From Nitratireductor indicus C115 (GTDB lineage Bacteria; Pseudomonadota; Alphaproteobacteria; Rhizobiales; Rhizobiaceae): a stretch of DNA of 64,000 nucleotides. This document shows positions 1-64,000 of this stretch, piece after piece (positions within the stretch are counted from its first letter, which is position 1; the number at the start of each line of letters is the position of its first letter). The notes below the pieces were generated by a model that saw only the letters and a list, made by a program, of their open reading frames with translations, was not told the DNA's origin and searched no databases. The stretch lies in the NCBI RefSeq assembly GCF_000300515.1, contig NZ_AMSI01000006.1, positions 62,001 through 126,000 of the forward strand. The letters are read 5' to 3'. The position numbers and the translations under genes were made by a program.

Positions 1-415
1 ACTTGATCTCGTCGCTGGGCTGCTTTTCCGATTCCTCTTTATCATCCGGCGCTGAAAAACCGTCCCGGATCGACGCTCCGATGACTTCCGCCCAATGCGC
101 AGGTGTCTGCTCCGTCAGACCCTTTATGAAGCCTTGTCCGACATCACTCTCGGTAAACGTCCAGACGGCAAGCCAGCCGCCAAAGATGTAGATGCCGATT
201 TTGCTCTTGAAGGAACCGGCCTGCGGCGGGAGCACCAGGATTTCATATTTCAGCTTCCCGTCGAATACCTCCCTGTTGAGGGAAGCCACGATCGCAGCTG
301 TCTGCTGTGCCGTGCGAACAAAGGTTGCCAAGGGTATTTCATGGCCGGGCAGATCAAAGTGGATCGGCAGGACCGCAACCGCGCCACCCGTCTCCTGTTC
401 CGATCTTTCTGCCAT
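1..415 (-). CDS. unrecognised protein, N-terminal part (gene runs off the left edge)
   Basis: An open frame begins at an ATG at 415-413 and stays open for 138 codons to the edge, so the C-terminus is missing. It starts 21 bases after the upstream gene's stop codon on the same strand and is probably the distal gene of the methyltransferase operon. The N-terminal half has alternating hydrophobic stretches and the segment VLPPQAGSFKSKIGIYIFGG, which ends in a hydrophobic, glycine-containing run. This is followed by ESDVGQGFIKGLT and an acidic/lysine-rich tail. I have seen similar unnamed proteins in phage and island contexts but cannot assign a family or a function. Confidence 0.6.
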   Translation of the reverse strand, partial: MAERSEQETGGAVAVLPIHFDLPGHEIPLATFVRTAQQTAAIVASLNREVFDGKLKYEILVLPPQAGSFKSKIGIYIFGGWLAVWTFTESDVGQGFIKGLTEQTPAHWAEVIGASIRDGFSAPDDKEESEKQPSDEIK

Positions 416-436
416 TCTGCCCCCTTACAGCCCCGT

Positions 437-1186
437 TCAGGCGGCTTTTACCTGCCCCGCAGTCATGAGTTTCCGCCACTTCTCAAATTCATCGGGCAGA
501 ATTCCAATGAATGCACTGTCAGCCATGCATTCCGGATCATAGGTCAGGTCCAGCTGGCGGAGGACGAGCCCAAAGCGTCGGGCACTGCCTCGACCGTTGC
601 CCGCAACGCCGGTGCGCGGGCGCGACTTCCCGTTATCAAAATACAGCTTGTTTGCCGCCTTGATGATGGGCCTGCTCCCAAGGACCTGCTGCCGGCCGCC
701 AAACTGTTCGAGTATTTCCCCATGCACACTGAGGGGGTGCGCCGACTTACGCGGCGCAATCAGAAGAAAGCGCGACGCTTCACCGTGGTCTTTTACAAGC
801 TGCCAGGGGGAGCGTACCAGGTGACGGTAATAGTGGCGGTAATCAGAGCTGAGTGCGTACAGATACTCCTGCTTCGGTGACCGGTTTCCACCGGCATCCG
901 GCGGGCAAAGCCTGTCGAACCAATGCAGGGCGAGAGCACTCCACAGCCCTTTATCGCCGCTGATGGCGGCGGCGTCGAATTGCTTAAGCAGCGTATTCAG
1001 ATAGACGCCGAACATGTACCGGTCATCGAACTGTCCGGTTCCGGGTTCAATATGGAAGTCAAGCGGCGCAGACGTTTCCGGACTCTCAAGAAGGTGATAC
1101 GGTGGCGGTCCTTCTGCCCCGTCTCTGATGTAATCGGTGAACGCAGCGATCCCGGCTTCGTTAAGCTTTCTGAATTTCCCCGCCAT
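437..1186 (-). CDS. unrecognised 249-aa protein of the methyltransferase/GHKL operon
   Basis: Its ATG overlaps the stop codon of the upstream gene by one base (TAATG), which indicates translational coupling. The protein is soluble-looking, with no signal peptide or membrane segment. A conspicuous aromatic/basic stretch reads SSDYRHYYRHLVRSPWQLV at about residues 112-130, and the C-terminal half is basic (KSRPRTG, GRGSARRFG). I do not recognise a catalytic motif. Its tight linkage to a C5 methyltransferase, Vsr and a GHKL ATPase suggests it is a structural or effector part of the same defence or repair module. That role is inference only. Confidence 0.7.
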   Translation of the reverse strand: MAGKFRKLNEAGIAAFTDYIRDGAEGPPPYHLLESPETSAPLDFHIEPGTGQFDDRYMFGVYLNTLLKQFDAAAISGDKGLWSALALHWFDRLCPPDAGGNRSPKQEYLYALSSDYRHYYRHLVRSPWQLVKDHGEASRFLLIAPRKSAHPLSVHGEILEQFGGRQQVLGSRPIIKAANKLYFDNGKSRPRTGVAGNGRGSARRFGLVLRQLDLTYDPECMADSAFIGILPDEFEKWRKLMTAGQVKAA

Positions 1187-1962
1187 TAATGTTCCTCCGC
1201 AGCAGTTCTGATCCTGTCCACCAGTGACAGGTTTTCACAAAACCGCATTGCAACGTCATCAATCCAGTTTTCTTTCGAAATCTCATCGGGAAGTTCGCGC
1301 GGATCGTCTGCCGCTCCGAGTTCGTTCCGGCAGTACTCGAGCCATTCTTCCTTCCATCCAGGTTCGTCGTCCTCCTCACCCGTGTCGGACACTCTGACAA
1401 GGTCCTTGAGGACGAAACGCAAAGCTGCCGGAAGTAAAAGTCCCTGCATCATAGGACTTTCCAAAAGCTTGTGTGAAAACCCCGGAATTCGCTTGTTCAC
1501 AACAAGGACGGGGCGGTCTCCCTGCTCGATCTCAACCTTCCAGACATCGTGGCGAAGATCGCTGTAGAGTATCGGAAAGATACTGCGACGACCGTCGCTG
1601 TCGTCTTCACTTTTGGGTTTCAGACGTTCTGCCGACCCAAGCAGTTTTCCCGGCTCTGCATCATTATCGACCACCTTCAGCCGGAACAGAACGGAACCGC
1701 TCTTGTCCACTTCGCTTAGGACCAGTACATCCGGAACATTCAGCGCGTTTACAGTTCCGCAATCGAACCGCATTCCGGACGAGCGATGATACGCTTCAAC
1801 AGCAACCGTCGCGTCTCCGGGGAAATTCTGATTGTCGAGTTTCAGTGAAACTTTCGCTTTCAACGGCTCGTCGGGTGCAGTTTCAAGCATACTGATCTCG
1901 ATACATTCGCGCCCTATGCGCTTGCGGCCCGTTGAGTTAATGCGTCTCTTCGCCGTGCTCAT
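1186..1962 (-). CDS. unrecognised 258-aa protein of the methyltransferase/GHKL operon
   Basis: Start and stop both overlap neighbouring genes by one base in TAATG arrangements, so it lies inside a compact operon. The N-terminus is basic (residues 5-18 are rich in R and K). Residues 35-110 look beta-rich, with alternating hydrophobic residues. The C-terminal third is acidic, with several Trp residues (PGWKEEWLEYC, ENWIDD). No nuclease, helicase or ATPase motif is visible. It may partner the GHKL ATPase encoded immediately upstream, but this rests on gene order alone. Confidence 0.7.
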   Translation of the reverse strand: MSTAKRRINSTGRKRIGRECIEISMLETAPDEPLKAKVSLKLDNQNFPGDATVAVEAYHRSSGMRFDCGTVNALNVPDVLVLSEVDKSGSVLFRLKVVDNDAEPGKLLGSAERLKPKSEDDSDGRRSIFPILYSDLRHDVWKVEIEQGDRPVLVVNKRIPGFSHKLLESPMMQGLLLPAALRFVLKDLVRVSDTGEEDDEPGWKEEWLEYCRNELGAADDPRELPDEISKENWIDDVAMRFCENLSLVDRIRTAAEEH

Positions 1963-3782
1963 TACAAGGCCCTCGCATCCACGATCAGATCACGCACGAC
2001 ATCAAAGCCGCTGGCTTTCAGATAAAAATCCGGCCCCGTGACATCAAAATAAAGGGTATTGGGCTTGGCAGCTTTGATTTCACCGCCAGTCCTTTCAAAA
2101 ATAATCTGTTTTGATTTGCTCAGATCAAAATCGAACGGGCTGAATCTCTTGAAGGGATCAGCGCCGATCATGTCATACGCCATCCGAAGGCGTATCCGTC
2201 TTGGAAAGCTCCACTGTTGCGCTCCCGGTCCTGCAAGGATTTCAAAACCGCCATTGACCGGATTGATGCGGATTGCCGCTTCTCTTGGCGGAATCTCAGG
2301 TTTCGGCTTCTTGACGCGCTTTTTCTTTCCCTTTGAAGCCTGCGCTTTGTCGGCAAGAGAAAAGAAGTCGATCAGCGCATCCTCATCCTGGGTCTCTTTC
2401 TGGTCTGCGATCATGTTGTAGAGATCGCGCAATGACTGTCTGATCGCAGAAAGCGTTTTTCGCGGACTGTCCCAACGGGAGGTCAGCTTCTCCGCATTGG
2501 AATTCCACGCTGTGTGCGCCGGATTCTCCGCGTCACCAAGAAATTCCGCCACAATGTCATCGTGTGCAATCATGGCACCACGGGCAACGGCGCCGGTAAA
2601 ATGCCGCTCGCCCGGCAGCGTGATGGGGCCTCTGGCAAACAGGGAGAAAGGCTCTTCACCTTCGGCCAGAGCCTTTATGAAGAGATCGATGTTTCCGGTT
2701 TGCGGCGCTTTGCCTTTGGGTTTCAGCACAACCGGCACGCGAAGATGGACGAGATTACCGGCTGAGAATGCGGCCTTCATCGCTTCAATCTGCTCGGGTG
2801 ACAGATGATCGGGCAACAGCCGGGAGTCGCCAATCGTCCCCGACGCACCTGCCGCTGTTGTGGAACCCAGTGCGTCACTGATTTCCTTTACAAACGGGAA
2901 CGGAACATGCGCACCCTTTTTCTCGACGCTGGCGGCGACATCCAGAAAAGTGGATGCGCTGATCAGCGTCTCGCCGACCTCAACTTCCAGCTTCCCTGCG
3001 AGAATCGGAAAGTAATAGTTGTTCACCACGCCGGAGAGGATGGTGTCCTCGGTGATGCCATCAATAAAATAGGGGATAATAATACTGAGGCCCGGCTGGC
3101 TGCTGCGTTCCACACCGAACAGCGTTCGGAAGGCTTCAACCGCATGGGGATCATTCACGGGCAGCTGGAAGTTGAGGCCGTTTCCCGATCGCCCCTCAAA
3201 CCAGAAACCGTGCGCGGGATAGTAGACATTTCCGATTGAGTGATTTGCCAGCACGGCCTGTCCCATGACGGACGGGCTATTCTCTCCGGCACGAACGGTC
3301 GCCCCGAAGAAAGATCGAACGCGCGATGAAGAGGAATAGACAAGCTTACCCAGCCCCCACCTGCCGCCTTTCTGACCGGACTTTTCCGACTCCCCGACAG
3401 CGCGCCAGAAATTGTCGAAGTTATCCTTGTCAGGTTCTTCAAAGCTGCCGGTCAGCCCTTTCGTATTATAATCCTCGATTACCAGAACACGTATTGCGCC
3501 CTCTTCATAGTCGGGGCGCTTGATTCCGCATGCATCAAGGTGCGGCTGAAGACCGTTGAAGTATTTCGCAAGCTCGGCAGTTTCAATAGAGTTCAGCGTT
3601 TTCAGACTGAAGCGGACCTTGACGGAACCGGCTCCGTTACCCGCATCGGAAGAGTTTTGTATGACTTCCCTGACGAGCGCTTCAGCCAGACCGACATCAT
3701 CGTTGTTGAACTGATCCCTCTGCGTTACGCCAATCCGGACGCTTGAGGGGTCCGCTTTGTTGAATTCCCAGTAACCCGCCAT
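1962..3782 (-). CDS. GHKL-type (MutL/MORC-like) ATPase, 606 aa
   Basis: The N-terminal domain carries the GHKL ATP-binding motifs. Motif N1 is EVIQNSSDAG, with Asn43 and Asp46 placed to bind Mg and adenine. A variant N2 motif at residues 104-111 is D-x-x-T-K-G-L-T. The glycine-rich lid at about 139-147 reads GGRWGLGKL. The rest (about 200-606) resembles no MutL or Hsp90 C-terminus I know and contains a Lys-rich linker near residue 480. GHKL ATPases of this kind are known next to C5 methylases in restriction-like loci (the prokaryotic MORC/MutL group). Here the gene follows dcm, vsr and a small gene, with GGAAG eight bases before the ATG. I infer an ATP-driven clamp or switch acting on DNA. 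The substrate is unknown. Confidence 0.8.
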   Translation of the reverse strand: MAGYWEFNKADPSSVRIGVTQRDQFNNDDVGLAEALVREVIQNSSDAGNGAGSVKVRFSLKTLNSIETAELAKYFNGLQPHLDACGIKRPDYEEGAIRVLVIEDYNTKGLTGSFEEPDKDNFDNFWRAVGESEKSGQKGGRWGLGKLVYSSSSRVRSFFGATVRAGENSPSVMGQAVLANHSIGNVYYPAHGFWFEGRSGNGLNFQLPVNDPHAVEAFRTLFGVERSSQPGLSIIIPYFIDGITEDTILSGVVNNYYFPILAGKLEVEVGETLISASTFLDVAASVEKKGAHVPFPFVKEISDALGSTTAAGASGTIGDSRLLPDHLSPEQIEAMKAAFSAGNLVHLRVPVVLKPKGKAPQTGNIDLFIKALAEGEEPFSLFARGPITLPGERHFTGAVARGAMIAHDDIVAEFLGDAENPAHTAWNSNAEKLTSRWDSPRKTLSAIRQSLRDLYNMIADQKETQDEDALIDFFSLADKAQASKGKKKRVKKPKPEIPPREAAIRINPVNGGFEILAGPGAQQWSFPRRIRLRMAYDMIGADPFKRFSPFDFDLSKSKQIIFERTGGEIKAAKPNTLYFDVTGPDFYLKASGFDVVRDLIVDARAL

Positions 3783-3784
3783 CG

Positions 3785-4012
3785 TTAGTCTTCCAATCTG
3801 AAATCAGTGTCCTTTCCGCCGGAGTCGCCAAGGAACCTGGCTTTTGCGGAATCCACTTCCTTTTGCAGTGCCCGAACGATCTTCCGGGCATCATCTTCGG
3901 AATACTCATAGGAGTTCTTGTTTGCCAGGTTGCCGATCAGCCGGATATCCTTGATCGCACGGTTGACGCGCGCCTCGGCCAGATCGATGAACTTTTTTCG
4001 TTTGTCGCGCAT
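3785..4012 (-). CDS. 75-aa conserved-type small protein between vsr and the GHKL ATPase
   Basis: The frame is open back to 4081, but the best start is the ATG at 4012, which has a strong AAGGAG eight bases upstream. The longer version has no ribosome-binding site. The product is highly charged, with a predicted helical segment (FIDLAEARVNRAIKDIRLIG) followed by residues such as NSYEYSEDDARKIVRAL and an acidic tail. It ends two bases before the start of the ATPase gene. Small proteins of this look recur beside such ATPases, so it may be a dedicated partner or DNA-binding adaptor. The function is not known. Confidence 0.72.
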   Translation of the reverse strand: MRDKRKKFIDLAEARVNRAIKDIRLIGNLANKNSYEYSEDDARKIVRALQKEVDSAKARFLGDSGGKDTDFRLED

Positions 4013-4110
4013 ATACAGACTCCTTTTCGCCTCCATATCGTGCATATTTGCGATATGTGAGTCAATAAGAGGTTTGTACATTTATAAAATGTACGTGATA
4101 TGTGTGCGAT

Positions 4111-4539
4111 CTATGGGCGACCTTCCGGGCCAAGAAGCTGATTTTTAACGACATTCAGGACCACCTCCGGATCGGACTTGAGCTCACACTCCCACACGAT
4201 CAGCACCCTCCACCCTGCGCGTTCCAGTTCGATCGTCTTCTGCCTGTCGCGCTCAACAGTGCGCCGGAATTTCTCCTGCCAGAACCCGGCTCGGGTTTTT
4301 GGTGTTGTCGCACCGGCACAACCTTCGTGCCGGTGCCAAAAGCAGCCGTGAACAAAGATGACGGTCCGGTGTTTCCGGAGGACGATATCCGGTTTTCCTG
4401 GCAGGCCTGATACGTGAAGACGGAACCGAAAACCCGCGCTGTGAAGCAGCCTTCGCAGGAGCAGTTCCGGCTGTGTGTCCTTGCCCCGGATTCGGGACAT
4501 GTTCCAGCTTCTGTGCTCCTTTGATATCCGGTCGGTCAC
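4111..4539 (-). CDS. vsr: very short patch repair (Vsr-type) endonuclease
   Basis: The 142-aa product has the usual Vsr length. It shows the family hallmarks in order: the N-terminal MSRIRGKDTQPELLLRRLL helix, the catalytic segment GLPGKPDIV with the metal-binding Asp, and the FVHGCFWHRH core carrying the conserved His and zinc-binding residues. These are followed by a C-terminal FWQEKF-R-ERD stretch. Vsr nicks T:G mismatches that arise by deamination of 5-methylcytosine at Dcm sites. The start overlaps the methyltransferase stop in an ATGA, as expected for a coupled pair. In this operon it could also act as the cleaving component of a restriction-like module, which would be unusual. Confidence 0.93.
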   Translation of the reverse strand: MTDRISKEHRSWNMSRIRGKDTQPELLLRRLLHSAGFRFRLHVSGLPGKPDIVLRKHRTVIFVHGCFWHRHEGCAGATTPKTRAGFWQEKFRRTVERDRQKTIELERAGWRVLIVWECELKSDPEVVLNVVKNQLLGPEGRP

Positions 4540-6092
4540 GCGGCTCCGTCTTTCATAGCGTCCAGGACCTCCGCGATAATCGCCGCAATCTGCCGCGCCA
4601 GATAAGGAGGCACGGCGTTACCGACCTGATGATACTGAGCAGTGCGCGGTCCCTGGAATTTGTAGTTATCCGGGAATGTCTGGAGGCGTGCCGCCTCCCT
4701 GACCGTTAGACTCCGGCACTGTGCGGGATCGTAATGAATGAAATAGTGCCCGTCCTTGGAAATGTGGGAGGTAATTGTTGTGGAGGGCTGCTCCGGCAAC
4801 TGAACACGGAACCGGTCCGAAAACATCTTCCCCTCGCGTCCCAGTGCGACGTTGCCGTGTTCAGGCAGCAGGCTTTCCGGAAAATCCACAAGCTTGGGGC
4901 TTCTGCCGGTAATCGATGCAAACGATGATGCAAAAGCGTAACGGCGAAGGTCGGAAGCCATGTGGCCGCGCGATTCGTGGCCGTCCAGAAAATCGAGATG
5001 CGGATCATGAATGCTGTCGGCAACATCATGTCCCGCAGAAGGTTTGGCCGGATAGCGGGTTGACCGGCGATTAAGTTTTTGAAGCGGCCGCCCCAGATCA
5101 ATGCTCATCATATCGATAAGATCACCGGCATATTCGTGACCGTTCAACTCCAGCCTGACGGCCGCCGGATCGATGCCGGCGATTTCGTTCCGCCATGCGG
5201 TCAGGGAATCCCCGCCCTTTGAAAGGCCGCTCCGGATTGCCGGGAGATTACCGATTGTCTGCCTGAGGGTCGGCGACTTGCGGGGCTTCAGCCTGCCGGG
5301 CACCACCCTGATGTCCTTGCGAACGCCGACAATGAACATGCGGTGCCGCGCCTGTGGCACTCCGTAGTCCTCGGCACGGACAAGAAACAGCCGTGGTTCG
5401 GCTTCCAGCCCCGGAAGTTCATCCTGGGACAGCGAATAAAGCCGATAGCCAAGACCATTTGACGTACTTCCCAGTGCCGCCTTGGGACTGGTGAGATCGG
5501 CAAGAATCCGGTTGATTACCAGTTCGCCCTTCACCTTTGCGGACAGAAGCCCTTTAACGTTCTCCATCACGAAAACCGGCGGTGCATGATCGATGATGAT
5601 CTGAAGGTACTCCCGGTACAAAAAGTGCCGGATATCCTTCTCGAATTCAGGGTCACCCATCATCCGGGACCGCCCGACAAGCGAATAAGCCTGGCACGGC
5701 GGACCGCCGACGAGCGCCCATCTTGTTTCCGATTTCAGACGCTCGGAGATCAGCTTCCGGACGGTTTCGTGATTTTGCGGGCCGAGAGAGATCTGCAAAG
5801 CGGACCGGTCGGCATGTGCCCTGTTCTCCGGATAGAGATCGTAAAGTTCCTCAAGTGGGATTTCCCCCCGAAGGTAGCGGTAGTAGTCCTCCGGAAACTC
5901 TCCTCTTGGAAAGCTCCTGAGGAAGTGACGCAAATGCAGAGTTTGGAACGAGAAACGGTCCTGTTCAATCGAGGCTGCGCTTCTGAACCGCGGGTTGGCT
6001 TTGCCGTCGTCTAGAGAACAAAAACCTTCGCCGAGCCCGCCAGGACCAGCAAAGACATCGACAACCGGGTATGTTGCGGCGGTGTCAGTCAT
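4536..6092 (-). CDS. dcm: DNA (cytosine-5) methyltransferase
   Basis: A C5 methyltransferase of 518 aa from the chosen start. Motif I is VDVFAGPGGLGEGF. Motif IV is GGPPCQAYSLVGR, with catalytic Cys at about residue 133. Motif VI is ENVKG, motif VIII is QARHRMFIVG, and motif X is VGNAVPP near the C-terminus. A target-recognition region of about 150 residues lies between motifs VIII and X. The frame extends upstream to 6152, but the ATG at 6092 overlaps the Phd-like stop codon by eight bases and gives the expected short N-terminus. It is the methylating half of this island. The target sequence cannot be read from the sequence. Confidence 0.93.
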   Translation of the reverse strand: MTDTAATYPVVDVFAGPGGLGEGFCSLDDGKANPRFRSAASIEQDRFSFQTLHLRHFLRSFPRGEFPEDYYRYLRGEIPLEELYDLYPENRAHADRSALQISLGPQNHETVRKLISERLKSETRWALVGGPPCQAYSLVGRSRMMGDPEFEKDIRHFLYREYLQIIIDHAPPVFVMENVKGLLSAKVKGELVINRILADLTSPKAALGSTSNGLGYRLYSLSQDELPGLEAEPRLFLVRAEDYGVPQARHRMFIVGVRKDIRVVPGRLKPRKSPTLRQTIGNLPAIRSGLSKGGDSLTAWRNEIAGIDPAAVRLELNGHEYAGDLIDMMSIDLGRPLQKLNRRSTRYPAKPSAGHDVADSIHDPHLDFLDGHESRGHMASDLRRYAFASSFASITGRSPKLVDFPESLLPEHGNVALGREGKMFSDRFRVQLPEQPSTTITSHISKDGHYFIHYDPAQCRSLTVREAARLQTFPDNYKFQGPRTAQYHQVGNAVPPYLARQIAAIIAEVLDAMKDGAA

Positions 6093-6267
6093 GGTTGTCG
6101 CCTGCATTCCGTTCCGGGGCTTCGGTGGACAGACGCTTATAGTCTTCAACACTCATGACTATGACAACCGGACGTCCGTGCTTTTCAATAGAGACCGGCT
6201 CCTGCCGAGCGGTATCAATAAGAAATCCGAAGCGGTTTTTCGCTTCGCGAGCCGACATTGACTTCAT
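6085..6267 (-). CDS. short Phd/YefM-family antitoxin-like DNA-binding protein, no toxin beside it
   Basis: Sixty residues starting MKSMSAREAKNRFGFLIDTA, followed by PVSIEKHGRPVVIVMSVEDY. This is the complete N-terminal DNA-binding fold of Phd/YefM antitoxins. The C-terminal toxin-neutralising helix is nearly absent, since only about 14 residues follow the core. No RelE, Doc or other toxin gene is adjacent. It is the first gene of the methyltransferase operon and overlaps dcm by eight bases. I infer that it autoregulates the operon in the way that controller (C) proteins do in restriction-modification loci. A start at the second ATG (6258) is also possible. Confidence 0.8.
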   Translation of the reverse strand: MKSMSAREAKNRFGFLIDTARQEPVSIEKHGRPVVIVMSVEDYKRLSTEAPERNAGDNHD

Positions 6268-6753
6268 GCAGGTCTGATCCAAAAGAGCTATTATGGCTAT
6301 TGTGTACTGGCAGACTGTCCGGCGCAACGTGTTCGAGAGATTCCATCCCCAACAAGATGGCGCGCATCCAACCCGTGCAGCGTCGGCCATGGGAGTATGG
6401 GACAGCAGGAATGCTCCCAACGGGCAGCGGAACGCCCTTTGGTCGATGGGGTGCGGGAGCGTTGAAGACTGCCTTGTGAGTGATCAAACGGCGTGCGACG
6501 CCGCCCCACTATTGATAGTCTTGTCGCATCATTAAATGTCCTGCAAGAGCTCGAAGTGTGAATTCGCGCTTGCCGAACGAACTTCTAAACAGGTGTCGAA
6601 CCCGGCCGTTCCCGAGGGCACGAAAACCCTCGATCCGCTCCCCAGAATATCGGCGCGAGTGACTAATCGAGATAGGTCAACTATGCTGTCTCAAGGGCAC
6701 GATAGTGTCCAAAAAGGCAAAATACCGTGGCAATCGACACCGGGAGGAGCTTC
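6268..6753. other. 486-bp gap at the island's right edge, no convincing gene
   Basis: Several short frames cross this stretch, but none has a ribosome-binding site or a recognisable product. On the minus strand a possible promoter for the methyltransferase operon (TTGCGC, 17 bases, CACAAT) lies about 45-75 bases upstream of the Phd-like start. It overlaps an ATAGC direct repeat that could bind the Phd-like protein. The stretch is the likely boundary between the accessory island and the MNIO operon. No bufferin-precursor gene could be read in any frame. Confidence 0.5.
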
Positions 6754-7674
6754 ATGGAACATTCGCTCGAACCCTTCGCCGAACCCCGGAAACGCTTTCC
6801 GGCATTCGATCCCGCCGGCCGTGCGGGCGCGAGCTTCAAGCCTCAGCACTTCGAGGCGATTGCCAATGCCCCAACCTCAATCGGGTTTCTGGAGGTGCAT
6901 GCGGAAAATTACATGGGTGCAGGCGGCACTCCGCACGCCCTTCTGGAATCGATGCGTGCGCTTCTGCCGATTTCCCTGCATGGCGTTTGCATGTCCATCG
7001 GCGGGCCCGATCCGCTGGACGAGGCTCATCTTTCGCGCTTCGCCGCCCTTGTCGAGCGCTATGAGCCCTTCACTGTGTCCGAACACCTCGCCTGGTCGAC
7101 GCATGACGACATCTTCTTCAACGACCTTCTGCCCCTTCCCTATACGGGTGAAACGCTGACGCGGGTTTGCGAACATATCGAGCGCATGCAGGCAGCCATC
7201 CGCCGCCCGATCCTGCTCGAAAATCCGTCCACCTATGTGCTGTTTCGTGAATCCACCTGGAAGGAGACCGATTTCTTGCGCGAGATCGTGAAACGCACCG
7301 GCTGCGGTCTTCTTCTCGACGTCAACAACGTCTTTGTCTCCGCCACCAATCACGGCTACAGCGCCGGCGACTATCTTGCGCAATTTCCCCTCGAACATGT
7401 GGGCGAAATTCACCTCGCAGGCCATGACGAGCAGGAGGACGACGAAGGCGCGCCCCTGCTGATCGACAGCCATGATCGCCCCGTCTCCGATCCCGTCTGG
7501 CTGCTTTATGAAAAGGTCATTGCCGCGCGTGGCCCCGTAACCACGCTGATTGAGTGGGATGCGGACATTCCCGATTGGCCGGTTCTGCGTGCAGAAGCCG
7601 AGGCGGCGACACATATTCTGGATCGCTATCGTGCGCCCGAAGGGAGCGTGAAGCGCCATGTCCTTCAGTCCTGA
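6754..7674 (+). CDS. bufB: MNIO-family (DUF692) multinuclear iron oxygenase, BufB-like
   Basis: The product is a 306-aa DUF692/MNIO TIM-barrel protein. Metal-ligand segments are visible in order: [46 protein letters not shown] and [13 protein letters not shown] enzymes modify cysteines of ribosomally made peptides, for example to thiooxazoles in copper-binding bufferins. They normally act with a partner of the BufC type, which is encoded next. An upstream GTG (6727) is in frame, but GGAGG six bases before the ATG at 6754 decides the start. The usual DUF2282 precursor gene is not found upstream. Confidence 0.88.
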
Positions 7675-8485
7675 ACCCGGCAAGGCCACTTCAACCGTAC
7701 CGGTGCCCTATGGCGATGCCTTCAGCGCCGCCGTGCTTTCTCCGGATCGGCCCGAACCCGCATCGGTAAGCGGGCCGCGCGGCAAGAGCGCCGTAAAGCG
7801 CTTCAACGTCTACAGGAACAATGTCACCCATGGGCTTGTCACCGCACTTGGCGAGATTTTTCCGGCGACGGCTGCCCTGGTCGGAGGTGAAAATTTCGCC
7901 GCCATCGCCCTGGCTTTCCTGCGCACCCATCCGCCCCGCTCTCCCCTGGTCTTCGAGTATGGGCATGACTTCGCGGATTTCCTGCAAAGCCTGGAGCCGC
8001 TTCGTCACCTCCCCTATCTCCCGGATGTGGCGCGCCTCGAACGGGCGTGGCTCGATGCCTATCACGCCGCTGACGTCGCTCCGCTGACCGCCGACACCCT
8101 TGCCTGCATACCGTCGGACAAACTTGCCGACACCCGTTTCACGCCGCATCCGGCGATGGTTCTTCTGGCCTCGCCCTATGCGATCCATTCCATCTTTATC
8201 GCCCACCGCCCCGGCCCGATGCCCGAACGGCTTCAGGCAGGCAGGCCCGAGGCCGTCCTCGTGACCCGTCCGGCCCTGACCGTAGAGCTTCATCTCGTGC
8301 AGGCACCGCAATGGTTCTTCTTCGAACAATTGGCGCGCGGCGAGACATTGGGCGACGCAGCAGCGGCAGTGCTCAACAAGCAGTCCGCAACGGACGCTCC
8401 CTTCGATCTTGCCTCGGCCATCGGCCTCATGATCACAAGCGGAGCGTTTTCCGGTTGCGCCATCCCATCGACAATAAAGGATTGA
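7658..8485 (+). CDS. bufC: DUF2063 putative DNA-binding-domain partner protein, BufC-like
   Basis: The 275-aa protein overlaps the end of bufB by 17 bases. The N-terminal half matches the DUF2063 pattern: a [20 protein letters not shown] segment, then FPATAALVG, then a helical bundle ending [15 protein letters not shown]. In MNIO systems this protein binds the precursor peptide and delivers it to the oxygenase, and the family's DNA-binding label is historical. Nothing in the sequence indicates truncation. It belongs to the bufB-bufC-doxX operon. Confidence 0.82.
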
Positions 8486-8489
8486 CGCA

Positions 8490-9086
8490 GTGACCGGCTT
8501 CGTCTCAACACTTGTCAGGCTATACGCAACCGTTTTCGCAAGCCTCGAACGCGCGGTGGAAGGCTGGTTGCCCGGTCTTGCGGCACGCTTCAGCTTCCTT
8601 GCCGTCCTCTATTTCTATTTCCTGAATTCTGCGCTGACGAAGGTCGAACCCGGCATTGCCGGTTTTTTCCATATCGCGGACGGGGCCTATTATCAGATCG
8701 CGCTCCCGGCAGTCGAAGCGGCCGGCCGGGACGTCTCCCAAGTCGCATTCCTTCCCTGGGGTCTGATCGTCCGGACCGGCACCTATGCGGAATTCATCCT
8801 TCCGATCCTCGTGGTGCTCGGCCTGTTCACGCGCCTTGCCGCTCTTGGAATGATAGGCTTCGTTCTCGTCCAATCCTATGTGGACATTACCGTCCATCAG
8901 GTCGGCAAGGAGACGGCAGGAGCCTGGTTCGACCGGTTTTCCGACGGCCTCATCTTCGACCAGAGAACCCTTTGGGTATTCCTGCTGCTTTATCTCGCGG
9001 TGAAAGGGGCAGGCGCCCTCTCCCTCGACGCGGCACTCGCGCGTATTTGGACCGGTTCGCGCAAAAAGCCCCTTGCCCTGGCCTGA
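8490..9086 (+). CDS. DoxX-family membrane protein
   Basis: 198 aa from a GTG start, with AAAGGA placed nine bases upstream. Four hydrophobic segments fit the DoxX fold (about residues 30-50, 85-105, 112-132 and 160-180). The family is linked to membrane redox or thiol chemistry, and in bufferin/gig operons a DoxX gene closes the cluster, as here. The gene sits four bases after bufC, so the three are one transcript. A hairpin follows the stop codon. Confidence 0.85.
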   Translation: MTGFVSTLVRLYATVFASLERAVEGWLPGLAARFSFLAVLYFYFLNSALTKVEPGIAGFFHIADGAYYQIALPAVEAAGRDVSQVAFLPWGLIVRTGTYAEFILPILVVLGLFTRLAALGMIGFVLVQSYVDITVHQVGKETAGAWFDRFSDGLIFDQRTLWVFLLLYLAVKGAGALSLDAALARIWTGSRKKPLALA

Positions 9087-9093
9087 AGCAAAA

Positions 9094-9115
9094 GCGGCGC
9101 CACGAGGGGCGCCGC
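9094..9115. terminator. hairpin between convergent doxX and hsp20
   Basis: A perfect eight-base stem (GCGGCGCC / GGCGCCGC) with a six-base loop. Read on the minus strand it is followed by TTTTGC, so it fits best as the hsp20 terminator. It may also slow doxX transcripts. Confidence 0.6.
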
Positions 9116-9139
9116 CATCATTGCAAAGAATCAGGAGGC

Positions 9140-9601
9140 TTATTGGGCCTTGGCCTCAATTTCCTTCTTGCCGGATTTATCCGTGGCAATCGGGATGCTG
9201 CGCGGCTTCATCTCCTCGGGGATGTTGCGCTTCAGATCGATATGCAGAAGGCCGTTTTCGAGATTGGCGCCAGTCACCTCCACATGGTCGGCGAGCTGGA
9301 AGCGGCGCTCGAAACTGCGCGCGGCAATGCCGCGATAGAGCAATTCGCCGTCGCCCTTTTCTTCCCCGTTCTTCTCACCCTTGATGGTCAGCACATTGCG
9401 ATGCGCCTCAATGGAAATGTCGTCCTGGCCAAAGCCGGCGACAGCCATGGAGATGCGATAGGCATCATCGCCCGTGCGCTCAATATTATAAGGGGGATAG
9501 GTCTGCGCGTTCTCGGGCTGCCCGAGCGTGTCGAGCATGCTGAAAAGCCGGTCGAAACCAACGGTGGAACGATAGAGAGGCGAAAAATCGACGTGACGCA
9601 T
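9140..9601 (-). CDS. small heat-shock protein, Hsp20 family
   Basis: 153 aa with an alpha-crystallin domain at about residues 30-130. Markers are the N-terminal FSPLYRSTVGFDRLF, the central FGQDDISIEAHRNVLTIKGE and the L-x-x-G-L motif ENGLLHIDL, followed by a PRSIPI-type C-terminal I-x-I anchor. It is an ATP-independent holdase that keeps unfolding proteins soluble in the cytoplasm. The start at 9601 has AGGAGA seven bases upstream. Its leader shows features of a ROSE RNA thermometer and it has a good RpoH promoter, so it should be strongly heat-induced. Confidence 0.94.
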   Translation of the reverse strand: MRHVDFSPLYRSTVGFDRLFSMLDTLGQPENAQTYPPYNIERTGDDAYRISMAVAGFGQDDISIEAHRNVLTIKGEKNGEEKGDGELLYRGIAARSFERRFQLADHVEVTGANLENGLLHIDLKRNIPEEMKPRSIPIATDKSGKKEIEAKAQ

Positions 9602-9700
9602 GGTCTGTTCTCCTTTGAGCAACAATTCGCGTTTGGCTCATTTCAGGAAACCCGCTTCGGGCGTTTCGCTTGAACCAGCAGCCCCGTTCTGGCGGCTGCA
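9602..9700 (-). ncRNA. ROSE-like RNA thermometer in the hsp20 leader
   Basis: Read on the minus strand, the leader of roughly 95 bases forms two hairpins: GCAGCC...GGCTGC, then a GAAA/CCCG stem closed by CGGG/TTTC. A UUGCU sequence follows, a few bases before the AGGAGA ribosome-binding site. A UYGCU box pairing with the Shine-Dalgarno after two or more stems is the signature of ROSE elements upstream of rhizobial hsp20 genes. Heat would melt the last helix and free the ribosome-binding site. Confidence 0.72.
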
Positions 9701-9706
9701 GAGTTC

Positions 9707-9737
9707 ATATGGGTGCGTCAAAAATCCGGTTCAAGAG
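9707..9737 (-). promoter_or_regulatory. RpoH (sigma-32) promoter of hsp20
   Basis: On the minus strand CTCTTGAA is followed after 17 bases by CCATAT. This matches the rhizobial RpoH pattern CNCTTGAA-N16-18-CCANAT. It would start transcription near position 9700, just before the ROSE-like leader. Confidence 0.72.
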
Positions 9738-9799
9738 GCAGGGTTGAACGCGCGCGCTTCACCGATGAACGCACGATGAACGAACCGCTCGGGCAACGT

Positions 9800-9935
9800 T
9801 CAGATTGCCCCATCTATGGTGTGATCAACGTTTCGGCGGACCCTGCCCCGCCCCAGCCAACGCACCGGATGTAACGTCCCTTCCTCCGGTGCGCGAAAGC
9901 CGGAAGCGGCATGACGCCGCTTCCGGCCTTTCTTT
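9800..9935 (+). ncRNA. candidate small RNA with two terminal hairpins
   Basis: Two consecutive strong stems end in a T-rich stretch, yet no plus-strand gene precedes them. The first is CGCACCGGA / TCCGGTGCG at about 9861-9893, and its loop contains a CCCTTCC anti-Shine-Dalgarno-like sequence. The second is the 12-base stem at 9899-9927. Pyrimidine-rich CCUCC-type loops are typical of alphaproteobacterial trans-acting sRNAs. The 5' end is not defined because no clear promoter was found. It could instead be a leader or attenuator of the downstream hydrolase gene. Confidence 0.35.
9899..9934 (+). terminator. strong intrinsic terminator
   Basis: A perfect 12-base stem (GCCGGAAGCGGC / GCCGCTTCCGGC) with a five-base loop, followed by CTTTCTTT. 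It is the 3' end of the candidate sRNA, or an attenuator before the hydrolase gene. Confidence 0.7.
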
Positions 9936-10047
9936 ACGGTACCCTGAACAGATGAAGTTGCAGCGTTTGCCTTGCCTTCGCCTCTGCCCCTCACTATCAA
10001 TCTGCCGACCTTCAACCGACAATGCCGCCGAGGCCGCAGATCCGCGC

Positions 10048-11007
10048 ATGGACGACCTTCTCGTCAACATCCCGGAAAACCCGGTTCCCGCGAACACGAT
10101 TGCCGGCATGCTGGATGTGGGCGAAGGGTTGCGGCTGCGCTATGCCCGCACGGCTCCGCTCGAAGGCTCGACCAAAGGCACGATTGTCATTCTCCCCGGC
10201 CGCAATGAGTTCATCGAAAAATATTTCGAGACCATCGCGGATTTCACCCGCCGCGGATATGGCACCGCCATTCTCGACTGGCGCGGTCAGGGCGGCTCCA
10301 CGCGGCTCCTGAAAAACCCCGACCGCGGCTATGTGGAGGATTTCCGCGACTACGCAGACGATCTCGATGTCTTTTTCCAGGACGTCGTTCTGCCCGACTG
10401 CCGCGGTCCCTATCACATCGTCGCGCATTCCATGGGCGCGCTGATTGCGCTGCGGGCGGCCCATGGCCTGGTCAACCGGGTGCGCCGCATGGTGCTGTGC
10501 GCTCCGCTCCTGGGCATCTACGCAAGCCCGGCAACAACCCGCTGGGTAAGGCGCTTTGCCGTCACGCTTCATGCGCTCGGCCTGGGACGCCTCTACATGC
10601 CCGGCCGGCGGCGCTCGCAAAAGGCACCACCCTTTTCAGACAACGCGCTGAGCACGGATGAAAAGCGCTTCGAGCGCAACCGCGCAACGGTTCTGGATAG
10701 CCCCGGCCTGTCCATAAACGGGCCAACGATTGCCTGGACACGCGCCATGTTCAAGGCAATCGAAGAGGTGGAGGAGCCGGCCTTCATGGCCCAGATCCAC
10801 ATTCCGACCCTGTTCCTTGCCGCAGGTTACGAACGAGTGGTCTCCACCCGAGCCATCGAGCGTTACGTGCGGCGGCTTCGCAGCGCCTCCATGCTCACCA
10901 TCGATGGCGGGCGCCACGAACTGCTTCAGGAAAAGGACTTCTATCGCGAACAGGCCCTTGCCGCCATCTCCGCCTTCTTCGACGGCGACGGCAGCCAGCA
11001 CTTCTGA
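10048..11007 (+). CDS. alpha/beta hydrolase, lysophospholipase (PldB-like) type
   Basis: The catalytic core fits a serine hydrolase. An oxyanion region is ILPGRNEFIEKY, the nucleophile elbow is VAHSMGAL, and late Asp and His are in a DGGRHELLQE segment about 40 residues from the end. LDWRGQGGS and GYVEDFRDYADDLDVF are typical of the PldB/monoacylglycerol lipase branch. The predicted job is hydrolysis of lysophospholipids or other acyl esters. The frame extends further upstream (ATGs at 9952 and earlier). I prefer the ATG at 10048, which gives 319 aa and avoids translating through the upstream terminator, but no good ribosome-binding site settles it. Confidence 0.85.
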   Translation: MDDLLVNIPENPVPANTIAGMLDVGEGLRLRYARTAPLEGSTKGTIVILPGRNEFIEKYFETIADFTRRGYGTAILDWRGQGGSTRLLKNPDRGYVEDFRDYADDLDVFFQDVVLPDCRGPYHIVAHSMGALIALRAAHGLVNRVRRMVLCAPLLGIYASPATTRWVRRFAVTLHALGLGRLYMPGRRRSQKAPPFSDNALSTDEKRFERNRATVLDSPGLSINGPTIAWTRAMFKAIEEVEEPAFMAQIHIPTLFLAAGYERVVSTRAIERYVRRLRSASMLTIDGGRHELLQEKDFYREQALAAISAFFDGDGSQHF

Positions 11008-11071
11008 ACTTCTCGGCTCGTCCTCCCCCTGCAACGCCAGGAAACCCGCCCGGGCGCAAACCGCTGCCTGT

Positions 11072-11842
11072 TCAGCGTAGCAGCGCCATAGCCTTTTCAT
11101 GCAGTCGCGGCGTTGCTGCGGCGATAACATCGCCGCCGCCCTCAGCACGACCGCCAGCCCAGGTGGTAATGACACCGCCCGCCTGCTCGACAATCGGAAT
11201 GAGCGCCACGATATCATAGGGCTGCAGGCCGGATTCGATGACCAGATCGACCTGCCCGGCAGCCAGCATGGCATAGGCGTAGCAATCGGTACCGTAGCGC
11301 GGCAGGCAGACCGCAGCTTCCACCCGGTCATAGGCCGGACGGCGCAGCGGGTCGAAAAGCGACGGCGTCGTGGTGCAGAGCGTGGCGTCGGAAAGTTCGG
11401 TCGTATCGCGAGCCGCAAGCCGCCGGTTGCCGCCCGGACCTTCGTAATAGGTGCCCTCGCCCGTGGCAAAAAACAACTCCCCGGTGAAGGGTTGCGACAT
11501 CATCCCGGCCTGCGCGCGTCCCCCGGCAGTCAGCCCCACCAGCGTGCCCCAGAGCGGAATGCCCGAGATGAAGGCCCGAGTCCCGTCGATGGGATCGATG
11601 ATCCAGCGCCTTTCACTTGCCTCCCGTTCAAGGCCGAATTCCTCACCATGAATGCCATCGTCGGGATAATCCTCGACGATCAGCGCCCGGATTGCCCGTT
11701 CCGCCTCCCGGTCAGCCTCCGTGACGGGATCGAAACCGCCGGCGAGCTTGTTGTCGATCGACACCGGATGGCGGAACCGCGGCAGGGTTTCAGCGGCCGC
11801 AGCGGCCGCGACGCGGCGCAGAAAGGCCGGCGAAATCGTCAT
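11072..11842 (-). CDS. hisN: histidinol-phosphatase, inositol monophosphatase family
   Basis: 256 aa with the inositol-monophosphatase metal sites HGEEFG and IDPIDGTRAFISG and the C-terminal site GLQPYDIVALIPIVEQAGG. The TRAFISGIPLWGTLVGL variant after DPIDGT and the DCYAYAMLAAGQVDLVIE block are those of HisN-type histidinol-phosphatases rather than SuhB/IMPase. It would dephosphorylate L-histidinol phosphate in histidine synthesis. The gene stands alone and converges on the hydrolase gene 64 bases away. An mmgR-type small RNA lies upstream. Confidence 0.85.
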   Translation of the reverse strand: MTISPAFLRRVAAAAAAETLPRFRHPVSIDNKLAGGFDPVTEADREAERAIRALIVEDYPDDGIHGEEFGLEREASERRWIIDPIDGTRAFISGIPLWGTLVGLTAGGRAQAGMMSQPFTGELFFATGEGTYYEGPGGNRRLAARDTTELSDATLCTTTPSLFDPLRRPAYDRVEAAVCLPRYGTDCYAYAMLAAGQVDLVIESGLQPYDIVALIPIVEQAGGVITTWAGGRAEGGGDVIAAATPRLHEKAMALLR

Positions 11843-11935
11843 GTCTGTCTCCTGGAATAGAAGGCACCGGAAAACGGAGCGCGGGCCCCGGTGAAGCAGT
11901 GCTTCACATTGTTATGATGAATTGCCCGTTAACGC

Positions 11936-11963
11936 TTGACAATTGTGCAGCGCAACATAAACT
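11936..11963 (+). promoter_or_regulatory. promoter of the mmgR-type sRNA
   Basis: A perfect -35 TTGACA and a -10 TAAACT separated by 16 bases. This would start transcription close to 11970, directly before the conserved sRNA. Confidence 0.7.
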
Positions 11964-11969
11964 TTCAAT

Positions 11970-12054
11970 CGGGCAGTTTGTTCTGCCTAATGCCCTTTTG
12001 GGCGTTTCCTCCCTAGACTTTAGACCGCGTCGCGAAGCGATGCGGTCTTTTTTT
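11970..12054 (+). ncRNA. mmgR: mmgR/suhB-type small RNA (alpha-r8 family)
   Basis: About 84 nt. It contains the family core GGGCAGTTTGTTCTGCC, the hairpin GCCCTTTTGGGC, a single-stranded GTTTCCTCCC and a final intrinsic terminator. The same order is described for the suhB (mmgR) RNA of Hyphomicrobiales, which limits polyhydroxybutyrate granule accumulation in Sinorhizobium. The CCTCCC stretch is complementary to ribosome-binding sites, as expected for a trans-acting riboregulator. The identification is from remembered consensus, not a covariance search. Confidence 0.85.
12022..12054 (+). terminator. intrinsic terminator of the mmgR-type sRNA
   Basis: Stem AGACCGC / GCGGTCT with a GTCGCGAAGCGAT loop, followed directly by a run of T. 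Confidence 0.9.
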
Positions 12055-12084
12055 ATGCATCCGTTAGGTGCGATGCAGCATGCG

Positions 12085-13005
12085 CTATTCGGCAGCGAGC
12101 GGATATTCGGAGAAATACTGGTTCGCAACCAGCATCAGCTCATGGGAGAAGCTCGTCAGGTCTTCCATGAGAGCATAAAAGCCCTCCGTCTTTTCCAGCG
12201 TGCGCTCATTCATGTAAAGCCCACGATTGACCTCGATCTGCAGGGCGTGCAGCCCCTGCGCCGGACGGCCGTAATGTTCGGTGATGAAACCGCCCGCATA
12301 GGGCTTGTTGTGCACCACGCAATAGCCACGCGAGGCAAGAAGTCCGATGGCGCACTCGGTAAGAATGGGCGCTGCCGAAACCCCGAAGCGATCGCCAATG
12401 ATGAAATCGGGACGTAACCCGCCCTCGCCCGAGCGGATTCCTGCTGGCATGGAATGGCAATCGATGAGAATGCCCACGCCGAAGGCGCAATGCGTGTCGA
12501 TCAACAGGCGCTTGAGACAATCGTGATAGGGCATATAGATGCCCTCGATACGCGCCGTGGCTTCCGAAAGGGACAGCCGGCCTGAATAAATGTCGAGCCC
12601 CTCGCCCACCAGCTTGGGCACGGTACCCAGCCCCCCCGCCACGCGCGGAGAGCGGATATTCGCGTAAGGCGGTACCGGATCGCGGAACATGCGCGGGTCG
12701 AGTTCCCAGGGCTCGCGGTTCACGTCGAGATAGGCGCGCGGAAAATTGGCGATGAGCATGGGCGCACCGCAACCGATGGCGCCTGAAAACAGCTCATCCA
12801 CATAGCAATCCTCGGAGCGGCGGATGGTGGCCGCATCGAGCCTGCTCATGGCGAGAAAACGTTCGGGATAATGGCGGCCGCTATGCGGCGAATTGAAAAC
12901 GAATGGAAATTGCCGGTTAGCGGGTAAGACAACCTCAAACGCGGGAATTTGCGCGAAATCCGTCACGGCTTCCATGTCTGTTCGCGCTTCTTCGCTTTTT
13001 GTCAT
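12085..13005 (-). CDS. N-formylglutamate amidohydrolase family protein
   Basis: About 306 aa. Family motifs include FVFNSPHSGRHYP near the N-terminus, DCYVDELF, ANFPRAYLDVNREPWELDPRMF and the metal-binding IDCHSMPAG, then a GGFITEHYGRP segment. The enzyme hydrolyses N-formylglutamate to glutamate and formate in histidine breakdown, or related N-formyl compounds. No hut genes are adjacent, so the physiological substrate is open. An upstream in-frame ATG at 13029 has comparable support. I give 13005 (MTKSEEARTD) as the start with moderate certainty. Confidence 0.87.
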   Translation of the reverse strand: MTKSEEARTDMEAVTDFAQIPAFEVVLPANRQFPFVFNSPHSGRHYPERFLAMSRLDAATIRRSEDCYVDELFSGAIGCGAPMLIANFPRAYLDVNREPWELDPRMFRDPVPPYANIRSPRVAGGLGTVPKLVGEGLDIYSGRLSLSEATARIEGIYMPYHDCLKRLLIDTHCAFGVGILIDCHSMPAGIRSGEGGLRPDFIIGDRFGVSAAPILTECAIGLLASRGYCVVHNKPYAGGFITEHYGRPAQGLHALQIEVNRGLYMNERTLEKTEGFYALMEDLTSFSHELMLVANQYFSEYPLAAE

Positions 13006-13158
13006 TGTCTGAGCCTGCCACCCATGCAATCGCCTGTCCAGCCTGCCTTGGGCCGGCGGGGTGCGGGATTCACTTGATATTTACCACGTGAGAATCATAT
13101 AGCTAATCACTACGAAGCGGCTCGCGGGACGCCGCATTTGCACGATTCGGAAGACACG

Positions 13159-13521
13159 ATGGCACGGATTCTCCTGGCGGAAGACGACGACGATATGCGG
13201 CGCTTTCTTGTGAAAGCGCTTGAGAGGGCGGGATATGACGTTGTCGATTTCGACAATGGCGCCGGCGCTTATGACCGTTTGCGGGAAGAGCCTTTCTCCC
13301 TGCTCTTAACCGACATTGTCATGCCTGAGATGGACGGCATCGAACTGGCGCGCCGCGCCACCGAGATCGATCCCGACCTCAAGGTGATGTTCATCACGGG
13401 TTTTGCTGCGGTCGCGCTCAACCCTGATTCCAACGCGCCCCGTGACGCCAAGGTTCTTTCCAAGCCGTTTCATCTGCGCGACCTCGTGAACGAGGTGGAA
13501 AAACTTCTGCAGGCGGCCTGA
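13159..13521 (+). CDS. cpdR: CpdR single-domain response regulator
   Basis: 120 aa, a stand-alone receiver domain with no output domain. Acidic residues follow the first strand (LLAEDDDD), the phospho-acceptor is Asp52 in LLLTDIVMPEMDG, the conserved Thr lies in FITGFAA and the Lys in VLSKPFHLRDL. CpdR, when unphosphorylated, primes the ClpXP protease to degrade cell-cycle substrates, and it is turned off by the CckA-ChpT relay. GGAAG upstream selects the ATG at 13159 over the one at 13138. The gene is divergent from the amidohydrolase, an arrangement I recall from other Hyphomicrobiales. Confidence 0.92.
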   Translation: MARILLAEDDDDMRRFLVKALERAGYDVVDFDNGAGAYDRLREEPFSLLLTDIVMPEMDGIELARRATEIDPDLKVMFITGFAAVALNPDSNAPRDAKVLSKPFHLRDLVNEVEKLLQAA

Positions 13522-13651
13522 AGCGGGCCGAAATCTGCTTCTACGGTGGGGTTTTCCGGCCATGTTCCGGACCTTCGCGGGGGAAGCGAAAAAATCGCTT
13601 CCAACTCTATTGACGCCGCCAGCAAATATGTGGTGTATGCGCGCGTCGGAT

Positions 13652-13726
<75 letters not shown>

Positions 13727-14039
13727 TCCACACCAAGAACTTAACATTGCTTGACATAGTTCCCGACAGGTTCAGTGAACCGGTCGAGGCCCGAAGCAGT
13801 CGCATGCTTCCCGGCGTTGCAGTCGCAACACCTTTCCACCTTCAACTACAAGGCCGGAACTATCCGCTTGAGCGACGTATAGCGTAGGCGACCGGCGATG
13901 ATGAACACAGTCAATCAGATCATCTTCAGAAAATTCTGATCGGCCGCCGCTGCAATACAAGAATCTACGATCATGGAGCGATCAACCATTGCACATGCAA
14001 CGATGGACCGCTCCAATACCCGTCTATGAGCTCTGAGAG
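13727..14039. other. 313-bp gap between tRNA-Val and atoE, no gene seen
   Basis: Short frames here look like noise, and there is no integrase fragment or duplicated tRNA end. Near 13925-13938 is an imperfect dyad TTCAGAAAATTCTG that recurs near 37343. Confidence 0.5.
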
Positions 14040-15362
14040 TTACATCATCCCTGCAACCAGCAAGACGAGGCCGATCACCGCGCCGGTGGTGAACAGGGCC
14101 AGAGCGCAGAAGCCCATGATGTCCTTGGCACGCAACCCGGCGATGGCCAGGGCCGGCAACGCCCAGAACGGCTGTATCAGGTTGGTCCAGGCATCCCCCC
14201 AGGCGAAAGCCACAATCGTGGGGGCGGGATTGGCGCCGAGGGCGCGCGCAGCTTCGATTGCAATCGGCCCCTGAATGGCCCACTGCCCCCCGCCGGACGG
14301 CACGAGGATGTTCAGCAATCCCGCCGAGAGAAAGGTCAGGAACGGAAGAGTTGCCTCAGTCGCGATCTCGCTGAAATAGCGGACGAGATCGGCGGACATG
14401 CCGGAACTCGCCATCATGCCCATAATCCCGGCGTAGAATGGGAACTGGATCACCACGCCCGTAGCCCCGGAAACACCCTCTTTCAGCGCTTTCAGATAGG
14501 CGGAGAGCGACCCATGCAGGATCATCCCCGTGAAAATGAGGATGAAGATCACCGCGTTCAGATCCAGCCCGCCGTTTCGAAGGAAATAGACGCCAATGGT
14601 CGCCAGGCCCAGAATGCCGGTAAGGATGCCGAGCAGGCGCGAATTCTCCATCCGCGTTGCCGGCAGCCCGTCATCGGCTTCCACGCCGTCATCCTTTTCC
14701 AGAAGCGCCGACTGAGGAATCCCGACCGGCTCCGTGATGGATCGGCTGAGCAGATAGAAGGTCAAGATCAGCGTCAGTCCGACCAGAATGGACAACGTCA
14801 AATTCAGTGAAGAGAAGATGGTATCCGAAACCGGGATCAATCCGCCCGCTGCTTCCTGAAGAAAATTCCCCTCGGTCGCCATAAGCAGGGTCGCGGAACC
14901 GGACAGTCCGCCATGCCAGGCAATGAACGAGCTATAGGCAGCCGCGATCAGGAGGCGATAGTCCACACCCTTGACGTTGCGGGCCAGTTCTCTTGCAAGA
15001 ACCGCGCCTGCCACGAGGCCGACGCCCCAGTTGATCCAGCAGGCCACAAGCGTGAAGCCGGTGACAAGCACGATGGCGCGGCCGGGCGTGGTCGCCAGTT
15101 TTGCAACTTGATCCACCAGCCGGCCGAAGGCCGGGCTGCGGGCAAGCGCGTAGCCGCCCACAAGAACCAGTATCATCTGCATTGCAAAGGCATGCAGCTT
15201 GAAGAAGCCCCCATACCAGACCTCCGTCATGCCGACCGGGCTGACGCCCTTCAGGACCATGCCGGCAATGAAGACCGCAAAGGTCAACACGACGGCAAGG
15301 ATCAACGGATCCGGCATGTATCTTTCGAACAGCCGGACAAAACCACGATTTACGATGTTCAT
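14040..15362 (-). CDS. atoE: short-chain fatty acid transporter, AtoE family
   Basis: 440 aa and almost entirely membrane-embedded, with about 12 hydrophobic segments. Family marks include FERYMPDPLILAVVLTF at the N-terminus, ACWINWGVGLVAGAVLARE, AWHGGLSGSATL and LNILVPSGGGQWAIQGPI. AtoE proteins import short-chain carboxylates such as butyrate or acetoacetate. The long upstream extension of the frame is rejected because GAGGGG sits before the ATG at 15362. It follows the molybdopterin oxidoreductase by 50 bases and is probably cotranscribed, which suggests that the transporter supplies or removes that enzyme's substrate. Confidence 0.9.
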   Translation of the reverse strand: MNIVNRGFVRLFERYMPDPLILAVVLTFAVFIAGMVLKGVSPVGMTEVWYGGFFKLHAFAMQMILVLVGGYALARSPAFGRLVDQVAKLATTPGRAIVLVTGFTLVACWINWGVGLVAGAVLARELARNVKGVDYRLLIAAAYSSFIAWHGGLSGSATLLMATEGNFLQEAAGGLIPVSDTIFSSLNLTLSILVGLTLILTFYLLSRSITEPVGIPQSALLEKDDGVEADDGLPATRMENSRLLGILTGILGLATIGVYFLRNGGLDLNAVIFILIFTGMILHGSLSAYLKALKEGVSGATGVVIQFPFYAGIMGMMASSGMSADLVRYFSEIATEATLPFLTFLSAGLLNILVPSGGGQWAIQGPIAIEAARALGANPAPTIVAFAWGDAWTNLIQPFWALPALAIAGLRAKDIMGFCALALFTTGAVIGLVLLVAGMM

Positions 15363-15412
15363 TTCAGTCCCCTCAATCATTTTTCTGTTGTTACGAAATC
15401 GGTTGGCTTCCC

Positions 15413-18400
15413 CTATCCATCCAGCACCAGATCGCTGGCAGGCACGGTGCTGCATGTCAGGCACAGTTCCGGGTTGGCGGGGAATTCGTCGCTGATCGGC
15501 TGGGTCTTGCCCTGAATGATCCTCACGGCACAGCTTTCGCACTGGCCGGCACGACAGCCGCTTGCCATCTCAAGTCCCGCCTTCTCCGCGAAATCAAGCA
15601 GCGTTCCAGCCCCCCTGCTCCATGTCAGGGTCTTGCCGCTGCGCCGGAACTCGACGGTGAACGGTCCCTCGGGCAGCTTGGCGGATTGCCCCGGCAACGG
15701 TGCTCCGAAGGTCTCACTATGAATAAGCTCTTCGGGATGGCCCGCCTTTTCCAGCATGGCCTCCACGGCGCGCATCATGGGCGGTGGGCCGCAATGATAA
15801 ACCTCGGGCGTCGCACCCAGATCGTCGGGAAAGAGATCGGCCAGCTCGATACGTCCGATACGGTCGAAATCAGGTCCCTGGCGATCGCTTGGGGCCGGTG
15901 CGTCATAGAGCGATACCATGCTGAAACCCTTCAGCAGCTTGCCAAACGCCCTCAACCGGTCGCGATAGGCATGGCTATCGCCATTTCGATTGGCGTAGAC
16001 CAGATGCACTCGTGCAGGCGAACCGCTGCTGGCAAGCGTCTCAAGATAGCAAAGGAATGGGGTGATCCCAATGCCGCCCGCCACCATGACGATGGGACGT
16101 GACGGCTCAAGCGGAAGTGTGAAACGACCTTTCGGTGCCTGCAACTCCACCTTGCTGCCCAAGTGCAGATGATCGTGAATGAGCGTCGAGGCCCGCCCCG
16201 GAGAGAGATCGCTGCGCCCGGTGGGTGCAGCCACCCTGCGCACCGTGATGATATAGCTGTTTCGGCTCTTATCGCGGGCGGAACCGACAAGGGAGTAACA
16301 GCGCGTCACGGGGACACCGCCTTCGGGCGCGGCGATCCGCAGCACGATATGCTGGCCGGGCGCGTAGTCGGGCAGATTGTCCCGGCCTTCCACCGCGAAG
16401 CCGACGCGCATGCAGTCCTCGGCAATCCGTTCGTGCTCGATCACCCGCGCGGGACGGAAACCGCGCCAGGCCTGCGCACCTTCCTCCAGCGGCCGCACCG
16501 CACAGCGGGTTGAACGATGCTGAAGCGCTCCGCTGACCGGATCGGCTTCGCTCAGGGAGATCAGTCGATTGAAGTTCGCCCCTTTATTCGAGAAGGGATC
16601 GTATCCAGGCAATCGCAGCTTGGAATTTGCCTGCCAGAAGCCGTAATCAGCCACCGCCGTGCCTGGATCAAGGCTCCGGTCGCAGGCAAGTTGCATGCGC
16701 ACCTCTCCCGCTTCGGTGCAAAGACGCACGGTGTCGCCATGTTCGAGGTCGTACAACGCGGCAGCATCGGGATGCAGCCGCACCTGCGGTTGCGGCGCCC
16801 GTTTGCGCAATGACGGAATGGAACGGTATTGGCTATGGCAATAATAGGGGCTCTTGGCCGTCGTCAGAAGCAGCGGAAAATCGCGGTCGGGCCCGGGAAT
16901 ATCGCCCACGATGCGCGGCACTGGCGGTTGACCATGACGGCGCAGGAGATCCGAATAGACTTCGATCAACCCCGTGTCGGTAGCAAAGCCGCAATATCCT
17001 CCCTCGGTCTCTTCAGCGTATTTGCGATGTCTTTGCCTCTGCGGCAACGAAATGCCCTCGGGAGCAGCCCGCAATTGCGCGACGTTTAACCCGGCAGGCG
17101 CCAGCTGCCAGTTTCGTGCGGCATCCACATCGCCGCCGAAAAACGCATCGGCCATGCCAAGCCTTGTGGCCAGGGCGAAAACGATGTCTGTGTCCGAACG
17201 ACTTTCCCCCGCCGATGGGACGACCGCCTGGCGCAATTGGACAAGGCTCTCCGCTTCCTGGCTGACCTCGAAGCCGACCCGCAGGGCTTCCCGCTCCCAT
17301 GGGGTATTCGCCGGCAGGATGTAATCCGCAAATTGCGCTGTGGGCGTCATCAACCGGTCGCAATGTACGTGGAACTCAAGCTTCTCCAGCGCATCCACCG
17401 CCAGATCGGTTCCGGCCTGGGAGACCGCGAAGTTTGCGCCGAAAGACACGAGCCCTCGGACCTTGTAGGGGACGGCATCGAGGATCGCGCGATAGACGTC
17501 GAGCGCACGCACCCAGCCCATGGCTGCCGGACCGATGGGACGTTCGCCATAGCCGATGGCGCGGGAGGTGAACTCGGGCGTCAGCAACTCAGCCCCATTC
17601 GCGGGGTTCGTTGGAACTTTCGTGAAAGCCACATTGCCGCCTGGCGCGTCATGCCGGCCTTTGAGCGCGACCAGAAGAGCAATCGCTCGATCCGTCTGGG
17701 TTGCATGCCGATGCTGGCCCACCCCGGTCCAGCAATAATAGGCGACCGAACGCGAAGCGCTCAGAAGCTCCGCAGCCTTGTTCTGCGCCTCGGGCGCAAC
17801 GCCGGTCATCCGGGCTACATGCTCCGGAGAATAAGCTTGCACCGCCTCGCAAAGATGGTCGAATGCCGGCCGGCATTCGATCCCGGCCACCACGAACCTG
17901 CCGCGCAGCAACAAGCCGGCAGCATCAGCATCGAAACTGCGTCGCCCCGCGTCGTAGAATACCGGCGCACCGTTCCAGGCGACATAGGCCCCGGTCCGGC
18001 CAGTTTCGCCAATATCCTCGGCCCGCAGGAACGCTCCTGAATCGGCCCTCACGAGAAGGGCCGCATTCGTCCAGCGGCGCACAAAAACCTCATCATAGCC
18101 CCGGCGCTCGATCAGCTGGCGCAGGAGCCCCATGGCAAGCGGCAGGTCGCTTCCAGGCCGCAGTTTCAACCAATGATCGGCGCCACGCGCATAGCCCGCA
18201 GCACGCGGATCGACTGCGATAATCCTCGCACCCCGCGCCTTGGCTGCGGCAATCTGGGTTGCCTGGTCGAGCCAGACGGCACTTGGGTTGAACCCCCAGA
18301 GAAGGATCGTCTCCGTATTCCTGTAGTCGGGATAAAGGATGCCGCTTCCCGTCGTGAAGGCATGGGCGAAATCCTTGTGCCAATTGCACAATTCCGTTCC

Positions 18401-18838
18401 GTAGATCGTGTTCGGGCTTCCGAAGCCACGGATGAAGCGCTCGACCCAGTCGATGGAATCGCTCATCGGCGTGCCGCTGGGCGTAGTCACCCCGAAGGCG
18501 ACGGCCTCCGCCCCGGACTGGGCACGGATCGCCCCCAGTCTTCCGGCAATATCATCCAGCGCCTCGTCCCACCCGATGGGCTCCCAACCGGCATCCTCGC
18601 TGCCTTTGGGCTTTGTCCGGCGCAACGGGGTCAATATCCGCTCGGGATCGGCAACGATTTCCGGCGCGGCGCGGCCCTTTGTGCAGAGCGCGGAACCCGT
18701 GGGGTGCGAAGGCTCCGGATAAGCTGCCACAAGCCGCCCGCCGCTGACCTCGAAGCGTGCCCCGCATCGTGACCGGCACAAGGCACAGAAGCCCGTTTTC
18801 AGGAGCGATTGTTCGGAAGTGGACGTTGCTCGGATCAT
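15413..18838 (-). CDS. molybdopterin oxidoreductase fused to flavin reductase and [2Fe-2S] ferredoxin domains
   Basis: A 1141-aa three-part fusion. Residues 1-760 are a bis-MGD oxidoreductase of the DMSO-reductase superfamily. An N-terminal [4Fe-4S] motif is formed by Cys18, Cys21, Cys25 and Cys52. A GTELCNWHKD segment places Cys151 where the molybdenum ligand is expected. Residues about 790-1030 form a ferredoxin-reductase unit, with RCYSLVGS for flavin, GGIGITPF for NAD(P)H and YHCGPPPMM. The C-terminus is a plant-type [2Fe-2S] domain (SGCRAGQCESC plus CLTC). There is no Tat signal, so the enzyme is cytoplasmic. Electrons can flow internally between NAD(P)H and Mo. The substrate is unknown. 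The linked AtoE transporter hints at a short-chain carboxylate. Confidence 0.88.
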   Translation of the reverse strand: MIRATSTSEQSLLKTGFCALCRSRCGARFEVSGGRLVAAYPEPSHPTGSALCTKGRAAPEIVADPERILTPLRRTKPKGSEDAGWEPIGWDEALDDIAGRLGAIRAQSGAEAVAFGVTTPSGTPMSDSIDWVERFIRGFGSPNTIYGTELCNWHKDFAHAFTTGSGILYPDYRNTETILLWGFNPSAVWLDQATQIAAAKARGARIIAVDPRAAGYARGADHWLKLRPGSDLPLAMGLLRQLIERRGYDEVFVRRWTNAALLVRADSGAFLRAEDIGETGRTGAYVAWNGAPVFYDAGRRSFDADAAGLLLRGRFVVAGIECRPAFDHLCEAVQAYSPEHVARMTGVAPEAQNKAAELLSASRSVAYYCWTGVGQHRHATQTDRAIALLVALKGRHDAPGGNVAFTKVPTNPANGAELLTPEFTSRAIGYGERPIGPAAMGWVRALDVYRAILDAVPYKVRGLVSFGANFAVSQAGTDLAVDALEKLEFHVHCDRLMTPTAQFADYILPANTPWEREALRVGFEVSQEAESLVQLRQAVVPSAGESRSDTDIVFALATRLGMADAFFGGDVDAARNWQLAPAGLNVAQLRAAPEGISLPQRQRHRKYAEETEGGYCGFATDTGLIEVYSDLLRRHGQPPVPRIVGDIPGPDRDFPLLLTTAKSPYYCHSQYRSIPSLRKRAPQPQVRLHPDAAALYDLEHGDTVRLCTEAGEVRMQLACDRSLDPGTAVADYGFWQANSKLRLPGYDPFSNKGANFNRLISLSEADPVSGALQHRSTRCAVRPLEEGAQAWRGFRPARVIEHERIAEDCMRVGFAVEGRDNLPDYAPGQHIVLRIAAPEGGVPVTRCYSLVGSARDKSRNSYIITVRRVAAPTGRSDLSPGRASTLIHDHLHLGSKVELQAPKGRFTLPLEPSRPIVMVAGGIGITPFLCYLETLASSGSPARVHLVYANRNGDSHAYRDRLRAFGKLLKGFSMVSLYDAPAPSDRQGPDFDRIGRIELADLFPDDLGATPEVYHCGPPPMMRAVEAMLEKAGHPEELIHSETFGAPLPGQSAKLPEGPFTVEFRRSGKTLTWSRGAGTLLDFAEKAGLEMASGCRAGQCESCAVRIIQGKTQPISDEFPANPELCLTCSTVPASDLVLDG

Positions 18839-18873
18839 GGCGGGACGCTATGCACCGCCACACGAAATAACTA

Positions 18874-18889
18874 GTTTAAATACATAAAC
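18874..18889. promoter_or_regulatory. LysR-type operator between the oxidoreductase and lysR genes
   Basis: The dyad GTTTA-N6-TAAAC contains the T-N11-A spacing of LysR boxes. It lies in the 70-base divergent intergenic region, so it can control both genes. Confidence 0.5.
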
Positions 18890-18908
18890 AGGGTTATTGA
18901 TAAAATTT

Positions 18909-19844
18909 ATGCTACCAACCGTCCGACAGCTGCAATATTTCATCGCCGCCGCGCGCAGCGGTCAGATATCCCGCGCCGCCAATGACATGAATGTCACGCA
19001 GTCCTCGATCACCATCGCGATCCGGGATCTCGAGGGCAGGCTGGGATACCGCTTGTTCCATCGCAAGTCGAAGGGCGTCGAACTGACCGCCGCAGGGCAG
19101 TTGTTCCTGCAGAACGCGACCGGAGTGCTGGCCGGGCTCGAAGACCTGATGACGCTGAGCGTGGAAGATGACCGACATATCGGCGGCGAGGTGCGGCTTG
19201 GCGTGACCGACACGGTTTCAGGCTACTACCTGCCTCGAATCTGGCGCGAGATTCGGCACAGGGCGCCCAGCCTGACGATGCATGTGACCGAATTACCAAG
19301 GCCGGAGGTTGAAACCGGCGTGCTCGAAGGGCGTTTCGACCTGGGCATCATTCTTATCTCCAACATAGGAAACAAGGAGGATTTCGAGCAAGAAACGCTG
19401 CTCGTCTCACAAAGGCAGCTCTGGATCGGCGCGGGACATCCGTTCGCGTCCCGGGAGACGCTCGCCTTCACGGATTTGGTGGATCAACCGTATTTCCTGC
19501 TTCAGACCGACGATCACGAGCACACGATGACGGCAGCCTGGGAGCAACACAGGTTCCAGCCGAACATCGTCTTCCGCAGCTATTCGATCGAAGCCATAAG
19601 AAGCCTCGTCGCAGCCGGCCACGGGATCACCGTTCTCTCCGACATGATATACCGCGCCTGGTCGCTCGAAGGTCAGCGGCTGCTGCGAAAGCCGATCTCC
19701 GACCATATCTCGACCATGAACACAGGTGTCATCTGGCCAAAATCACGCGAGATGAGCAAGGCGACAGCGTTGTTCCTGCGCATCCTGACGGGCGAAATAG
19801 CGGCACAACGTGATCAGGGCCGCCGCGGATTTCTCGCCGAATAG
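18909..19844 (+). CDS. LysR-family transcriptional regulator
   Basis: 311 aa from the ATG at 18909. A TTG four codons upstream is less likely. The winged helix at residues 1-60 reads RQLQYFIAAARSGQISRAA, then TQSSITIAIRDLEGRLGYRLFHR. The remainder is the two-lobed effector-binding domain of type 2 periplasmic-binding fold (HIGGEVRLGVTDTVSGYYLP, then AAGHGITVLSD). It is divergent from the molybdopterin oxidoreductase-atoE unit, across 70 bases that hold a LysR-box dyad. It is most likely that operon's activator, responding to its substrate. Confidence 0.92.
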   Translation: MLPTVRQLQYFIAAARSGQISRAANDMNVTQSSITIAIRDLEGRLGYRLFHRKSKGVELTAAGQLFLQNATGVLAGLEDLMTLSVEDDRHIGGEVRLGVTDTVSGYYLPRIWREIRHRAPSLTMHVTELPRPEVETGVLEGRFDLGIILISNIGNKEDFEQETLLVSQRQLWIGAGHPFASRETLAFTDLVDQPYFLLQTDDHEHTMTAAWEQHRFQPNIVFRSYSIEAIRSLVAAGHGITVLSDMIYRAWSLEGQRLLRKPISDHISTMNTGVIWPKSREMSKATALFLRILTGEIAAQRDQGRRGFLAE

Positions 19845-20111
19845 TTTCTCTCGGAGCAAAATCACCGGGCAGAGCGGCCGGAAACGACGCGGCTCGCATT
19901 CACCGGACACGACATCGCCCCATATCCCAGGCGCTTCACTTTGGCGTGGCCCCATGCACGCAAGGGCTTTCCGGCGCAGGACCTTACGATAATTTAATAC
20001 TAGAGCAGATGAAAACACCGGGCGAAGCTGTCATAAAGATCATGACCTGAAACGTCCGACATACCGGCGAACAGGTACGCCCACAGCCATTGACCGACAG
20101 CCGGAGCGTAT

Positions 20112-21287
20112 ATGTCTTTCTGGAAGCAGGCGATCATCGCCTTGATCATACTCGCCGCGGCGGCATGCGCCTGGCTGTGGTTCTTTCCTGCCGGACAAGC
20201 GGTTCTTGCCCGCGCCGGCATTGTTAAGGAGCCGGCGGCAACCGCACAGAATGCCGCAACTGGCGGTGGCCAGCGCGGCGGCGGAAGGGGTGGTGCATCG
20301 TCCGGCCCCGTGGTCACACAGCCGGTAACCCTTGCCACCATCAATGATCGCCTGACTGCCATCGGCACAGGGCGGGCCCTGCGCTCCGTTTCGGTCAATC
20401 CGCTTGCCTCGGGCACTTTGACGGAAATCGTGGTCACCTCGGGCAGCGAGGTGAAGGCCGGGGACCTGATCGCAAAACTCGATTCCGATTCCGAGGAGAT
20501 TGCGCTCGACCGGGCCGTCGTCGCCCTAGACGATGCCAATGCGACCCTGGAAAGGGTCAAGACGCTGCGCTCCTCCAACACGGTGAGCGTCGTTCAGCAA
20601 AACGAGGCCGAATTGGCTTTGCGCAATGCCGAGCTCGCCCGACGGGAGGCTCAACTGGCTCTCGAACGCCGTTCCATCGTGGCCCCCATCGACGGTCGCG
20701 TCGGCATCCTGCCCATCTCCGCCGGCAGCTATGTCACCACCAGCACCGAGATCGCCACCATAGACGACCGTTCGCGCATTCTGGTCGACTTCTGGATTCC
20801 CGAGCGCTATGCCGACCAGATTGAGATCGGCGCACCCTTTACCGCGACCTCGGTTGCCCGCGCTTCCTCCATTCACAAAGGCACGGTCAGCGCGCTCGAC
20901 AATCGGATCGACCCTGACAGCCGCACATTGCGCGTCGAAGGACAGATCGAAAATCCCGACGACCGTTTGCGCGCCGGAATGGCCTTCAGCATCGACATGC
21001 GGTTTCCCGGTGAGACCTTTCCCTCGGTCGATCCCCTGTCCATCCAATGGAGTGCCGATGGCCCCTATGTCTGGATCGTCGAGGGCGGTGTCGCACGGCA
21101 GAAACCGGTTCACATCATCCAGCGCAACGCCGATAGCGTCCTTGTCGACGCCGAGTTCCCCACCGGCACCGAGGTGGTCACCCAGGGCATCCACAATGTT
21201 CGCGAAGGCGCTCCCGTCAGGGCAGCAGGCGCACCCGCGACATCGAGCGACGCCCGCGTCGTGAAGGTGGAAGGAACGGCCTCTTGA
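20112..21287 (+). CDS. RND efflux periplasmic adaptor (membrane fusion protein)
   Basis: 391 aa. An N-terminal signal anchor (residues 5-27) is followed by a Gly/Arg-rich low-complexity linker (GGGQRGGGRGGASSG). The rest is the adaptor fold: a lipoyl half-motif SGTLTEIVVTSGSEVKAGD, a coiled hairpin with SVVQQNEAELALRNAEL, then APIDGRVGI, and beta-barrel and membrane-proximal domains. It links the inner-membrane pump, encoded next with a four-base overlap, to an outer-membrane channel. No TolC-type channel gene or local TetR regulator is present. GGAG lies about eight bases before the ATG. Confidence 0.92.
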   Translation: MSFWKQAIIALIILAAAACAWLWFFPAGQAVLARAGIVKEPAATAQNAATGGGQRGGGRGGASSGPVVTQPVTLATINDRLTAIGTGRALRSVSVNPLASGTLTEIVVTSGSEVKAGDLIAKLDSDSEEIALDRAVVALDDANATLERVKTLRSSNTVSVVQQNEAELALRNAELARREAQLALERRSIVAPIDGRVGILPISAGSYVTTSTEIATIDDRSRILVDFWIPERYADQIEIGAPFTATSVARASSIHKGTVSALDNRIDPDSRTLRVEGQIENPDDRLRAGMAFSIDMRFPGETFPSVDPLSIQWSADGPYVWIVEGGVARQKPVHIIQRNADSVLVDAEFPTGTEVVTQGIHNVREGAPVRAAGAPATSSDARVVKVEGTAS

Positions 21288-24200
21288 CGAACTCCGTGAA
21301 AAACGCCGAAGCCGGCCTGACAGCGCTTTTCGTTCGCCGCCCCGTTCTTGCCTTCGTGTTCAACACGCTGATTGCCGTGGCGGGCCTCGCCGCGCTGTTC
21401 GGCATCGAAGTGCGCGAGCTTCCCGATGTGGATCGGCCGGTCATCACCATCTCGACCGACTTCACCGGCGCCGCCGCCGAGACGATGGACCGGGAGGTGA
21501 CAGCGCCCATCGAAGGCGCAATCGCACGCGTCTCCGGCGTCTCGGCCATTTCCTCCACCTCATCCTTCGGGCGCAGCCGCGTCACGGTGGAGTTTTCCGA
21601 GGATGTCGATCTTGACACAGCGGCCTCCGATCTGCGCGACGCCGTGAGCCGCATTCAGAATAATCTGCCCGACGATGCCGATGCTCCGCGCATCGTGAAG
21701 GCAGATAGCAATGCGCAGGCCGTCATGCGGCTGGCGCTGACCTCGGACCGCATGTCGATCCAGGACATGACCGTGCTGGTCGATGAGGAAATCACCGATG
21801 CGCTCGCAGCCGTTCCCGGGGTCGCGGATGTTCAGGTCTATGGCGACCGCGCCAAGATTTTCCGGGTCGACATCGACCAGACCAAGCTCTCCAGCCTCGG
21901 CCTGAACGTGGCCGATGTCACACAGGCCCTCTCCTCCGTCGCCTTCGACACGCCGGCAGGCTCCCTGACGAGCAGCACGCAGGACCTCACCGTGCGGGCC
22001 ACTGCGGCCGTCACGACACCCGCCGAGTTCGAGGCGATCTACCTCAAGAACCATGTGCGCCTCGGCGATGTGGCGACAGTAACGCTCGGCCCGGATATCG
22101 GCGAGAGCCAGCTTCGCTCCAACGGTCGCAACGGCATCGGCCTCGGCATCCTGCGCCAGGCCCAGTCGAACACGCTCGACATCTCGACCGGCGTGCGCAA
22201 GGCCGTGGAGGAAATCCGCCAGAACCTGCCCGAGGGCATGGATATCGAGGTCACGAGCGACGATGCCACCTTCATCAACGGCGCCATCCATGAGGTGGAG
22301 ATAGCACTTGGTATCTCGGTGACCGTCGTTCTCCTTGTCATCTACATGTTCCTCGGCGACTTCCGCGCCACCCTCATTCCAGGTCTTGCCATTCCGGTGG
22401 CCCTGATCGGAACACTCGCCGCCATCTACCTGACGGGCTTTTCCATCAACATTCTCACCCTCTTGGCGCTCGTGCTCGCAACGGGCCTCGTGGTGGACGA
22501 CGCCATCGTGGTGTTGGAAAATATCGTGCGCCGACGTAATCAGGGCATGGGCGCGCGCGCCGCCGCAGTGCTTGGCACACAGGAAGTGTTCTTCGCCGTG
22601 ATCGCCACCACGGCAACGCTCGTTGCCGTCTTCGTCCCGATTTCCTTCCTGCCCGGACAGGCCGGCGGCCTGTTCAAGGAGTTCGGCTTCGTCCTGGCGA
22701 TCTCCGTCTTTCTGTCTTCCCTCGTTGCCCTTTCGCTGTGTCCCATGCTCGCCTCCCGCATGCTGACGGCCCATGGAGGCGAAGAGCCCCACCGCAGCCA
22801 CGGGGTTCTGGGCACGATCGGCAGTTTTTTTGCCGGCATCTACAAGCGCATGCTGCACGCCTGCCTCGATGCCCCCGCCATCGTCATCCTGGTGTCCGTG
22901 CTGTTCGCCGGTGCGGCATTCGCTTTGTTCGGCACCATCAAGTCGGAGGTCACCCCCACCGAGGACCGCTCGATTGCCTTCATGCGCATCAGCGCGCCGC
23001 AGGGTGTGAGCCTCGACTATTTTGCAGACCAGATGCGCCGCATTGAGGAACTGATCGAACCCATGCGCGAAAGCGGCGAGGTGCTCAGCACCTTCTCCAT
23101 CGCCGGCCAGGGCGCGGTGAACAGCGGCTTCCTCGTGCTGCGCCTTGCCCCATGGGAGGAGCGCACCCGCAGCCAGCAGGAGATTGTGGCCGAACTGTCG
23201 CAGCGAACGAGCACGCTGCCGGGCGTGCGCGCCTTTGTGTTCCAGCCCAACAGCCTTGGCATTCGCGGCGCGGGCAACGGCCTTCAGTTCGCCGTCGCCG
23301 GAAACAACTATGCAACGTTGAACGATATTGCCGCCAGGATCGTGGCCGAGATGGAAAAGGACAGCCATTTCCGGCAGGCCCGCCTTTCGAGCGACACCAC
23401 GCAACCCCAACTCGCCATCGCCATCAACCGCGAGCGCGCCTTTGACCTGGGCATCGGCATTGACGGTCTGGGCAATGCGATCCAGGCCATGCTCGACGGC
23501 CGCAAGGTCGGCTCTGTCTTCATCGACGACCGCAGCGTGGACGTGAAGCTGCTTTCCACAACCGACCCGGTGAACGATCCGACGGATCTTGAGAACATCT
23601 TCATTCGCGCCGGCGACGGGCGCTTTGTGCCGCTGTCATCCATCGCAACGCTCAAGGAGCAGGCAGTGCCGCCCTCGCTGTCGCGCGAACAGCAGCTGCG
23701 TTCCGTCGCCATCAGCTCCGCGCTCGCCCCCGGTGTGGCGCTGAGCGAGGCCTATGCACGAGCCCAGGAGATCGCGACGCCGCTGCTTGCGCCCGGGACG
23801 CGCATCATACCGCTCGCAGAAGCTGCGACACTGGGCGAAACCGCCAACTCCATGATGACGATCTTCGGCTTCGCCGTGGTGATCATCCTTCTTGTGCTTG
23901 CCGCCCAGTTCGAGAGCTTCGTTAGCGCTCTCATAATCATGGCGACGGTGCCTCTTGGCCTGGCCTGCGCGATCTTCGCCATGATCGCCACGGGCACCAG
24001 CCTGAACGTGTACAGCCAGATCGGCCTCGTGCTTCTTGTGGGCATCATGGCCAAGAACGGCATCCTGATCGTTGAATTTGCCAACCAGCTGCGCGACCGG
24101 GGCCTTGGCGTGCGCGAGGCCATCGAGCAGGCTTCACTCATCCGGTTGCGCCCCGTCGCCATGACCATGATCTGCACCGTGGTGGGCGGCGTGCCGCTGG

Positions 24201-24409
24201 TTCTGGCAAGCGGTGCGGGTGCGGAAGCGCGCATCGCGCTCGGCTGGATCATCGTCGGGGGCCTCGGGCTCGCCACCCTGTCGACGTTGTTTCTCACCCC
24301 CGTCGCCTATTTGCTTCTCGGCCGTTTCATGACGCCGAAAGCCGAAGAGGAGGCACGGCTGGAACGCGAGCTCGATCATGCGGCAGGCATGGAAGCAAAG
24401 CCGGAATAG
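21284..24409 (+). CDS. RND multidrug efflux pump, inner-membrane transporter (HAE1 family)
   Basis: 1041 aa, the usual length. The first membrane helix begins near residue 14. The proton-relay pair is in LVVDDAIVVLENI (TM4) and the TM10 Lys in GIMAKNGILIVEFANQ. Two large periplasmic loops of about 300 residues separate TM1-TM2 and TM7-TM8. It overlaps the adaptor gene by four bases. The pump would expel hydrophobic or amphiphilic compounds with proton antiport. Nothing in the sequence defines the substrate. The stop codon is 22 bases before a copy of the dispersed repeat. Confidence 0.94.
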   Translation: MTNSVKNAEAGLTALFVRRPVLAFVFNTLIAVAGLAALFGIEVRELPDVDRPVITISTDFTGAAAETMDREVTAPIEGAIARVSGVSAISSTSSFGRSRVTVEFSEDVDLDTAASDLRDAVSRIQNNLPDDADAPRIVKADSNAQAVMRLALTSDRMSIQDMTVLVDEEITDALAAVPGVADVQVYGDRAKIFRVDIDQTKLSSLGLNVADVTQALSSVAFDTPAGSLTSSTQDLTVRATAAVTTPAEFEAIYLKNHVRLGDVATVTLGPDIGESQLRSNGRNGIGLGILRQAQSNTLDISTGVRKAVEEIRQNLPEGMDIEVTSDDATFINGAIHEVEIALGISVTVVLLVIYMFLGDFRATLIPGLAIPVALIGTLAAIYLTGFSINILTLLALVLATGLVVDDAIVVLENIVRRRNQGMGARAAAVLGTQEVFFAVIATTATLVAVFVPISFLPGQAGGLFKEFGFVLAISVFLSSLVALSLCPMLASRMLTAHGGEEPHRSHGVLGTIGSFFAGIYKRMLHACLDAPAIVILVSVLFAGAAFALFGTIKSEVTPTEDRSIAFMRISAPQGVSLDYFADQMRRIEELIEPMRESGEVLSTFSIAGQGAVNSGFLVLRLAPWEERTRSQQEIVAELSQRTSTLPGVRAFVFQPNSLGIRGAGNGLQFAVAGNNYATLNDIAARIVAEMEKDSHFRQARLSSDTTQPQLAIAINRERAFDLGIGIDGLGNAIQAMLDGRKVGSVFIDDRSVDVKLLSTTDPVNDPTDLENIFIRAGDGRFVPLSSIATLKEQAVPPSLSREQQLRSVAISSALAPGVALSEAYARAQEIATPLLAPGTRIIPLAEAATLGETANSMMTIFGFAVVIILLVLAAQFESFVSALIIMATVPLGLACAIFAMIATGTSLNVYSQIGLVLLVGIMAKNGILIVEFANQLRDRGLGVREAIEQASLIRLRPVAMTMICTVVGGVPLVLASGAGAEARIALGWIIVGGLGLATLSTLFLTPVAYLLLGRFMTPKAEEEARLERELDHAAGMEAKPE

Positions 24410-24431
24410 ACGAGAGCACAGAGCCTTCTCC

Positions 24432-24535
24432 AGAGCATTTTGCAGTCAGGTGGAATCACATGACGTCTGCATAAATGCAGAGAAACAAGAAGATAGATCG
24501 GTTCTGAGTTTCCGTGAAACGATGAACCGATCTAG
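24432..24535 (+). repeat. dispersed palindromic intergenic repeat, copy A
   Basis: The unit has a first dyad around TCAGGTGGAATCACATGA, a middle TGCATAAATGCA stem and a terminal dyad TAGATCGGTT / AACCGATCTA ending in CTAG. The same layout recurs at 33528 and 61738. It lies directly downstream of the RND pump gene and may end or stabilise its transcript. Confidence 0.8.
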
Positions 24536-24727
24536 GGAACCCAAGAAGGCTCCATCTTTTTGTCTTTCCGCACTTATGCGCACGTCAGCTGGCTGCAAGG
24601 CGCGTTAAAGAGAACAATTATCATCTGATAAGCGCGCAATGGGTGACAATGCGCGCTCAAGACGGTATCTCTGCCCGGCGCATCTTGGGGAATTGCCCCT
24701 GCCTAACACGCTGCAGCACGGAGTATC

Positions 24728-25213
24728 ATGGTGAGTGCCGGGACGATCAGCATTGAAAAGGCGACCGAGCTCGTTGGCGAGGAAGTCGGCGTCTCAAAGT
24801 GGCGCGTCGTCTCGCAGGAAATGATCGATCAGTTTGCCGCGGCGACGGACGATCATCAGTTCATACACACCGATCCCGAGCGCGCTGCGCGCGAAACCCC
24901 CTATGGGGGCACGATCGCCCACGGTTTTCTCTCCCTCTCGCTTCTTTCCACCATGGTGTTCGAAGCGGTTCCGCTGCTTGAGGGCACCAGCATGGGCGTC
25001 AATTTCGGTTTCGAGCGAATCCGGTTTCTCGCACCGGTTCGTTGCGGCGCGCGCATCCGTGCGCGCTTCGTGCTCGCTGCATTGAATGTCCGCCCCTCGG
25101 GCATCGTGGAAGTGAATTACGACGTCAGCGTCGAGATCGAGAATTCACTCAAACCTGCCCTGACTGCTCAATGGCTGACCCTTGCCATGCCGGATCGCTC
25201 GCGCGACGGCTGA
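24728..25213 (+). CDS. MaoC-like (R)-specific enoyl-CoA hydratase
   Basis: 161 aa with the single hot-dog fold typical of NodN/PhaJ-type MaoC proteins. The active-site helix reads FAAATDDHQFIHTDPERA, with the catalytic Asp and His, followed by TPYGGTIAHGFLSLSLL. The reaction is hydration of trans-2-enoyl-CoA to (R)-3-hydroxyacyl-CoA, feeding fatty-acid or polyhydroxyalkanoate metabolism. GGAG stands eight bases before the ATG. It is monocistronic and convergent with the DUF2156 gene. Confidence 0.92.
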   Translation: MVSAGTISIEKATELVGEEVGVSKWRVVSQEMIDQFAAATDDHQFIHTDPERAARETPYGGTIAHGFLSLSLLSTMVFEAVPLLEGTSMGVNFGFERIRFLAPVRCGARIRARFVLAALNVRPSGIVEVNYDVSVEIENSLKPALTAQWLTLAMPDRSRDG

Positions 25214-25295
25214 AGCTCACGCCAGTGCGCGAGCGATGCGAAGGATTGGACCATTCGGGCATCGATCTGGCTCGACAGCGTCTTCGTGAAACGCC

Positions 25296-26324
25296 CTAAA
25301 CAATCCCGCAGGCTCTCACCAGCTTCAGAAGCCGCGGCAGCGATGGAGCTGTGTTCATCGCACACCATGTCTCCCTTTGCGTCCCGCCATAGCTCTCCTT
25401 GTGCCGGGCAAGCGACTGCGTCGGATAGACGAAGCGCTGGGCAAGCGGGTTGGTATAGATGAACCGAAAGGCCCGCCGTGTCAGCCAGTCCTTGCGGAAC
25501 TCCTTGTCCTCGATGCGATGAAAGGGCATCAGCCCGAAATAGAGACGGGCAACCCCTTCTGCCTGGAAAGCCTCGATCGCCCTGCGCACGAGAAAATAGG
25601 CCGATAAGGGGTCGGCGTCGGGAAGCCAGCGGCGCGTTGCCGAGAGATATCCGACCAGCCTGCCATTTTCATAAAGAGGGTCGAAAAAGGCGAAAGCGAT
25701 GGGTTTGTCGTGTTCGTCCACGATAAAGAACTTGCGCACCCCCTCCTCATCGGCAAGCTTTACCGGTCGCACGAGAAAGGCGAGTTCCCGGCGCTTGGTT
25801 GTGCGCGTCCTGCGCCATCCGACCGAGATTGCCTCAATTTCCGCCGGGTCGAATGCCGAAACCGGGCGCTCCACCACCCGGCACCCCAGGCGGGCAAAAC
25901 GATTGGCGGCCGTGCGAAAACTGCGCCGCTGCGGCCCTTCGAAATCATAACCTGCAAGGTCAATGAAGCTTTCGACCCCAAGCGCGTTCACCGCAAAATC
26001 ACGCGAGGCAAGCAGCTCGGCCATAGGCCGCGAAACCTGCCAGAAGGTCACGTCGCGCTTTTTCTCCACAAAGGAATCGAGAAGCGCCGGCCAATGGTCA
26101 CGGGGCGCAAGCGGATCGGCAAGCGCATAGGCCGTCTTGCCGACCATCGTGTAGGCTATAAAGCCTCGCGCATCGCCAAAACGGCGAAGGCGTGGCTGAT
26201 AAGCCACCGAATAGGCGAGAACGAAATTTCCGAAATTTTCGAGCAAGGCACTACGCTCGGAAGCGGCAATCACACCGCCTTCGGCAAAACCTTCATCGAT
26301 AGGCGCACGCATCAGATAGGTCAC
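25296..26324 (-). CDS. DUF2156 (LpiA/MprF C-terminal-like) protein
   Basis: 342 aa. The DUF2156 double-GNAT fold shows in YQPRLRRFGDARGFIAYTMVGKTAYALADPLAPRDHW, split here as two halves (YQPRLRRFGDARGF and ADPLAPRDHW). Later segments are RTAANRFARLGCRV and DPLYENGRLVGYLSATRRW. In MprF/LpiA this domain transfers lysine or alanine from tRNA to phosphatidylglycerol. The flippase half is absent here, so the acceptor may differ. The frame starts at a GTG (26324), and an ATG at 26312 is equally plausible. It is divergent from the SufR-like regulator across a palindromic promoter region. Confidence 0.75.
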   Translation of the reverse strand: MTYLMRAPIDEGFAEGGVIAASERSALLENFGNFVLAYSVAYQPRLRRFGDARGFIAYTMVGKTAYALADPLAPRDHWPALLDSFVEKKRDVTFWQVSRPMAELLASRDFAVNALGVESFIDLAGYDFEGPQRRSFRTAANRFARLGCRVVERPVSAFDPAEIEAISVGWRRTRTTKRRELAFLVRPVKLADEEGVRKFFIVDEHDKPIAFAFFDPLYENGRLVGYLSATRRWLPDADPLSAYFLVRRAIEAFQAEGVARLYFGLMPFHRIEDKEFRKDWLTRRAFRFIYTNPLAQRFVYPTQSLARHKESYGGTQRETWCAMNTAPSLPRLLKLVRACGIV

Positions 26325-26396
26325 GGCGATGAATCAATTCCTTGCGCCCCCGCATTCGAGGGATGACATGACCGCACCCGCCTGGCAAGGCATCGA

Positions 26397-26427
26397 TTGA
26401 CATTAAAGAAACCATATGGTTATTTAA
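26397..26427 (+). promoter_or_regulatory. promoter overlapped by an extended palindrome, operator of the SufR-like regulator
   Basis: A perfect TTGACA (26397-26402) is followed after 18 bases by TATTTA. The spacer and -10 are covered by AACCATATGGTT, extended by outer ATTAAA/TTTAAT arms. A repressor bound there would block the promoter, which suggests autoregulation. Confidence 0.6.
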
Positions 26428-26457
26428 TCTCGATTTTGAGATTCACCGGTTTTAAGC

Positions 26458-27141
26458 ATGGACGCGAAAACACCCTCCCCCAGCGCTGAGCCACAGGGCG
26501 CTGTCGGCCCTGAAACGGCCGATGAACGCCTGCTTTTCTGCCTGAAAACCAAAGGCGCGATGACAGCCCAGCGCCTCGCCTATTCCCTGGGGATTTCATC
26601 CGTGGCCGTGCGCAAGCAGCTGTCCCGTCTCGACGAGGCAGGCCTGGTCCAGTTCCAGGAAGAAATCCGCGGCCCGGGCCGACCGGAGCGCATATGGCGG
26701 CTTTCCGCCAAGGGGCACGGCCGCTTTCCCGATACGCACTCCCAGCTCACCCTCGAACTTATATCCTCGATCCGCAATATCTTCGGCGAAGAAGGCCTCA
26801 ACCGCCTGATCGGCCAGCGCGAAAAGATCATGGAAACCTCCTATGGCAAGGCGCTGGCGCTTCAGGACGATCTGGAAGGCCGGGTCGCTGCGCTTGCTGC
26901 GTTGCGCGCCAGCGAGGGGTACATGGCCGAGATCGAAAAACTCGAAGATGGTGCCTTTCTACTGATCGAGAACCATTGCCCGATCTGCGCCGCCGCGCGC
27001 GCCTGCCAGGGCTTTTGCCGCTCTGAGCTCAATATTTTCCGCATGGTGCTGGGACCGCAAACGCAAGTGACCCGCACCGACCATATCCTTGCGGGCGCGC
27101 GCCGTTGCGCATACCGCATAGAAGCAGCACGGTCGGCCTGA
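26458..27141 (+). CDS. SufR-like winged-helix regulator with Fe-S cysteine motif
   Basis: 227 aa. The winged helix (about residues 20-85) reads AQRLAYSLGISSVAVRKQL and GLVQFQEEIRGPGRP. The C-terminal region has the cysteine pattern HCPICAAARACQGFC and a later RRCAYRI, the arrangement by which SufR/COG2345 proteins bind a [4Fe-4S] cluster. Cluster state would set DNA binding, so it may sense iron, oxygen or nitrosative stress. It sits 33 bases upstream of an MFS exporter and likely controls it, as well as its own promoter, which carries a clear palindrome. Confidence 0.82.
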   Translation: MDAKTPSPSAEPQGAVGPETADERLLFCLKTKGAMTAQRLAYSLGISSVAVRKQLSRLDEAGLVQFQEEIRGPGRPERIWRLSAKGHGRFPDTHSQLTLELISSIRNIFGEEGLNRLIGQREKIMETSYGKALALQDDLEGRVAALAALRASEGYMAEIEKLEDGAFLLIENHCPICAAARACQGFCRSELNIFRMVLGPQTQVTRTDHILAGARRCAYRIEAARSA

Positions 27142-27174
27142 CGCCACAGGCGCCCCGCCCAAAGAGGTTCCAAA

Positions 27175-28599
27175 ATGAATGAAACGAACACCGACGCCCG
27201 GCTCGGCAATGCCGGCTGGGCGGATATCCTGAAAACAGGCCAACTTGGTCAGTTTGCGCTTTTGAGCCTCGGCATCTGGCTGCATGCCGCCGACACGCTT
27301 TTGGTTGCCACCGCCATGCCCGCAGCGGTAGCAGAGATCGGCGGCGACCGGCTGGTAAGCTGGACATTGTCGCTTTACCTGCTGGGGTCGATCCTGTCGG
27401 GTGCTGCAGCCTCGCTGGTGGCAGCAAGCATGGGGTTGCGGCGCGCTTTCGTGCTCTCCGCGCTTGTCTACACGCTCGGCTGCGTGATCAGTGCGCTCGC
27501 CCCCGACATGATCTGGATGCTTGCCGGCCGCTTCGCCCAGGGCGTCGGCGGCGGCCTGTTGGTGGCCCTCACCTATGTGGCGATCCAGCGGCTCTTCCCC
27601 AAGGATATGTGGCCTCGTCTGCTCGCACTGATGTCGGCCATCTGGGGAGCTTCAGCCTTCTGCGGTCCCCTCATCGGCGGTCTCTTCGCCGATCTAGGCC
27701 TGTGGCGCTGGGGGTTTTGGGTCTTTGCCATCCAGGCGGTGCTTTTGGCGGTTCTCGTGCCTGCTTTCATGCGCCCCACCGGACGCGCGACCGTTTCGGG
27801 GCAGCGCTTCCCCATCGTCCGGCTGGCTCTCCTGTCGCTTGCTGTACTTTGTGTCGCCACTGCCGGCATCTATGTCGCGCCGCAGACGTCGGTGCCCCTG
27901 GTCGCCGCCGGAGCCCTTTTCTTCTATTTGTTTCTGCGCCGCGACGGCAGCCGCGCCAACGAGCGCATGTTCCCCTCCCACCCCTTCGACATCCGCACCG
28001 TCCTTGGCGCTGGCTTCATCGCCAATCTGGCGCTTGGCACGGCGGCCATGTCCTTCACCGTCTATGGTCCGTTTCTTCTCAACCGTATACATGACGTCTC
28101 CGCCCTGACGGCCGGTTACATCATCGCGGCAGAATCGGTCGCCTGGAGCTTTGCCGCCGTCGCCTTTGCCGGTGTCGGTCCGGTCGGCGAAAAGATGGTG
28201 ATCCGCGCCGGCTCCGCCCTCATCGTCATCACCGTCGCCTGCATGGGCCCGGCCATGGCCATCGGCCCCGTCTGGGCCGTTCTTGTCCTGTCCATACTGC
28301 AAGGAACCGGCTTCGGTCTGTTCTGGGGGTTCCTGATTCGCCGCGTGGTAGCCTCCGCCCCCGAAGCGGAGCGCGACAGCGCCTCATCGGCAATGCCCAC
28401 CACCCAGCAGATCGCCTTCGCCCTAGGTGCCGCGCTTTCAGGAATTGTGGCCAATATCGCGGGATTTGCCGAGACCAGCAGCCCCGAGGTCATGAAAAAC
28501 GTCGCCCTCTGGTCGTTCGCAAGCTTCATCCCGTCGGCACTCCTCGGCGCTGCGGCAGCGTGGCGCGTGTCGAGCGCAGCGACCGCAAAGGTTTCGTAA
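27175..28599 (+). CDS. MFS drug/solute exporter
   Basis: 474 aa with about 14 hydrophobic segments, consistent with the DHA2 branch. Motif A-like residues follow TM2 (SMGLRRAFVLSA). RFAQGVGGGLLVALTYVAIQ is in TM4, and the antiporter motif C region reads GASAFCGPLIGGLFAD. The product would export a toxic compound with proton antiport. GAGG is seven bases before the ATG. It follows the SufR-like regulator in the same direction, so its expression probably tracks Fe-S or redox status. Two hairpins, one including its stop codon, follow. Confidence 0.9.
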   Translation: MNETNTDARLGNAGWADILKTGQLGQFALLSLGIWLHAADTLLVATAMPAAVAEIGGDRLVSWTLSLYLLGSILSGAAASLVAASMGLRRAFVLSALVYTLGCVISALAPDMIWMLAGRFAQGVGGGLLVALTYVAIQRLFPKDMWPRLLALMSAIWGASAFCGPLIGGLFADLGLWRWGFWVFAIQAVLLAVLVPAFMRPTGRATVSGQRFPIVRLALLSLAVLCVATAGIYVAPQTSVPLVAAGALFFYLFLRRDGSRANERMFPSHPFDIRTVLGAGFIANLALGTAAMSFTVYGPFLLNRIHDVSALTAGYIIAAESVAWSFAAVAFAGVGPVGEKMVIRAGSALIVITVACMGPAMAIGPVWAVLVLSILQGTGFGLFWGFLIRRVVASAPEAERDSASSAMPTTQQIAFALGAALSGIVANIAGFAETSSPEVMKNVALWSFASFIPSALLGAAAAWRVSSAATAKVS

Positions 28600-28636
28600 T
28601 AGCGAAACCTGCTCCTGACGGAATGCCGTCAGGAGC
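28590..28636 (+). promoter_or_regulatory. tandem hairpins between MFS and lysE genes; the second hides the lysE ribosome-binding site
   Basis: Stem 1 (GGTTTCG / CGAAACC) spans the MFS stop codon. Stem 2 is an 11-base perfect GCTCCTGACGG / CCGTCAGGAGC. Its 3' arm contains the AGGAG placed nine bases before the lysE ATG. It may act as a weak terminator or as translational control. Confidence 0.55.
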
Positions 28637-28644
28637 CGGGCTTT

Positions 28645-29313
28645 ATGGTGCAGCATCTCAATATGCGGAACGCCATCGTGACCTACAGCGAAAACCTCTG
28701 GATTTTCTTCACCCTGCTCTTCGGAATCATCATCGTGCCGGGAATGGACATGGCCCTGGTGCTGGCCAATTCCCTCTCGAACGGGCGCTCCTCGGGCCTG
28801 GCCGCAACAGCTGGCGTCATGACAGGAGGGCTCCTTCACTCACTCTATGCGGCGCTGGGTGTTGGTGCCCTGCTGCACTTCTTTCCCGCACTCTTCAACA
28901 TTCTGCTCATAGCCGGCGCCGTATATGTGGCCTGGATCGGTTACGCGCTCCTGCGCAGCTCGATCGTCATGAAGGATGCGGGTGCGGCCAGCGCAACCTC
29001 GCTGACGCGGGTCTTCGGCCAGGGCATTGTAACCTGCCTGCTCAACCCGAAGGCCTATCTCTTCATGCTTGCGATCTATCCGCAATTCGTGAAACCGGAA
29101 TATGGTTCTGTCTGGATGCAGGCTCTGGTCATGGCCGCCATGATTGCGGCTGTACAAGCCGGTATCTATGGCTCATTGGCGCTTTTCGCCGGCCGCTCGC
29201 GTTACTGGCTGCAGAACAATCCGGGCATGACCGTCATCATCGGACGCAGTGCCGGGCTGTTGCTCATCGCAATTGCGGCACTCACCCTCTTTCGTGCTTT
29301 CTTCCAGGGATGA
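28645..29313 (+). CDS. LysE-family amino-acid/metabolite exporter
   Basis: 222 aa with six hydrophobic segments. The N-terminal FGIIIVPGMDMALVLANSL and the GRSSGLAATAGVMTGGLLHS block are characteristic of LysE/RhtB proteins, as is CLLNPKAYLFMLAIYPQF in the middle. The family exports amino acids or homoserine lactone-type compounds, and the substrate is unknown here. The start at 28645 is supported by AGGAG, though that site lies in a hairpin. An alternative ATG is at 28663. It ends ten bases from the convergent small repeat protein. Confidence 0.88.
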   Translation: MVQHLNMRNAIVTYSENLWIFFTLLFGIIIVPGMDMALVLANSLSNGRSSGLAATAGVMTGGLLHSLYAALGVGALLHFFPALFNILLIAGAVYVAWIGYALLRSSIVMKDAGAASATSLTRVFGQGIVTCLLNPKAYLFMLAIYPQFVKPEYGSVWMQALVMAAMIAAVQAGIYGSLALFAGRSRYWLQNNPGMTVIIGRSAGLLLIAIAALTLFRAFFQG

Positions 29314-29322
29314 GATCGTCGC

Positions 29323-30183
<861 letters not shown>

Positions 30184-30191
<8 letters not shown>

Positions 30192-33165
30192 GAAGCCGCC
30201 CTCCTTCCTCGTCAAAGAAGACGGGCCGGCAAACCTCCACATTCACCGCACCGTCAGGCATCGGCACGAAGAGCCGCTCGCCAATGCGGCTTGCACCATC
30301 CTTGAGGAGCGCCAGCGCGATGGACCGCCCGCAATTCTCCGACCAATAGGCCGACGTCACATGCCCGATCATGGTCATGGGCACTGGCTCGTTCGGATCG
30401 GCCACGATCTGCGCCCCCTCCTCGAGCACGGTCCGTGGGTCGATGGTCTTCAGACCCACCAGCTGCTTGCGACCGCCGGCTGCGAGATCGGAGCGCATCA
30501 GGCCGCGCATGCCGACAAAATCAGTCTTGTTCTTGCCTATCGCCCAGGCGAGCCCCACGTCATGCGGCGTCACCGTACCATCGGTATCCTGGCCGACGAT
30601 GATATAACCCTTCTCGGCGCGCAGCACGTGCATTGCCTCCGTGCCATAGGCGCAAGCACCCGTTTTCTGTGCTTCGGCAAAGATTTCCTCCCAGACTGCG
30701 CGTCCGAAATCTGCTGGCACATTGATCTCGAAGCCACGCTCGCCCGTGAACGACATCCGGAATATCCGGGCCGGCACCCCGCAGACCTTGCCCTCGCGGA
30801 CCGACATATGCGGCATCGTCGCATCGGAAAGATCGACACCTTCGACCAAGGGCGCGATGATGTCGCGGCTCTTCGGCCCCTGCACGGCGATGACGGCCCA
30901 TTGCTCGGTTGTCGAGGTGAGATAGACCCGCATTTGCGGGAATTCCGTCTGGAGGTAATCCTCCATGTGATGCAGCACGCGAGGCGCGCCGCCCGTGGTC
31001 GTCGTGACATGGAACCGGTCCTCGGCCAGCCGTCCGACCACCCCGTCATCGAAAATGAAACCGTCCTCGCGCAGCATGACGCCATATCGGCACCGCCCCA
31101 CGGCGAGCTTCGACCACGGGTTGGTGTAGATCATCTCCAGAAAGGCGGCCGCATCCGGCCCCGTCACCTCGATCTTGCCAAGCGTGGAAGCGTCAAAAAC
31201 GCCGGCGCTTTCGCGCACCGTGCGGCACTCGCGCGCCACCGCGCCATGCATGTCCTCGCCATCCTGCGGGAAATAGCGCGCGCGTTTCCATTGCCCCACA
31301 TCTTCGAAGACCGCGCCCTGCATCTTGGCCCAGTCGTGGATCGGCGTGCGTCGTACCGGCTCGAACAAAGCACCGCGCGCATGCCCCGCCAGCGCGCCGA
31401 AAGTGACCGGCGTGTAGGGTGCTCGAAAGGTCGTGAGCCCCACTTCCGGGATCGGCTTTCGCAATATGCCGGCGGCAATGGCAAGCCCGTGCATGTTGGA
31501 GGTCTTGCCCTGGTCCGTCGCCATGCCGGTGGTGGTGAAGCGTTTTACATGCTCGATGGAACGCATGCCCTCGCGCACAGCCTGCGCGATGTCCTTCGCG
31601 GTAACGTCGTTCTGGAAGTCGACGAATGCCTTGGCGAAAGCGCCGGTGCCCGCATCCTCGGCCGGGCCGAGCGTCCCCTCCGACCAGGAAGCCCCCTCTG
31701 TAACCATCGGGACCGGTTTGCGCCGGCGCTTGCCGCTTGCCGCAGCCCCTGCACGAAATCCCTGCTCCACGGCTTCGGCAAGGCTGAGCGCGCCCGCGCA
31801 TGCCCCTGCGGAAATACAGTCCTGCGGCCCCTCACCCGGCAGGAAGCGCTGGCTGTCGGCATCGAACACAAGCTTGCCGCGCGATTGCGAAAAGAGATGA
31901 ACGGAGGGCGTCCAGCCCGAAGAGGTCAGGAGCGCATCGCAGGCAATGTCGCGAATGGCCGTTCCGCCGATACGCCGTGCCTTCAATGAAGAGATCCGCA
32001 GGCGCCCACTGGTGCCCGTAACCGCGTGACCCGTCAGGCATTCGATGCCGAGCGCAGTCGCCCGCTCGACAAAGTCCTCCGGCGGAGAAGGGCGGCTGTC
32101 GACGATTGCCGAAACATCGATCCCCGCGCCTTTCAGATCGAAGGCGGCCTGCCAGGCGCTGTCTTCTGCCGTATACACCCCGACACGGCGGCCGACGGCA
32201 ACGCCATAATGATTGAGGTAGCACCGGGCGGCGGACGCCAGCATCACACCCGGCCGGTCGTTTCCGGGAAACACCATTGGCCGCTCGATTGCGCCTGTGG
32301 CGAGAACCACCCGCGCCGCCCGCACCTGCCAAAGGCGCTCGCGGGGCATGTCGGTTGGCGGTTCGGCCAGATGATCCGTACGCCGCTCGGAAAGCGCGAC
32401 CATGTTCTGCGCGTAATAACCGAAAGCGGTGGTGCGTGTGAGAATGCGCACATTGGCGCGTTGCGCCAGTGTCTCCGTTGCCTCCTTTGCCCATTCCCAG
32501 GCGGATTTTCCGTCGACCAGCGCCGTCTTCTCGCCACGCAGCGCGCCTCCCGTCTCCGCCTGCTCGTCGGCCAGAATAACGCTCGCGCCTGCATCGCTTG
32601 CGGCAAGTGCTGCGGCAAGGCCGGCAGCGCCCCCGCCGACCACGAGCACATCGCAATGGGCGAAACGGTTCGAATAGCAGTCTGCATCTGCCCGGTCAGG
32701 CGCAACCCCAAGCCCCGCCGCACGACGGATAAAGGGTTCGTAAAACCGCTCCCACGCCGCTTTCGGCCACATGAAGGTCTTGTAGTAGAAACCTGCTGAG
32801 AAAAACGGCGAGGCAAGATCATTCACCGCTCCAACGTCGAAGGCGAGCGACGGCCACCGGTTCTGCGATATGGCGACAAGCCCGTCATAGACCTCCTGAA
32901 CGGTCGCGCGGACATTGGGGGTCTGGCGCGACCGGTCACGCCTTATGCCCACCAGCGCATTGGGCTCTTCCGCCCCCGCCGAAACGATGCCGCGCGGGCG
33001 GTGATATTTGAACGAGCGCCCGACCAGATGCACACCGTTCGCCAGAAGGGCGGAGGCAAGCGTGTCTCCCTCGATGCCGCGATAGGATTGCCCGTCGAAG
33101 CTGAAGCGAACGCCCCGGGCGCCCTCGATGCGCCCTGCGCCTCTGATGCGGAAAGCTTCTGCCAT
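30184..33165 (-). CDS. soxA: sarcosine oxidase alpha subunit
   Basis: 993 aa, the usual size. The N-terminus holds a ferredoxin-like domain (FDGQSYRGIEGDTLASALLA, then RSFKYHRPRGI). A dinucleotide-binding domain near residue 170 reads VVGGGAAGLAAALAASDAG. The C-terminal 400 residues are the GcvT-like folate-binding domain (FDASTLGKIEVTGPDAAAF, then GERGFEINVPADFG). Sarcosine-derived methyl groups reach tetrahydrofolate in this domain. GGGAG nine bases upstream supports the start at 33165. The operon order is soxB-soxD-soxA-soxG. Confidence 0.95.
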
Positions 33166-33220
33166 CAGCGAACTCCCGCCTTGAAGGATCGGCGCAGGCC
33201 AGAGGGGGTATTCCACACCA

Positions 33221-33514
33221 TCATACCCGGCCTCCCTCAATATCCGCCGGCGCCTTGTCGCCTGCCTTGTAGGTCACCAGGAACCTGTCGGACACCGTGT
33301 CGCGCGCCGCGTTGAAGAAGCGTCCGCAACCATGAATATGCCGCCAGCGCTCAAACACGATCCCCTTGGGATTGGCACGCAGGAACAGAAAGGCTTCGAA
33401 ATCCTCATCGCCCACATCGGCGCCGACAGGCCGTGCCACATGCGCTTCACCGGCATGGCGAAATTCCAGCTCGGGCCGGGCCTCGCCGCAATAGGGGCAG
33501 TGGATCAAAAGCAT
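33221..33514 (-). CDS. soxD: sarcosine oxidase delta subunit
   Basis: 97 aa. It has the zinc-binding N-terminus MLLIHCPYCGEARPELEF and a later HGCGRFFNAARDT, which together supply the conserved cysteines and His of SoxD. It stabilises the alpha/beta complex. The ATG at 33514 is preceded by AAGGGCGAG. The gene is separated from soxB by a 114-base gap filled by a dispersed repeat, which is longer than usual for this pair. Confidence 0.94.
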   Translation of the reverse strand: MLLIHCPYCGEARPELEFRHAGEAHVARPVGADVGDEDFEAFLFLRANPKGIVFERWRHIHGCGRFFNAARDTVSDRFLVTYKAGDKAPADIEGGRV

Positions 33515-33527
33515 GCTCGCCCTTTCC

Positions 33528-33631
33528 ATAGTATTTTGCAGTCAGGTGTTTACACCTGACGTCCGCATAAATGCGGAAAAACAGATGGATAGAGCGTCCT
33601 TTGTACATCCGAATGGACACATGGCGCTCTA
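33528..33631 (+). repeat. dispersed palindromic intergenic repeat, copy B, inside the sox operon
   Basis: Shares with copies A and C the first dyad (TCAGGTGTTTACACCTGA, here perfect), the TCCGCATAAATGCGGA stem and a terminal dyad TAGAGCGTC / GGCGCTCTA. Its last CTA, read on the minus strand, is the TAG stop codon of soxB. It fills almost the whole soxB-soxD gap. Confidence 0.8.
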
Positions 33632-34882
33632 ATGCGCAACGGCAGCCGCCGCTGCCTCATCGATCAGCCGACCGCTGCGAAACCGCTCAAGCGTGAACGG
33701 CGCATTGATCGGGTGCGGTTCGTCGCGCGCAATGGTGTGGGCAAAGACATGGGCCGAACCCGGCGTTGCCTTGAAGCCGCCGGTTCCCCATCCACAATTC
33801 ACGTAGAGCCCCGGTACGGGCGTGCGTGCCAGGATCGGCGAACGGTCGGGCGTCACATCCACTATGCCGCCCCAGGACCGCAGCATCTTCATACGCGTGA
33901 ACATGGGAAACATCTCACAGATCGCATCGAGCGTGTGCTGAATGACATGCAACCCACCCGTCTGCGAATAGGAGGTGTACTGGTCGGTGCCGGCCCCGAT
34001 CACCAGCTCCCCCTTGTCCGATTGCGAGATATAGGCATGGACGGTGTTGGACATGACCACACAGGGAAAGACAGGCTTGACCGGCTCCGATACCAGCGCC
34101 TGCAACGGGTAGGATTCGAGCGGCATCCGCACCCCGGCCATCTGCATCAGCACGGATGTATGACCGGCGGCGACGACGCCGACCTTCTTCGCGTGAATTG
34201 TGCCGCGCGAGGTTTCGACACCGGTCACGGCGCCGTCCGCACCGCGCAGGATACCTGTCACCTCGCAATTCTGGATGATATCGATCCCGCGCGCCGAAGC
34301 CGCCCGCGCATAGCCCCAGGCAACCGCATCGTGCCGCGCCGTGCCGCCGCGCCTTTGCAGCGCGGCCCCAACGACCGGATAGCGCGCGGCGCGCGAAATA
34401 TTGAGCGGCGGGCAATAGGCCTTCGCCTCTTCGGGCGTCAGCCATTCATTGTCGATACCGTTCAGGCGGTTGGCATGAATATGCCGCTTGAAAACCTGCA
34501 CGTCGTGCACGTTGTGCGCCAGCATCATCACGCCGCGCGGGCTGTACATGACGTTGTAATTGAGATCCTGCGACAGCCCTTCCCAGAGCTTCAGCGCGTG
34601 CTCGTAGATGCCAGCACTTTCATCATAAAGGTAGTTCGAGCGAATGATGGTGGTGTTGCGCCCCGTATTGCCGCCGCCGAGCCATCCCTTCTCAAGCACC
34701 GCCACATTGGTAATGCCGTGCTCTTTGGCAAGGTAATAGGCCGTGCCCAACCCGTGCCCGCCCGCACCGACGATGATGACGTCATAGCTCTTTTTCGGCT
34801 CTGGCGAGGACCATTGTTCCGGCCATCCCCTGTGGCCTCTCATTGCCTCCCGCGCGATGGCGAAAACGGAATATCTGCGCAT
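33629..34882 (-). CDS. soxB: sarcosine oxidase beta subunit
   Basis: 417 aa. The FAD-binding site is [19 protein letters not shown] at about residue 34, with [18 protein letters not shown] behind it. The covalent-flavin region lies in [20 protein letters not shown], and [18 protein letters not shown] closes the domain. It oxidises sarcosine with FAD/FMN and passes electrons to oxygen. GGGAAGG before the ATG supports the start. It is the first gene of soxBDAG. Its TAG stop lies within repeat copy B. Confidence 0.95.
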
Positions 34883-35089
34883 GAACCTTCCCGAAGACAG
34901 AACCCTGTGCAGCCGACACCGGCACCGAAGCCTAACCGATCGATCCGCAAATCAAAATCGATTTTCGACCGTTCCCATATGCGCTTTCGCGCCTTCTCAG
35001 CCTTGTCCTGTTTCGGGTGGTTGATAGCCCACGCTTCTGAAAATTTGCCGCAGCACAAACGATCCCAGAAACAGACAAGGGCAATCAAT

Positions 35090-35848
35090 ATGTTTTCACT
35101 CATCGGCAAGATCGCAATCGTGACCGGAGCAAGTTCGGGGATAGGTCGGGCCTCGGCCAAGCTGTTTGCAGCACAAGGGGCCAGGCTGGTCGTCACGGCC
35201 CGTCGCCTGGCCGTCCTGGAAGAACTGGTACAGGAAATTACCGCGGACGGCGGCGAAGCCGTCGCTCTTGCCGGAGACATCCGGGACGAAGCCCACAACG
35301 AAGCGCTCGTCGCTATGGCGGAAAGCCATTTTGGAGGCCTCGACATCGGGTTCAACAATGCGGGTCTCGTGGGCCCGCTGATGCCTCTTGAGAAAATATC
35401 GGCCACCGATTGGAACATGGTCCTGGAGACGAACCTGACCTCTGCTTTTTTTGCCGCACGCCATCAGATTCCCGCACTACGCCGCCGGGGGAGCGGCTCG
35501 CTCATCTTCACGTCGAGCTTCGTCGGTCACACCGCAGGCATGCCCGGAATGGCTGCCTATGCCGCCACCAAGGCAGGGCTTGTCGGAATGATGCAAGCGC
35601 TCGCAGCCGAACTCGGGCCTGAGGGCATACGCGTCAATGCACTCCTGCCCGGGGGAACGGACACCCCTGCCGCCACCTTCAGCACGCCGGAAGAACGCGC
35701 ATTCATAGAGAACTTCCACGCCCTCAAGCGCATCGCCCGGCCTGACGAAATCGCCAATGCAGCACTTTACCTTGCATCCGATGCATCCAGCTTCACCACG
35801 GGCATCGCGCTTCTGGCCGATGGCGGCGTCTCCATCAACAAGACATAA
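35090..35848 (+). CDS. short-chain dehydrogenase/reductase
   Basis: 252 aa, a classical SDR. The cofactor motif is [13 protein letters not shown], with NNAG in the middle. The catalytic Ser is in [10 protein letters not shown], and the Tyr and Lys are in YAATKAGL. The C-terminus [15 protein letters not shown] is the usual SDR end. An Arg pair after strand 2 ([11 protein letters not shown]) suggests NADP preference. The substrate cannot be inferred. The frame runs far upstream antisense to soxB, but the real start is the ATG at 35090 with AGGGC nearby. A strong hairpin follows. Confidence 0.92.
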
Positions 35849-35854
35849 GCCAGC

Positions 35855-35884
35855 CGGCGCACGGAATCTCGCCTCCGTGCGCCG
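35855..35884 (+). terminator. hairpin terminator after the SDR gene
   Basis: A perfect 11-base stem CGGCGCACGGA / TCCGTGCGCCG with an eight-base loop, seven bases downstream of the stop. The T-run is weak. Confidence 0.6.
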
Positions 35885-35902
35885 ATATTCGCCCGTTTTG
35901 CC

Positions 35903-35930
35903 TAGACAAAGCCCGCAGGCTCTGTTATGA
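35903..35930 (+). promoter_or_regulatory. rpsU promoter
   Basis: TAGACA and TTATGA separated by 16 bases, about 105 bases before the rpsU start codon. Confidence 0.5.
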
Positions 35931-36033
35931 GCCGCCGCTATTCGTGGTAAGAAATTGCTGCGGAAACCTTTGCCGATGCGCAAAGGAAGATGAATTCAAC
36001 AGTATTGAGACCAACCTTCGACAGGAAGCCCAC

Positions 36034-36261
36034 GTGCAGGTACTCGTCCGCGACAACAATGTTGACCAGGCGCTCCGCGCGCTCAAGAAGAAGATGCAGC
36101 GCGAAGGCATTTTTCGTGAGATGAAGATGCGTGGGCACTATGAGAAGCCCTCCGAAAAGCGCGCCCGCGAAAAGGCAGAGGCCGTGCGCCGCGCCCGCAA
36201 GCTGGCTCGCAAGCGCGCCCAGCGCGAAGGTCTCGTCGGCGGTCGTCCGGCAGCGCGCTGA
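36034..36261 (+). CDS. rpsU: 30S ribosomal protein S21
   Basis: 75 aa, starting at GTG with AGGAAG seven bases before it. The upstream in-frame ATG would add unrelated residues. The sequence [20 protein letters not shown] and the segment [20 protein letters not shown] are those of alphaproteobacterial S21, followed by a very basic tail. S21 sits near the 16S 3' end and helps initiate translation. It is monocistronic, with its own promoter and a strong terminator. Confidence 0.97.
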
Positions 36262-36297
36262 CCTGCGCCCATCTTTCGACGATTTCCGTCTATACTC

Positions 36298-36332
36298 AAC
36301 GCGGCGTGATCGACTGATCGCGCCGCGTTTTG
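36298..36332 (+). terminator. intrinsic terminator of rpsU
   Basis: Outer stem AACGCGGCG / CGCCGCGTT enclosing paired GATC tetramers, followed by TTT. Confidence 0.85.
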
Positions 36333-36365
36333 GCGTATCCGGCATTTTCAGCTAAAGGGGCATCA

Positions 36366-37250
36366 ATGGCTTGGTTTGGTGATAAGGCTATGGCATTAGA
36401 AGCAATGACTTCGATCCAGACTTCGCCATCCCTTCGTTTCCGACGCGGCCTTGCGGCCTGCGCGCTCCTTGCTCTGGTGCCGCTTGCAGCCTGTCAGTCC
36501 AACAGCCCTGCGACGGATTTGAGCCGCATCGACACAGCCCAGGGTTCAGCCGAAAACATCGCTTCGCTGAGCGCCGTCATTCAGCGCACGCCGAACGAGC
36601 CGGAAGCCTACAACATGCGCGGCAGCGCCTATGGCCGGGCCGGACGCTATGCCGATGCGCTCAAGGATTTCGACAAGGCGATAGCGCTCAACCCGCGCTC
36701 ACACAACGCCTATGCGAACCGCGCGCTGATCTATCGCTATATGGGACAGAACGACAAGGCGCTGGCCGACTACAATCAGGCGATCGCGCTCAACTCCAGC
36801 TACGACACCGCCTATATCGGCCGCGCGGAGATTTATCGCCTCTCCGGACGCAGCAGCGAGGCGCTGGCCGATCTGGAACGCGCCATCCAGCTCGATACGA
36901 CAGACCCCCGCGCCTATTACCGCCGTGGCCTGCTTTACCAGGCGAGCGGCCAGCATCAATACGCCATTGAGGACTTCGCTACGGCCATCTCCCTGGCTCC
37001 TGAAGCGCCCTATGGCTATAATGGGCGCGGCCTTTCCTACCTCGCCCAGGGCGATGAGGAGAACGCCTTCTCCGATTTTAACACCGCCATTCGCCTCGAC
37101 GGAAACATAGCGGAGAGCTGGGCAAACCAGGCCCTCGTCTATGAGAAACGCGGCGACAAGGCAAAGGCCGCAAAGTCCTATTCGCGCGCCCTCCAGCTGG
37201 ACCCGGACTACGGTCCGGCCCGTGACGGCCTGGCACGCACCCGCGTCTGA
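36366..37250 (+). CDS. TPR-repeat lipoprotein, NlpI-like
   Basis: 294 aa. A signal peptide at about residues 26-43 ends in a lipobox (LAAC, near residue 43), so the product is a lipid-anchored envelope protein. It carries roughly six tetratricopeptide repeats with the W/Y-G-A-Y-A-x-P pattern, for example ALKDFDKAIALNPRSHNAYA and ALADYNQAIALNSSYDTAY. Such proteins scaffold envelope complexes. No enzymatic domain is present. AAAGGGG before the ATG at 36366 sets the start. An rpsU terminator lies just upstream. Confidence 0.88.
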   Translation: MAWFGDKAMALEAMTSIQTSPSLRFRRGLAACALLALVPLAACQSNSPATDLSRIDTAQGSAENIASLSAVIQRTPNEPEAYNMRGSAYGRAGRYADALKDFDKAIALNPRSHNAYANRALIYRYMGQNDKALADYNQAIALNSSYDTAYIGRAEIYRLSGRSSEALADLERAIQLDTTDPRAYYRRGLLYQASGQHQYAIEDFATAISLAPEAPYGYNGRGLSYLAQGDEENAFSDFNTAIRLDGNIAESWANQALVYEKRGDKAKAAKSYSRALQLDPDYGPARDGLARTRV

Positions 37251-37412
37251 CGGCTTTCCGTCCGATACCTCAGGCTCCGAGAACCTTCGGGGCCGGTTGA
37301 ATTCGTTTAGTCATCTTCAAGCCATAGCAAGACGCAGGCGGGTTCTTCAGAAAATTCTGGAACCTTGATGGAGCTCGGGGGTTATTGGCCCGAACCAAAA
37401 AGGAGTTCGGAA

Positions 37413-37892
37413 ATGAAGAAAGCCATCCTTCTCGCCACCATGCTCGCCGCTTCCGCAGCAAGCCCCGCCTTCGCGGTGGAGCGTGTTGAGGTGGGCGTCC
37501 TCGATTGCGTGATCGAGGGCGGCGCCGGCGTGGTGATCGCTTCCTCAAAGGAACTGGCCTGCACCTTCAAGCCGGCTGATGACAGCCGCCCGCCGGAGAC
37601 CTATGTCGGCGTGGTCAATAAATTCGGCCTTGATGTCGGCGTCACCGACCCCGCGGTGATGCAGTGGGCTGTGCTTGCTCCGACAGTCGACGCCTATGCG
37701 CCGGGCGCTTTGGCAGGCGATTTCATCGGCGCCAGTGCCGAAGCTTCCGCCGGAGCGGGCGCCGGGGCAAATCTTCTCGTCAGCAAGGCGAGTGACAGCC
37801 TCATGCTGCAGCCCGTAAGTGTGCAGGCTCAGACCGGCATCAACGTGGCGCTCGGCGTTACCGAATTCAGGCTGCGCTCGACGGCTCCCTGA
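37413..37892 (+). CDS. DUF992 exported protein
   Basis: 159 aa with a clear Sec signal peptide, residues 1-21, cleaved after SPAFA. The mature part reads VERVEVGVLDCVIEGG and then a glycine/alanine-rich segment near residue 110 (GASAEASAGAGAGANLLV). It ends in VALGVTEFRLRS, matching the DUF992 family common in Hyphomicrobiales. The function is unknown, and a periplasmic or outer-membrane location is likely. AAGGAG nine bases upstream supports the start. Confidence 0.85.
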   Translation: MKKAILLATMLAASAASPAFAVERVEVGVLDCVIEGGAGVVIASSKELACTFKPADDSRPPETYVGVVNKFGLDVGVTDPAVMQWAVLAPTVDAYAPGALAGDFIGASAEASAGAGAGANLLVSKASDSLMLQPVSVQAQTGINVALGVTEFRLRSTAP

Positions 37893-37926
37893 CCGTCGAA
37901 CAGCAGGAAACTGACCTCCCTCCACG

Positions 37927-37956
37927 AAAAAGCCCGGCCTGGAGCCGGGCTTTTTT
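37927..37956. terminator. bidirectional intrinsic terminator between DUF992 and pntB genes
   Basis: Stem AAAAAGCCCGGC / GCCGGGCTTTTT with a five-base loop and T-runs on both strands. Confidence 0.95.
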
Positions 37957-38001
37957 GTCTGAAGCGTTTGCGGAGCCCGGTGCGCCCAGACTCCGAGCCG
38001 A

Positions 38002-39399
38002 TCAGTGGTCCATCGCCTTGACGATTTCCTCGGTCATCTTCTTGGCATCACCAAGCAGCATCATCGTGCCGTCCTTGTAGAACAGCGTGTTGTCGATGCC
38101 GGCATAGCCGGAGCCGAGCGAGCGCTTGACGAACAGGCAGGTGCGCGCCTTGTCCACGTCGAGGATCGGCATGCCGTAGATCGGAGAAGACTTGTCGTCG
38201 CGCGCCGAAGGATTGGTCACGTCATTGGCGCCGATCACATAGGCAACGTCGGCCTGAGCGAATTCGGAATTGATATCCTCAAGCTCGAACACTTCGTCGT
38301 AAGGCACCTGCGCCTCGGCGAGAAGCACGTTCATGTGGCCAGGCATGCGGCCCGCGACCGGATGGATCGCGTATTTCACCTCGACGCCGGCTTCCTTCAG
38401 CTTGTCGGCCATCTCGCGCAGCGCATGCTGCGCCTGGGCGACGGCCATGCCATAGCCCGGCACGATAATGACCTTCTGTGCGTTCATCATCAGATAGGCT
38501 GCATCGTCCGCCGAGCCCTGCTTGACGGTCCGCTCGATGCCATCGTCCGTCGCCGCTGCCGTCTCGCCGCCAAAGCCGCCGAGAATGACCGAGATGAAGG
38601 AGCGGTTCATGCCCTTGCACATGATGTAGGACAGGATGGCGCCCGAGGAGCCGACCAGAGCACCGGTGATGATGAGCGCCAGGTTGCCGAGCGTGAAGCC
38701 GATACCGGCTGCCGCCCAACCCGAATAGGAGTTCAGCATCGACACGACGACGGGCATGTCCGCACCGCCGATGGGCACGATGATGAGCACACCCAGCACC
38801 AGCGAGAGAAGCACGATCAGCCAGAAGATCGTGTGGCTCTGGGTTGTTACCAGAAGCACGATCAGCACCACGAGACCGATGGCAAGGCCGGCATTGACCA
38901 CATGACGCATCGGCAGAAGGATCGGCTTGCCGGACATGCGGCCATCGAGCTTGAGAAACGCGATGACGGAACCGGTAAAGGTAATCGCGCCAATGGCCAC
39001 GCCGAGCGACATCTCGACCAGCGCCTGCGCATGGATATCGCCGACAACGCCGATGCCGAAGCTCTCGGGCGCGTAAAGTGCTGCAGCCGCCACCATGACC
39101 GCCGCCAGGCCGACCAGCGAGTGGAAGGCGGCAACGAGCTGCGGCATGGCCGTCATGGCGATGCGCTTGGCAATGACCGCGCCTGCGCCGCCGCCAATGG
39201 CGAGGCCCGCCAGGATCAGCACGAAACCGTTGAACGACGGCGTCGCGTAGATCAGCGTGGTAACGATGGCGATGGCCATGCCGACCATGCCGTACAGATT
39301 GCCCTTACGGCTGGTGGTCGGGTGCGAAAGCCCCCGCAGCGCCATGATGAACAGGACGCCGGAAACGAGGTAGAGGAAGGATGCAAGATTGGCGCTCAC
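38002..39399 (-). CDS. pntB: NAD(P)+ transhydrogenase subunit beta
   Basis: 465 aa. The N-terminal half has about nine membrane helices (for example GFVLILAGLAIGGGAGAVIA). The C-terminal 170 residues form the NADP-binding domain III, with VIIVPGYGMAVAQAQHALRE and HPVAGRMPGHMNVLLAEA. It completes the proton-translocating transhydrogenase that makes NADPH from NADH at the expense of the proton gradient. The start is a GTG one base after the pntAB stop codon, with AAGGA upstream. Confidence 0.96.
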   Translation of the reverse strand: MSANLASFLYLVSGVLFIMALRGLSHPTTSRKGNLYGMVGMAIAIVTTLIYATPSFNGFVLILAGLAIGGGAGAVIAKRIAMTAMPQLVAAFHSLVGLAAVMVAAAALYAPESFGIGVVGDIHAQALVEMSLGVAIGAITFTGSVIAFLKLDGRMSGKPILLPMRHVVNAGLAIGLVVLIVLLVTTQSHTIFWLIVLLSLVLGVLIIVPIGGADMPVVVSMLNSYSGWAAAGIGFTLGNLALIITGALVGSSGAILSYIMCKGMNRSFISVILGGFGGETAAATDDGIERTVKQGSADDAAYLMMNAQKVIIVPGYGMAVAQAQHALREMADKLKEAGVEVKYAIHPVAGRMPGHMNVLLAEAQVPYDEVFELEDINSEFAQADVAYVIGANDVTNPSARDDKSSPIYGMPILDVDKARTCLFVKRSLGSGYAGIDNTLFYKDGTMMLLGDAKKMTEEIVKAMDH

Positions 39400-39400
39400 G

Positions 39401-39826
39401 TCACTTGTCCTTCTTCTTGTACATGGCAAGCATGCGGCTGGTGACGAGGAAGCCGCCGAAGATGTTCACGGAGGCCAGCACCAGGGCGATGAAGCCAAAG
39501 CCGGTTGCAAGTCCCGATGCGGAAATGCCGACTGCCAGCAGCGCACCCACCACGATAACCGAGGAAATCGCGTTGGTGACGGACATCAGCGGCGTGTGCA
39601 GCGCAGGCGTCACCGACCACACCACGTAATAGCCGACAAAGATCGCAAGAACGAAAATCGCGAGGCGGAAGACGAAGGGGTCGATCGCACCGCCTGAAGC
39701 TCCATGCGCCAGGGCGCCGGCAGCGTCGGCGACTTCAGCCGCCTGCACGTTTTCAATGGCGGCGCGTACGCTCGCCACGGCGCTGTCGAGCTGGTCGAGC
39801 GCCTTTTCCATTACGGTTGGTTCCAT
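39401..39826 (-). CDS. pntAB: NAD(P) transhydrogenase subunit alpha part 2 (membrane part)
   Basis: 141 aa with an N-terminal hydrophilic helix and four membrane helices ([22 protein letters not shown], split as [15 protein letters not shown]; then [13 protein letters not shown] near the C-terminus). Alphaproteobacteria encode the alpha subunit as two polypeptides, and this is the membrane piece (domain II). The ATG overlaps the pntAA stop by one base, and GGGGGAG is nine bases upstream. Confidence 0.94.
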
Positions 39827-41154
39827 CAGGATTCTCCCCCGGATTCGGATGCCGCCGGCTTGGCTTCAGAACTCTTGGAACTGGCGCTCGCAGCGGCCGG
39901 CTTCTTGGCAGCAGCAGCCGTCTTGGCCGCAGGCTTGCTTGTTGCCGGTTTCTTCGGCGCCGGCTTTTTTGCAGCCGGTTTTTTCGGCGCAGATTTCGCA
40001 GTCGCTGCCTTGGCCGCCGGCTTTGCGCTGTCAACGAAGTTCGGATGCACCACCTTTCCCTCATGGGTCAGCATGGTCGCCTTCACCAGCTCGTCATCCA
40101 TATTGATGGCAAGCACCTTCTTCTCCTTGTCGACCATGGTCTCAAGGAAGGTGTAGAGGTTCTTGGCATAAAGCAGCGAGGCCGAAGCGGCGACGCGGCC
40201 CGGCACATTCAGGTGCCCGACGATCTTCACGCCATTTGCGGTCGTAACGACCTCACCGGCCTTCGCGCCTTCAACATTGCCGCCCCGCTCGACTGCCAGA
40301 TCGATGATAACCGAGCCCGGCTTCATCGACTTGACCATGTCGGCGCTAACCAGCTTGGGTGCCGGACGACCGGGAATGAGCGCGGTGGTGATGACGATGT
40401 CCTGCTTGGCGATGTGATCGGCCACGAGAGCTGCCTGAGCCTTCTTCTCGTCATCCGTCAGTTCGCGGGCATAACCGCCTTCGCCGGAAGCATCCTTCAG
40501 CGCCTCGGTCATGATGAACTTTGCGCCAAGCGACTGAACCTGCTCGCCGGCTGCCGCACGAACGTCCGTCGCCGTCACGACAGCGCCGAGGCGACGAGCG
40601 GTTGCGATTGCCTGCAGACCCGCAACACCAGCGCCCATGACGAATACCTTGGCGGCGGGCACCGTGCCTGCCGCAGTCATCATCATCGGCAGCGCGCGGT
40701 CGAACTCCGCAGCCGCATCGATCACCGCCCGGTAACCGGCAAGGTTTGCCTGCGAAGACAGGATATCCATGGACTGCGCGCGGGTGATGCGCGGCATGAA
40801 TTCCATGGCAAAGGCCGTGACGCCCGCATCGGCCATGGCAGCGACATCGCCCTCATTGCCGTAAGGATCCATCGTGGCAATGACGAGTGTGCCTTTTTTA
40901 TAGGTTTTCAGCTCGGCTGCCGTAGGGCGGCGCAGCTTCAAGACGACATCAGCCTTGCCGGCATCGGCCGTTTTGCCGATTTTCGCGCCGGCTTTCTCGA
41001 ATTCGCTGTCCACGATGCGCGAACGCGTGCCTGCTCCCGCTTCGACGACGACATCGAAGCCAAGACCCGCGAGCCGTTTGACCGTATCGGGAGAAGCGGC
41101 GACGCGCCCTTCCGTTACGTCAATTTCCTTAGGCACAAATATGCATTGTCCCAC
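39826..41154 (-). CDS. pntAA: NAD(P)+ transhydrogenase subunit alpha part 1, with a long basic Ala/Lys/Pro tail
   Basis: 442 aa from a GTG, with AGGA upstream. The first 370 residues are the soluble NAD(H)-binding domain I, with the Rossmann motif [33 protein letters not shown] and the mobile-loop region. The last 65 residues are a low-complexity tail of Lys, Ala and Pro (repeats of KKPA/APKKPA) like histone H1, before a short acidic end. Such tails vary between species and are not needed for catalysis. The stop overlaps pntAB by one base. Confidence 0.94.
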
Positions 41155-41231
41155 CGCGTTATCCTTTCGGTTGGATATTCCTCCCCCCGTTCCGGCATTC
41201 GCTGGAACGGCATCAAGCCGTGGGCGCGCCT

Positions 41232-41459
41232 CTAGCGCAGAAGCCAGGCGCCCACCGCCGAAATGAGAATGAAAAGAATGGTGCTGGAGATGAACCCGGC
41301 CGAAGTGAAGAAGCCGAAAGCCATGGCAATCAGAATGGCGATACTCAACAGGCTCACGTATTTCGTAAGGCCCAGGAAGAGGTTGTAGGTACGCTCGTGT
41401 TCGGCGTAATCCATCTCCGCGCCCGTTTCGGCCGGACCGGCCGGCAAGTTCTCAGCCAT
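41232..41459 (-). CDS. aa3-type cytochrome c oxidase subunit IV
   Basis: 75 aa starting MAENLPAGPAETGAEMDYAE, then HERTYNLFLGLTKY and two short membrane helices (LLSIAILIAMAFGFF, ILFILISAVGAWLL). This is the bacterial COX4_pro_2 family, a small accessory subunit of aa3 oxidase. The upstream frame extension to 41633 lacks a ribosome-binding site. It precedes pntAA by 77 bases on the same strand and probably shares its promoter, linking respiration and NADPH supply. Confidence 0.9.
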   Translation of the reverse strand: MAENLPAGPAETGAEMDYAEHERTYNLFLGLTKYVSLLSIAILIAMAFGFFTSAGFISSTILFILISAVGAWLLR

Positions 41460-41593
41460 CGCAAAAACCCCATGGGAATGAAACTGGTGTTGGGGAATAG
41501 CGAAAAGATGACGCAAGAGCAATGGCAGGAGAGCCTGTTTTGCATGGCTTTCCTGCGATTTGGTCGCTTGGCCGCACCTTTTCCGGCCAAAAA

Positions 41594-41607
41594 TGTAAGC
41601 GCTTACA
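41594..41607. promoter_or_regulatory. LacI-type operator palindrome upstream of coxIV-pnt
   Basis: TGTAAGCGCTTACA is a perfect 14-base palindrome with the central CG typical of LacI/CcpA-family operators. It lies about 135 bases upstream of the coxIV start, and 46 bases past the end of the livF gene. Confidence 0.5.
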
Positions 41608-41652
41608 AGGCTTAGGCGACCAACGCTGTGCAAATGATCTGCGGCTGAAAAA

Positions 41653-42486
41653 TCACGACAGCCAGCGCTTGCGCCTCTTGTAGTGCTTCACATTGCGGAA
41701 GGAGCGGCGTCCCTCACCGCCGACACCGAGATAGAATTCCTTCACATCCTCGTTCTCGCGAAGCGCGCTCGCCTCGCCATCGAGCACAATACGACCGGAT
41801 TCCAGAATGTATCCATATTTGGCGTAACGCAGGGCAACATTGGTGTTCTGTTCGGCAAGCAGGAAGGAAACGCCCTGCTCCTCGTTGAGCTTTCGCACGA
41901 TCTCGAAGATTTCTTCGACAAGCTGCGGCGCCAGCCCCATGGAGGGTTCGTCCAGGAGGATCATTTTCGGACGCGACATCAGGGCCCTGCCGATAGCCGT
42001 CATCTGTTGCTCGCCGCCGGATGTGTAGCCCGCCTGCGAATTGCGCCGCACCTTGAGGCGCGGAAAATAATTATAGACCATCTCCAGGTCGTCTCGGATC
42101 GCCGCCTGCCCGTCACGCCTTGTAAAGGCACCGGTCAGCAGATTGTCCTCCACCGAAAGATGGCCGAAGCAGTGCCGCCCTTCCATCACCTGGATGCAGC
42201 CCCGCCGAACCAGATCGTTGGGCGAGAGGTTCTGGACCTCCGCTCCCTCGAAAACGATAGAGCCCTTCGTCACCTCCCCGCGCTCGGCATGAAGCAGGTT
42301 TGAGATCGCCTTCAGGGTCGTGGTCTTGCCGGCACCATTGGCCCCCAGCAGCGCCGTGATGCCGCCTCGCGGGACAGACAGGGAAACGCCCTTGAGAACC
42401 AGAATGACCCGGTCATAGATCACCTCGATATTGTTGACCTCAAGGATCGCTTCGGCGGGAGCGGGGGCCGGTGCGGCAGCAGTCAT
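41653..42486 (-). CDS. branched-chain-type ABC transporter ATP-binding protein (LivF-like)
   Basis: 277 aa. Walker A is GANGAGKTT, the signature is TSGGEQQM, and Walker B is MILLDEPSMGLAP. LAEQNTNVALRYAKYGYILE is typical of LivF. The N-terminus is a short Ala/Pro repeat and the C-terminus has an unusual basic extension (KHYKRRKRW). It powers the importer whose permeases, second ATPase and binding protein are encoded upstream in the same operon. It is the last gene of the operon. Confidence 0.93.
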   Translation of the reverse strand: MTAAAPAPAPAEAILEVNNIEVIYDRVILVLKGVSLSVPRGGITALLGANGAGKTTTLKAISNLLHAERGEVTKGSIVFEGAEVQNLSPNDLVRRGCIQVMEGRHCFGHLSVEDNLLTGAFTRRDGQAAIRDDLEMVYNYFPRLKVRRNSQAGYTSGGEQQMTAIGRALMSRPKMILLDEPSMGLAPQLVEEIFEIVRKLNEEQGVSFLLAEQNTNVALRYAKYGYILESGRIVLDGEASALRENEDVKEFYLGVGGEGRRSFRNVKHYKRRKRWLS

Positions 42487-42556
42487 GGTCGAACCTCAGC
42501 CTTTTCGTGACGAAAACCCCGCCGCCCCCCGCCAGTGGGAGGGGCGGCGGAAAATC

Positions 42557-43876
42557 CTACATCTTGCACTCTTCGTTGACGGGCCAGGGAGCGTTGGCGT
42601 CGGCATATTCCTTGGCCTTTTCAAGCTCCAGCGGTTCGATCTCAGCCCGGTCGGGCTGCAGGAGATCGGAAGCCTTCACGAATTTCGCCCCATCCCATTC
42701 CAGTATCCAGCCGCCGCCATGACCCGTATGGTTGGAGCAGGAGGTGCTGAAGGGAACGAGCATGCCATCTGCACCCAGTTCCTTGAGACGCGCCTCATCG
42801 AGCTTGATGTTCTCCAGGCCCCAGCGCAATTGCTCGGGATTGGGAGCACGCACGTCGAAATGATCCTGCGCCACCTTGATGCCTTCCACGAGCATCAGCG
42901 AGATCATCAGGCCACGCTGATAGAAGACGGAATCGAATTCGCCCTCGCCCTGGTTGATCTGCGACTTGCCGGCATCGACCACATATTTCTTGATGTCCTG
43001 CATCAGGCCCGATTCCGAATTGGGCACGCTCCAGGAGATGGAACGGTAGCCCTTGCCGGCATCGCCGACGAGCTTCATGTCGCCGTCATGCCCGGACCAC
43101 CATACGCCGACAAACTGGTTCATCGGATATTTGGTCTTCACGGCCTCGGTGATCGCGCCGGCATTCATGGCCCCCCAGCCCCACATGATCACGAAATCCG
43201 GCCGCTCGCGGCGGATTTGCAACCACTGCGCGGACTGGTTCTGCATCTCCGTCAACCCGACGGGAATCGGCACCAGCGTGAAACCATGCTTCTTGGCCAT
43301 GGCCTCCAGAAGCGGCAGCGGCTCCTTGCCGAATGGGTGATCGAGGTGCAGGAAGGCGATCTTCTTGCCCTTGAGGCTGGCGAGATCGCCGCCGGAGATG
43401 TTCTGAAGGATCATCGATGCGCCATCCCAGTAGGAAGACGGCGGATTATAGGCCCACTGGAACACCTTTCCGTCCGACATGGGCGAGAAGCCATAGCCCG
43501 CTGCCAGGATCGGAATCTTGTCGACATTGGACTTCGGCAGAACCTGCAACGTGATGCCGGTGGACCATGGCTGCGTGACCACGGCCCGCGCCTTGGTCTT
43601 CTCGTAGCATTCCATGCCCTTTTCGGTGTTGTAGCCGGTCTCGCACTCGTCATATTGCAGCTTGACGCCGTTGAGGCCGCCATCACGCTCATTGAGCATC
43701 ATGATGTAATCGCGCTGACCGTTCATCAGCGGCGTTCCGGTCGAGGCGAATGGCCCGGTACGATAGGCGAGGTTTGGAATGTAGATGCTGTCGTCCTGCG
43801 CGGCCACCGGCCCGGCGAGCCCAACGCCGAGCGCAAGAGCCGACGAAAGGATCGCAGTCTTGAACAATGCCTTCAT
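42557..43876 (-). CDS. ABC transporter periplasmic substrate-binding protein (LivK-type fold)
   Basis: 439 aa with a Sec signal peptide (residues 1-26, ending GPVAA). The mature protein has the type 1 periplasmic-binding fold: IYIPNLAYRTGPFASTG, then GKKIAFLHLDHPFGKEPL and PDFVIMWGWGAMN. Members of this subgroup travel with acyl-CoA ligases and bind aromatic or fatty acids rather than leucine. The ligand is not known here. Extra cysteines (CETGY, STSCSNH, EECKM) may form disulfides. Confidence 0.9.
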   Translation of the reverse strand: MKALFKTAILSSALALGVGLAGPVAAQDDSIYIPNLAYRTGPFASTGTPLMNGQRDYIMMLNERDGGLNGVKLQYDECETGYNTEKGMECYEKTKARAVVTQPWSTGITLQVLPKSNVDKIPILAAGYGFSPMSDGKVFQWAYNPPSSYWDGASMILQNISGGDLASLKGKKIAFLHLDHPFGKEPLPLLEAMAKKHGFTLVPIPVGLTEMQNQSAQWLQIRRERPDFVIMWGWGAMNAGAITEAVKTKYPMNQFVGVWWSGHDGDMKLVGDAGKGYRSISWSVPNSESGLMQDIKKYVVDAGKSQINQGEGEFDSVFYQRGLMISLMLVEGIKVAQDHFDVRAPNPEQLRWGLENIKLDEARLKELGADGMLVPFSTSCSNHTGHGGGWILEWDGAKFVKASDLLQPDRAEIEPLELEKAKEYADANAPWPVNEECKM

Positions 43877-43953
43877 GCTGTTTCCTCCACTTGTCCTGTT
43901 CTCCGAATGGATGGGGCGAACCGTCCCCGTTTTTCAAGCGCCCCTCCCCGCCG

Positions 43954-45030
43954 CTAGTGCGGGAAAGGCCACAGAATCAGTTTCTCCCGGATCACCGCCC
44001 AGAAACGCGCCAGGCCATGCGGCTCGACGATGAGAAAGGCAATGATCAGCGCTCCGATGATCATGATGTTCAAATGCTCCACGGTCGCCGAGCTCAGCGG
44101 CAGCCCGAAGGCTTCCGGCACCGAACTGATGACCACAGGCAACGCCACGATCAGGATCGCGCCCAGAAAATTGCCGAGCACGGATCCCAGTCCGCCGATT
44201 ATGGCGATGAACAACACACGGAACGACAGCGGGATATCGAAAAGATTGGCCTCCGCCGCCCCCCGCCACAGAAAGACGAAAAGCGCCCCCGCAATCCCCA
44301 CCACATAGGATGACACGAAAAAGGCGAGCAGCTTCGTCTTCATCAGGTTGATGCCCACCAGCTCGGCTGCGATATCCATATCGCGCACGGCTTTCCACAT
44401 GCGGCCGATCCGCCCGCGCGTGATGTTGATGATGAAGAAGGTCAACAGACACACGATGCACAGGACGAAGTAGTACTGCACGATGGCCGGAGCCCGCGGA
44501 CCAGCGACCGTGATGCCGAAGAAGTCGATATTCGGCACCTGGATCGCCCCGGATGCATTGTAGTTGTAGAGCCACGCCCATTTCTGGAAGAGCCAGACCA
44601 GGAAGAACTGCGCTGCAAGCGTTGCGATCGCGAGATAGAACCCCTTGATGCGCAAAGACGGCAATCCGAAGATGACGCCGACCGTCGCCGAAAAGAAGCC
44701 GGACAGGGCCAGCGCTACCACGATGTTCATCTCGGGAAAGATCGAGATCAGCTTGTAGCAGGCATAGGCGCCTACTCCCATGAACGCGCCGGTTCCGAGC
44801 GAAAGCTGCCCGGCATAACCGGTAAGGACGTTCAGTCCGAGCGCCGCCAGCGAATAGATCAGCACGGGGATGAGCAGCGCCCGAAAGGCGAACTCGCTCG
44901 CCGTCAGCGGGAAAACGACAAAGGCGAGGATCAGGACGATACCGAGCAGGACCGCATCCTGGCGCACGGGAAAGAGCGCGTGGTCCGCCTGATAGGTGGT
45001 CTTGAACTGGCCTGCGGTGCGATAGAACAT
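43954..45030 (-). CDS. branched-chain-type ABC transporter permease (LivM-like)
   Basis: 358 aa with about ten membrane helices. The LivM signature is seen in LGLNVLTGYAGQLSLG, then GFYLAIATLAAQF and a cytoplasmic loop GRIGRMWKAVRDMDIAAEL followed by GINLMKTKLLAFFVSS. It forms the channel with the LivH-like protein, whose gene ends three bases upstream. Confidence 0.93.
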   Translation of the reverse strand: MFYRTAGQFKTTYQADHALFPVRQDAVLLGIVLILAFVVFPLTASEFAFRALLIPVLIYSLAALGLNVLTGYAGQLSLGTGAFMGVGAYACYKLISIFPEMNIVVALALSGFFSATVGVIFGLPSLRIKGFYLAIATLAAQFFLVWLFQKWAWLYNYNASGAIQVPNIDFFGITVAGPRAPAIVQYYFVLCIVCLLTFFIINITRGRIGRMWKAVRDMDIAAELVGINLMKTKLLAFFVSSYVVGIAGALFVFLWRGAAEANLFDIPLSFRVLFIAIIGGLGSVLGNFLGAILIVALPVVISSVPEAFGLPLSSATVEHLNIMIIGALIIAFLIVEPHGLARFWAVIREKLILWPFPH

Positions 45031-45033
45031 GGA

Positions 45034-45993
45034 TTACACCCGCTCGATGATTTTTTCGCCGAAGAGCCCCTGCGGGCGGAAAAGCAGCACCAGCAACGCC
45101 AGCATATAGGCGAACCAGGCTTCCGTGTTGCCGCCCAAAAGCGGCTGGCCCCAATAGATTTCGAAGACTTTTTCGAGAATGCCGATGGCAAGCCCGCCGA
45201 TGATGGCGCCCATCACGCTTTCCAGCCCGCCGAGCATCAGAACGGGCAGCGCCTTGAAGGCAATCACCTCAAGGGCGAAGGAAACGCCCGCCCGTGCGCC
45301 CCAGACGATCCCCGTGGCAAGGGCGATGACCCCGGCGATGAACCAGACGATCACCCAGATCGTGGACAGCGATATGCCGACCGAAAGTGCAGCCTGATGA
45401 TCGTCTCCCAACGCGCGAATGGCGCGTCCGATCTTCGACTTGTTGAGGAAATAAAGCAGTGCCGCCACCAGGATCACCGCACCGATCACCGCCGTCAGGT
45501 CCTTCTGCTCGATGGAAACGAAACCGCCGAACGGCTCGAACTCGAAACTGCCGGTCGGAATCATCAGCTGCTCGGTGATCATCACCTTGTTCTCGCCGCC
45601 GAAAATCAGTTCGCCGAAGCCGATCAGGAACATGGTGATTCCGATCGTGGCCATGAACAGAATGATGTCGGGCTGGTTCACGAGCGGCCGCAGCACCACG
45701 CGCTCGATGCTGACCGCGAGCACGAACATCACCGCCAGCGTCAACGGCAGGGCGAGATAGGCGGGGATGCCCCGCTCATGCAGCCCGACCAGCGTCAGCG
45801 CGGCAAACACCACCATGATGCCCTGGGCGAAATTGAAGATGCGCGAAGATTTGTAGATAAGCACGAAACCGAGCGCGATGAGCGCATAGAGCACGCCCCC
45901 GACCAGCCCTTCCCAGAGAACCTGGATCAGGAAGTCCGGAGCCGCCGCCATGTCGGCAAAGGGCTTCACAAGGACATTGTTCAAGAATTCCAT
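45034..45993 (-). CDS. branched-chain-type ABC transporter permease (LivH-like)
   Basis: 319 aa with eight or nine membrane helices. Typical LivH blocks are GLVGGVLYALIALGFVLIYK, RIFNFAQGIMVVFAAL and KIGRAIRALGDDHQAALSVG. It pairs with the LivM-like permease to form the channel. Here it follows the LivG-like ATPase gene by 87 bases. Confidence 0.93.
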   Translation of the reverse strand: MEFLNNVLVKPFADMAAAPDFLIQVLWEGLVGGVLYALIALGFVLIYKSSRIFNFAQGIMVVFAALTLVGLHERGIPAYLALPLTLAVMFVLAVSIERVVLRPLVNQPDIILFMATIGITMFLIGFGELIFGGENKVMITEQLMIPTGSFEFEPFGGFVSIEQKDLTAVIGAVILVAALLYFLNKSKIGRAIRALGDDHQAALSVGISLSTIWVIVWFIAGVIALATGIVWGARAGVSFALEVIAFKALPVLMLGGLESVMGAIIGGLAIGILEKVFEIYWGQPLLGGNTEAWFAYMLALLVLLFRPQGLFGEKIIERV

Positions 45994-46080
45994 CGTCTAC
46001 CTGCTCCCTTTGCCGCGTCGGCGGCCGCGCATCTCATCGTGTGGCCTGCCTAAGCCATTCCCCATAGCTTCCAGGTTTCC

Positions 46081-46905
46081 TTAGTGCGGCACGCCCAGAT
46101 AGGCGTCGATCACATCCTGGTTGTTCTTCACTTCATCGGGCGGCCCGTCGGCGATCTTCTTGCCGTAATCGAGTACGACCACCCGGTCGGAAAGGTCCAT
46201 CACCACACCCATGTCGTGCTCGATCAGCGCAATCGTCGTCCCGCGCTGCTGGTTCACGTCGAGGATGAAACGGCTCATATCCTCTTTTTCCTCGAGGTTC
46301 ATGCCCGCCATCGGCTCGTCGAGGAGCAGCAGGCTCGGCTCCATGGCAAGCGCACGGCCAAGCTCGACCCTTTTTTGCAGACCATAGGGCAGCTTGCCGA
46401 CCGGTGTGCGGCGAATATGCTGAATCTCCAGAAAGTCGATGATCTCCTCGACCTTCTCGCGATGCTCGATTTCCTCTTTCAGCGCCGGGCCGCGCCACAG
46501 CATCTGCCAGCCGATATTGCGCTTCATCATTACCGAGCGCCCGGCCATGATGTTGTCGAGCGTCGACATGCCCTTGAACAGCGCCACATTCTGGAAGGTG
46601 CGCGCAATGCCCTGCCCCACCGCCTCGTGCGGTTTCATGGAGCAGCGCTCCTTGCGGCGGAAGATGATGGTGCCCACCTGCGGCGTATAAAAACCATTGA
46701 TGACATTGAGCATCGAGGTCTTGCCGGCGCCGTTCGGGCCGATGATGGCGCGAATCTCGCCTTTCAGAACATTGAGCGAGATATCGGTAATCGCCTTCAC
46801 GCCGCCGAACGAAAGAGAAACATTGCGCACGTCGAGCAACACGTCGCCCCGTGCGATACCGTCATCGGGCGCGACCAGCTGGCTGTGATCGGGGCGCGGG
46901 TTCAT
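46081..46905 (-). CDS. branched-chain-type ABC transporter ATP-binding protein (LivG-like)
   Basis: 274 aa. Walker A is GPNGAGKTS. The signature region is YGLQKRVELGRAL, without a canonical LSGGQ. Walker B is LLLLDEPMAGMN. The C-terminal IEHDMGVVMDLSDRVVVLDYG is typical of LivG. The missing LSGGQ consensus is a recognised variation in this subgroup that accompanies acyl-CoA ligases, as far as I recall. The start overlaps the ligase stop in ATGA, so ligase and importer are one operon. Confidence 0.93.
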   Translation of the reverse strand: MNPRPDHSQLVAPDDGIARGDVLLDVRNVSLSFGGVKAITDISLNVLKGEIRAIIGPNGAGKTSMLNVINGFYTPQVGTIIFRRKERCSMKPHEAVGQGIARTFQNVALFKGMSTLDNIMAGRSVMMKRNIGWQMLWRGPALKEEIEHREKVEEIIDFLEIQHIRRTPVGKLPYGLQKRVELGRALAMEPSLLLLDEPMAGMNLEEKEDMSRFILDVNQQRGTTIALIEHDMGVVMDLSDRVVVLDYGKKIADGPPDEVKNNQDVIDAYLGVPH

Positions 46906-48878
46906 TCGGCTGCCTCCCTGATTGCCTGCGACGGCGCTTCATGCACCACGGCGTCGGCAATCCTGACCGTTGCGCGGATCACCCCTTTGCGCCCATCCTC
47001 ATAGGTCACCTCAGTCTCCACGAATTTCTCCGCCGATCCGTCGTAAAGCGCCTCGATCAGTTCGCCATAACGCTCGGCGATGAAATTCCGCCGCACCTTC
47101 TGGGTGCGCGTCAGCTCACCATCGTCCGCATCGAGTTCCTTGTGCAGGATCAGGAACCGCCTGATCTGCGAGGCGGCCATCAGGGGCTCGCGCGCCAAGC
47201 GCCTGTTGGCCTCGTTCACATGCGCGGCAATCGTCTCATAGACACGCGGGTGGCCGGCCAGTTCCTGATAGGACGCGTAGGCGATGTTGTTGCGTTCGGC
47301 CCAGTTCCCAACCGCCGCCAGATCGATATTGACGAACGCTCCGCAGAACTCGCGGCCATGGCCGAAGGCCACCGCCTCCTTGATCTCGGGGAAGAATTTG
47401 AGTGTGTTCTCGATATATTTGGGAGCGAACAGATCGCCCGAGGCGAGTTTGCCGACATCCTTCGCCCGGTCGATGATCTTGAGCTGCCCATCGGCATCGA
47501 AGAAGCCCGCATCGCCCGTATGCACCCAGCCATCGGGCGTCTTGGTGTCGCGCGTGGCCTCCTCGTTCTTGTAATATCCGACAAAAACACCGGGCGAGCG
47601 GTACATCACCTCTCCCGTTTCCGCGATGCGGATTTCCACCTCCGGCGAAGGCAAACCGACCGTATCCGGCCGGATCTTTCCATCGGCCTGCGCGGTTATG
47701 TAGACGGTCGCTTCCGTCTGGCCGTAGAGCTGCTTCAGGTTAAGGCCCAGCGAGCGGTAGAAACTGAACAGCTCAGGGCCGATCGCCTCGCCCGCCGTAT
47801 ACCCCACACGCATGCGCGAAAAGCCCATGCGGTTCTTGAGCGGACCGTAGACCATGAATTCGCCGAGCGCATATTTCACCCGGTCCCGCAGCCCCACCTG
47901 CTCGCGATTCAAAATGCGCTCGCCCACTTTCGCCGCATGCGCCAGAAAATAGTCGAACATGCCCTTCTTGAGCCGTCCCGCATCCTCCATCCGTACCATG
48001 ATCGAGGTGAGCATGGTCTCGAACACGCGCGGCGGAGCAAAGAAATAGGTCGGCGCGATCTCACGGCGATCTTCATTCACCGTTTCAGCGCTTTCCGGAC
48101 AGGCCACGCAAAAGCCTGCCGTGTAGGATTGCGCATAGGAGAAAAGGTGATCGCCCACCCAGGCGAGCGGCAGATAGGCAATGGTCGTTTCGTTTTCGTC
48201 GAGATTGTCGAAGGCGTTGCCATTGAGCGCCGACCGCACGAAATTGTCATGCGACAGCATCACCCCCTTCGGACGCCCGGTGGTGCCGGATGTGTAGAGG
48301 ATGACCGATATCTCATCCCCCTTGCCGCGCGCGATCTCCTGATGCCAGGCATCGAGCACACCGTCCTCCACTGCAAGCCGCTGGCGACCAGCCTCACGGA
48401 CCGCCGAATAGGCATGCAGATGCGTGTGATCGTAGTCCTTCAGGCCACGCGGTTCATCATAGATGATATCGGTAAGGATCGGCACTTCCGGTGAAACCGA
48501 AAGCACCTTGTCCACCTGCTCCTGGTCCTCGACCAGCGCAAAGCGCGCTTCGGCGTGATTGAGGACATAGGCCATTTCCTCCGCCACGGCATCGGCATAG
48601 AGCGGCACGGGGATTGCGCCCAGCGACTGGATCGCCGCAAACGACCAATAGAGCCTCGGTCGGTTGGCCCCGATGACAGCGACTTTGTCGCCGCGCCTGA
48701 GACCGAGTGTCTGAAGACCGAGCGCAAGAGCACGAACTTCCTCGAGCTGTTCTTCCCAGGTCCAGCTCTGCCAGATGCCGTAATCCTTGAAGCGCATCGC
48801 GGGCCGGCCGCGGAAACGCTCTGCGTTGAGCAGCAGATATTTGGCAAGTGTATCCGTCGACGCGTGGTTTTGCGCCAA
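46902..48878 (-). CDS. AMP-dependent acyl-CoA ligase (long-chain fatty acid--CoA ligase family)
   Basis: 658 aa. The phosphate-binding loop is ILYTSGTTGRPKGVMLSHDN. Core motifs are LKQLYGQTEATVY and DGWVHTGDAGFFDADGQLKI. The C-terminus has a split region with ELTRTQKVRRNF, as in long-chain ligases. It activates an imported carboxylate to its CoA thioester. The first codon is TTG at 48878, placed seven bases after GGAGG. The ATG five bases upstream is out of frame. A small hairpin lies just before the ribosome-binding site. It is the promoter-proximal gene of the importer operon. Confidence 0.92.
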   Translation of the reverse strand: MAQNHASTDTLAKYLLLNAERFRGRPAMRFKDYGIWQSWTWEEQLEEVRALALGLQTLGLRRGDKVAVIGANRPRLYWSFAAIQSLGAIPVPLYADAVAEEMAYVLNHAEARFALVEDQEQVDKVLSVSPEVPILTDIIYDEPRGLKDYDHTHLHAYSAVREAGRQRLAVEDGVLDAWHQEIARGKGDEISVILYTSGTTGRPKGVMLSHDNFVRSALNGNAFDNLDENETTIAYLPLAWVGDHLFSYAQSYTAGFCVACPESAETVNEDRREIAPTYFFAPPRVFETMLTSIMVRMEDAGRLKKGMFDYFLAHAAKVGERILNREQVGLRDRVKYALGEFMVYGPLKNRMGFSRMRVGYTAGEAIGPELFSFYRSLGLNLKQLYGQTEATVYITAQADGKIRPDTVGLPSPEVEIRIAETGEVMYRSPGVFVGYYKNEEATRDTKTPDGWVHTGDAGFFDADGQLKIIDRAKDVGKLASGDLFAPKYIENTLKFFPEIKEAVAFGHGREFCGAFVNIDLAAVGNWAERNNIAYASYQELAGHPRVYETIAAHVNEANRRLAREPLMAASQIRRFLILHKELDADDGELTRTQKVRRNFIAERYGELIEALYDGSAEKFVETEVTYEDGRKGVIRATVRIADAVVHEAPSQAIREAAE

Positions 48879-49288
48879 GCCATTTCCTCCCGTGCTCGGC
48901 GGTATTCCGCCGTTATCCGTACTTCCTCCCCGAAGTGCGGATTGTTGATTGGATCGAGGTTTTCACGAAAATCAGCCGCAATCAACTCGTCCCTTGACAG
49001 ACACGCAGGCAGTTTGTCTTTATAGTGGAGCGGTAGAGTATTTTGGCGAGGCTGTTGCGACTAAAGTCGCGTTTGCCCCAAAACATGGCGTCCCAGCCAA
49101 GACCAAAGTATCAGCGCGATCTCCCACCAATTCTTCTTCCTGAGCAAAACGCGGCTTCTTGCGCAGCCAGGGCGATGACTGTGAGACCAAAGTCTGAAAC
49201 GCAGTTCCTTCAATCATCGCATGCTGCATTCAGGCAGGGTCACCAGCCATTCCGGAAATACGATTCGGGGTACGAAGTGGCGCGAGCG
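48879..49288. other. 410-bp intergenic stretch between crp-type regulator and ligase operon
   Basis: No convincing gene. It holds the ligase operon leader with a hairpin CGGCGG-TATT-CCGCCG at 48897-48912, and a GCGACT/AGTCGC dyad near 49058. A plus-strand TTGACA near 48994 faces away from the operon, and no matching -10 is clear. Short frames on both strands lack ribosome-binding sites. Confidence 0.5.
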
Positions 49289-49963
49289 TTATGAGCCGTA
49301 ACGGCTCAGTGCTTCGGCATCGACGATCATGATCCGGCCATGCTCGGCGCGCAGGAGGCCCTTCTCCTCGAGCACCCGCAGGCTGCGATTGACCACCTGC
49401 CGCGAGACCCCCGCCAGAAGGCCAAGCTCCTCCTGGCTGATCTCGATCTCATTGCCAGCCAGCGGATAAAGAGCCCGATTGAAGAACCAGGAGAGGTTGC
49501 GCGCCACCCGCGCCGTCGGGTCGAGAATCCGGTCATACTCGATGGTGGCGATGAACTGCCCCATGCGTTCATTCAATTGCCTGACGAGAAAGCGATTGAA
49601 GCCGGTGCTGTTATCGAACAGCCACATGAAGGTGCTGCGAGACAGCATGACGAGCCGCGTATCGCGAATGGCGACCACGTCATATTTGCGACGCTCGTTC
49701 TTCAGAACGGACCCTTCGCCGAACCACCCCCCGTCGGTCACACCGGCAAAGGTCATCGCCTTGCCTGCCGCCGAGATCGCACTGATCTTGATAAGCCCGT
49801 CCACAACACCGGTCCAGTAATCGAGCCGGTCGCCGCGATGGCAGATATAGCTTCCCTTGGTGAAAACACGTTCCGCCAGCCCGCGCCGAGCGCGCTCAAG
49901 CTCATCAGGCTTGAGTTCGCCAGCCCAGACAATGCTGTCGACAATGTCGTTGCGCGCACTCAT
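49289..49963 (-). CDS. Crp/Fnr-family transcriptional regulator
   Basis: 224 aa. The cyclic-nucleotide-type beta barrel spans about residues 25-120 (FTKGSYICHRGDRLDYWTGV, then GWFGEGSVLKNERRKYDVVA). The C-terminal helix-turn-helix reads ISQEELGLLAGVSRQVVNRS, then LRVLEEKGLL. The N-terminal Fe-S cysteines of FNR are absent, so it is not an FNR oxygen sensor. It lies upstream of, and codirectional with, the ligase-importer operon, with 410 bases between, and probably controls it. Confidence 0.9.
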   Translation of the reverse strand: MSARNDIVDSIVWAGELKPDELERARRGLAERVFTKGSYICHRGDRLDYWTGVVDGLIKISAISAAGKAMTFAGVTDGGWFGEGSVLKNERRKYDVVAIRDTRLVMLSRSTFMWLFDNSTGFNRFLVRQLNERMGQFIATIEYDRILDPTARVARNLSWFFNRALYPLAGNEIEISQEELGLLAGVSRQVVNRSLRVLEEKGLLRAEHGRIMIVDAEALSRYGS

Positions 49964-50069
49964 GGGAAATGGATACCCCGGCGAAAGACGAGCGACAAGA
50001 AGCTATGACCCGTCTCATCGCATAACCGCTGCGGAACGTAGGCAGGTCCAGAGGCGTATCTGGTCGGAG

Positions 50070-50861
50070 CTAGGCCGCGTTGTTCAGATATTTCGCGGTG
50101 GGAAGAACCGTCAGTGACAGTGCCTCCCCCTCTGCGGGCCGTTCAAACAGCAAGCGTTGCTCTGCCCGGGTAGACCGAAAGAACGGGAACCGCTCCACGA
50201 TAGGCCCGAATTCCTTGGCGCAAACGCCGCCGAACAGCATGAGCGGAATACTGATCGGCGGATAGGCCCGCTCCTCGCTCATCTGCCTTGCGCCGAATAT
50301 CCTGCGATAGAAGGCCGTATGTTCCTGACGGATCAGGCAGGCGCAATAAGTTGAGTGGAAATACTCGTAAGCAAGGATCACGGGCCGCAGCGTCACATAG
50401 GGCAACGCCCTGTATTCACGGGCAAGCTCGGGATCGGCGGCAAGCATGCTGGGATTGATGCAGCTCTCGCCCCGCTCGATCAGCGGCAGCATGACGTCTC
50501 CGAACCCTTTTATGACAGGGCCGAAGGGAACTTCCTTGTCGATCTGGTGCAGCCGCACCGTGCTGACCAGACTGCCATCGATATAGACGCCGAAATTATA
50601 GCAATTGGGAAGGTCGTCCAGCTCATCCTTGGTGATCTGCCGGGTGGATTCGGGCACAAAGCCATGCGCGCGGTAGGACCTGTAACGCAGGTTGTAGATT
50701 TCCTCGCGGTCCTCACCTGTGTCGCAGCGGCGGTATTCCGTGCGTTCGAGCAAGCGCAGAACACCATCCACGAAACTCGTGGACTTCTTGTCCTCATCCG
50801 CACCGCCAACAGTATTCCGCTGGCCGGAATCTAATCCAACCGCACCTCGCCGCGCTTCCAT
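50070..50861 (-). CDS. FeeM/autoinducer-synthase-like acyltransferase
   Basis: 263 aa of GNAT fold. The stretch YNLRYRSYRAHGFVPE, the NFGVYIDGSLVSTVRLH block and a long helix region AYEYFHSTYCACLIRQEHTA resemble N-acyl amino-acid synthase FeeM and, more remotely, LuxI-type synthases. These enzymes join an acyl chain from acyl-carrier protein to an amino-acid-type nucleophile. There is no adjacent LuxR gene, and the product is unknown. It lies next to a c-di-GMP enzyme gene on the same strand, 164 bases downstream of it. Start codon support is weak. Confidence 0.68.
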   Translation of the reverse strand: MEARRGAVGLDSGQRNTVGGADEDKKSTSFVDGVLRLLERTEYRRCDTGEDREEIYNLRYRSYRAHGFVPESTRQITKDELDDLPNCYNFGVYIDGSLVSTVRLHQIDKEVPFGPVIKGFGDVMLPLIERGESCINPSMLAADPELAREYRALPYVTLRPVILAYEYFHSTYCACLIRQEHTAFYRRIFGARQMSEERAYPPISIPLMLFGGVCAKEFGPIVERFPFFRSTRAEQRLLFERPAEGEALSLTVLPTAKYLNNAA

Positions 50862-51025
50862 TTCCGCATCTGCCCCACCTTACTACCTCGTACAAATGTT
50901 AGCCTAGCTAAGCATCTGTCTTTGTAAAGCTGAGATTGCGACGGATCTTGTTTAGATTTTGTTAAGGTTAACGGCGCGCCTTATTTCTCGGCATATTCCC
51001 TGACGTAAGCTGAGACAAATTGTCG

Positions 51026-53332
51026 TCAGAAAGAAGCGCGGCTGCGAGCGCTTTCAATGCTCGTGACCAGCGGCTGTTTCATCTCCGCCATGGTCTCGAT
51101 ACCCGATGCCGTGAGGGCCGGACCGAAGAGGAAGCCTTGCAGAAGATCGGGCTTCACCGCGCTTTCAAGCAGGGTGAGCTGGTCGAAGCGCTCCACACCT
51201 TCAACCGTCACGTCGAGGCCGAGCTTGCGCGAAAGATCGACAACGCCCTGGAGAAGGTGCAGCGAGCGCTCCCCTTCCTTGAGATTAGCCACGAAACTGC
51301 CGTCGATCTTGATCTTGTCGAGCGGAAGCGTGTGCAGGTAGCTCAGCGAGGAATAGCCCGTACCGAAGTCGTCGAGGGCGATGCTCACGCCCAGTTCCTT
51401 GAGCGCCTTGATATAGGTTACGGTCGCTGCCGTATCGTGCAGCAGAGCCGTTTCCGTCACCTCCACTTCGAGGCGGGAAGCGGAGATGCCCGCACCCTCG
51501 ATAGCCGAGCGCACGCGTGCCACCACATCGATCGAGCGGAAGTCTTTGGCCGACAGATTGACGGACACGCCGATCTGCTCCGGCCACTTGGCGCACTCCT
51601 TGCAGGCCGCATCAAGAACGATTGCACTGATTTCCGAGATCAGCCCCATCTCCTCGGCAAGCGGAATGAAGATGGCGGGCGAGACCAGCCCGAGCTCGGG
51701 ATGATCCCAGCGGCAGAGGGCCTCACAGCTTGCGATCCGCATCGTGCGCGCATCGACGATGGGCTGATAGACCACGCGCAGATTGCGCGCTTCGATGGCG
51801 CTGCGCAAATCTGCCTTCATCACCTGCCGATTGCGGAAGGCGACATCCATTTCCTTCTCGAACAGACGCCAGCAGTTCTTGCCGAGTTCCTTTGCCTTGT
51901 AGAGTGCGAGATCAGCTTTCACGATCATGGAATCGACATCGCTGCCCCGTGCGCTGACAACGACCGCACCGCCACTTGCCTGCAGGCGCATCGCGTGGCC
52001 GGCCACGTCCACCTCACCCTGAAGGGATGCGAATATCTCGTCGAGCAGAACGCTGAACTGGGCTTCGTTATCGACCTGATTGAAGAAAATCATGAACTCA
52101 TCGCCGCCGAAGCGGCTGATCTGGACATTGCTGCTGGCAAACACCGATAGCCGTTCAGCCATCGCATAGATGAGCCCGTCACCGACGGGATGTCCGAGAG
52201 TGTCGTTGACGCTCTTGAAATCGTCGAGGTCGAGAACCGCAAGGCCGCAAAGGCGATCCTGATCGCCTGCGGCCATCGTCTCGCTGACCTTCTCATGGAA
52301 ATAGGCCCTGTTCGGCAGGCTGGTGAGGCTATCGTATCGGGCCATGAAGCGGATCTTCTCCTCCGCCTCGACCCGGCTCGTCACCTCCTCGAAGGTCAAA
52401 ACCCCCACCTCGCCATGCCCCTCGCGGGCCGCAAATTCGAAATGGCGGCCATTGGCCATGCTCAGCAGCACCTTGCGGTCGCGTCCCTCGCGCAGGGCCT
52501 TCGAGAGATTTTCCTCCGCATAGGCATAGTCGCGCTCGGAAAGAAGCCCGCTTGCCACGCCACGCATCAAGAGCGATTTCAGCGTCCGGCCCAGCATCTG
52601 GTCGGAAGACTTGAAGCCCAGCATTTCGGCGGCCTGCCCATTGCTGACCACCACGCGCTCATCCTTGTTCAGCATCAACAGGCCGTGCGGCATGGTGTTG
52701 AGGGCCCGGTCGAACCGCTGCGCCAGGCGCGTGGAACGCTTCTCCTCGCTGATCGCGGTGAACAGAACAGTTCGCACCAGCTCGGCCATCTTCATCACCA
52801 CGAGCATGAACGGCGCGATGAAGGTGCCAAGGATGAAATGATAAATGTCGCCCTTGAGCATAAGCCCGAGCGCGATGGGAAAGACGATGGTCAGCGTGAG
52901 CACCGAAATCATCTTGCGCGAGCCGTAATTGCGCCCCGCGATCGTGATCGTGCCGCACAGGATGGAGGAAACGGCTGCAAGCTCGGCAAAGCTGTCTTCG
53001 CCAAGCACAATGGTGGCGAAGCCGAACGAGCCGACGATCAACCCGTGCAGGCTCCCCCACCATAAATACCGTCGTTCCCAGACGAGCGCAGATTCCGCAT
53101 CGTGGATTTCCGCGTGATCGACGCTCATGATCTTGAAATAGCGCCACACGCCGGCCGCGAACATCGCAGGCCCGAGGAAAAGCTGAAAGGTCTGGCCGGT
53201 TTTGTAATAAAGCAGGAACGCAATCAGCGCGAAGCAAAGACCGCCCAGCGGCAAAACACCCACGTCCTGAAACAGGGACCGGATGTAGCCGACATAAACG
53301 TCTTCGGGAATGCTGTTCCTGTTGTTTTTCAC
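51026..53332 (-). CDS. membrane GGDEF-EAL c-di-GMP enzyme with PAS domain
   Basis: 768 aa. Six or seven membrane helices fill residues 20-200. A PAS-like domain (about 215-320) follows, with ALNTMPHGLLMLNKDERVVV. The GGDEF domain carries an intact active site (RFGGDEFMIFF, about residue 420). The EAL domain carries CEALCRWDHP near residue 545 and the loop DDFGTGYSSLSYL. Both catalytic motifs look complete, so it may synthesise and degrade cyclic di-GMP, with the membrane and PAS parts as sensors. It stands alone between indolepyruvate oxidoreductase and the FeeM-like gene. Confidence 0.94.
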   Translation of the reverse strand: MKNNRNSIPEDVYVGYIRSLFQDVGVLPLGGLCFALIAFLLYYKTGQTFQLFLGPAMFAAGVWRYFKIMSVDHAEIHDAESALVWERRYLWWGSLHGLIVGSFGFATIVLGEDSFAELAAVSSILCGTITIAGRNYGSRKMISVLTLTIVFPIALGLMLKGDIYHFILGTFIAPFMLVVMKMAELVRTVLFTAISEEKRSTRLAQRFDRALNTMPHGLLMLNKDERVVVSNGQAAEMLGFKSSDQMLGRTLKSLLMRGVASGLLSERDYAYAEENLSKALREGRDRKVLLSMANGRHFEFAAREGHGEVGVLTFEEVTSRVEAEEKIRFMARYDSLTSLPNRAYFHEKVSETMAAGDQDRLCGLAVLDLDDFKSVNDTLGHPVGDGLIYAMAERLSVFASSNVQISRFGGDEFMIFFNQVDNEAQFSVLLDEIFASLQGEVDVAGHAMRLQASGGAVVVSARGSDVDSMIVKADLALYKAKELGKNCWRLFEKEMDVAFRNRQVMKADLRSAIEARNLRVVYQPIVDARTMRIASCEALCRWDHPELGLVSPAIFIPLAEEMGLISEISAIVLDAACKECAKWPEQIGVSVNLSAKDFRSIDVVARVRSAIEGAGISASRLEVEVTETALLHDTAATVTYIKALKELGVSIALDDFGTGYSSLSYLHTLPLDKIKIDGSFVANLKEGERSLHLLQGVVDLSRKLGLDVTVEGVERFDQLTLLESAVKPDLLQGFLFGPALTASGIETMAEMKQPLVTSIESARSRASF

Positions 53333-53428
53333 CGCACCAGCCCGTTTTATGAGCTCAGCAATGGCACAACAGCATTAAGAAAGATTTATAATTCCGCTTT
53401 TTTCCTGCCCGGCTAATGAATAGCCGGT

Positions 53429-56400
53429 TTACTCTGCGGCCTTGAGGATCGGCCCTTCTCCGTCACCGTCCTCCAGGCGAACCAGCAGCCGCTTCCGCTC
53501 TTCTGCCGCTTTTTGCGCATTCGCCGCCTTGATGTGCCCGTAGCCGCGAATGATCGCCGGTACGGAAGCGAGCGCCGCAGCCGCCTCGATCCGCGATGGT
53601 TCCAGTGCCGCCTCGATCATATCGAGATCCCGCTCGTAGTCAGCCAGCAAACGACGCTCCATCCGGCGCTCTTCCGAATAGCCGAAAACATCGAGCATCG
53701 TACCGCGCAGACGTTTCATCCGCGCCAGAACGCCGAAGAGCTTCATGACCCAGGGGCCGAAACTCGATTTTCTGGGCATCCCATCCGCATCGTGCCGCCC
53801 CAGAACCGGAGGTGCCATGTGAAATTCAAGCCGATCGAAGCTCTCGAATTCGGCAGCGAGCTGCCGCCGGAAGCTGCCATCGGTATAAAGCCGCGCAACC
53901 TCATATTCGTCCTTGATGGCCATCAGCTTGAAGAGGTTCCGCGCGGCCGCCTCGCTGACGGTTGTCGAGCCCGGAGCGGCTCTTTCCTCAGCCACGCGCA
54001 AACGTTCGATGCGCGTGCGGTAGCGCATGGCGTAAGCCTTGTCCTGATACCTTGCAAGGAAGGCAACCCGCCGCTCGATCACCTCGTCCAGCGTCTGCGA
54101 CAAGGCCGGCCGGTCGCTTGCCTGCGACGACCTGGCAACCAGATCGCGCACGAATTCCGGATCGTGGGCGGCCCGCCGCCCCCAGCGGAAGGCGGACAGG
54201 TTCATCTTCACCGCCTGTCCGTTGAGCTCGATAGCCTTTTCCACCGCTTCTGGCGAAACAGGCAGTCCACCATACTGGCAGGCCATGCCGAGCATGAACA
54301 TGTTGGCGCCGACCGAATTGCCAAAAAGAATAGTCGCGGTCCGCGTGGCGTCGAAGAAATGGGCTTTCTTGTCGCCCACCGCCTCACGAACCGCTTTCTT
54401 CAACCGCTCGACGGGCAGCGAGAAATCGGCCGAGCGTGCAAAATCACCGGGCATCACCTCGGCCGTATTGGCCATGAACAGCGTATGCCCTTCACGCGCC
54501 GCAGCCAGAACCTTCTTGGCGCCCGAAACAACGAGATCGCAACCTAGAATGAGGTCAGCCTCGCCGGCAGACACACGGATCGCGTGAATATCGTCAGGCG
54601 TCTTCGCCACCCGCAAATGCGTGAACACAGCGCCGCCCTTCTGGGCCAGCCCTGCCATATCGATGATGCCCGCGCCCTTGCCTTCCAGATGCGCAGCCAT
54701 GCCGAGAATGGCACCGATAGTCACGACCCCCGTACCGCCGATGCCGTCAACCACAGCTGACCACCCATGATCGAGCGAATAAAGTGGCGCTTCCGGCACG
54801 CCTTCCAGCGGGTCGTTGTTACCGACAGCCCCCTGTGCCTTGCGCAATTTTGCGCCATGCACGGTCACGAAAGACGGGCAGAAGCCGTTGACGCAGGAGA
54901 AATCCTTGTTGCAGCTCGATTGATCGATGCGCCGCTTGCGGCCGAACTCGGTTTCCAGTGGTTGCACCGAAACGCAGTTGGACTTGACGCCGCAATCACC
55001 GCAGCCTTCGCAAACGAGCTCATTGATGAAGACGCGCTTGTCGGGATCGGGAAACGTGCCGCGCTTGCGCCTCCGGCGTTTCTCCGCCGCACACGTCTGG
55101 TCGTAGAGAAGAACTGAAACGCCCTTCACCTCGCGCAGCTCCCGCTGCACCCGGTCGAGATCGTCGCGATGGTTGATGCTGGTGCCGGTCGGGAAAGAGG
55201 CCACGCCCGCATATTTTTCGGGCTCGTCGGTGACGACCGCAATGCGCGAAACCCCTTCGGCCCGCACCTGATCGGCGATCATGTCCACCGTCAGGCCGCC
55301 CTCATGCGGCTGGCCACCCGTCATGGCAACGGCGTCGTTGAAGAGAATCTTGTAGGTGATGTTGGCGCCGGACGCGATGGCGAAACGAAGCGCCAGAACG
55401 CCGGAATGATTATAGGTCCCGTCGCCTAGGTTCTGGAAAAAGTGTTCACGCTTTGAAAACGGCGCCTGGCCGATGAACTGCGCACCCTCGCCGCCCATGG
55501 CGGTAAAGCCGATATTGGAACGGTCCATCCAGGTTGCCATGAAGTGGCAACCGATACCGCCACCGGCGATGGATCCTTCAGGCACACGGGTTGATGTGTT
55601 GTGCGGGCAACCCGAGCAGAAATAGGGCGTTCGGGAGGCGACATCGCGCGTGTCTGCAAGCATTGCCTGGAACTGCCGCAACCGCGTCACATGGGCAGCG
55701 ATCTCCTCCGACGGGCCGATGACGCGCAAAATGCGCTCACCGATGGCAATGGCTATTTCATTGGGATCTAGCGCTGCGGTCGGAGCGAAAAGGCGGCCGC
55801 CCTTTTCGTCGACCTTGCCGATGATCTCCGGCTGATTTGCAGTGCCATAGAGATTTTCGCGCAACTGCACCTCGATCAGCGAACGCTTTTCCTCGACCAC
55901 GATCACCGTTTCGAGGCCACGTGCGAAGTCGCGCATATGCTCCAGATCAAACGGCCACGGGCACGCCACCTTGAAGAGGCGAATGCCGAGCGTGTTGGCG
56001 CGCGCCTCATCGATGCCGAGATCGTCAAGCGCCTGCCGGGTGTCGAGATAGCTCTTGCCGAGCGTTACAATGCCGATCTTTGCCTTTGAGCCCCCCGAAT
56101 AGATGATCCGGTTGAGCTTGTTCTCGCGAACGAAGGCCGCCGCCGCCGCGCGCTTGAAATCGTAAAGGCGCGTCTCCTGGCCGAGCATGTTAATCTCGTG
56201 GCGGATGTTCAGCCCGCCGGGGGGCATGTCGAATTCCGGACGAATGATGTTCAGCCGTTCCAGCGACGCATCGACCGCTGCCGTGGATTCGATATTGTCC
56301 TTCACGCATTTGATTGCCGTCCAGGTGCCGGCAAAACGCGACAGCGCATACCCATAAAGCCCGTAATCGATCAGTTCCTGCACGCCGGCAGGATTGAGGA

Positions 56401-56908
56401 TCGGGATCATGGCATCGACAAAGGCGAATTCGCTGGCATTGGCGACGGTGGAGGATTCGGCCGTATGGTCGTCCCCCATCAGGGCAAGCACGCCACCGTT
56501 CTTTGACGAACCGGCATGGTTGGCATGACGAAAGACGTCGCCGCACCGATCCACCCCTGGCCCTTTGCCATACCAGACGGCAAAGACGCCGTCATATTTG
56601 CCCTCGCCCAGAAGCTCCGTCTGCTGAGAGCCCCAGCAAGCGGTTGCGGCCAGTTCCTCATTGAGACCCGGCTGAAAGACAATATCGGAAGACTGAAGGC
56701 TCTTCTTTGCCTTCCAAAGCTGCTGGTCGAGCCCGCCGAGCGGGGAACCGCGATAGCCCGAAACGAAACCCGCCGTGGTCAGACCTGCACGCCTGTCCCG
56801 CTCGCGCTGCATGAGAAGCATGCGCACAACCGCCTGTGCGCCGGACACGAAAATGCGTTCCTTCGACAGGTCGTATTTGTCATCGAGCGAGATGTCGTGA
56901 AGCGTCAT
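53429..56908 (-). CDS. indolepyruvate:ferredoxin oxidoreductase (fused)
   Basis: 1159 aa, one polypeptide combining both IOR subunits. The first part has thiamine-diphosphate enzyme domains (SGYRGSPLGGLDQQLW, then GGGIGCHFMATWMDR). A ferredoxin-type cluster region follows, CEGCGDCGVKSNC, with a further CNKDFSCVNGFC. Next comes the gamma domain (GIGGTGVVTIGAILGMAAHL) and a long C-terminal extension. It oxidatively decarboxylates aryl 2-oxo acids from amino-acid breakdown to aryl-acetyl-CoA, reducing ferredoxin. I choose the ATG at 56908. A TTG two codons earlier is too close to AGGAGG. Confidence 0.94.
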   Translation of the reverse strand: MTLHDISLDDKYDLSKERIFVSGAQAVVRMLLMQRERDRRAGLTTAGFVSGYRGSPLGGLDQQLWKAKKSLQSSDIVFQPGLNEELAATACWGSQQTELLGEGKYDGVFAVWYGKGPGVDRCGDVFRHANHAGSSKNGGVLALMGDDHTAESSTVANASEFAFVDAMIPILNPAGVQELIDYGLYGYALSRFAGTWTAIKCVKDNIESTAAVDASLERLNIIRPEFDMPPGGLNIRHEINMLGQETRLYDFKRAAAAAFVRENKLNRIIYSGGSKAKIGIVTLGKSYLDTRQALDDLGIDEARANTLGIRLFKVACPWPFDLEHMRDFARGLETVIVVEEKRSLIEVQLRENLYGTANQPEIIGKVDEKGGRLFAPTAALDPNEIAIAIGERILRVIGPSEEIAAHVTRLRQFQAMLADTRDVASRTPYFCSGCPHNTSTRVPEGSIAGGGIGCHFMATWMDRSNIGFTAMGGEGAQFIGQAPFSKREHFFQNLGDGTYNHSGVLALRFAIASGANITYKILFNDAVAMTGGQPHEGGLTVDMIADQVRAEGVSRIAVVTDEPEKYAGVASFPTGTSINHRDDLDRVQRELREVKGVSVLLYDQTCAAEKRRRRKRGTFPDPDKRVFINELVCEGCGDCGVKSNCVSVQPLETEFGRKRRIDQSSCNKDFSCVNGFCPSFVTVHGAKLRKAQGAVGNNDPLEGVPEAPLYSLDHGWSAVVDGIGGTGVVTIGAILGMAAHLEGKGAGIIDMAGLAQKGGAVFTHLRVAKTPDDIHAIRVSAGEADLILGCDLVVSGAKKVLAAAREGHTLFMANTAEVMPGDFARSADFSLPVERLKKAVREAVGDKKAHFFDATRTATILFGNSVGANMFMLGMACQYGGLPVSPEAVEKAIELNGQAVKMNLSAFRWGRRAAHDPEFVRDLVARSSQASDRPALSQTLDEVIERRVAFLARYQDKAYAMRYRTRIERLRVAEERAAPGSTTVSEAAARNLFKLMAIKDEYEVARLYTDGSFRRQLAAEFESFDRLEFHMAPPVLGRHDADGMPRKSSFGPWVMKLFGVLARMKRLRGTMLDVFGYSEERRMERRLLADYERDLDMIEAALEPSRIEAAAALASVPAIIRGYGHIKAANAQKAAEERKRLLVRLEDGDGEGPILKAAE

Positions 56909-57361
56909 CTGCAATTTTCCTCCTCAACGGAATGGATACTCTACACCATTCCGTCAGGTCAGTTTTCTATTGGTCTCTCAGCGCGTCAAACGAAATCGGG
57001 AGCCTATTGTGAAAGAGCAAGTCCGCCGCTCCCAACATGCGTTTGACGTAATTTTATTGTCGCAATCAATCTTCTTAAGAATGATTCTGTCCGACCATTC
57101 TCAGCCTTTGGTCGACATTTTTGCGGCAGAGACCGTTCATCCACGATTCCGTGCCATTAGCGCTTGCATAACCCGCCATTCCCACGGCATTACTTTTTGC
57201 AATCACTGGAAGCTGCTAATCAATTGCAGCCGCAAAACGGCCCGATGGATAAGACTGGAGAAAACACGGTCGTCCATCAAAGGGGAAATGCAAAAGGGCA
57301 GATAATGACAATCATTCTTGAGCCGCGCGCCTGGCGCGCCGTAGGCGGGGGATTCTGACAC
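56909..57361. other. 453-bp divergent regulatory stretch between IOR and TRAP genes
   Basis: No gene seen. It contains a perfect nine-base dyad ACGGAATGG / CCATTCCGT at 56927-56954, just upstream of the IOR ribosome-binding site. It also contains a nested hairpin at 56984-57048 and the palindromes TTCTTAAGAA and AGAATGATTCT around 57072-57088. The TRAP promoter was not identified. Confidence 0.6.
56984..57048 (-). promoter_or_regulatory. nested hairpin in the presumed IOR leader
   Basis: Outer arms CGTCAAACG / CGTTTGACG and inner arms GGGAGC / GCTCCC are separated symmetrically by five and six bases. The symmetry suggests a real RNA structure or a large operator. It lies 76 to 140 bases upstream of the IOR start. 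Confidence 0.45.
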
Positions 57362-57934
57362 GTGCGCGCGATCGCTCTGGCAGTCCGCGCCATAAGCGGG
57401 ATCAATTCCCTGATCGGAAACATTTTCTCATGGCTTTCTCTGGCCATCGTTCTCGTCTGCTTCACCGTGGTGGTGCAGCGTTATGTGTTTTCGGTCAGTT
57501 TCGTCTGGATGCAGGATCTTTATGTTTGGCTGAACGGAGCAATGTTCACCGCTGTTGCCGGCTTTGCGCTGCTGCGCAACGACCACGTGCGCGTTGACAT
57601 CTTCTACCGGCCGGCAAGCGTTCGCCGCAAAGCGCTGGTGGACCTGATCGGTGTCGTCCTGTTTCTCATGCCGTTCTCCTGGATCGTCTACTATTACGGC
57701 TGGACCTTTGTCAGCCGTTCCTGGCGCATCCACGAGGCCTCCGCCAATGTGGGCGGCATGCCGGGCCTGTTCGTCCTGAAAAGCTTCATCATCGTCTTTG
57801 CCGCACTGATTGCGCTTCAGGGTATCGCGATGGCGCTTCGTTCCATCCTCGTTCTGGCGGACAGGGAAGATCTTCTTCCGCCGAAGCTGCGCTATGAAAA
57901 CGAAGCCGAAGAGCAGCCGGAGGCGACGGTCTGA
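57362..57934 (+). CDS. TRAP transporter small permease (DctQ)
   Basis: 190 aa from a GTG start. Four membrane helices are visible. The DctQ signature is VVVQRYVFSVSFVWMQDLYVW, split here as VVVQRYVFSVSF and MQDLYVWLNGAMF, then AGFALLRNDHVRVDIFYRP. It is the small membrane subunit of a sodium-driven TRAP importer for organic acids. The stop overlaps the large permease start by one base (TGATG). Confidence 0.9.
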   Translation: MRAIALAVRAISGINSLIGNIFSWLSLAIVLVCFTVVVQRYVFSVSFVWMQDLYVWLNGAMFTAVAGFALLRNDHVRVDIFYRPASVRRKALVDLIGVVLFLMPFSWIVYYYGWTFVSRSWRIHEASANVGGMPGLFVLKSFIIVFAALIALQGIAMALRSILVLADREDLLPPKLRYENEAEEQPEATV

Positions 57935-59325
57935 TGGATCCTGTATTGATTGGCGAGCTCCTTGCGGGGCTCATGTTCTTCGGCATCATCGGCTTTCTGC
58001 TACTGGGCTTTCCGGTGGCCTTCACGCTTGCCGGTGTGTCACTCATGTTCGGCGCCGTCGGCATGTGGTTCGGCGTGTTCGACCCATCCAATTTCGGTAG
58101 CCTGGCGAACCGCTATATCGGCTACATGACGAATGAAGTGCTGGTCGCCGTACCGCTCTTCATCTTCATGGGCGTCATGCTCGAACGCTCCAAGATCGCC
58201 GAACAGCTGCTGCTGACCATGGGCAAGCTCTTCGGCAATCTGCGGGGCGGCCTTGGCATGTCGGTCATCGTGGTCGGCGCGCTGCTCGCCGCGTCCACCG
58301 GCGTGGTTGGTGCAACCGTCGTGACCATGGGGTTGATCTCGCTGCCGGCGATGCTGCGTGCGAACTACGATCCCAAGCTTGCCACCGGCGTGATCTGCGC
58401 TTCCGGCACGCTCGGCCAGATCATCCCGCCCTCCACGGTCCTCATCTTCATGGGCGACATGCTGTCCGGCATCAATGCCCAGGTGCAGATGGCCAAGGGC
58501 AATTTCGCCCCGGTGCCGGTGTCGGTGGGCGATCTGTTTGCCGGCGCACTTTTGCCCGGCATTCTTCTCGTTGGGCTCTATCTCAGCTGGACGGTTTTCA
58601 AGGCGATTTTCGACCCGCAATCCTGCCCCGCCACGCCGGTCGCCCCTGAGGACAAGAAGCATCTGTTAGGTGAGGTTGCTGTGGCGCTCGTGCCGCCGCT
58701 ATTGCTTATCATGGCAGTTCTTGGCTCCATCCTCGGCGGCATCGCAACCCCGACGGAGGCCGCCTCGGTCGGCGCTGTTGGCGCAATGGTTCTTGCCGCC
58801 GTACGGCTGCGCCTGTCCTTCAGGGTGCTGCGCGAAACGGCGATAGCCACGGCGTCCATCACCTGCATGGTTTTCATCATCCTGTTCGGCGCCTCAGTGT
58901 TTTCCATCGTGTTCCGCCTGATGGGCGGCGACAATCTGGTGCACGAGTTCCTGTCGAACCTGCCGGGCGGAACGCTGGCGGCAGTGGCGGTGGTGATGCT
59001 CATCATGTTCATGCTGGGCTTCATCCTCGACACATTCGAGATCATCTTCATCGTGATCCCGATCACGGCGCCCATTCTTCTGGCCCTCGATGTCGATCCG
59101 GTGTGGCTGGGCGTTCTCGTCGGCGTGAACCTGCAAACGAGCTTCCTGACGCCGCCCTTCGGCTTCGCCCTGTTCTATCTGCGCGGAGTGGCGCCACCCA
59201 GTGTCTCCACGACGATGATCTACAAGGGTGTTCTGCCTTTTGTGCTTCTGCAAGTCCTGGCGATTGCGATCATGTTCCTCTTCCCGCAAATCGCCACATG
59301 GCTGCCGCGCGCGATCTATAGCTAG
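57934..59325 (+). CDS. TRAP transporter large permease (DctM)
   Basis: 463 aa with about twelve membrane helices. Typical DctM blocks are VPLFIFMGVMLERSKIAEQL, GALLAASTGVVGATVVTMG, CASGTLGQIIPPSTVLIFMG, GGIATPTEAASVGAVGAM and FILDTFEIIFIVIPI. It is the channel subunit that moves substrate with sodium. The binding-protein gene is not in this operon but converges from the opposite strand. Confidence 0.95.
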   Translation: MDPVLIGELLAGLMFFGIIGFLLLGFPVAFTLAGVSLMFGAVGMWFGVFDPSNFGSLANRYIGYMTNEVLVAVPLFIFMGVMLERSKIAEQLLLTMGKLFGNLRGGLGMSVIVVGALLAASTGVVGATVVTMGLISLPAMLRANYDPKLATGVICASGTLGQIIPPSTVLIFMGDMLSGINAQVQMAKGNFAPVPVSVGDLFAGALLPGILLVGLYLSWTVFKAIFDPQSCPATPVAPEDKKHLLGEVAVALVPPLLLIMAVLGSILGGIATPTEAASVGAVGAMVLAAVRLRLSFRVLRETAIATASITCMVFIILFGASVFSIVFRLMGGDNLVHEFLSNLPGGTLAAVAVVMLIMFMLGFILDTFEIIFIVIPITAPILLALDVDPVWLGVLVGVNLQTSFLTPPFGFALFYLRGVAPPSVSTTMIYKGVLPFVLLQVLAIAIMFLFPQIATWLPRAIYS

Positions 59326-59398
59326 AGCGCTTTGCAGCCGTGTTGAGGATTGCTTTCACAAAATGATGGGCCGCCCCCGACACTGGAGGCATGAAAAC

Positions 59399-59432
59399 AA
59401 AAGGCCCGGGCTGGAAACAGCCCGGGCCTTTT
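59399..59432. terminator. bidirectional terminator between dctM and the TRAP binding-protein gene
   Basis: Stem AAAAGGCCCGGGCTG / CAGCCCGGGCCTTTT with a GAAA loop. Confidence 0.95.
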
Positions 59433-59475
59433 CCTTGAAGTGAAGCCGCCAGCTGCATGCCGGCGGCGACAAACC

Positions 59476-60564
59476 TCAGATCTTGAAGTATTTGCGGCGC
59501 GCTTCCACGAAAGCGCCATCCGTACCTTCCGTACGGGTACGCACGATGTTGAGCGCTTCGATAAAGCTCTCCGTCGTCTTCTTGGTAAGCGCATCGCTGG
59601 AATCGCGCAGCTCGCCGAGAATCTCTTCCGCCGCCTTCGCGCCGGCTTCGATGATGTCGTCGGGGAACTGGCGCACATTCACGCCATGCTGCTCGACCAG
59701 CGTCTTCAGCGCGCGCGGATCGTTGGCATAGAAATCCGATGCCACCTGATCATACTCGGCCTGGCAGACGTCCTTGACGATCGCCTGCAGGTCTGCGGGG
59801 AGTTCCTGATACTTCTTCTTGTCGACCACGAGTTCCGTCGCCAGACCCGGCTCCACAAAGCTCGGGAAATAGTAGTTCTTGGCGACCTGATAGAAGCCGA
59901 GAGCCAGATCGTTGTAAGGGCCGACGAACTCGGCGGCATCCAGCGTACCCGACTGCAGAGCCTGGAAAATCTCGCCAGCCGCCATGTTGGTGACGGTCGC
60001 GCCAAGTTTTTCCCAGACCCGGCCACCCAGGCCTGGCGTACGGAAGCGCAGGCCCTTCACCGAATCGAGACCCGTCAGCTCGTTGCGGAACCAGCCGCCG
60101 GCCTGCGTGCCCGTATCGCCGGACAGGAAGCCCTGAACGCCGAACTGATCGTAGATTTCGTCCCAGATTTCCTGGCCGCCCATGAAGCGAACCCAGGCCG
60201 CCATTTCGCGCGAAGTCATGCCAAAGGGCACGCCCGTGAAGAAGGACAGGGCAGCACTCTTGTTCTGCCAGTAATAGGCGGCGCCATGGCTCATTTCCGC
60301 CGAACCGTCGATGACGGCATCGAGCGATTGAAGCGGCGGCACCAGTTCGCCTGCAGCATAGACCTGAATCGTCAGCCGGCCTCCCGAAGCGGCTGTGATA
60401 CGGTCGGCAAGACGCTGCGCACCAACGCCCAGACCCGGAAAGTTCTTCGGCCATGTGGTGACCATGCGCCAGGTCTGGTTGCCCTGCGCAATGGCAGGCG
60501 TCGCAAGCGCCGTAGCGCCAGCGCCGGCAAGACCGGCTTTCTTCAGAAACGATCGGCGATCCAT
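59476..60564 (-). CDS. TRAP transporter substrate-binding protein (DctP, TakP-like)
   Basis: 362 aa with a Tat signal (MDRRSFLKKAGLAGAG, cleaved after AIAQ). The mature protein resembles the TakP subgroup that binds 2-oxo acids: WRMVTTWPKNFPGLGVGAQR, then KGLRFRTPGLGGRVWEKLGA and EFVGPYNDLALGFYQVA, with the RFRTPG arginine that salt-bridges the substrate carboxylate. GGAGG lies seven bases before the ATG. It is convergent with dctQM, so pump and receptor are expressed from separate promoters. Confidence 0.93.
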   Translation of the reverse strand: MDRRSFLKKAGLAGAGATALATPAIAQGNQTWRMVTTWPKNFPGLGVGAQRLADRITAASGGRLTIQVYAAGELVPPLQSLDAVIDGSAEMSHGAAYYWQNKSAALSFFTGVPFGMTSREMAAWVRFMGGQEIWDEIYDQFGVQGFLSGDTGTQAGGWFRNELTGLDSVKGLRFRTPGLGGRVWEKLGATVTNMAAGEIFQALQSGTLDAAEFVGPYNDLALGFYQVAKNYYFPSFVEPGLATELVVDKKKYQELPADLQAIVKDVCQAEYDQVASDFYANDPRALKTLVEQHGVNVRQFPDDIIEAGAKAAEEILGELRDSSDALTKKTTESFIEALNIVRTRTEGTDGAFVEARRKYFKI

Positions 60565-60945
60565 GAATTACCTCCCAAGACAATCGCAATCGAAAAAAAT
60601 GGCCGTCGAACGGCCTTGAAACGCCTCGCGGACAACAGCACTTTCATGCATTGCCGCGATCCGAACCCGTATCAATACACGCAGCTTCATGGGTGTCCAG
60701 TGCACGGCGAAAGGCTTTGTCCTCTCAACCCGCCCGCTGCCCGCCGTTTCGGGACAGATCCGCCAAAGCACGATATATACTTTAGTAGAATAAGGACTTA
60801 TGGCCACGGAACGCCGTTGCGCACGATAGGATTTCGCTGAAACACTGATGGCGAAAACGGCATCCGGGATGGCACGGCAAACGGCGCGCGACATACCTAT
60901 ATGTCAAACGATCGCATCATCATTCTGGCAGGAAGACCCCCCACC
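60565..60945. other. 381-bp divergent intergenic stretch
   Basis: No gene seen. It holds the leader of the TRAP binding-protein gene and, near 60890-60905, the dyad GACATA-CCTA-TATGTC about 40 bases upstream of the amidotransferase-like gene. That is a plausible repressor site. A GGCCGT/ACGGCC hairpin is near 60602. Confidence 0.45.
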
Positions 60946-61719
60946 ATGTTACGCCCACTCGTCGCAGTATCGACCGACGCGAAACCCGTTGAGAACTATG
61001 TCTGGCATGCGACGCCGGAGCCTTATCTGGAAGCGGCAGTCAGCGGCGCCGGGGTTATTCCCGTGCTTGTTCCCTCGCTTGGCGAAAAGATCGACCTCGA
61101 TAGCCTGCTTGCGGGAGTGGACGGTGTCCTCATCACCGGATCGAAATCGAACGTCCATCCCAGCCTGTACGGTGGCGACGCCAGTGAGGAAAACGGGCCT
61201 TACGATCCCGCGCGGGATGCGACAACTCTACCCCTTATTCGCAAGGCGATTGAAAAGGGCGTGCCCCTCCTGGCGATCTGTCGTGGCATTCAGGAATTGA
61301 ATGTCGCTCTCGGCGGCACACTGGCGACGGAACTTCAGGAAATGGAAGGGCGTTTCGATCACCGAGCGCCTGAAAACGCCAGCCAGGACGAGCGTTTCGC
61401 CATTCGCCATGCGGTCACGATCCAGCCGTCCGGCTGCTTCGCCTCCGTTTTCGGGAAGGACGCCATTCATGTGAACTCCGTTCACCGCCAGGGTGTGGCA
61501 ACAGCTGCCCCTCGGCTCGAGGTCGAAGCTGTGGCCGGGGACGGCACGATAGAAGCGGTTTCTGTCAAGGACGCACCCGCCTTTGCCGTTGGCGTGCAAT
61601 GGCATCCCGAATACTGGGTAAAGAGCGACGAGGATTCGGCCCGCATTTTCCGTGCCTTTGGCGACGCAGTGCGCGCGCATGCCGCAAGACGGCGGGAACA
61701 GAGCGTGGCCGCCGGCTGA
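60946..61719 (+). CDS. class I glutamine-amidotransferase-like hydrolase (PuuD, gamma-Glu-GABA hydrolase family)
   Basis: 257 aa. Starting at 60946 gives MLRPLVAVSTD with GGAAG upstream. An ATG 45 bases earlier is less likely. The nucleophile elbow is LAICRGIQELNVALGG with the catalytic Cys, and GVQWHPEY carries the His and Glu. VLITGSKSNVHPSLYGG is typical of the PuuD/peptidase C26 group. The reaction is hydrolysis of a gamma-glutamyl amide. No glutamine synthetase-like partner is adjacent. Confidence 0.9.
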   Translation: MLRPLVAVSTDAKPVENYVWHATPEPYLEAAVSGAGVIPVLVPSLGEKIDLDSLLAGVDGVLITGSKSNVHPSLYGGDASEENGPYDPARDATTLPLIRKAIEKGVPLLAICRGIQELNVALGGTLATELQEMEGRFDHRAPENASQDERFAIRHAVTIQPSGCFASVFGKDAIHVNSVHRQGVATAAPRLEVEAVAGDGTIEAVSVKDAPAFAVGVQWHPEYWVKSDEDSARIFRAFGDAVRAHAARRREQSVAAG

Positions 61720-61737
61720 CCGGAAGGACACGGCGCG

Positions 61738-61843
61738 CTAAAGCACTTTTCCATCAGGTGGAATCACCTGACGCTTGCGTAAGTGCGGAAAAGCAAAACG
61801 ATTGATCGGTTCAGGGTCTCCATGAAACGATCAATCGATCTAG
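61738..61843 (+). repeat. dispersed palindromic intergenic repeat, copy C
   Basis: Same layout as copies A and B: TCAGGTGGAATCACCTGA (perfect arms), a TTGCGTAAGTGCGGAAAA stretch and the dyad ATTGATCG / CGATCAAT ending in CTAG. Read on the minus strand the last CTA is the TAG stop codon of the LacI gene. Confidence 0.8.
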
Positions 61844-62859
61844 CGTTCCTTAGGCTTGCCGGTCGACTGACGCACATGAAGTTCCGGCTTGATGAGCTGC
61901 TGGGAGCGGTTCACTTCCGCGCCGTTAAGCCGGTCGAGCAAAACACGCGCAGCCCGCCGCCCAACCTCGCGCTGGCCGTTCCAGACCGTGGTCAGCGCCG
62001 GCGTGGCGATGGCCGCTTCTTCCAGATCGTCATAACCCGTAACGGATATATCGACGCCGGGAACAAGCCCCGCCCGGGCAATGCCGTTCATGAGGCCAAT
62101 TGCCACCAGATCGTTCCAGCACACGGCAGCCGTGGGCTTATCCTGCAGCGCAAGGAAAGCGCCCGCGACCTCAAAGCCCGCCTGCTTGGTCCGGGGGCCT
62201 GGAAAACGCCAGTGCGGGCGGATTTCGAGCCCTGCCTTCTCCATCGCGTTGACATAGCCCTGATAGCGGTCGCGACCCGTCGAGGTCTGGTCCGTGCCGC
62301 CCACCATGGCGATGCGCGTGTGGCCGAGCGAAATCAGATGATTGGTGGAAAGCGAGGTTCCATAGGCGTCGTCTCCGCGGAAAACCGGGACTTTCGCCCC
62401 TTCAACGGAGCGCGCGATCAAGACAACGGGAAGGCCGTTGTCCTCGATCAGGCGAATATCCTGAGCCGGCGTACCAATGGCCGGCGACATGATCACTCCA
62501 TCGGCTCCAAGCTGGAGCAGAGTATCGATGAAGGTGCGTTGCTTCTCGAGCTGGTCGTAATGGTTCGATAGAAGAAAGGTCTGTCGCGATCGGTCGAGCT
62601 CGCTCTCGATGGAGCGCAGGATTTCGGCGAAGAACGGGTTCATGATGTCGTGCACCACCACACCCACAATACCCGAGCGCGACGTGCGCAGGCTCGCCGC
62701 GCGCCGGTTGTAGATATAGCCGATCTCGCGCGCATATTCCTTGATACGCTCGCGCGTCGCATCCGCCACGAGCGGACTGTCCCGCAACGCAAGAGATACG
62801 GTCGCCGTGGACACGCCAAGCGCTTCGGCTATGGTCGAAAGCTTGATCTTCTGCGCCAG
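61840..62859 (-). CDS. LacI-family transcriptional regulator, apparent CTG start
   Basis: 339 aa if initiated at the CTG at 62859. The helix-turn-helix reads AQKIKLSTIAEALGVSTATV, then SLALRDSPLV, followed by the hinge and a periplasmic-binding-protein domain (GVVVHDIMNPFFAEIL, GDDAYGTSLSTNHLISLGHT, ISVTGYDDLEEAAI). The first ATG or GTG in frame (GTG at 62814) would delete half the DNA-binding helices. Between the stop codon upstream and that GTG no ATG, GTG or TTG exists. GGGGGAG lies eight bases before the CTG, where homologues begin MAQKIKL. Confidence 0.88.
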   Translation of the reverse strand: MAQKIKLSTIAEALGVSTATVSLALRDSPLVADATRERIKEYAREIGYIYNRRAASLRTSRSGIVGVVVHDIMNPFFAEILRSIESELDRSRQTFLLSNHYDQLEKQRTFIDTLLQLGADGVIMSPAIGTPAQDIRLIEDNGLPVVLIARSVEGAKVPVFRGDDAYGTSLSTNHLISLGHTRIAMVGGTDQTSTGRDRYQGYVNAMEKAGLEIRPHWRFPGPRTKQAGFEVAGAFLALQDKPTAAVCWNDLVAIGLMNGIARAGLVPGVDISVTGYDDLEEAAIATPALTTVWNGQREVGRRAARVLLDRLNGAEVNRSQQLIKPELHVRQSTGKPKER

Positions 62860-63165
62860 ACCCGCAACTCCCCCTCATCACCAACGCCATATGGCGCACT
62901 TACCGGTATCCGGCAAAACCGCGCCATGCGTCAAGCCATCTAACGCATCGACGCGAAAACCGTAAACGCTTTTCGCACCCGATGGCCATATCGGGAAAAC
63001 GCGATAGATTCCGGCTGGCGTCGAAAATCGGCCAGCCGGAATAATCTTCCGTTTTCAGACTTTTGCTGGGTTTGAGAGCTCAGATTGAAGCGATGCCGAA
63101 GCACCGCAGAAGATCGGCAAGGCATAAGCCCTGCAAGCGGGCTCGCAACCGGAAAGGGGGCCGGT
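62860..63165. other. 306-bp intergenic stretch between lacI and marR genes
   Basis: No gene seen. It carries an ATGGCGC/GCGCCAT dyad around 62889-62926 that encloses TACCGGTA, possibly the LacI operator. It also carries the hairpin TTCCGGCTGGC / GCCAGCCGGAA at 63009-63041, which may be a weak marR terminator. Confidence 0.45.
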
Positions 63166-63639
63166 TCACGCGTCCTCGGTCATGTCCTCATCTTCCTCTT
63201 CGGTGACAGGCACCCCTGAGAGATTCGCTTCGACCTTGTTGAGAAGCTGGGTGAGAAGCTTCTGATCCTTCTTGTCGAACCCCTTGAGCGCAAGCTTTTC
63301 GGTTTTGCGCACGGATTTCTCGATGGATCGTATCACCTGTTCGCCCTCATTCGTGAGGAAGACGTAAGCACGCCTCCCGTCATCCTCTGAAAAGCGCTTC
63401 TCAAGGAACCCCTGACTGGTCAGGCGATTGATCGTCTTTGTTACCGTGGGCGGACGAACGCCCAGCAGGTTCGCGAGCTGGCTCGGGGTCTGCCCGTTTT
63501 CCGAGGCAAGTGCCAGCATGATCTTGTCCTGGCCGGCATATAAGCCGTGTGCCAGGAGCCGCTCGGCCAGAGCGGTACGTGAAAGCCTAGCGGCCGACTG
63601 GATCAAACCGATCGTCGCGCCCCTGACAGCCTTGGCCAT
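63166..63639 (-). CDS. MarR-family transcriptional regulator
   Basis: 157 aa. The winged helix reads TPSQLANLLGVRPPTVTKTI, then NRLTSQGFLEKRFSEDDGRR with the wing. Flanking helices provide dimerisation, and the C-terminus is an acidic tail (EEEDEDMTED). MarR proteins repress divergent genes until a small phenolic or other ligand binds. AGGGGAG is seven bases before the ATG. The divergent neighbour is a creatininase-family gene, and the intergenic region holds matching palindromes. Confidence 0.93.
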   Translation of the reverse strand: MAKAVRGATIGLIQSAARLSRTALAERLLAHGLYAGQDKIMLALASENGQTPSQLANLLGVRPPTVTKTINRLTSQGFLEKRFSEDDGRRAYVFLTNEGEQVIRSIEKSVRKTEKLALKGFDKKDQKLLTQLLNKVEANLSGVPVTEEEDEDMTEDA

Positions 63640-63729
63640 TCAAAACTCCCCTTTCGATATTCCTAACGAAATCAAAACACGTCCCTGATGAATCAAAATA
63701 ATCACGATGCATGGCTTTGCAACTTAAGA

Positions 63730-63768
63730 TTGACATTGCCTAATCACCTCATTAGGCGTTACTTAGGC
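63730..63768 (+). promoter_or_regulatory. promoter and MarR operator upstream of the creatininase-family gene
   Basis: A consensus TTGACA at 63730 is followed by the perfect dyad GCCTAAT-N6-ATTAGGC at 63738-63757 and a third TTAGGC half-site at 63763-63768. A regulator bound here would cover the promoter. Confidence 0.55.
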
Positions 63769-63819
63769 ATAATTGTGTTTCCCTCGGGGAAGCGTTTTCA
63801 CCTTTGTGCGCCACGAGAA

Positions 63820-64000
63820 ATGCCCTTTTCATCGAAAACGATCTCCATTTTGCCGCTCGGCGCCACCGAGCAGCACGGCCCTCACCTGCCTCCCGAGACC
63901 GACTGGATCATCGCGGAAGCCTTTGCGCGCAAGGCTATAGAGACTGCACCGGAGTACCTTCACGTGCATCTTTTGCCGGTTGAGAAAACCGGCTACTCCA
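63820..64000 (+). CDS. creatininase-family amidohydrolase, N-terminal part (runs off the right edge)
   Basis: The open frame continues to the last base. LPLGATEQHGPHLPPETDW, 11 residues in, is the metal-binding N-terminal motif of the creatininase/MftE/ArfB family (Glu, His and Asp ligands). The predicted role is hydrolysis of a cyclic amide or formamide. The start is uncertain: the ATG at 63820 lacks a clear ribosome-binding site, and a GTG at 63775 in frame would add 15 residues. It is divergent from the MarR gene. Confidence 0.85.
   Translation, partial: MPFSSKTISILPLGATEQHGPHLPPETDWIIAEAFARKAIETAPEYLHVHLLPVEKTGYS

Follow-up and report, generated by a model that had tools for sequence, protein, structure and literature searches.

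What acts on foreign DNA in an operon that encodes a C5 cytosine methylase, a Vsr mismatch endonuclease and a GHKL ATPase, and in which no restriction enzyme is recognized? The operon lies at one end of the window, the whole 64,000-nucleotide stretch of DNA analyzed here. Our leading reading, to which we give an even chance, is a 5-methylcytosine-guided restriction-like system whose effector is a separately controlled trio, the ATPase and the proteins p258 and p249.

Organization of the operon and its transposon

Gene calls confirmed a minus-strand operon of eight genes at 1–6267 of the window (Table 1). Genes overlap by 8, 4, 1 and 1 bases, in agreement with an earlier sequence-only reading that had described eight same-strand genes with 1- to 8-base overlaps, the first of them Phd-like. 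The C5 open frame begins at 6152, and its relatives start at the equivalent of 6092. A 98-aa frame of the small gene has an unconserved start, and the 75-aa version was adopted.

A 19.3-kb Tn7-like transposon carries the operon as cargo. Its ends were located by matching its flanks to two genomes from the genus. The terminal repeat and its exact inverted copy are accompanied by a 5-bp duplication, CCGGG, at 6740–6744 and L002:5443–5447. The TnsA match of the element falls below Pfam's cut-off. A SIR2-STAND gene sits beside the operon on the mobile element, which we count in favor of the leading reading.

Table 1. Features of the operon and transposon end, in window coordinates
Feature	Position	Strand	Remarks
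Phd/YefM-like protein	6085–6267	-	60 aa, first gene; Pfam PF02604, E 2e-12
C5 cytosine methylase	4536–6092	-	about 518 aa; PF00145, E 6e-43; PADLOC DrmMII, 5e-86
Vsr mismatch endonuclease	4111–4539	-	142 aa; TIGR00632, E 1e-42
Palindrome ACATTTTATAAATGT, probable operator	4078–4092	-	65 bases before the 75-aa gene
75-aa protein, heads the trio	3785–4012	-	54–91% identity to 12 other aligned trio loci
paraMORC2-type GHKL ATPase	1962–3782	-	606 aa; ExxxH, PDC-M33A match
p258, second trio protein	1186–1962	-	Ig/FN3-like sandwich, residues 13–118, and helical tail
p249, third trio protein	437–1186	-	mostly helical; AlphaFold2 pLDDT 87
Start of 349-aa gene crossing the window edge	2–415	-	full gene L002:17366–18415; neighbor, not conserved part
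Right terminal inverted repeat of Tn7-like transposon	6717–6739	-	23 bp; inverted copy at L002:5448–5470

The ATPase trio recurs with a methylase

The genes for the GHKL protein, p258 and p249 are adjacent and in this order in 13 intact loci of the window form, and a sister form, PDC-M33/DUF6339, accounts for 8 loci. Loci L015 and L030, with p249-like fragments and no trio, and L023, with a truncated GHKL gene, were not included among the intact loci. The methylase was never used as bait in collecting relatives; despite this, 18 of the 21 trio loci have a C5 methylase nearby, with the limit that not all loci are independent, since L004 and L005 are closely related to the window. As a base rate, a C5 match occurs in 40 of 96 genomes of the class. 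In the window form, a C5 gene is close by in 10 of 13 loci. L013 has the trio and no C5 gene in the 18 kb fetched, which counts against the leading reading, while in L031 and L032, where C5 was not seen, the upstream side is cut by contig ends. The sister trio has C5 in 8/8 loci, two of which are related archaeal plasmids, and all three DUF6339 genomes in a 398-genome search carry both sister trio and C5. Across the class, p249 is distributed patchily, occurring in 5 of 385 genomes.

The gene order thus recurs and goes with the methylase. Homologues turn up together with the ATPase and, in most cases, with a methylase, the opposite of what would have spoken against the earlier proposal. The sequence-only reading had grouped three unknown genes; p258 and p249 belong to the conserved set, and the 349-aa gene, with no match in the relatives scanned, does not.

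The GHKL protein is of the paraMORC2 type

The predicted GHKL ATPase holds up: the protein has the GHKL motifs and matches PADLOC PDC-M33A (6.2e-32, best stretch residues 33–289), though Pfam gave nothing for it, even at E 1. E39, N43, D46, G109, G140, G143 and G145, residues that we take to act in ATP binding, are present in 18/18 aligned rows, and D104 in 17/18. The ExxxH motif (E419, H423) is likewise present in every row. With both the ATP-binding motifs and ExxxH in place, the protein is classed by sequence as paraMORC2 type. A sequence comparison with solved structures gave a single hit (E 0.62), taken as chance.

Neither p258 nor p249 matched any model in PADLOC, Pfam or NCBIfam at a threshold of E 1, and neither protein of three relatives gave a PADLOC match at 0.1. 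For p258, fold comparison yielded a common Ig-like sandwich only. For p249 there was no confident match in the PDB or among viral structures (BFVD), which by itself does not show that the fold is new. Residues R121, H122, E160, Q161, Y182, D184, R204 and D217 of p249 are invariant or nearly so across 13 rows. No nuclease family was recognized in the three trio proteins, which counts against the leading reading, and no toxin family by Pfam or PADLOC. Searches of phage records with tblastn returned no match for p249 (E 1e-5), p258 or GHKL (both E 1e-3); among viral contigs, the p249 alignment found none and the GHKL alignment one, of 12.7 kb.

Search for a restriction nuclease

Family profiles applied to the operon and to seven proteins at or beyond the left edge of the window recognized no restriction-enzyme family. 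These seven are the 349-aa gene product, the SIR2-STAND protein, a metallophosphatase and TnsA/B/C/TniQ-like proteins. The earlier observation that no classical restriction nuclease is visible agrees with these profile results in and beside the operon, and an ordinary restriction endonuclease just past the left edge, which would have undone the proposal, was not recognized there.

The 349-aa gene was considered as the missing nuclease and rejected: BLAST failed to detect it in the three nearest relatives or in the additional loci scanned, and its single homologue on a plasmid is not associated with this trio, although that plasmid, of 12 kb, carries Vsr, C5 and endonuclease genes too. The protein has a weak, sub-threshold NCBIfam phage-protein match.

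Relatives differ in this respect. An EcoRII-C-type gene lies beside the trio in five loci with short C5 frames (L012, L014, L054, L082 and, as a remnant, L029), and in those loci the trio is therefore not a replacement, which counts against the leading reading. An EcoRII-type nuclease was not seen in the 8 loci with long C5 frames. Also counted against the leading reading, Vsr and GHKL are separated by two further genes in L031, one of which was tested and gave DUF5655 and a sub-threshold NucS_C nuclease match. The proposal that unknown proteins replace the restriction enzyme is compatible with the window operon, in and beside which no restriction nuclease is recognized; it fails for the five EcoRII-C loci and for the 349-aa gene.

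Methylase, Vsr and Phd

The window methylase is a DrmMII-like long form with a large insertion after what we take to be motif I, and it is the sole C5 match in its 4.99-Mb genome. An alignment of 7 Vsr proteins places both the PD and HGCFWH blocks, presumably catalytic, in the window Vsr. Of the 18 trio loci with C5, 14 also encode Vsr; the stretch covered at each of the other four (L016, L081, L074 and L075) gave no Vsr match. In L074, a haloarchaeal plasmid locus, an HhH-GPD glycosylase gene comes after C5. Vsr looks dispensable on these gene contents, and because of the four loci and the glycosylase its probable role is in repair rather than in cutting. The suggestion that Vsr might cut is further disfavored by the five relatives in which Vsr coexists with an EcoRII-type gene (one a remnant).

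The downstream neighbor of the Phd gene is C5, not a toxin. Phd stands upstream of C5 in L004 and L005 but not in L006, and BLAST against eight loci gave matches in L004 and L005 only. The Phd-like protein is a probable operon regulator.

A small gene and a palindrome head the trio

The sequence ACATTTNNNAAATGT occurs once in its own genome, within the palindrome before the 75-aa gene. A palindrome matching at 10/12 or better lies upstream of this gene in 11 of 13 trio loci, with the caveat that it was picked after inspecting the sequences and that 2/13 loci are without it. The 75-aa family is present in 17 of 385 class genomes. What is new is a trio headed by a 75-aa gene behind a conserved, genome-unique palindrome. 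C proteins of type II systems are small controllers of this layout, and restriction systems that have them time effector and methylase separately. The palindrome before the first gene of the trio suggests such separate timing here, and the 75-aa protein is probably a dimeric controller. Like C proteins and RptR, it is a small protein (75 versus 79 aa) encoded just upstream of defence genes. The palindrome in its own promoter region is also a shared feature, although that of RptR, TAGCTA, differs from the window's (excerpt of PMC12255303). By sequence, a profile of the 75-aa family against the PDB found no RptR or C-protein chain.

Proposed mechanism and alternatives

In the leading reading, the C5 methylase would mark host sites, 5-methylcytosine serving as the self mark, and Vsr would mend T:G mismatches arising from methylcytosine. 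The 75-aa protein would bind the palindrome before its own gene and so place the trio under control separate from that of the methylase. As for the paraMORC2 ATPase, it is probably an ATP-driven clamp resembling MutL and MORC, and it may act with p258 as an Ig-like adaptor and helical p249 on DNA sensed as unmarked, which would be stopped by cutting or by compaction. A bolder version, which we think unlikely, is restriction with no nuclease at all. The clamp, adaptor and helical protein (its fold unmatched) would load on DNA lacking methylcytosine and silence it by compaction, as a prokaryotic counterpart of MORC silencing, and the small controller would hold them back until the host is marked.

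The trio could instead be a second line that guards a methylase-based locus and, once a phage has broken or bypassed that locus, makes the cell go dormant or die. The EcoRII-type gene kept beside the trio in five loci (one a remnant) would suit this, as would the trio's own promoter element and an R-x4-H string in the window p249 (R117..H122), which we took as a HEPN-like lead. However, the eight long-C5 loci have no EcoRII-type enzyme to guard, and p249 as a HEPN protein found no support, with R117 in 7/14 rows and no Pfam or fold match; we hold this explanation to be unlikely. The separate promoter element, the Phd-like first gene and carriage on a transposon would also fit an addiction module. 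In it, the methylase and Phd would be protective, the trio would damage cells from which the element is lost, and phage defence would be a by-product. The confinement of Phd to two of eight loci searched and the absence of a recognized toxin family in the trio count against this, and we hold it to be very unlikely. Least likely of all is a repair unit with no phage role, in which GHKL would serve Vsr as a dedicated MutL partner where cytosines are methylated. Its support is the frequent company of Vsr with C5 and the MutL–Vsr parallel drawn by Iyer in 2008 (PMC2292703, excerpt), while four loci combine trio and C5 with no Vsr match and p249 is patchy. The glycosylase of L074 also argues against it, though it can be read as a swapped repair partner.

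The leading, restriction-like reading raises the question of whether methylation can protect DNA from a MORC-like ATPase without a restriction enzyme. Bacterial MORC relatives are described as poorly understood (PMC8011034, excerpt), and the small size of this operon makes it a convenient setting for finding out how such ATPases act on DNA.

Comparison with known systems

The match to PF00145 gives the window the C5 methylase of type II restriction-modification. EcoRII/Dcm-type systems with Vsr have the same C5–Vsr pair, and some relatives have the EcoRII-C enzyme; such systems have a restriction enzyme, whereas none is recognized in the window element. The Dcm–Vsr–MutL repair set differs in that Vsr is not universal among trio loci with C5. 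DISARM comprises the DrmA helicase, DrmB, DrmC and the DrmM methylase; only the DrmMII-like C5 is found here, with no DrmA/B/C match in the module or the flanking genes tested. In VcSduA, a GHKL–Shedu fusion (paraMORC3), the GHKL ATPase is needed for phage defence, but its nuclease is fused (PMC12137116, excerpt) and none is recognized in the window.

Closer still are paraMORC ATPases in restriction loci, described in 2008 by Iyer, Abhiman and Aravind (PMC2292703). In the excerpted account, paraMORC2 has the same GHKL motifs, ExxxH and neighborhood of cytosine methylase and Vsr; no superfamily II helicase or novel restriction endonuclease is recognized in the window element, and p258, p249, the 75-aa gene and the palindrome are not named in that part of the text. 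PADLOC, whose candidates are predictions, lists the sister trio of PDC-M33A (GHKL), PDC-M33B and the DUF6339-type PDC-M33C; no paper with 'PDC-M33' or 'DUF6339' was found in the literature searched. Calling the module undescribed, as the sequence-only reading did, was too strong because of these two precedents. Compared protein by protein, PDC-M33 has the same three-gene order, ATPase family and association with C5 and often Vsr. In contrast, its B and C profiles fail to match the window p258 and p249 at E 1, and profile comparison connects the two forms weakly (E 2e-4, probability 44, for p258 and p276; E 0.02, probability 2, for p249 and DUF6339). The window operon is a divergent form of this known candidate, and its existence suggests that PDC-M33, hitherto only listed in a catalogue, is part of a broader class. 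That class would comprise at least two forms and be represented in bacteria and, through the sister form, in haloarchaea.

Operon content and genomic setting

The window covers bases 62001-126000 of contig NZ_AMSI01000006.1 (C6) in the 4.99-Mb genome of Nitratireductor indicus C115. Its first 6.3 kb carries, on the minus strand, genes for a Phd protein, a C5 cytosine methylase (C5), the mismatch endonuclease Vsr, a 75-aa protein, a GHKL ATPase, p258 (258 aa) and p249 (249 aa); a 349-aa gene starts within the same stretch and strand and runs on further left. Comparison of all operon proteins with Pfam and NCBIfam assigned families to Phd, C5 and Vsr only, the others giving at most weak, sub-threshold NCBIfam matches. 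In PADLOC, the ATPase matched component A of the phage defence candidate PDC-M33 (6e-32), and C5 matched DrmMII and many type II methylases.

The operon region lies as cargo within a Tn7-like transposon. Each transposon end is flanked by a direct 5-bp duplication, CCGGG. In two other genomes of the genus the flanking sequences are adjacent: 125 and 74 bases separate the ends of their matches, against about 19.4 kb in C115. Genes left of the window encode TnsA- (below cut-off), TnsB-, TniB/TnsC- and TniQ-like transposition proteins. The large SIR2 protein beside the module is probably a separate defence gene.

Features of the transposon and of related loci (C6, contig NZ_AMSI01000006.1; L002, C115 stretch reaching left of the window; other L-numbers, loci of relatives)
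Feature	Position	Size	Remarks
Tn7-like transposon	C6:49448-68739 (L002:5448 to window 6739)	19,292 bp	23-bp terminal inverted repeats
Left terminal repeat	L002:5448-5470 (from C6:49448)	23 bp	
Right terminal repeat	window 6717-6739 (to C6:68739)	23 bp	inverted copy
Calcineurin-like phosphatase	L002:13104-13874		PADLOC PDC-S10 match; also within transposon
SIR2-nSTAND-TPR-cold-shock-domain protein	L002:14028-17240	1070 aa	adjoins operon module
TIR-domain and reverse transcriptase genes	L005:13429-16224		Ruegeria; behind module
GHKL-type protein (two matches) and partner	L006:3589-7122	722 and 454 aa	beside C5
DUF3644/PADLOC PDC-S19 gene	L013:7789-8835		immediately behind p249
EcoRII-C remnant	L029:11730-11972	80 aa	beside C5 and Vsr
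HhH-GPD base-excision glycosylase	L074:2921-3556		haloarchaeal plasmid; directly after C5
Two C5-type methylase frames and Vsr	L080:7976-11918	341 and 740 aa (C5)	upstream of sister trio

Recurrence of the gene order

An ATPase search of genome contigs found three loci, in Puniceibacterium (L004), Ruegeria (L005) and Oricola (L006). The sequence-only reading had suggested counting recurrences of the whole gene order; all three loci share C5-vsr-75aa-GHKL-p258-p249, phd was detected in two, and the 349-aa gene was found in none.

Searches with p249 recovered 5 of 199 genomes of the family, at least 5 of 398 of the phylum and at least 5 of 385 of the class, C115 included each time, the last two counts being lower bounds from the scored part of the first-look candidates. 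Pooled, these are 11 genomes: C115, seven others with an intact trio (ATPase, p258, p249), one with a trio whose GHKL is truncated (L023) and two with p249 fragments only (L015, L030). Adding L004-L006, the plasmid locus L016 and L032, a contig from a viral collection, brings the window's form to 13 intact loci. C5 lies near the trio in 10; L031 and L032 start at a contig edge that falls within the module or shortly ahead of it, so that the upstream side is cut, and in L013 C5 was not found within 18 kb.

A sister form and PDC-M33

The 75-aa protein, used as a query, was found in 17 of 385 genomes of the class and led to 75aa-GHKL-p276-DUF6339 loci adjoining C5 and Vsr (L053-L055), and the three genomes recovered with DUF6339 (of 398 in the phylum) all carry this sister trio with C5. 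A plasmid search with the ATPase found two haloarchaeal plasmids (L074, L075) encoding GHKL, a 356-aa middle protein without a PDC-M33B match, a third protein of DUF6339 type (L074 tested, the one in L075 being 89% identical to it) and C5. By PADLOC, the bacterial sister-form proteins are PDC-M33 A, B and C (L053 and L081 tested).

For p258 and p276, profile comparison gave E 2e-4 at probability 44; for p249 and DUF6339, it gave E 0.02 at probability 2. Gene order supports kinship of the two forms, of which sequence is no proof. The ATPases of both share ExxxH, the mark of paraMORC2 according to Iyer 2008 (PMC2292703).

Partners of the trio

Among 21 intact loci of both forms, C5 occurs in 18, Vsr in 15 and the EcoRII-type restriction nuclease EcoRII-C in five, as counted with profiles that took in some of these loci's own genes. 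With C5 in 40 of 96 class genomes, its chance presence within 18 kb should be rare. EcoRII-C was found by Pfam in L012 and L014, by BLAST in L082 and, more weakly, L054, and as a remnant in L029, where the restriction enzyme seems to have been lost while the trio stays open. C5 frames measure 376-439 aa in these five loci. Long frames (517-564 aa) occur in eight (the window, L004-L006, L022, L024, L053, L055), none with EcoRII-C, which was likewise not found in L016, L080, L081, L074 and L075 (frames 341-429 aa, in L080 also 740). L031 complicates the picture: its Vsr and GHKL genes are separated by two others, of which the one tested matches DUF5655 and, sub-threshold, NucS_C.

Because Vsr was not found in four of the 18 C5 loci (L016, L081, L074, L075), and the glycosylase following C5 in L074 perhaps takes its place, Vsr is most simply the methylase's repair partner. 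The protein pair in L006, whose 454-aa member has no Pfam match at 0.01, is perhaps the HK-like/RR-like pair described in PMC8011034.

A palindrome upstream of the 75-aa gene

The 75-aa gene has an upstream region of its own, between it and vsr. The palindrome ACATTTnnnAAATGT, found at one place in the C115 genome, stands 65 bases ahead of the start of the 75-aa gene and scores at least 10/12 in 11 of 13 trio loci with a 75-aa gene and upstream sequence, window included. Leaving out the window, the source of the pattern, 10 of 12 loci score 10/12 or better, at doublet-shuffle frequencies of at most 0.022. Since the pattern was picked once the sequences had been read, and since L004 and L005 are close relatives, these frequencies serve as a guide. 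L055 and L082 score 9 (0.36 and 0.10). Where a 75-aa gene stands first among genes other than the trio (four loci tested), scores are 8 or 9 and frequencies above 0.5; seven trio loci lacking the gene give 0.13 or more, and among 12 stretches upstream of C5 (three, of phd) one, L082, falls below 0.05.

The 75-aa family also lies upstream of other genes, among L058-L067: genes for 827-829-aa proteins (L060, L061, L063; Pfam at 0.01 gave nothing for the one tested, from L060), a weak GHKL plus E2/E1/JAB locus (L062), a GHKL gene (L064) and a GmrSD-type gene (L059).

Proposed role and relation to known systems

The predicted p249 structure is mostly helical, with good confidence (pLDDT 87), and neither the PDB nor the viral models gave a confident match for it; its conserved R, H, E, Q, Y and D could form a site. 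The p258 model is an Ig/FN3-like sandwich with a helical tail (pLDDT 78, pTM 0.52), and its invariant residues, W and P, suggest an adaptor. Neither was recognised as a nuclease in profile and structure comparisons. We favour, at even odds, a restriction-like role in which missing 5-methylcytosine is the guide; the trio may cut DNA or, in a less likely reading, silence it.

The 75-aa protein may be likened, in size and proposed regulator role, to RptR, a small regulator that controls type I systems (PMC12255303); this is an analogy, because the 75-aa profile does not find RptR. Taken as a whole, the operon holds an ATPase trio that is borne on a transposon and linked to methylation; with its ATPase of paraMORC2 type, the trio is a divergent relative of PDC-M33.
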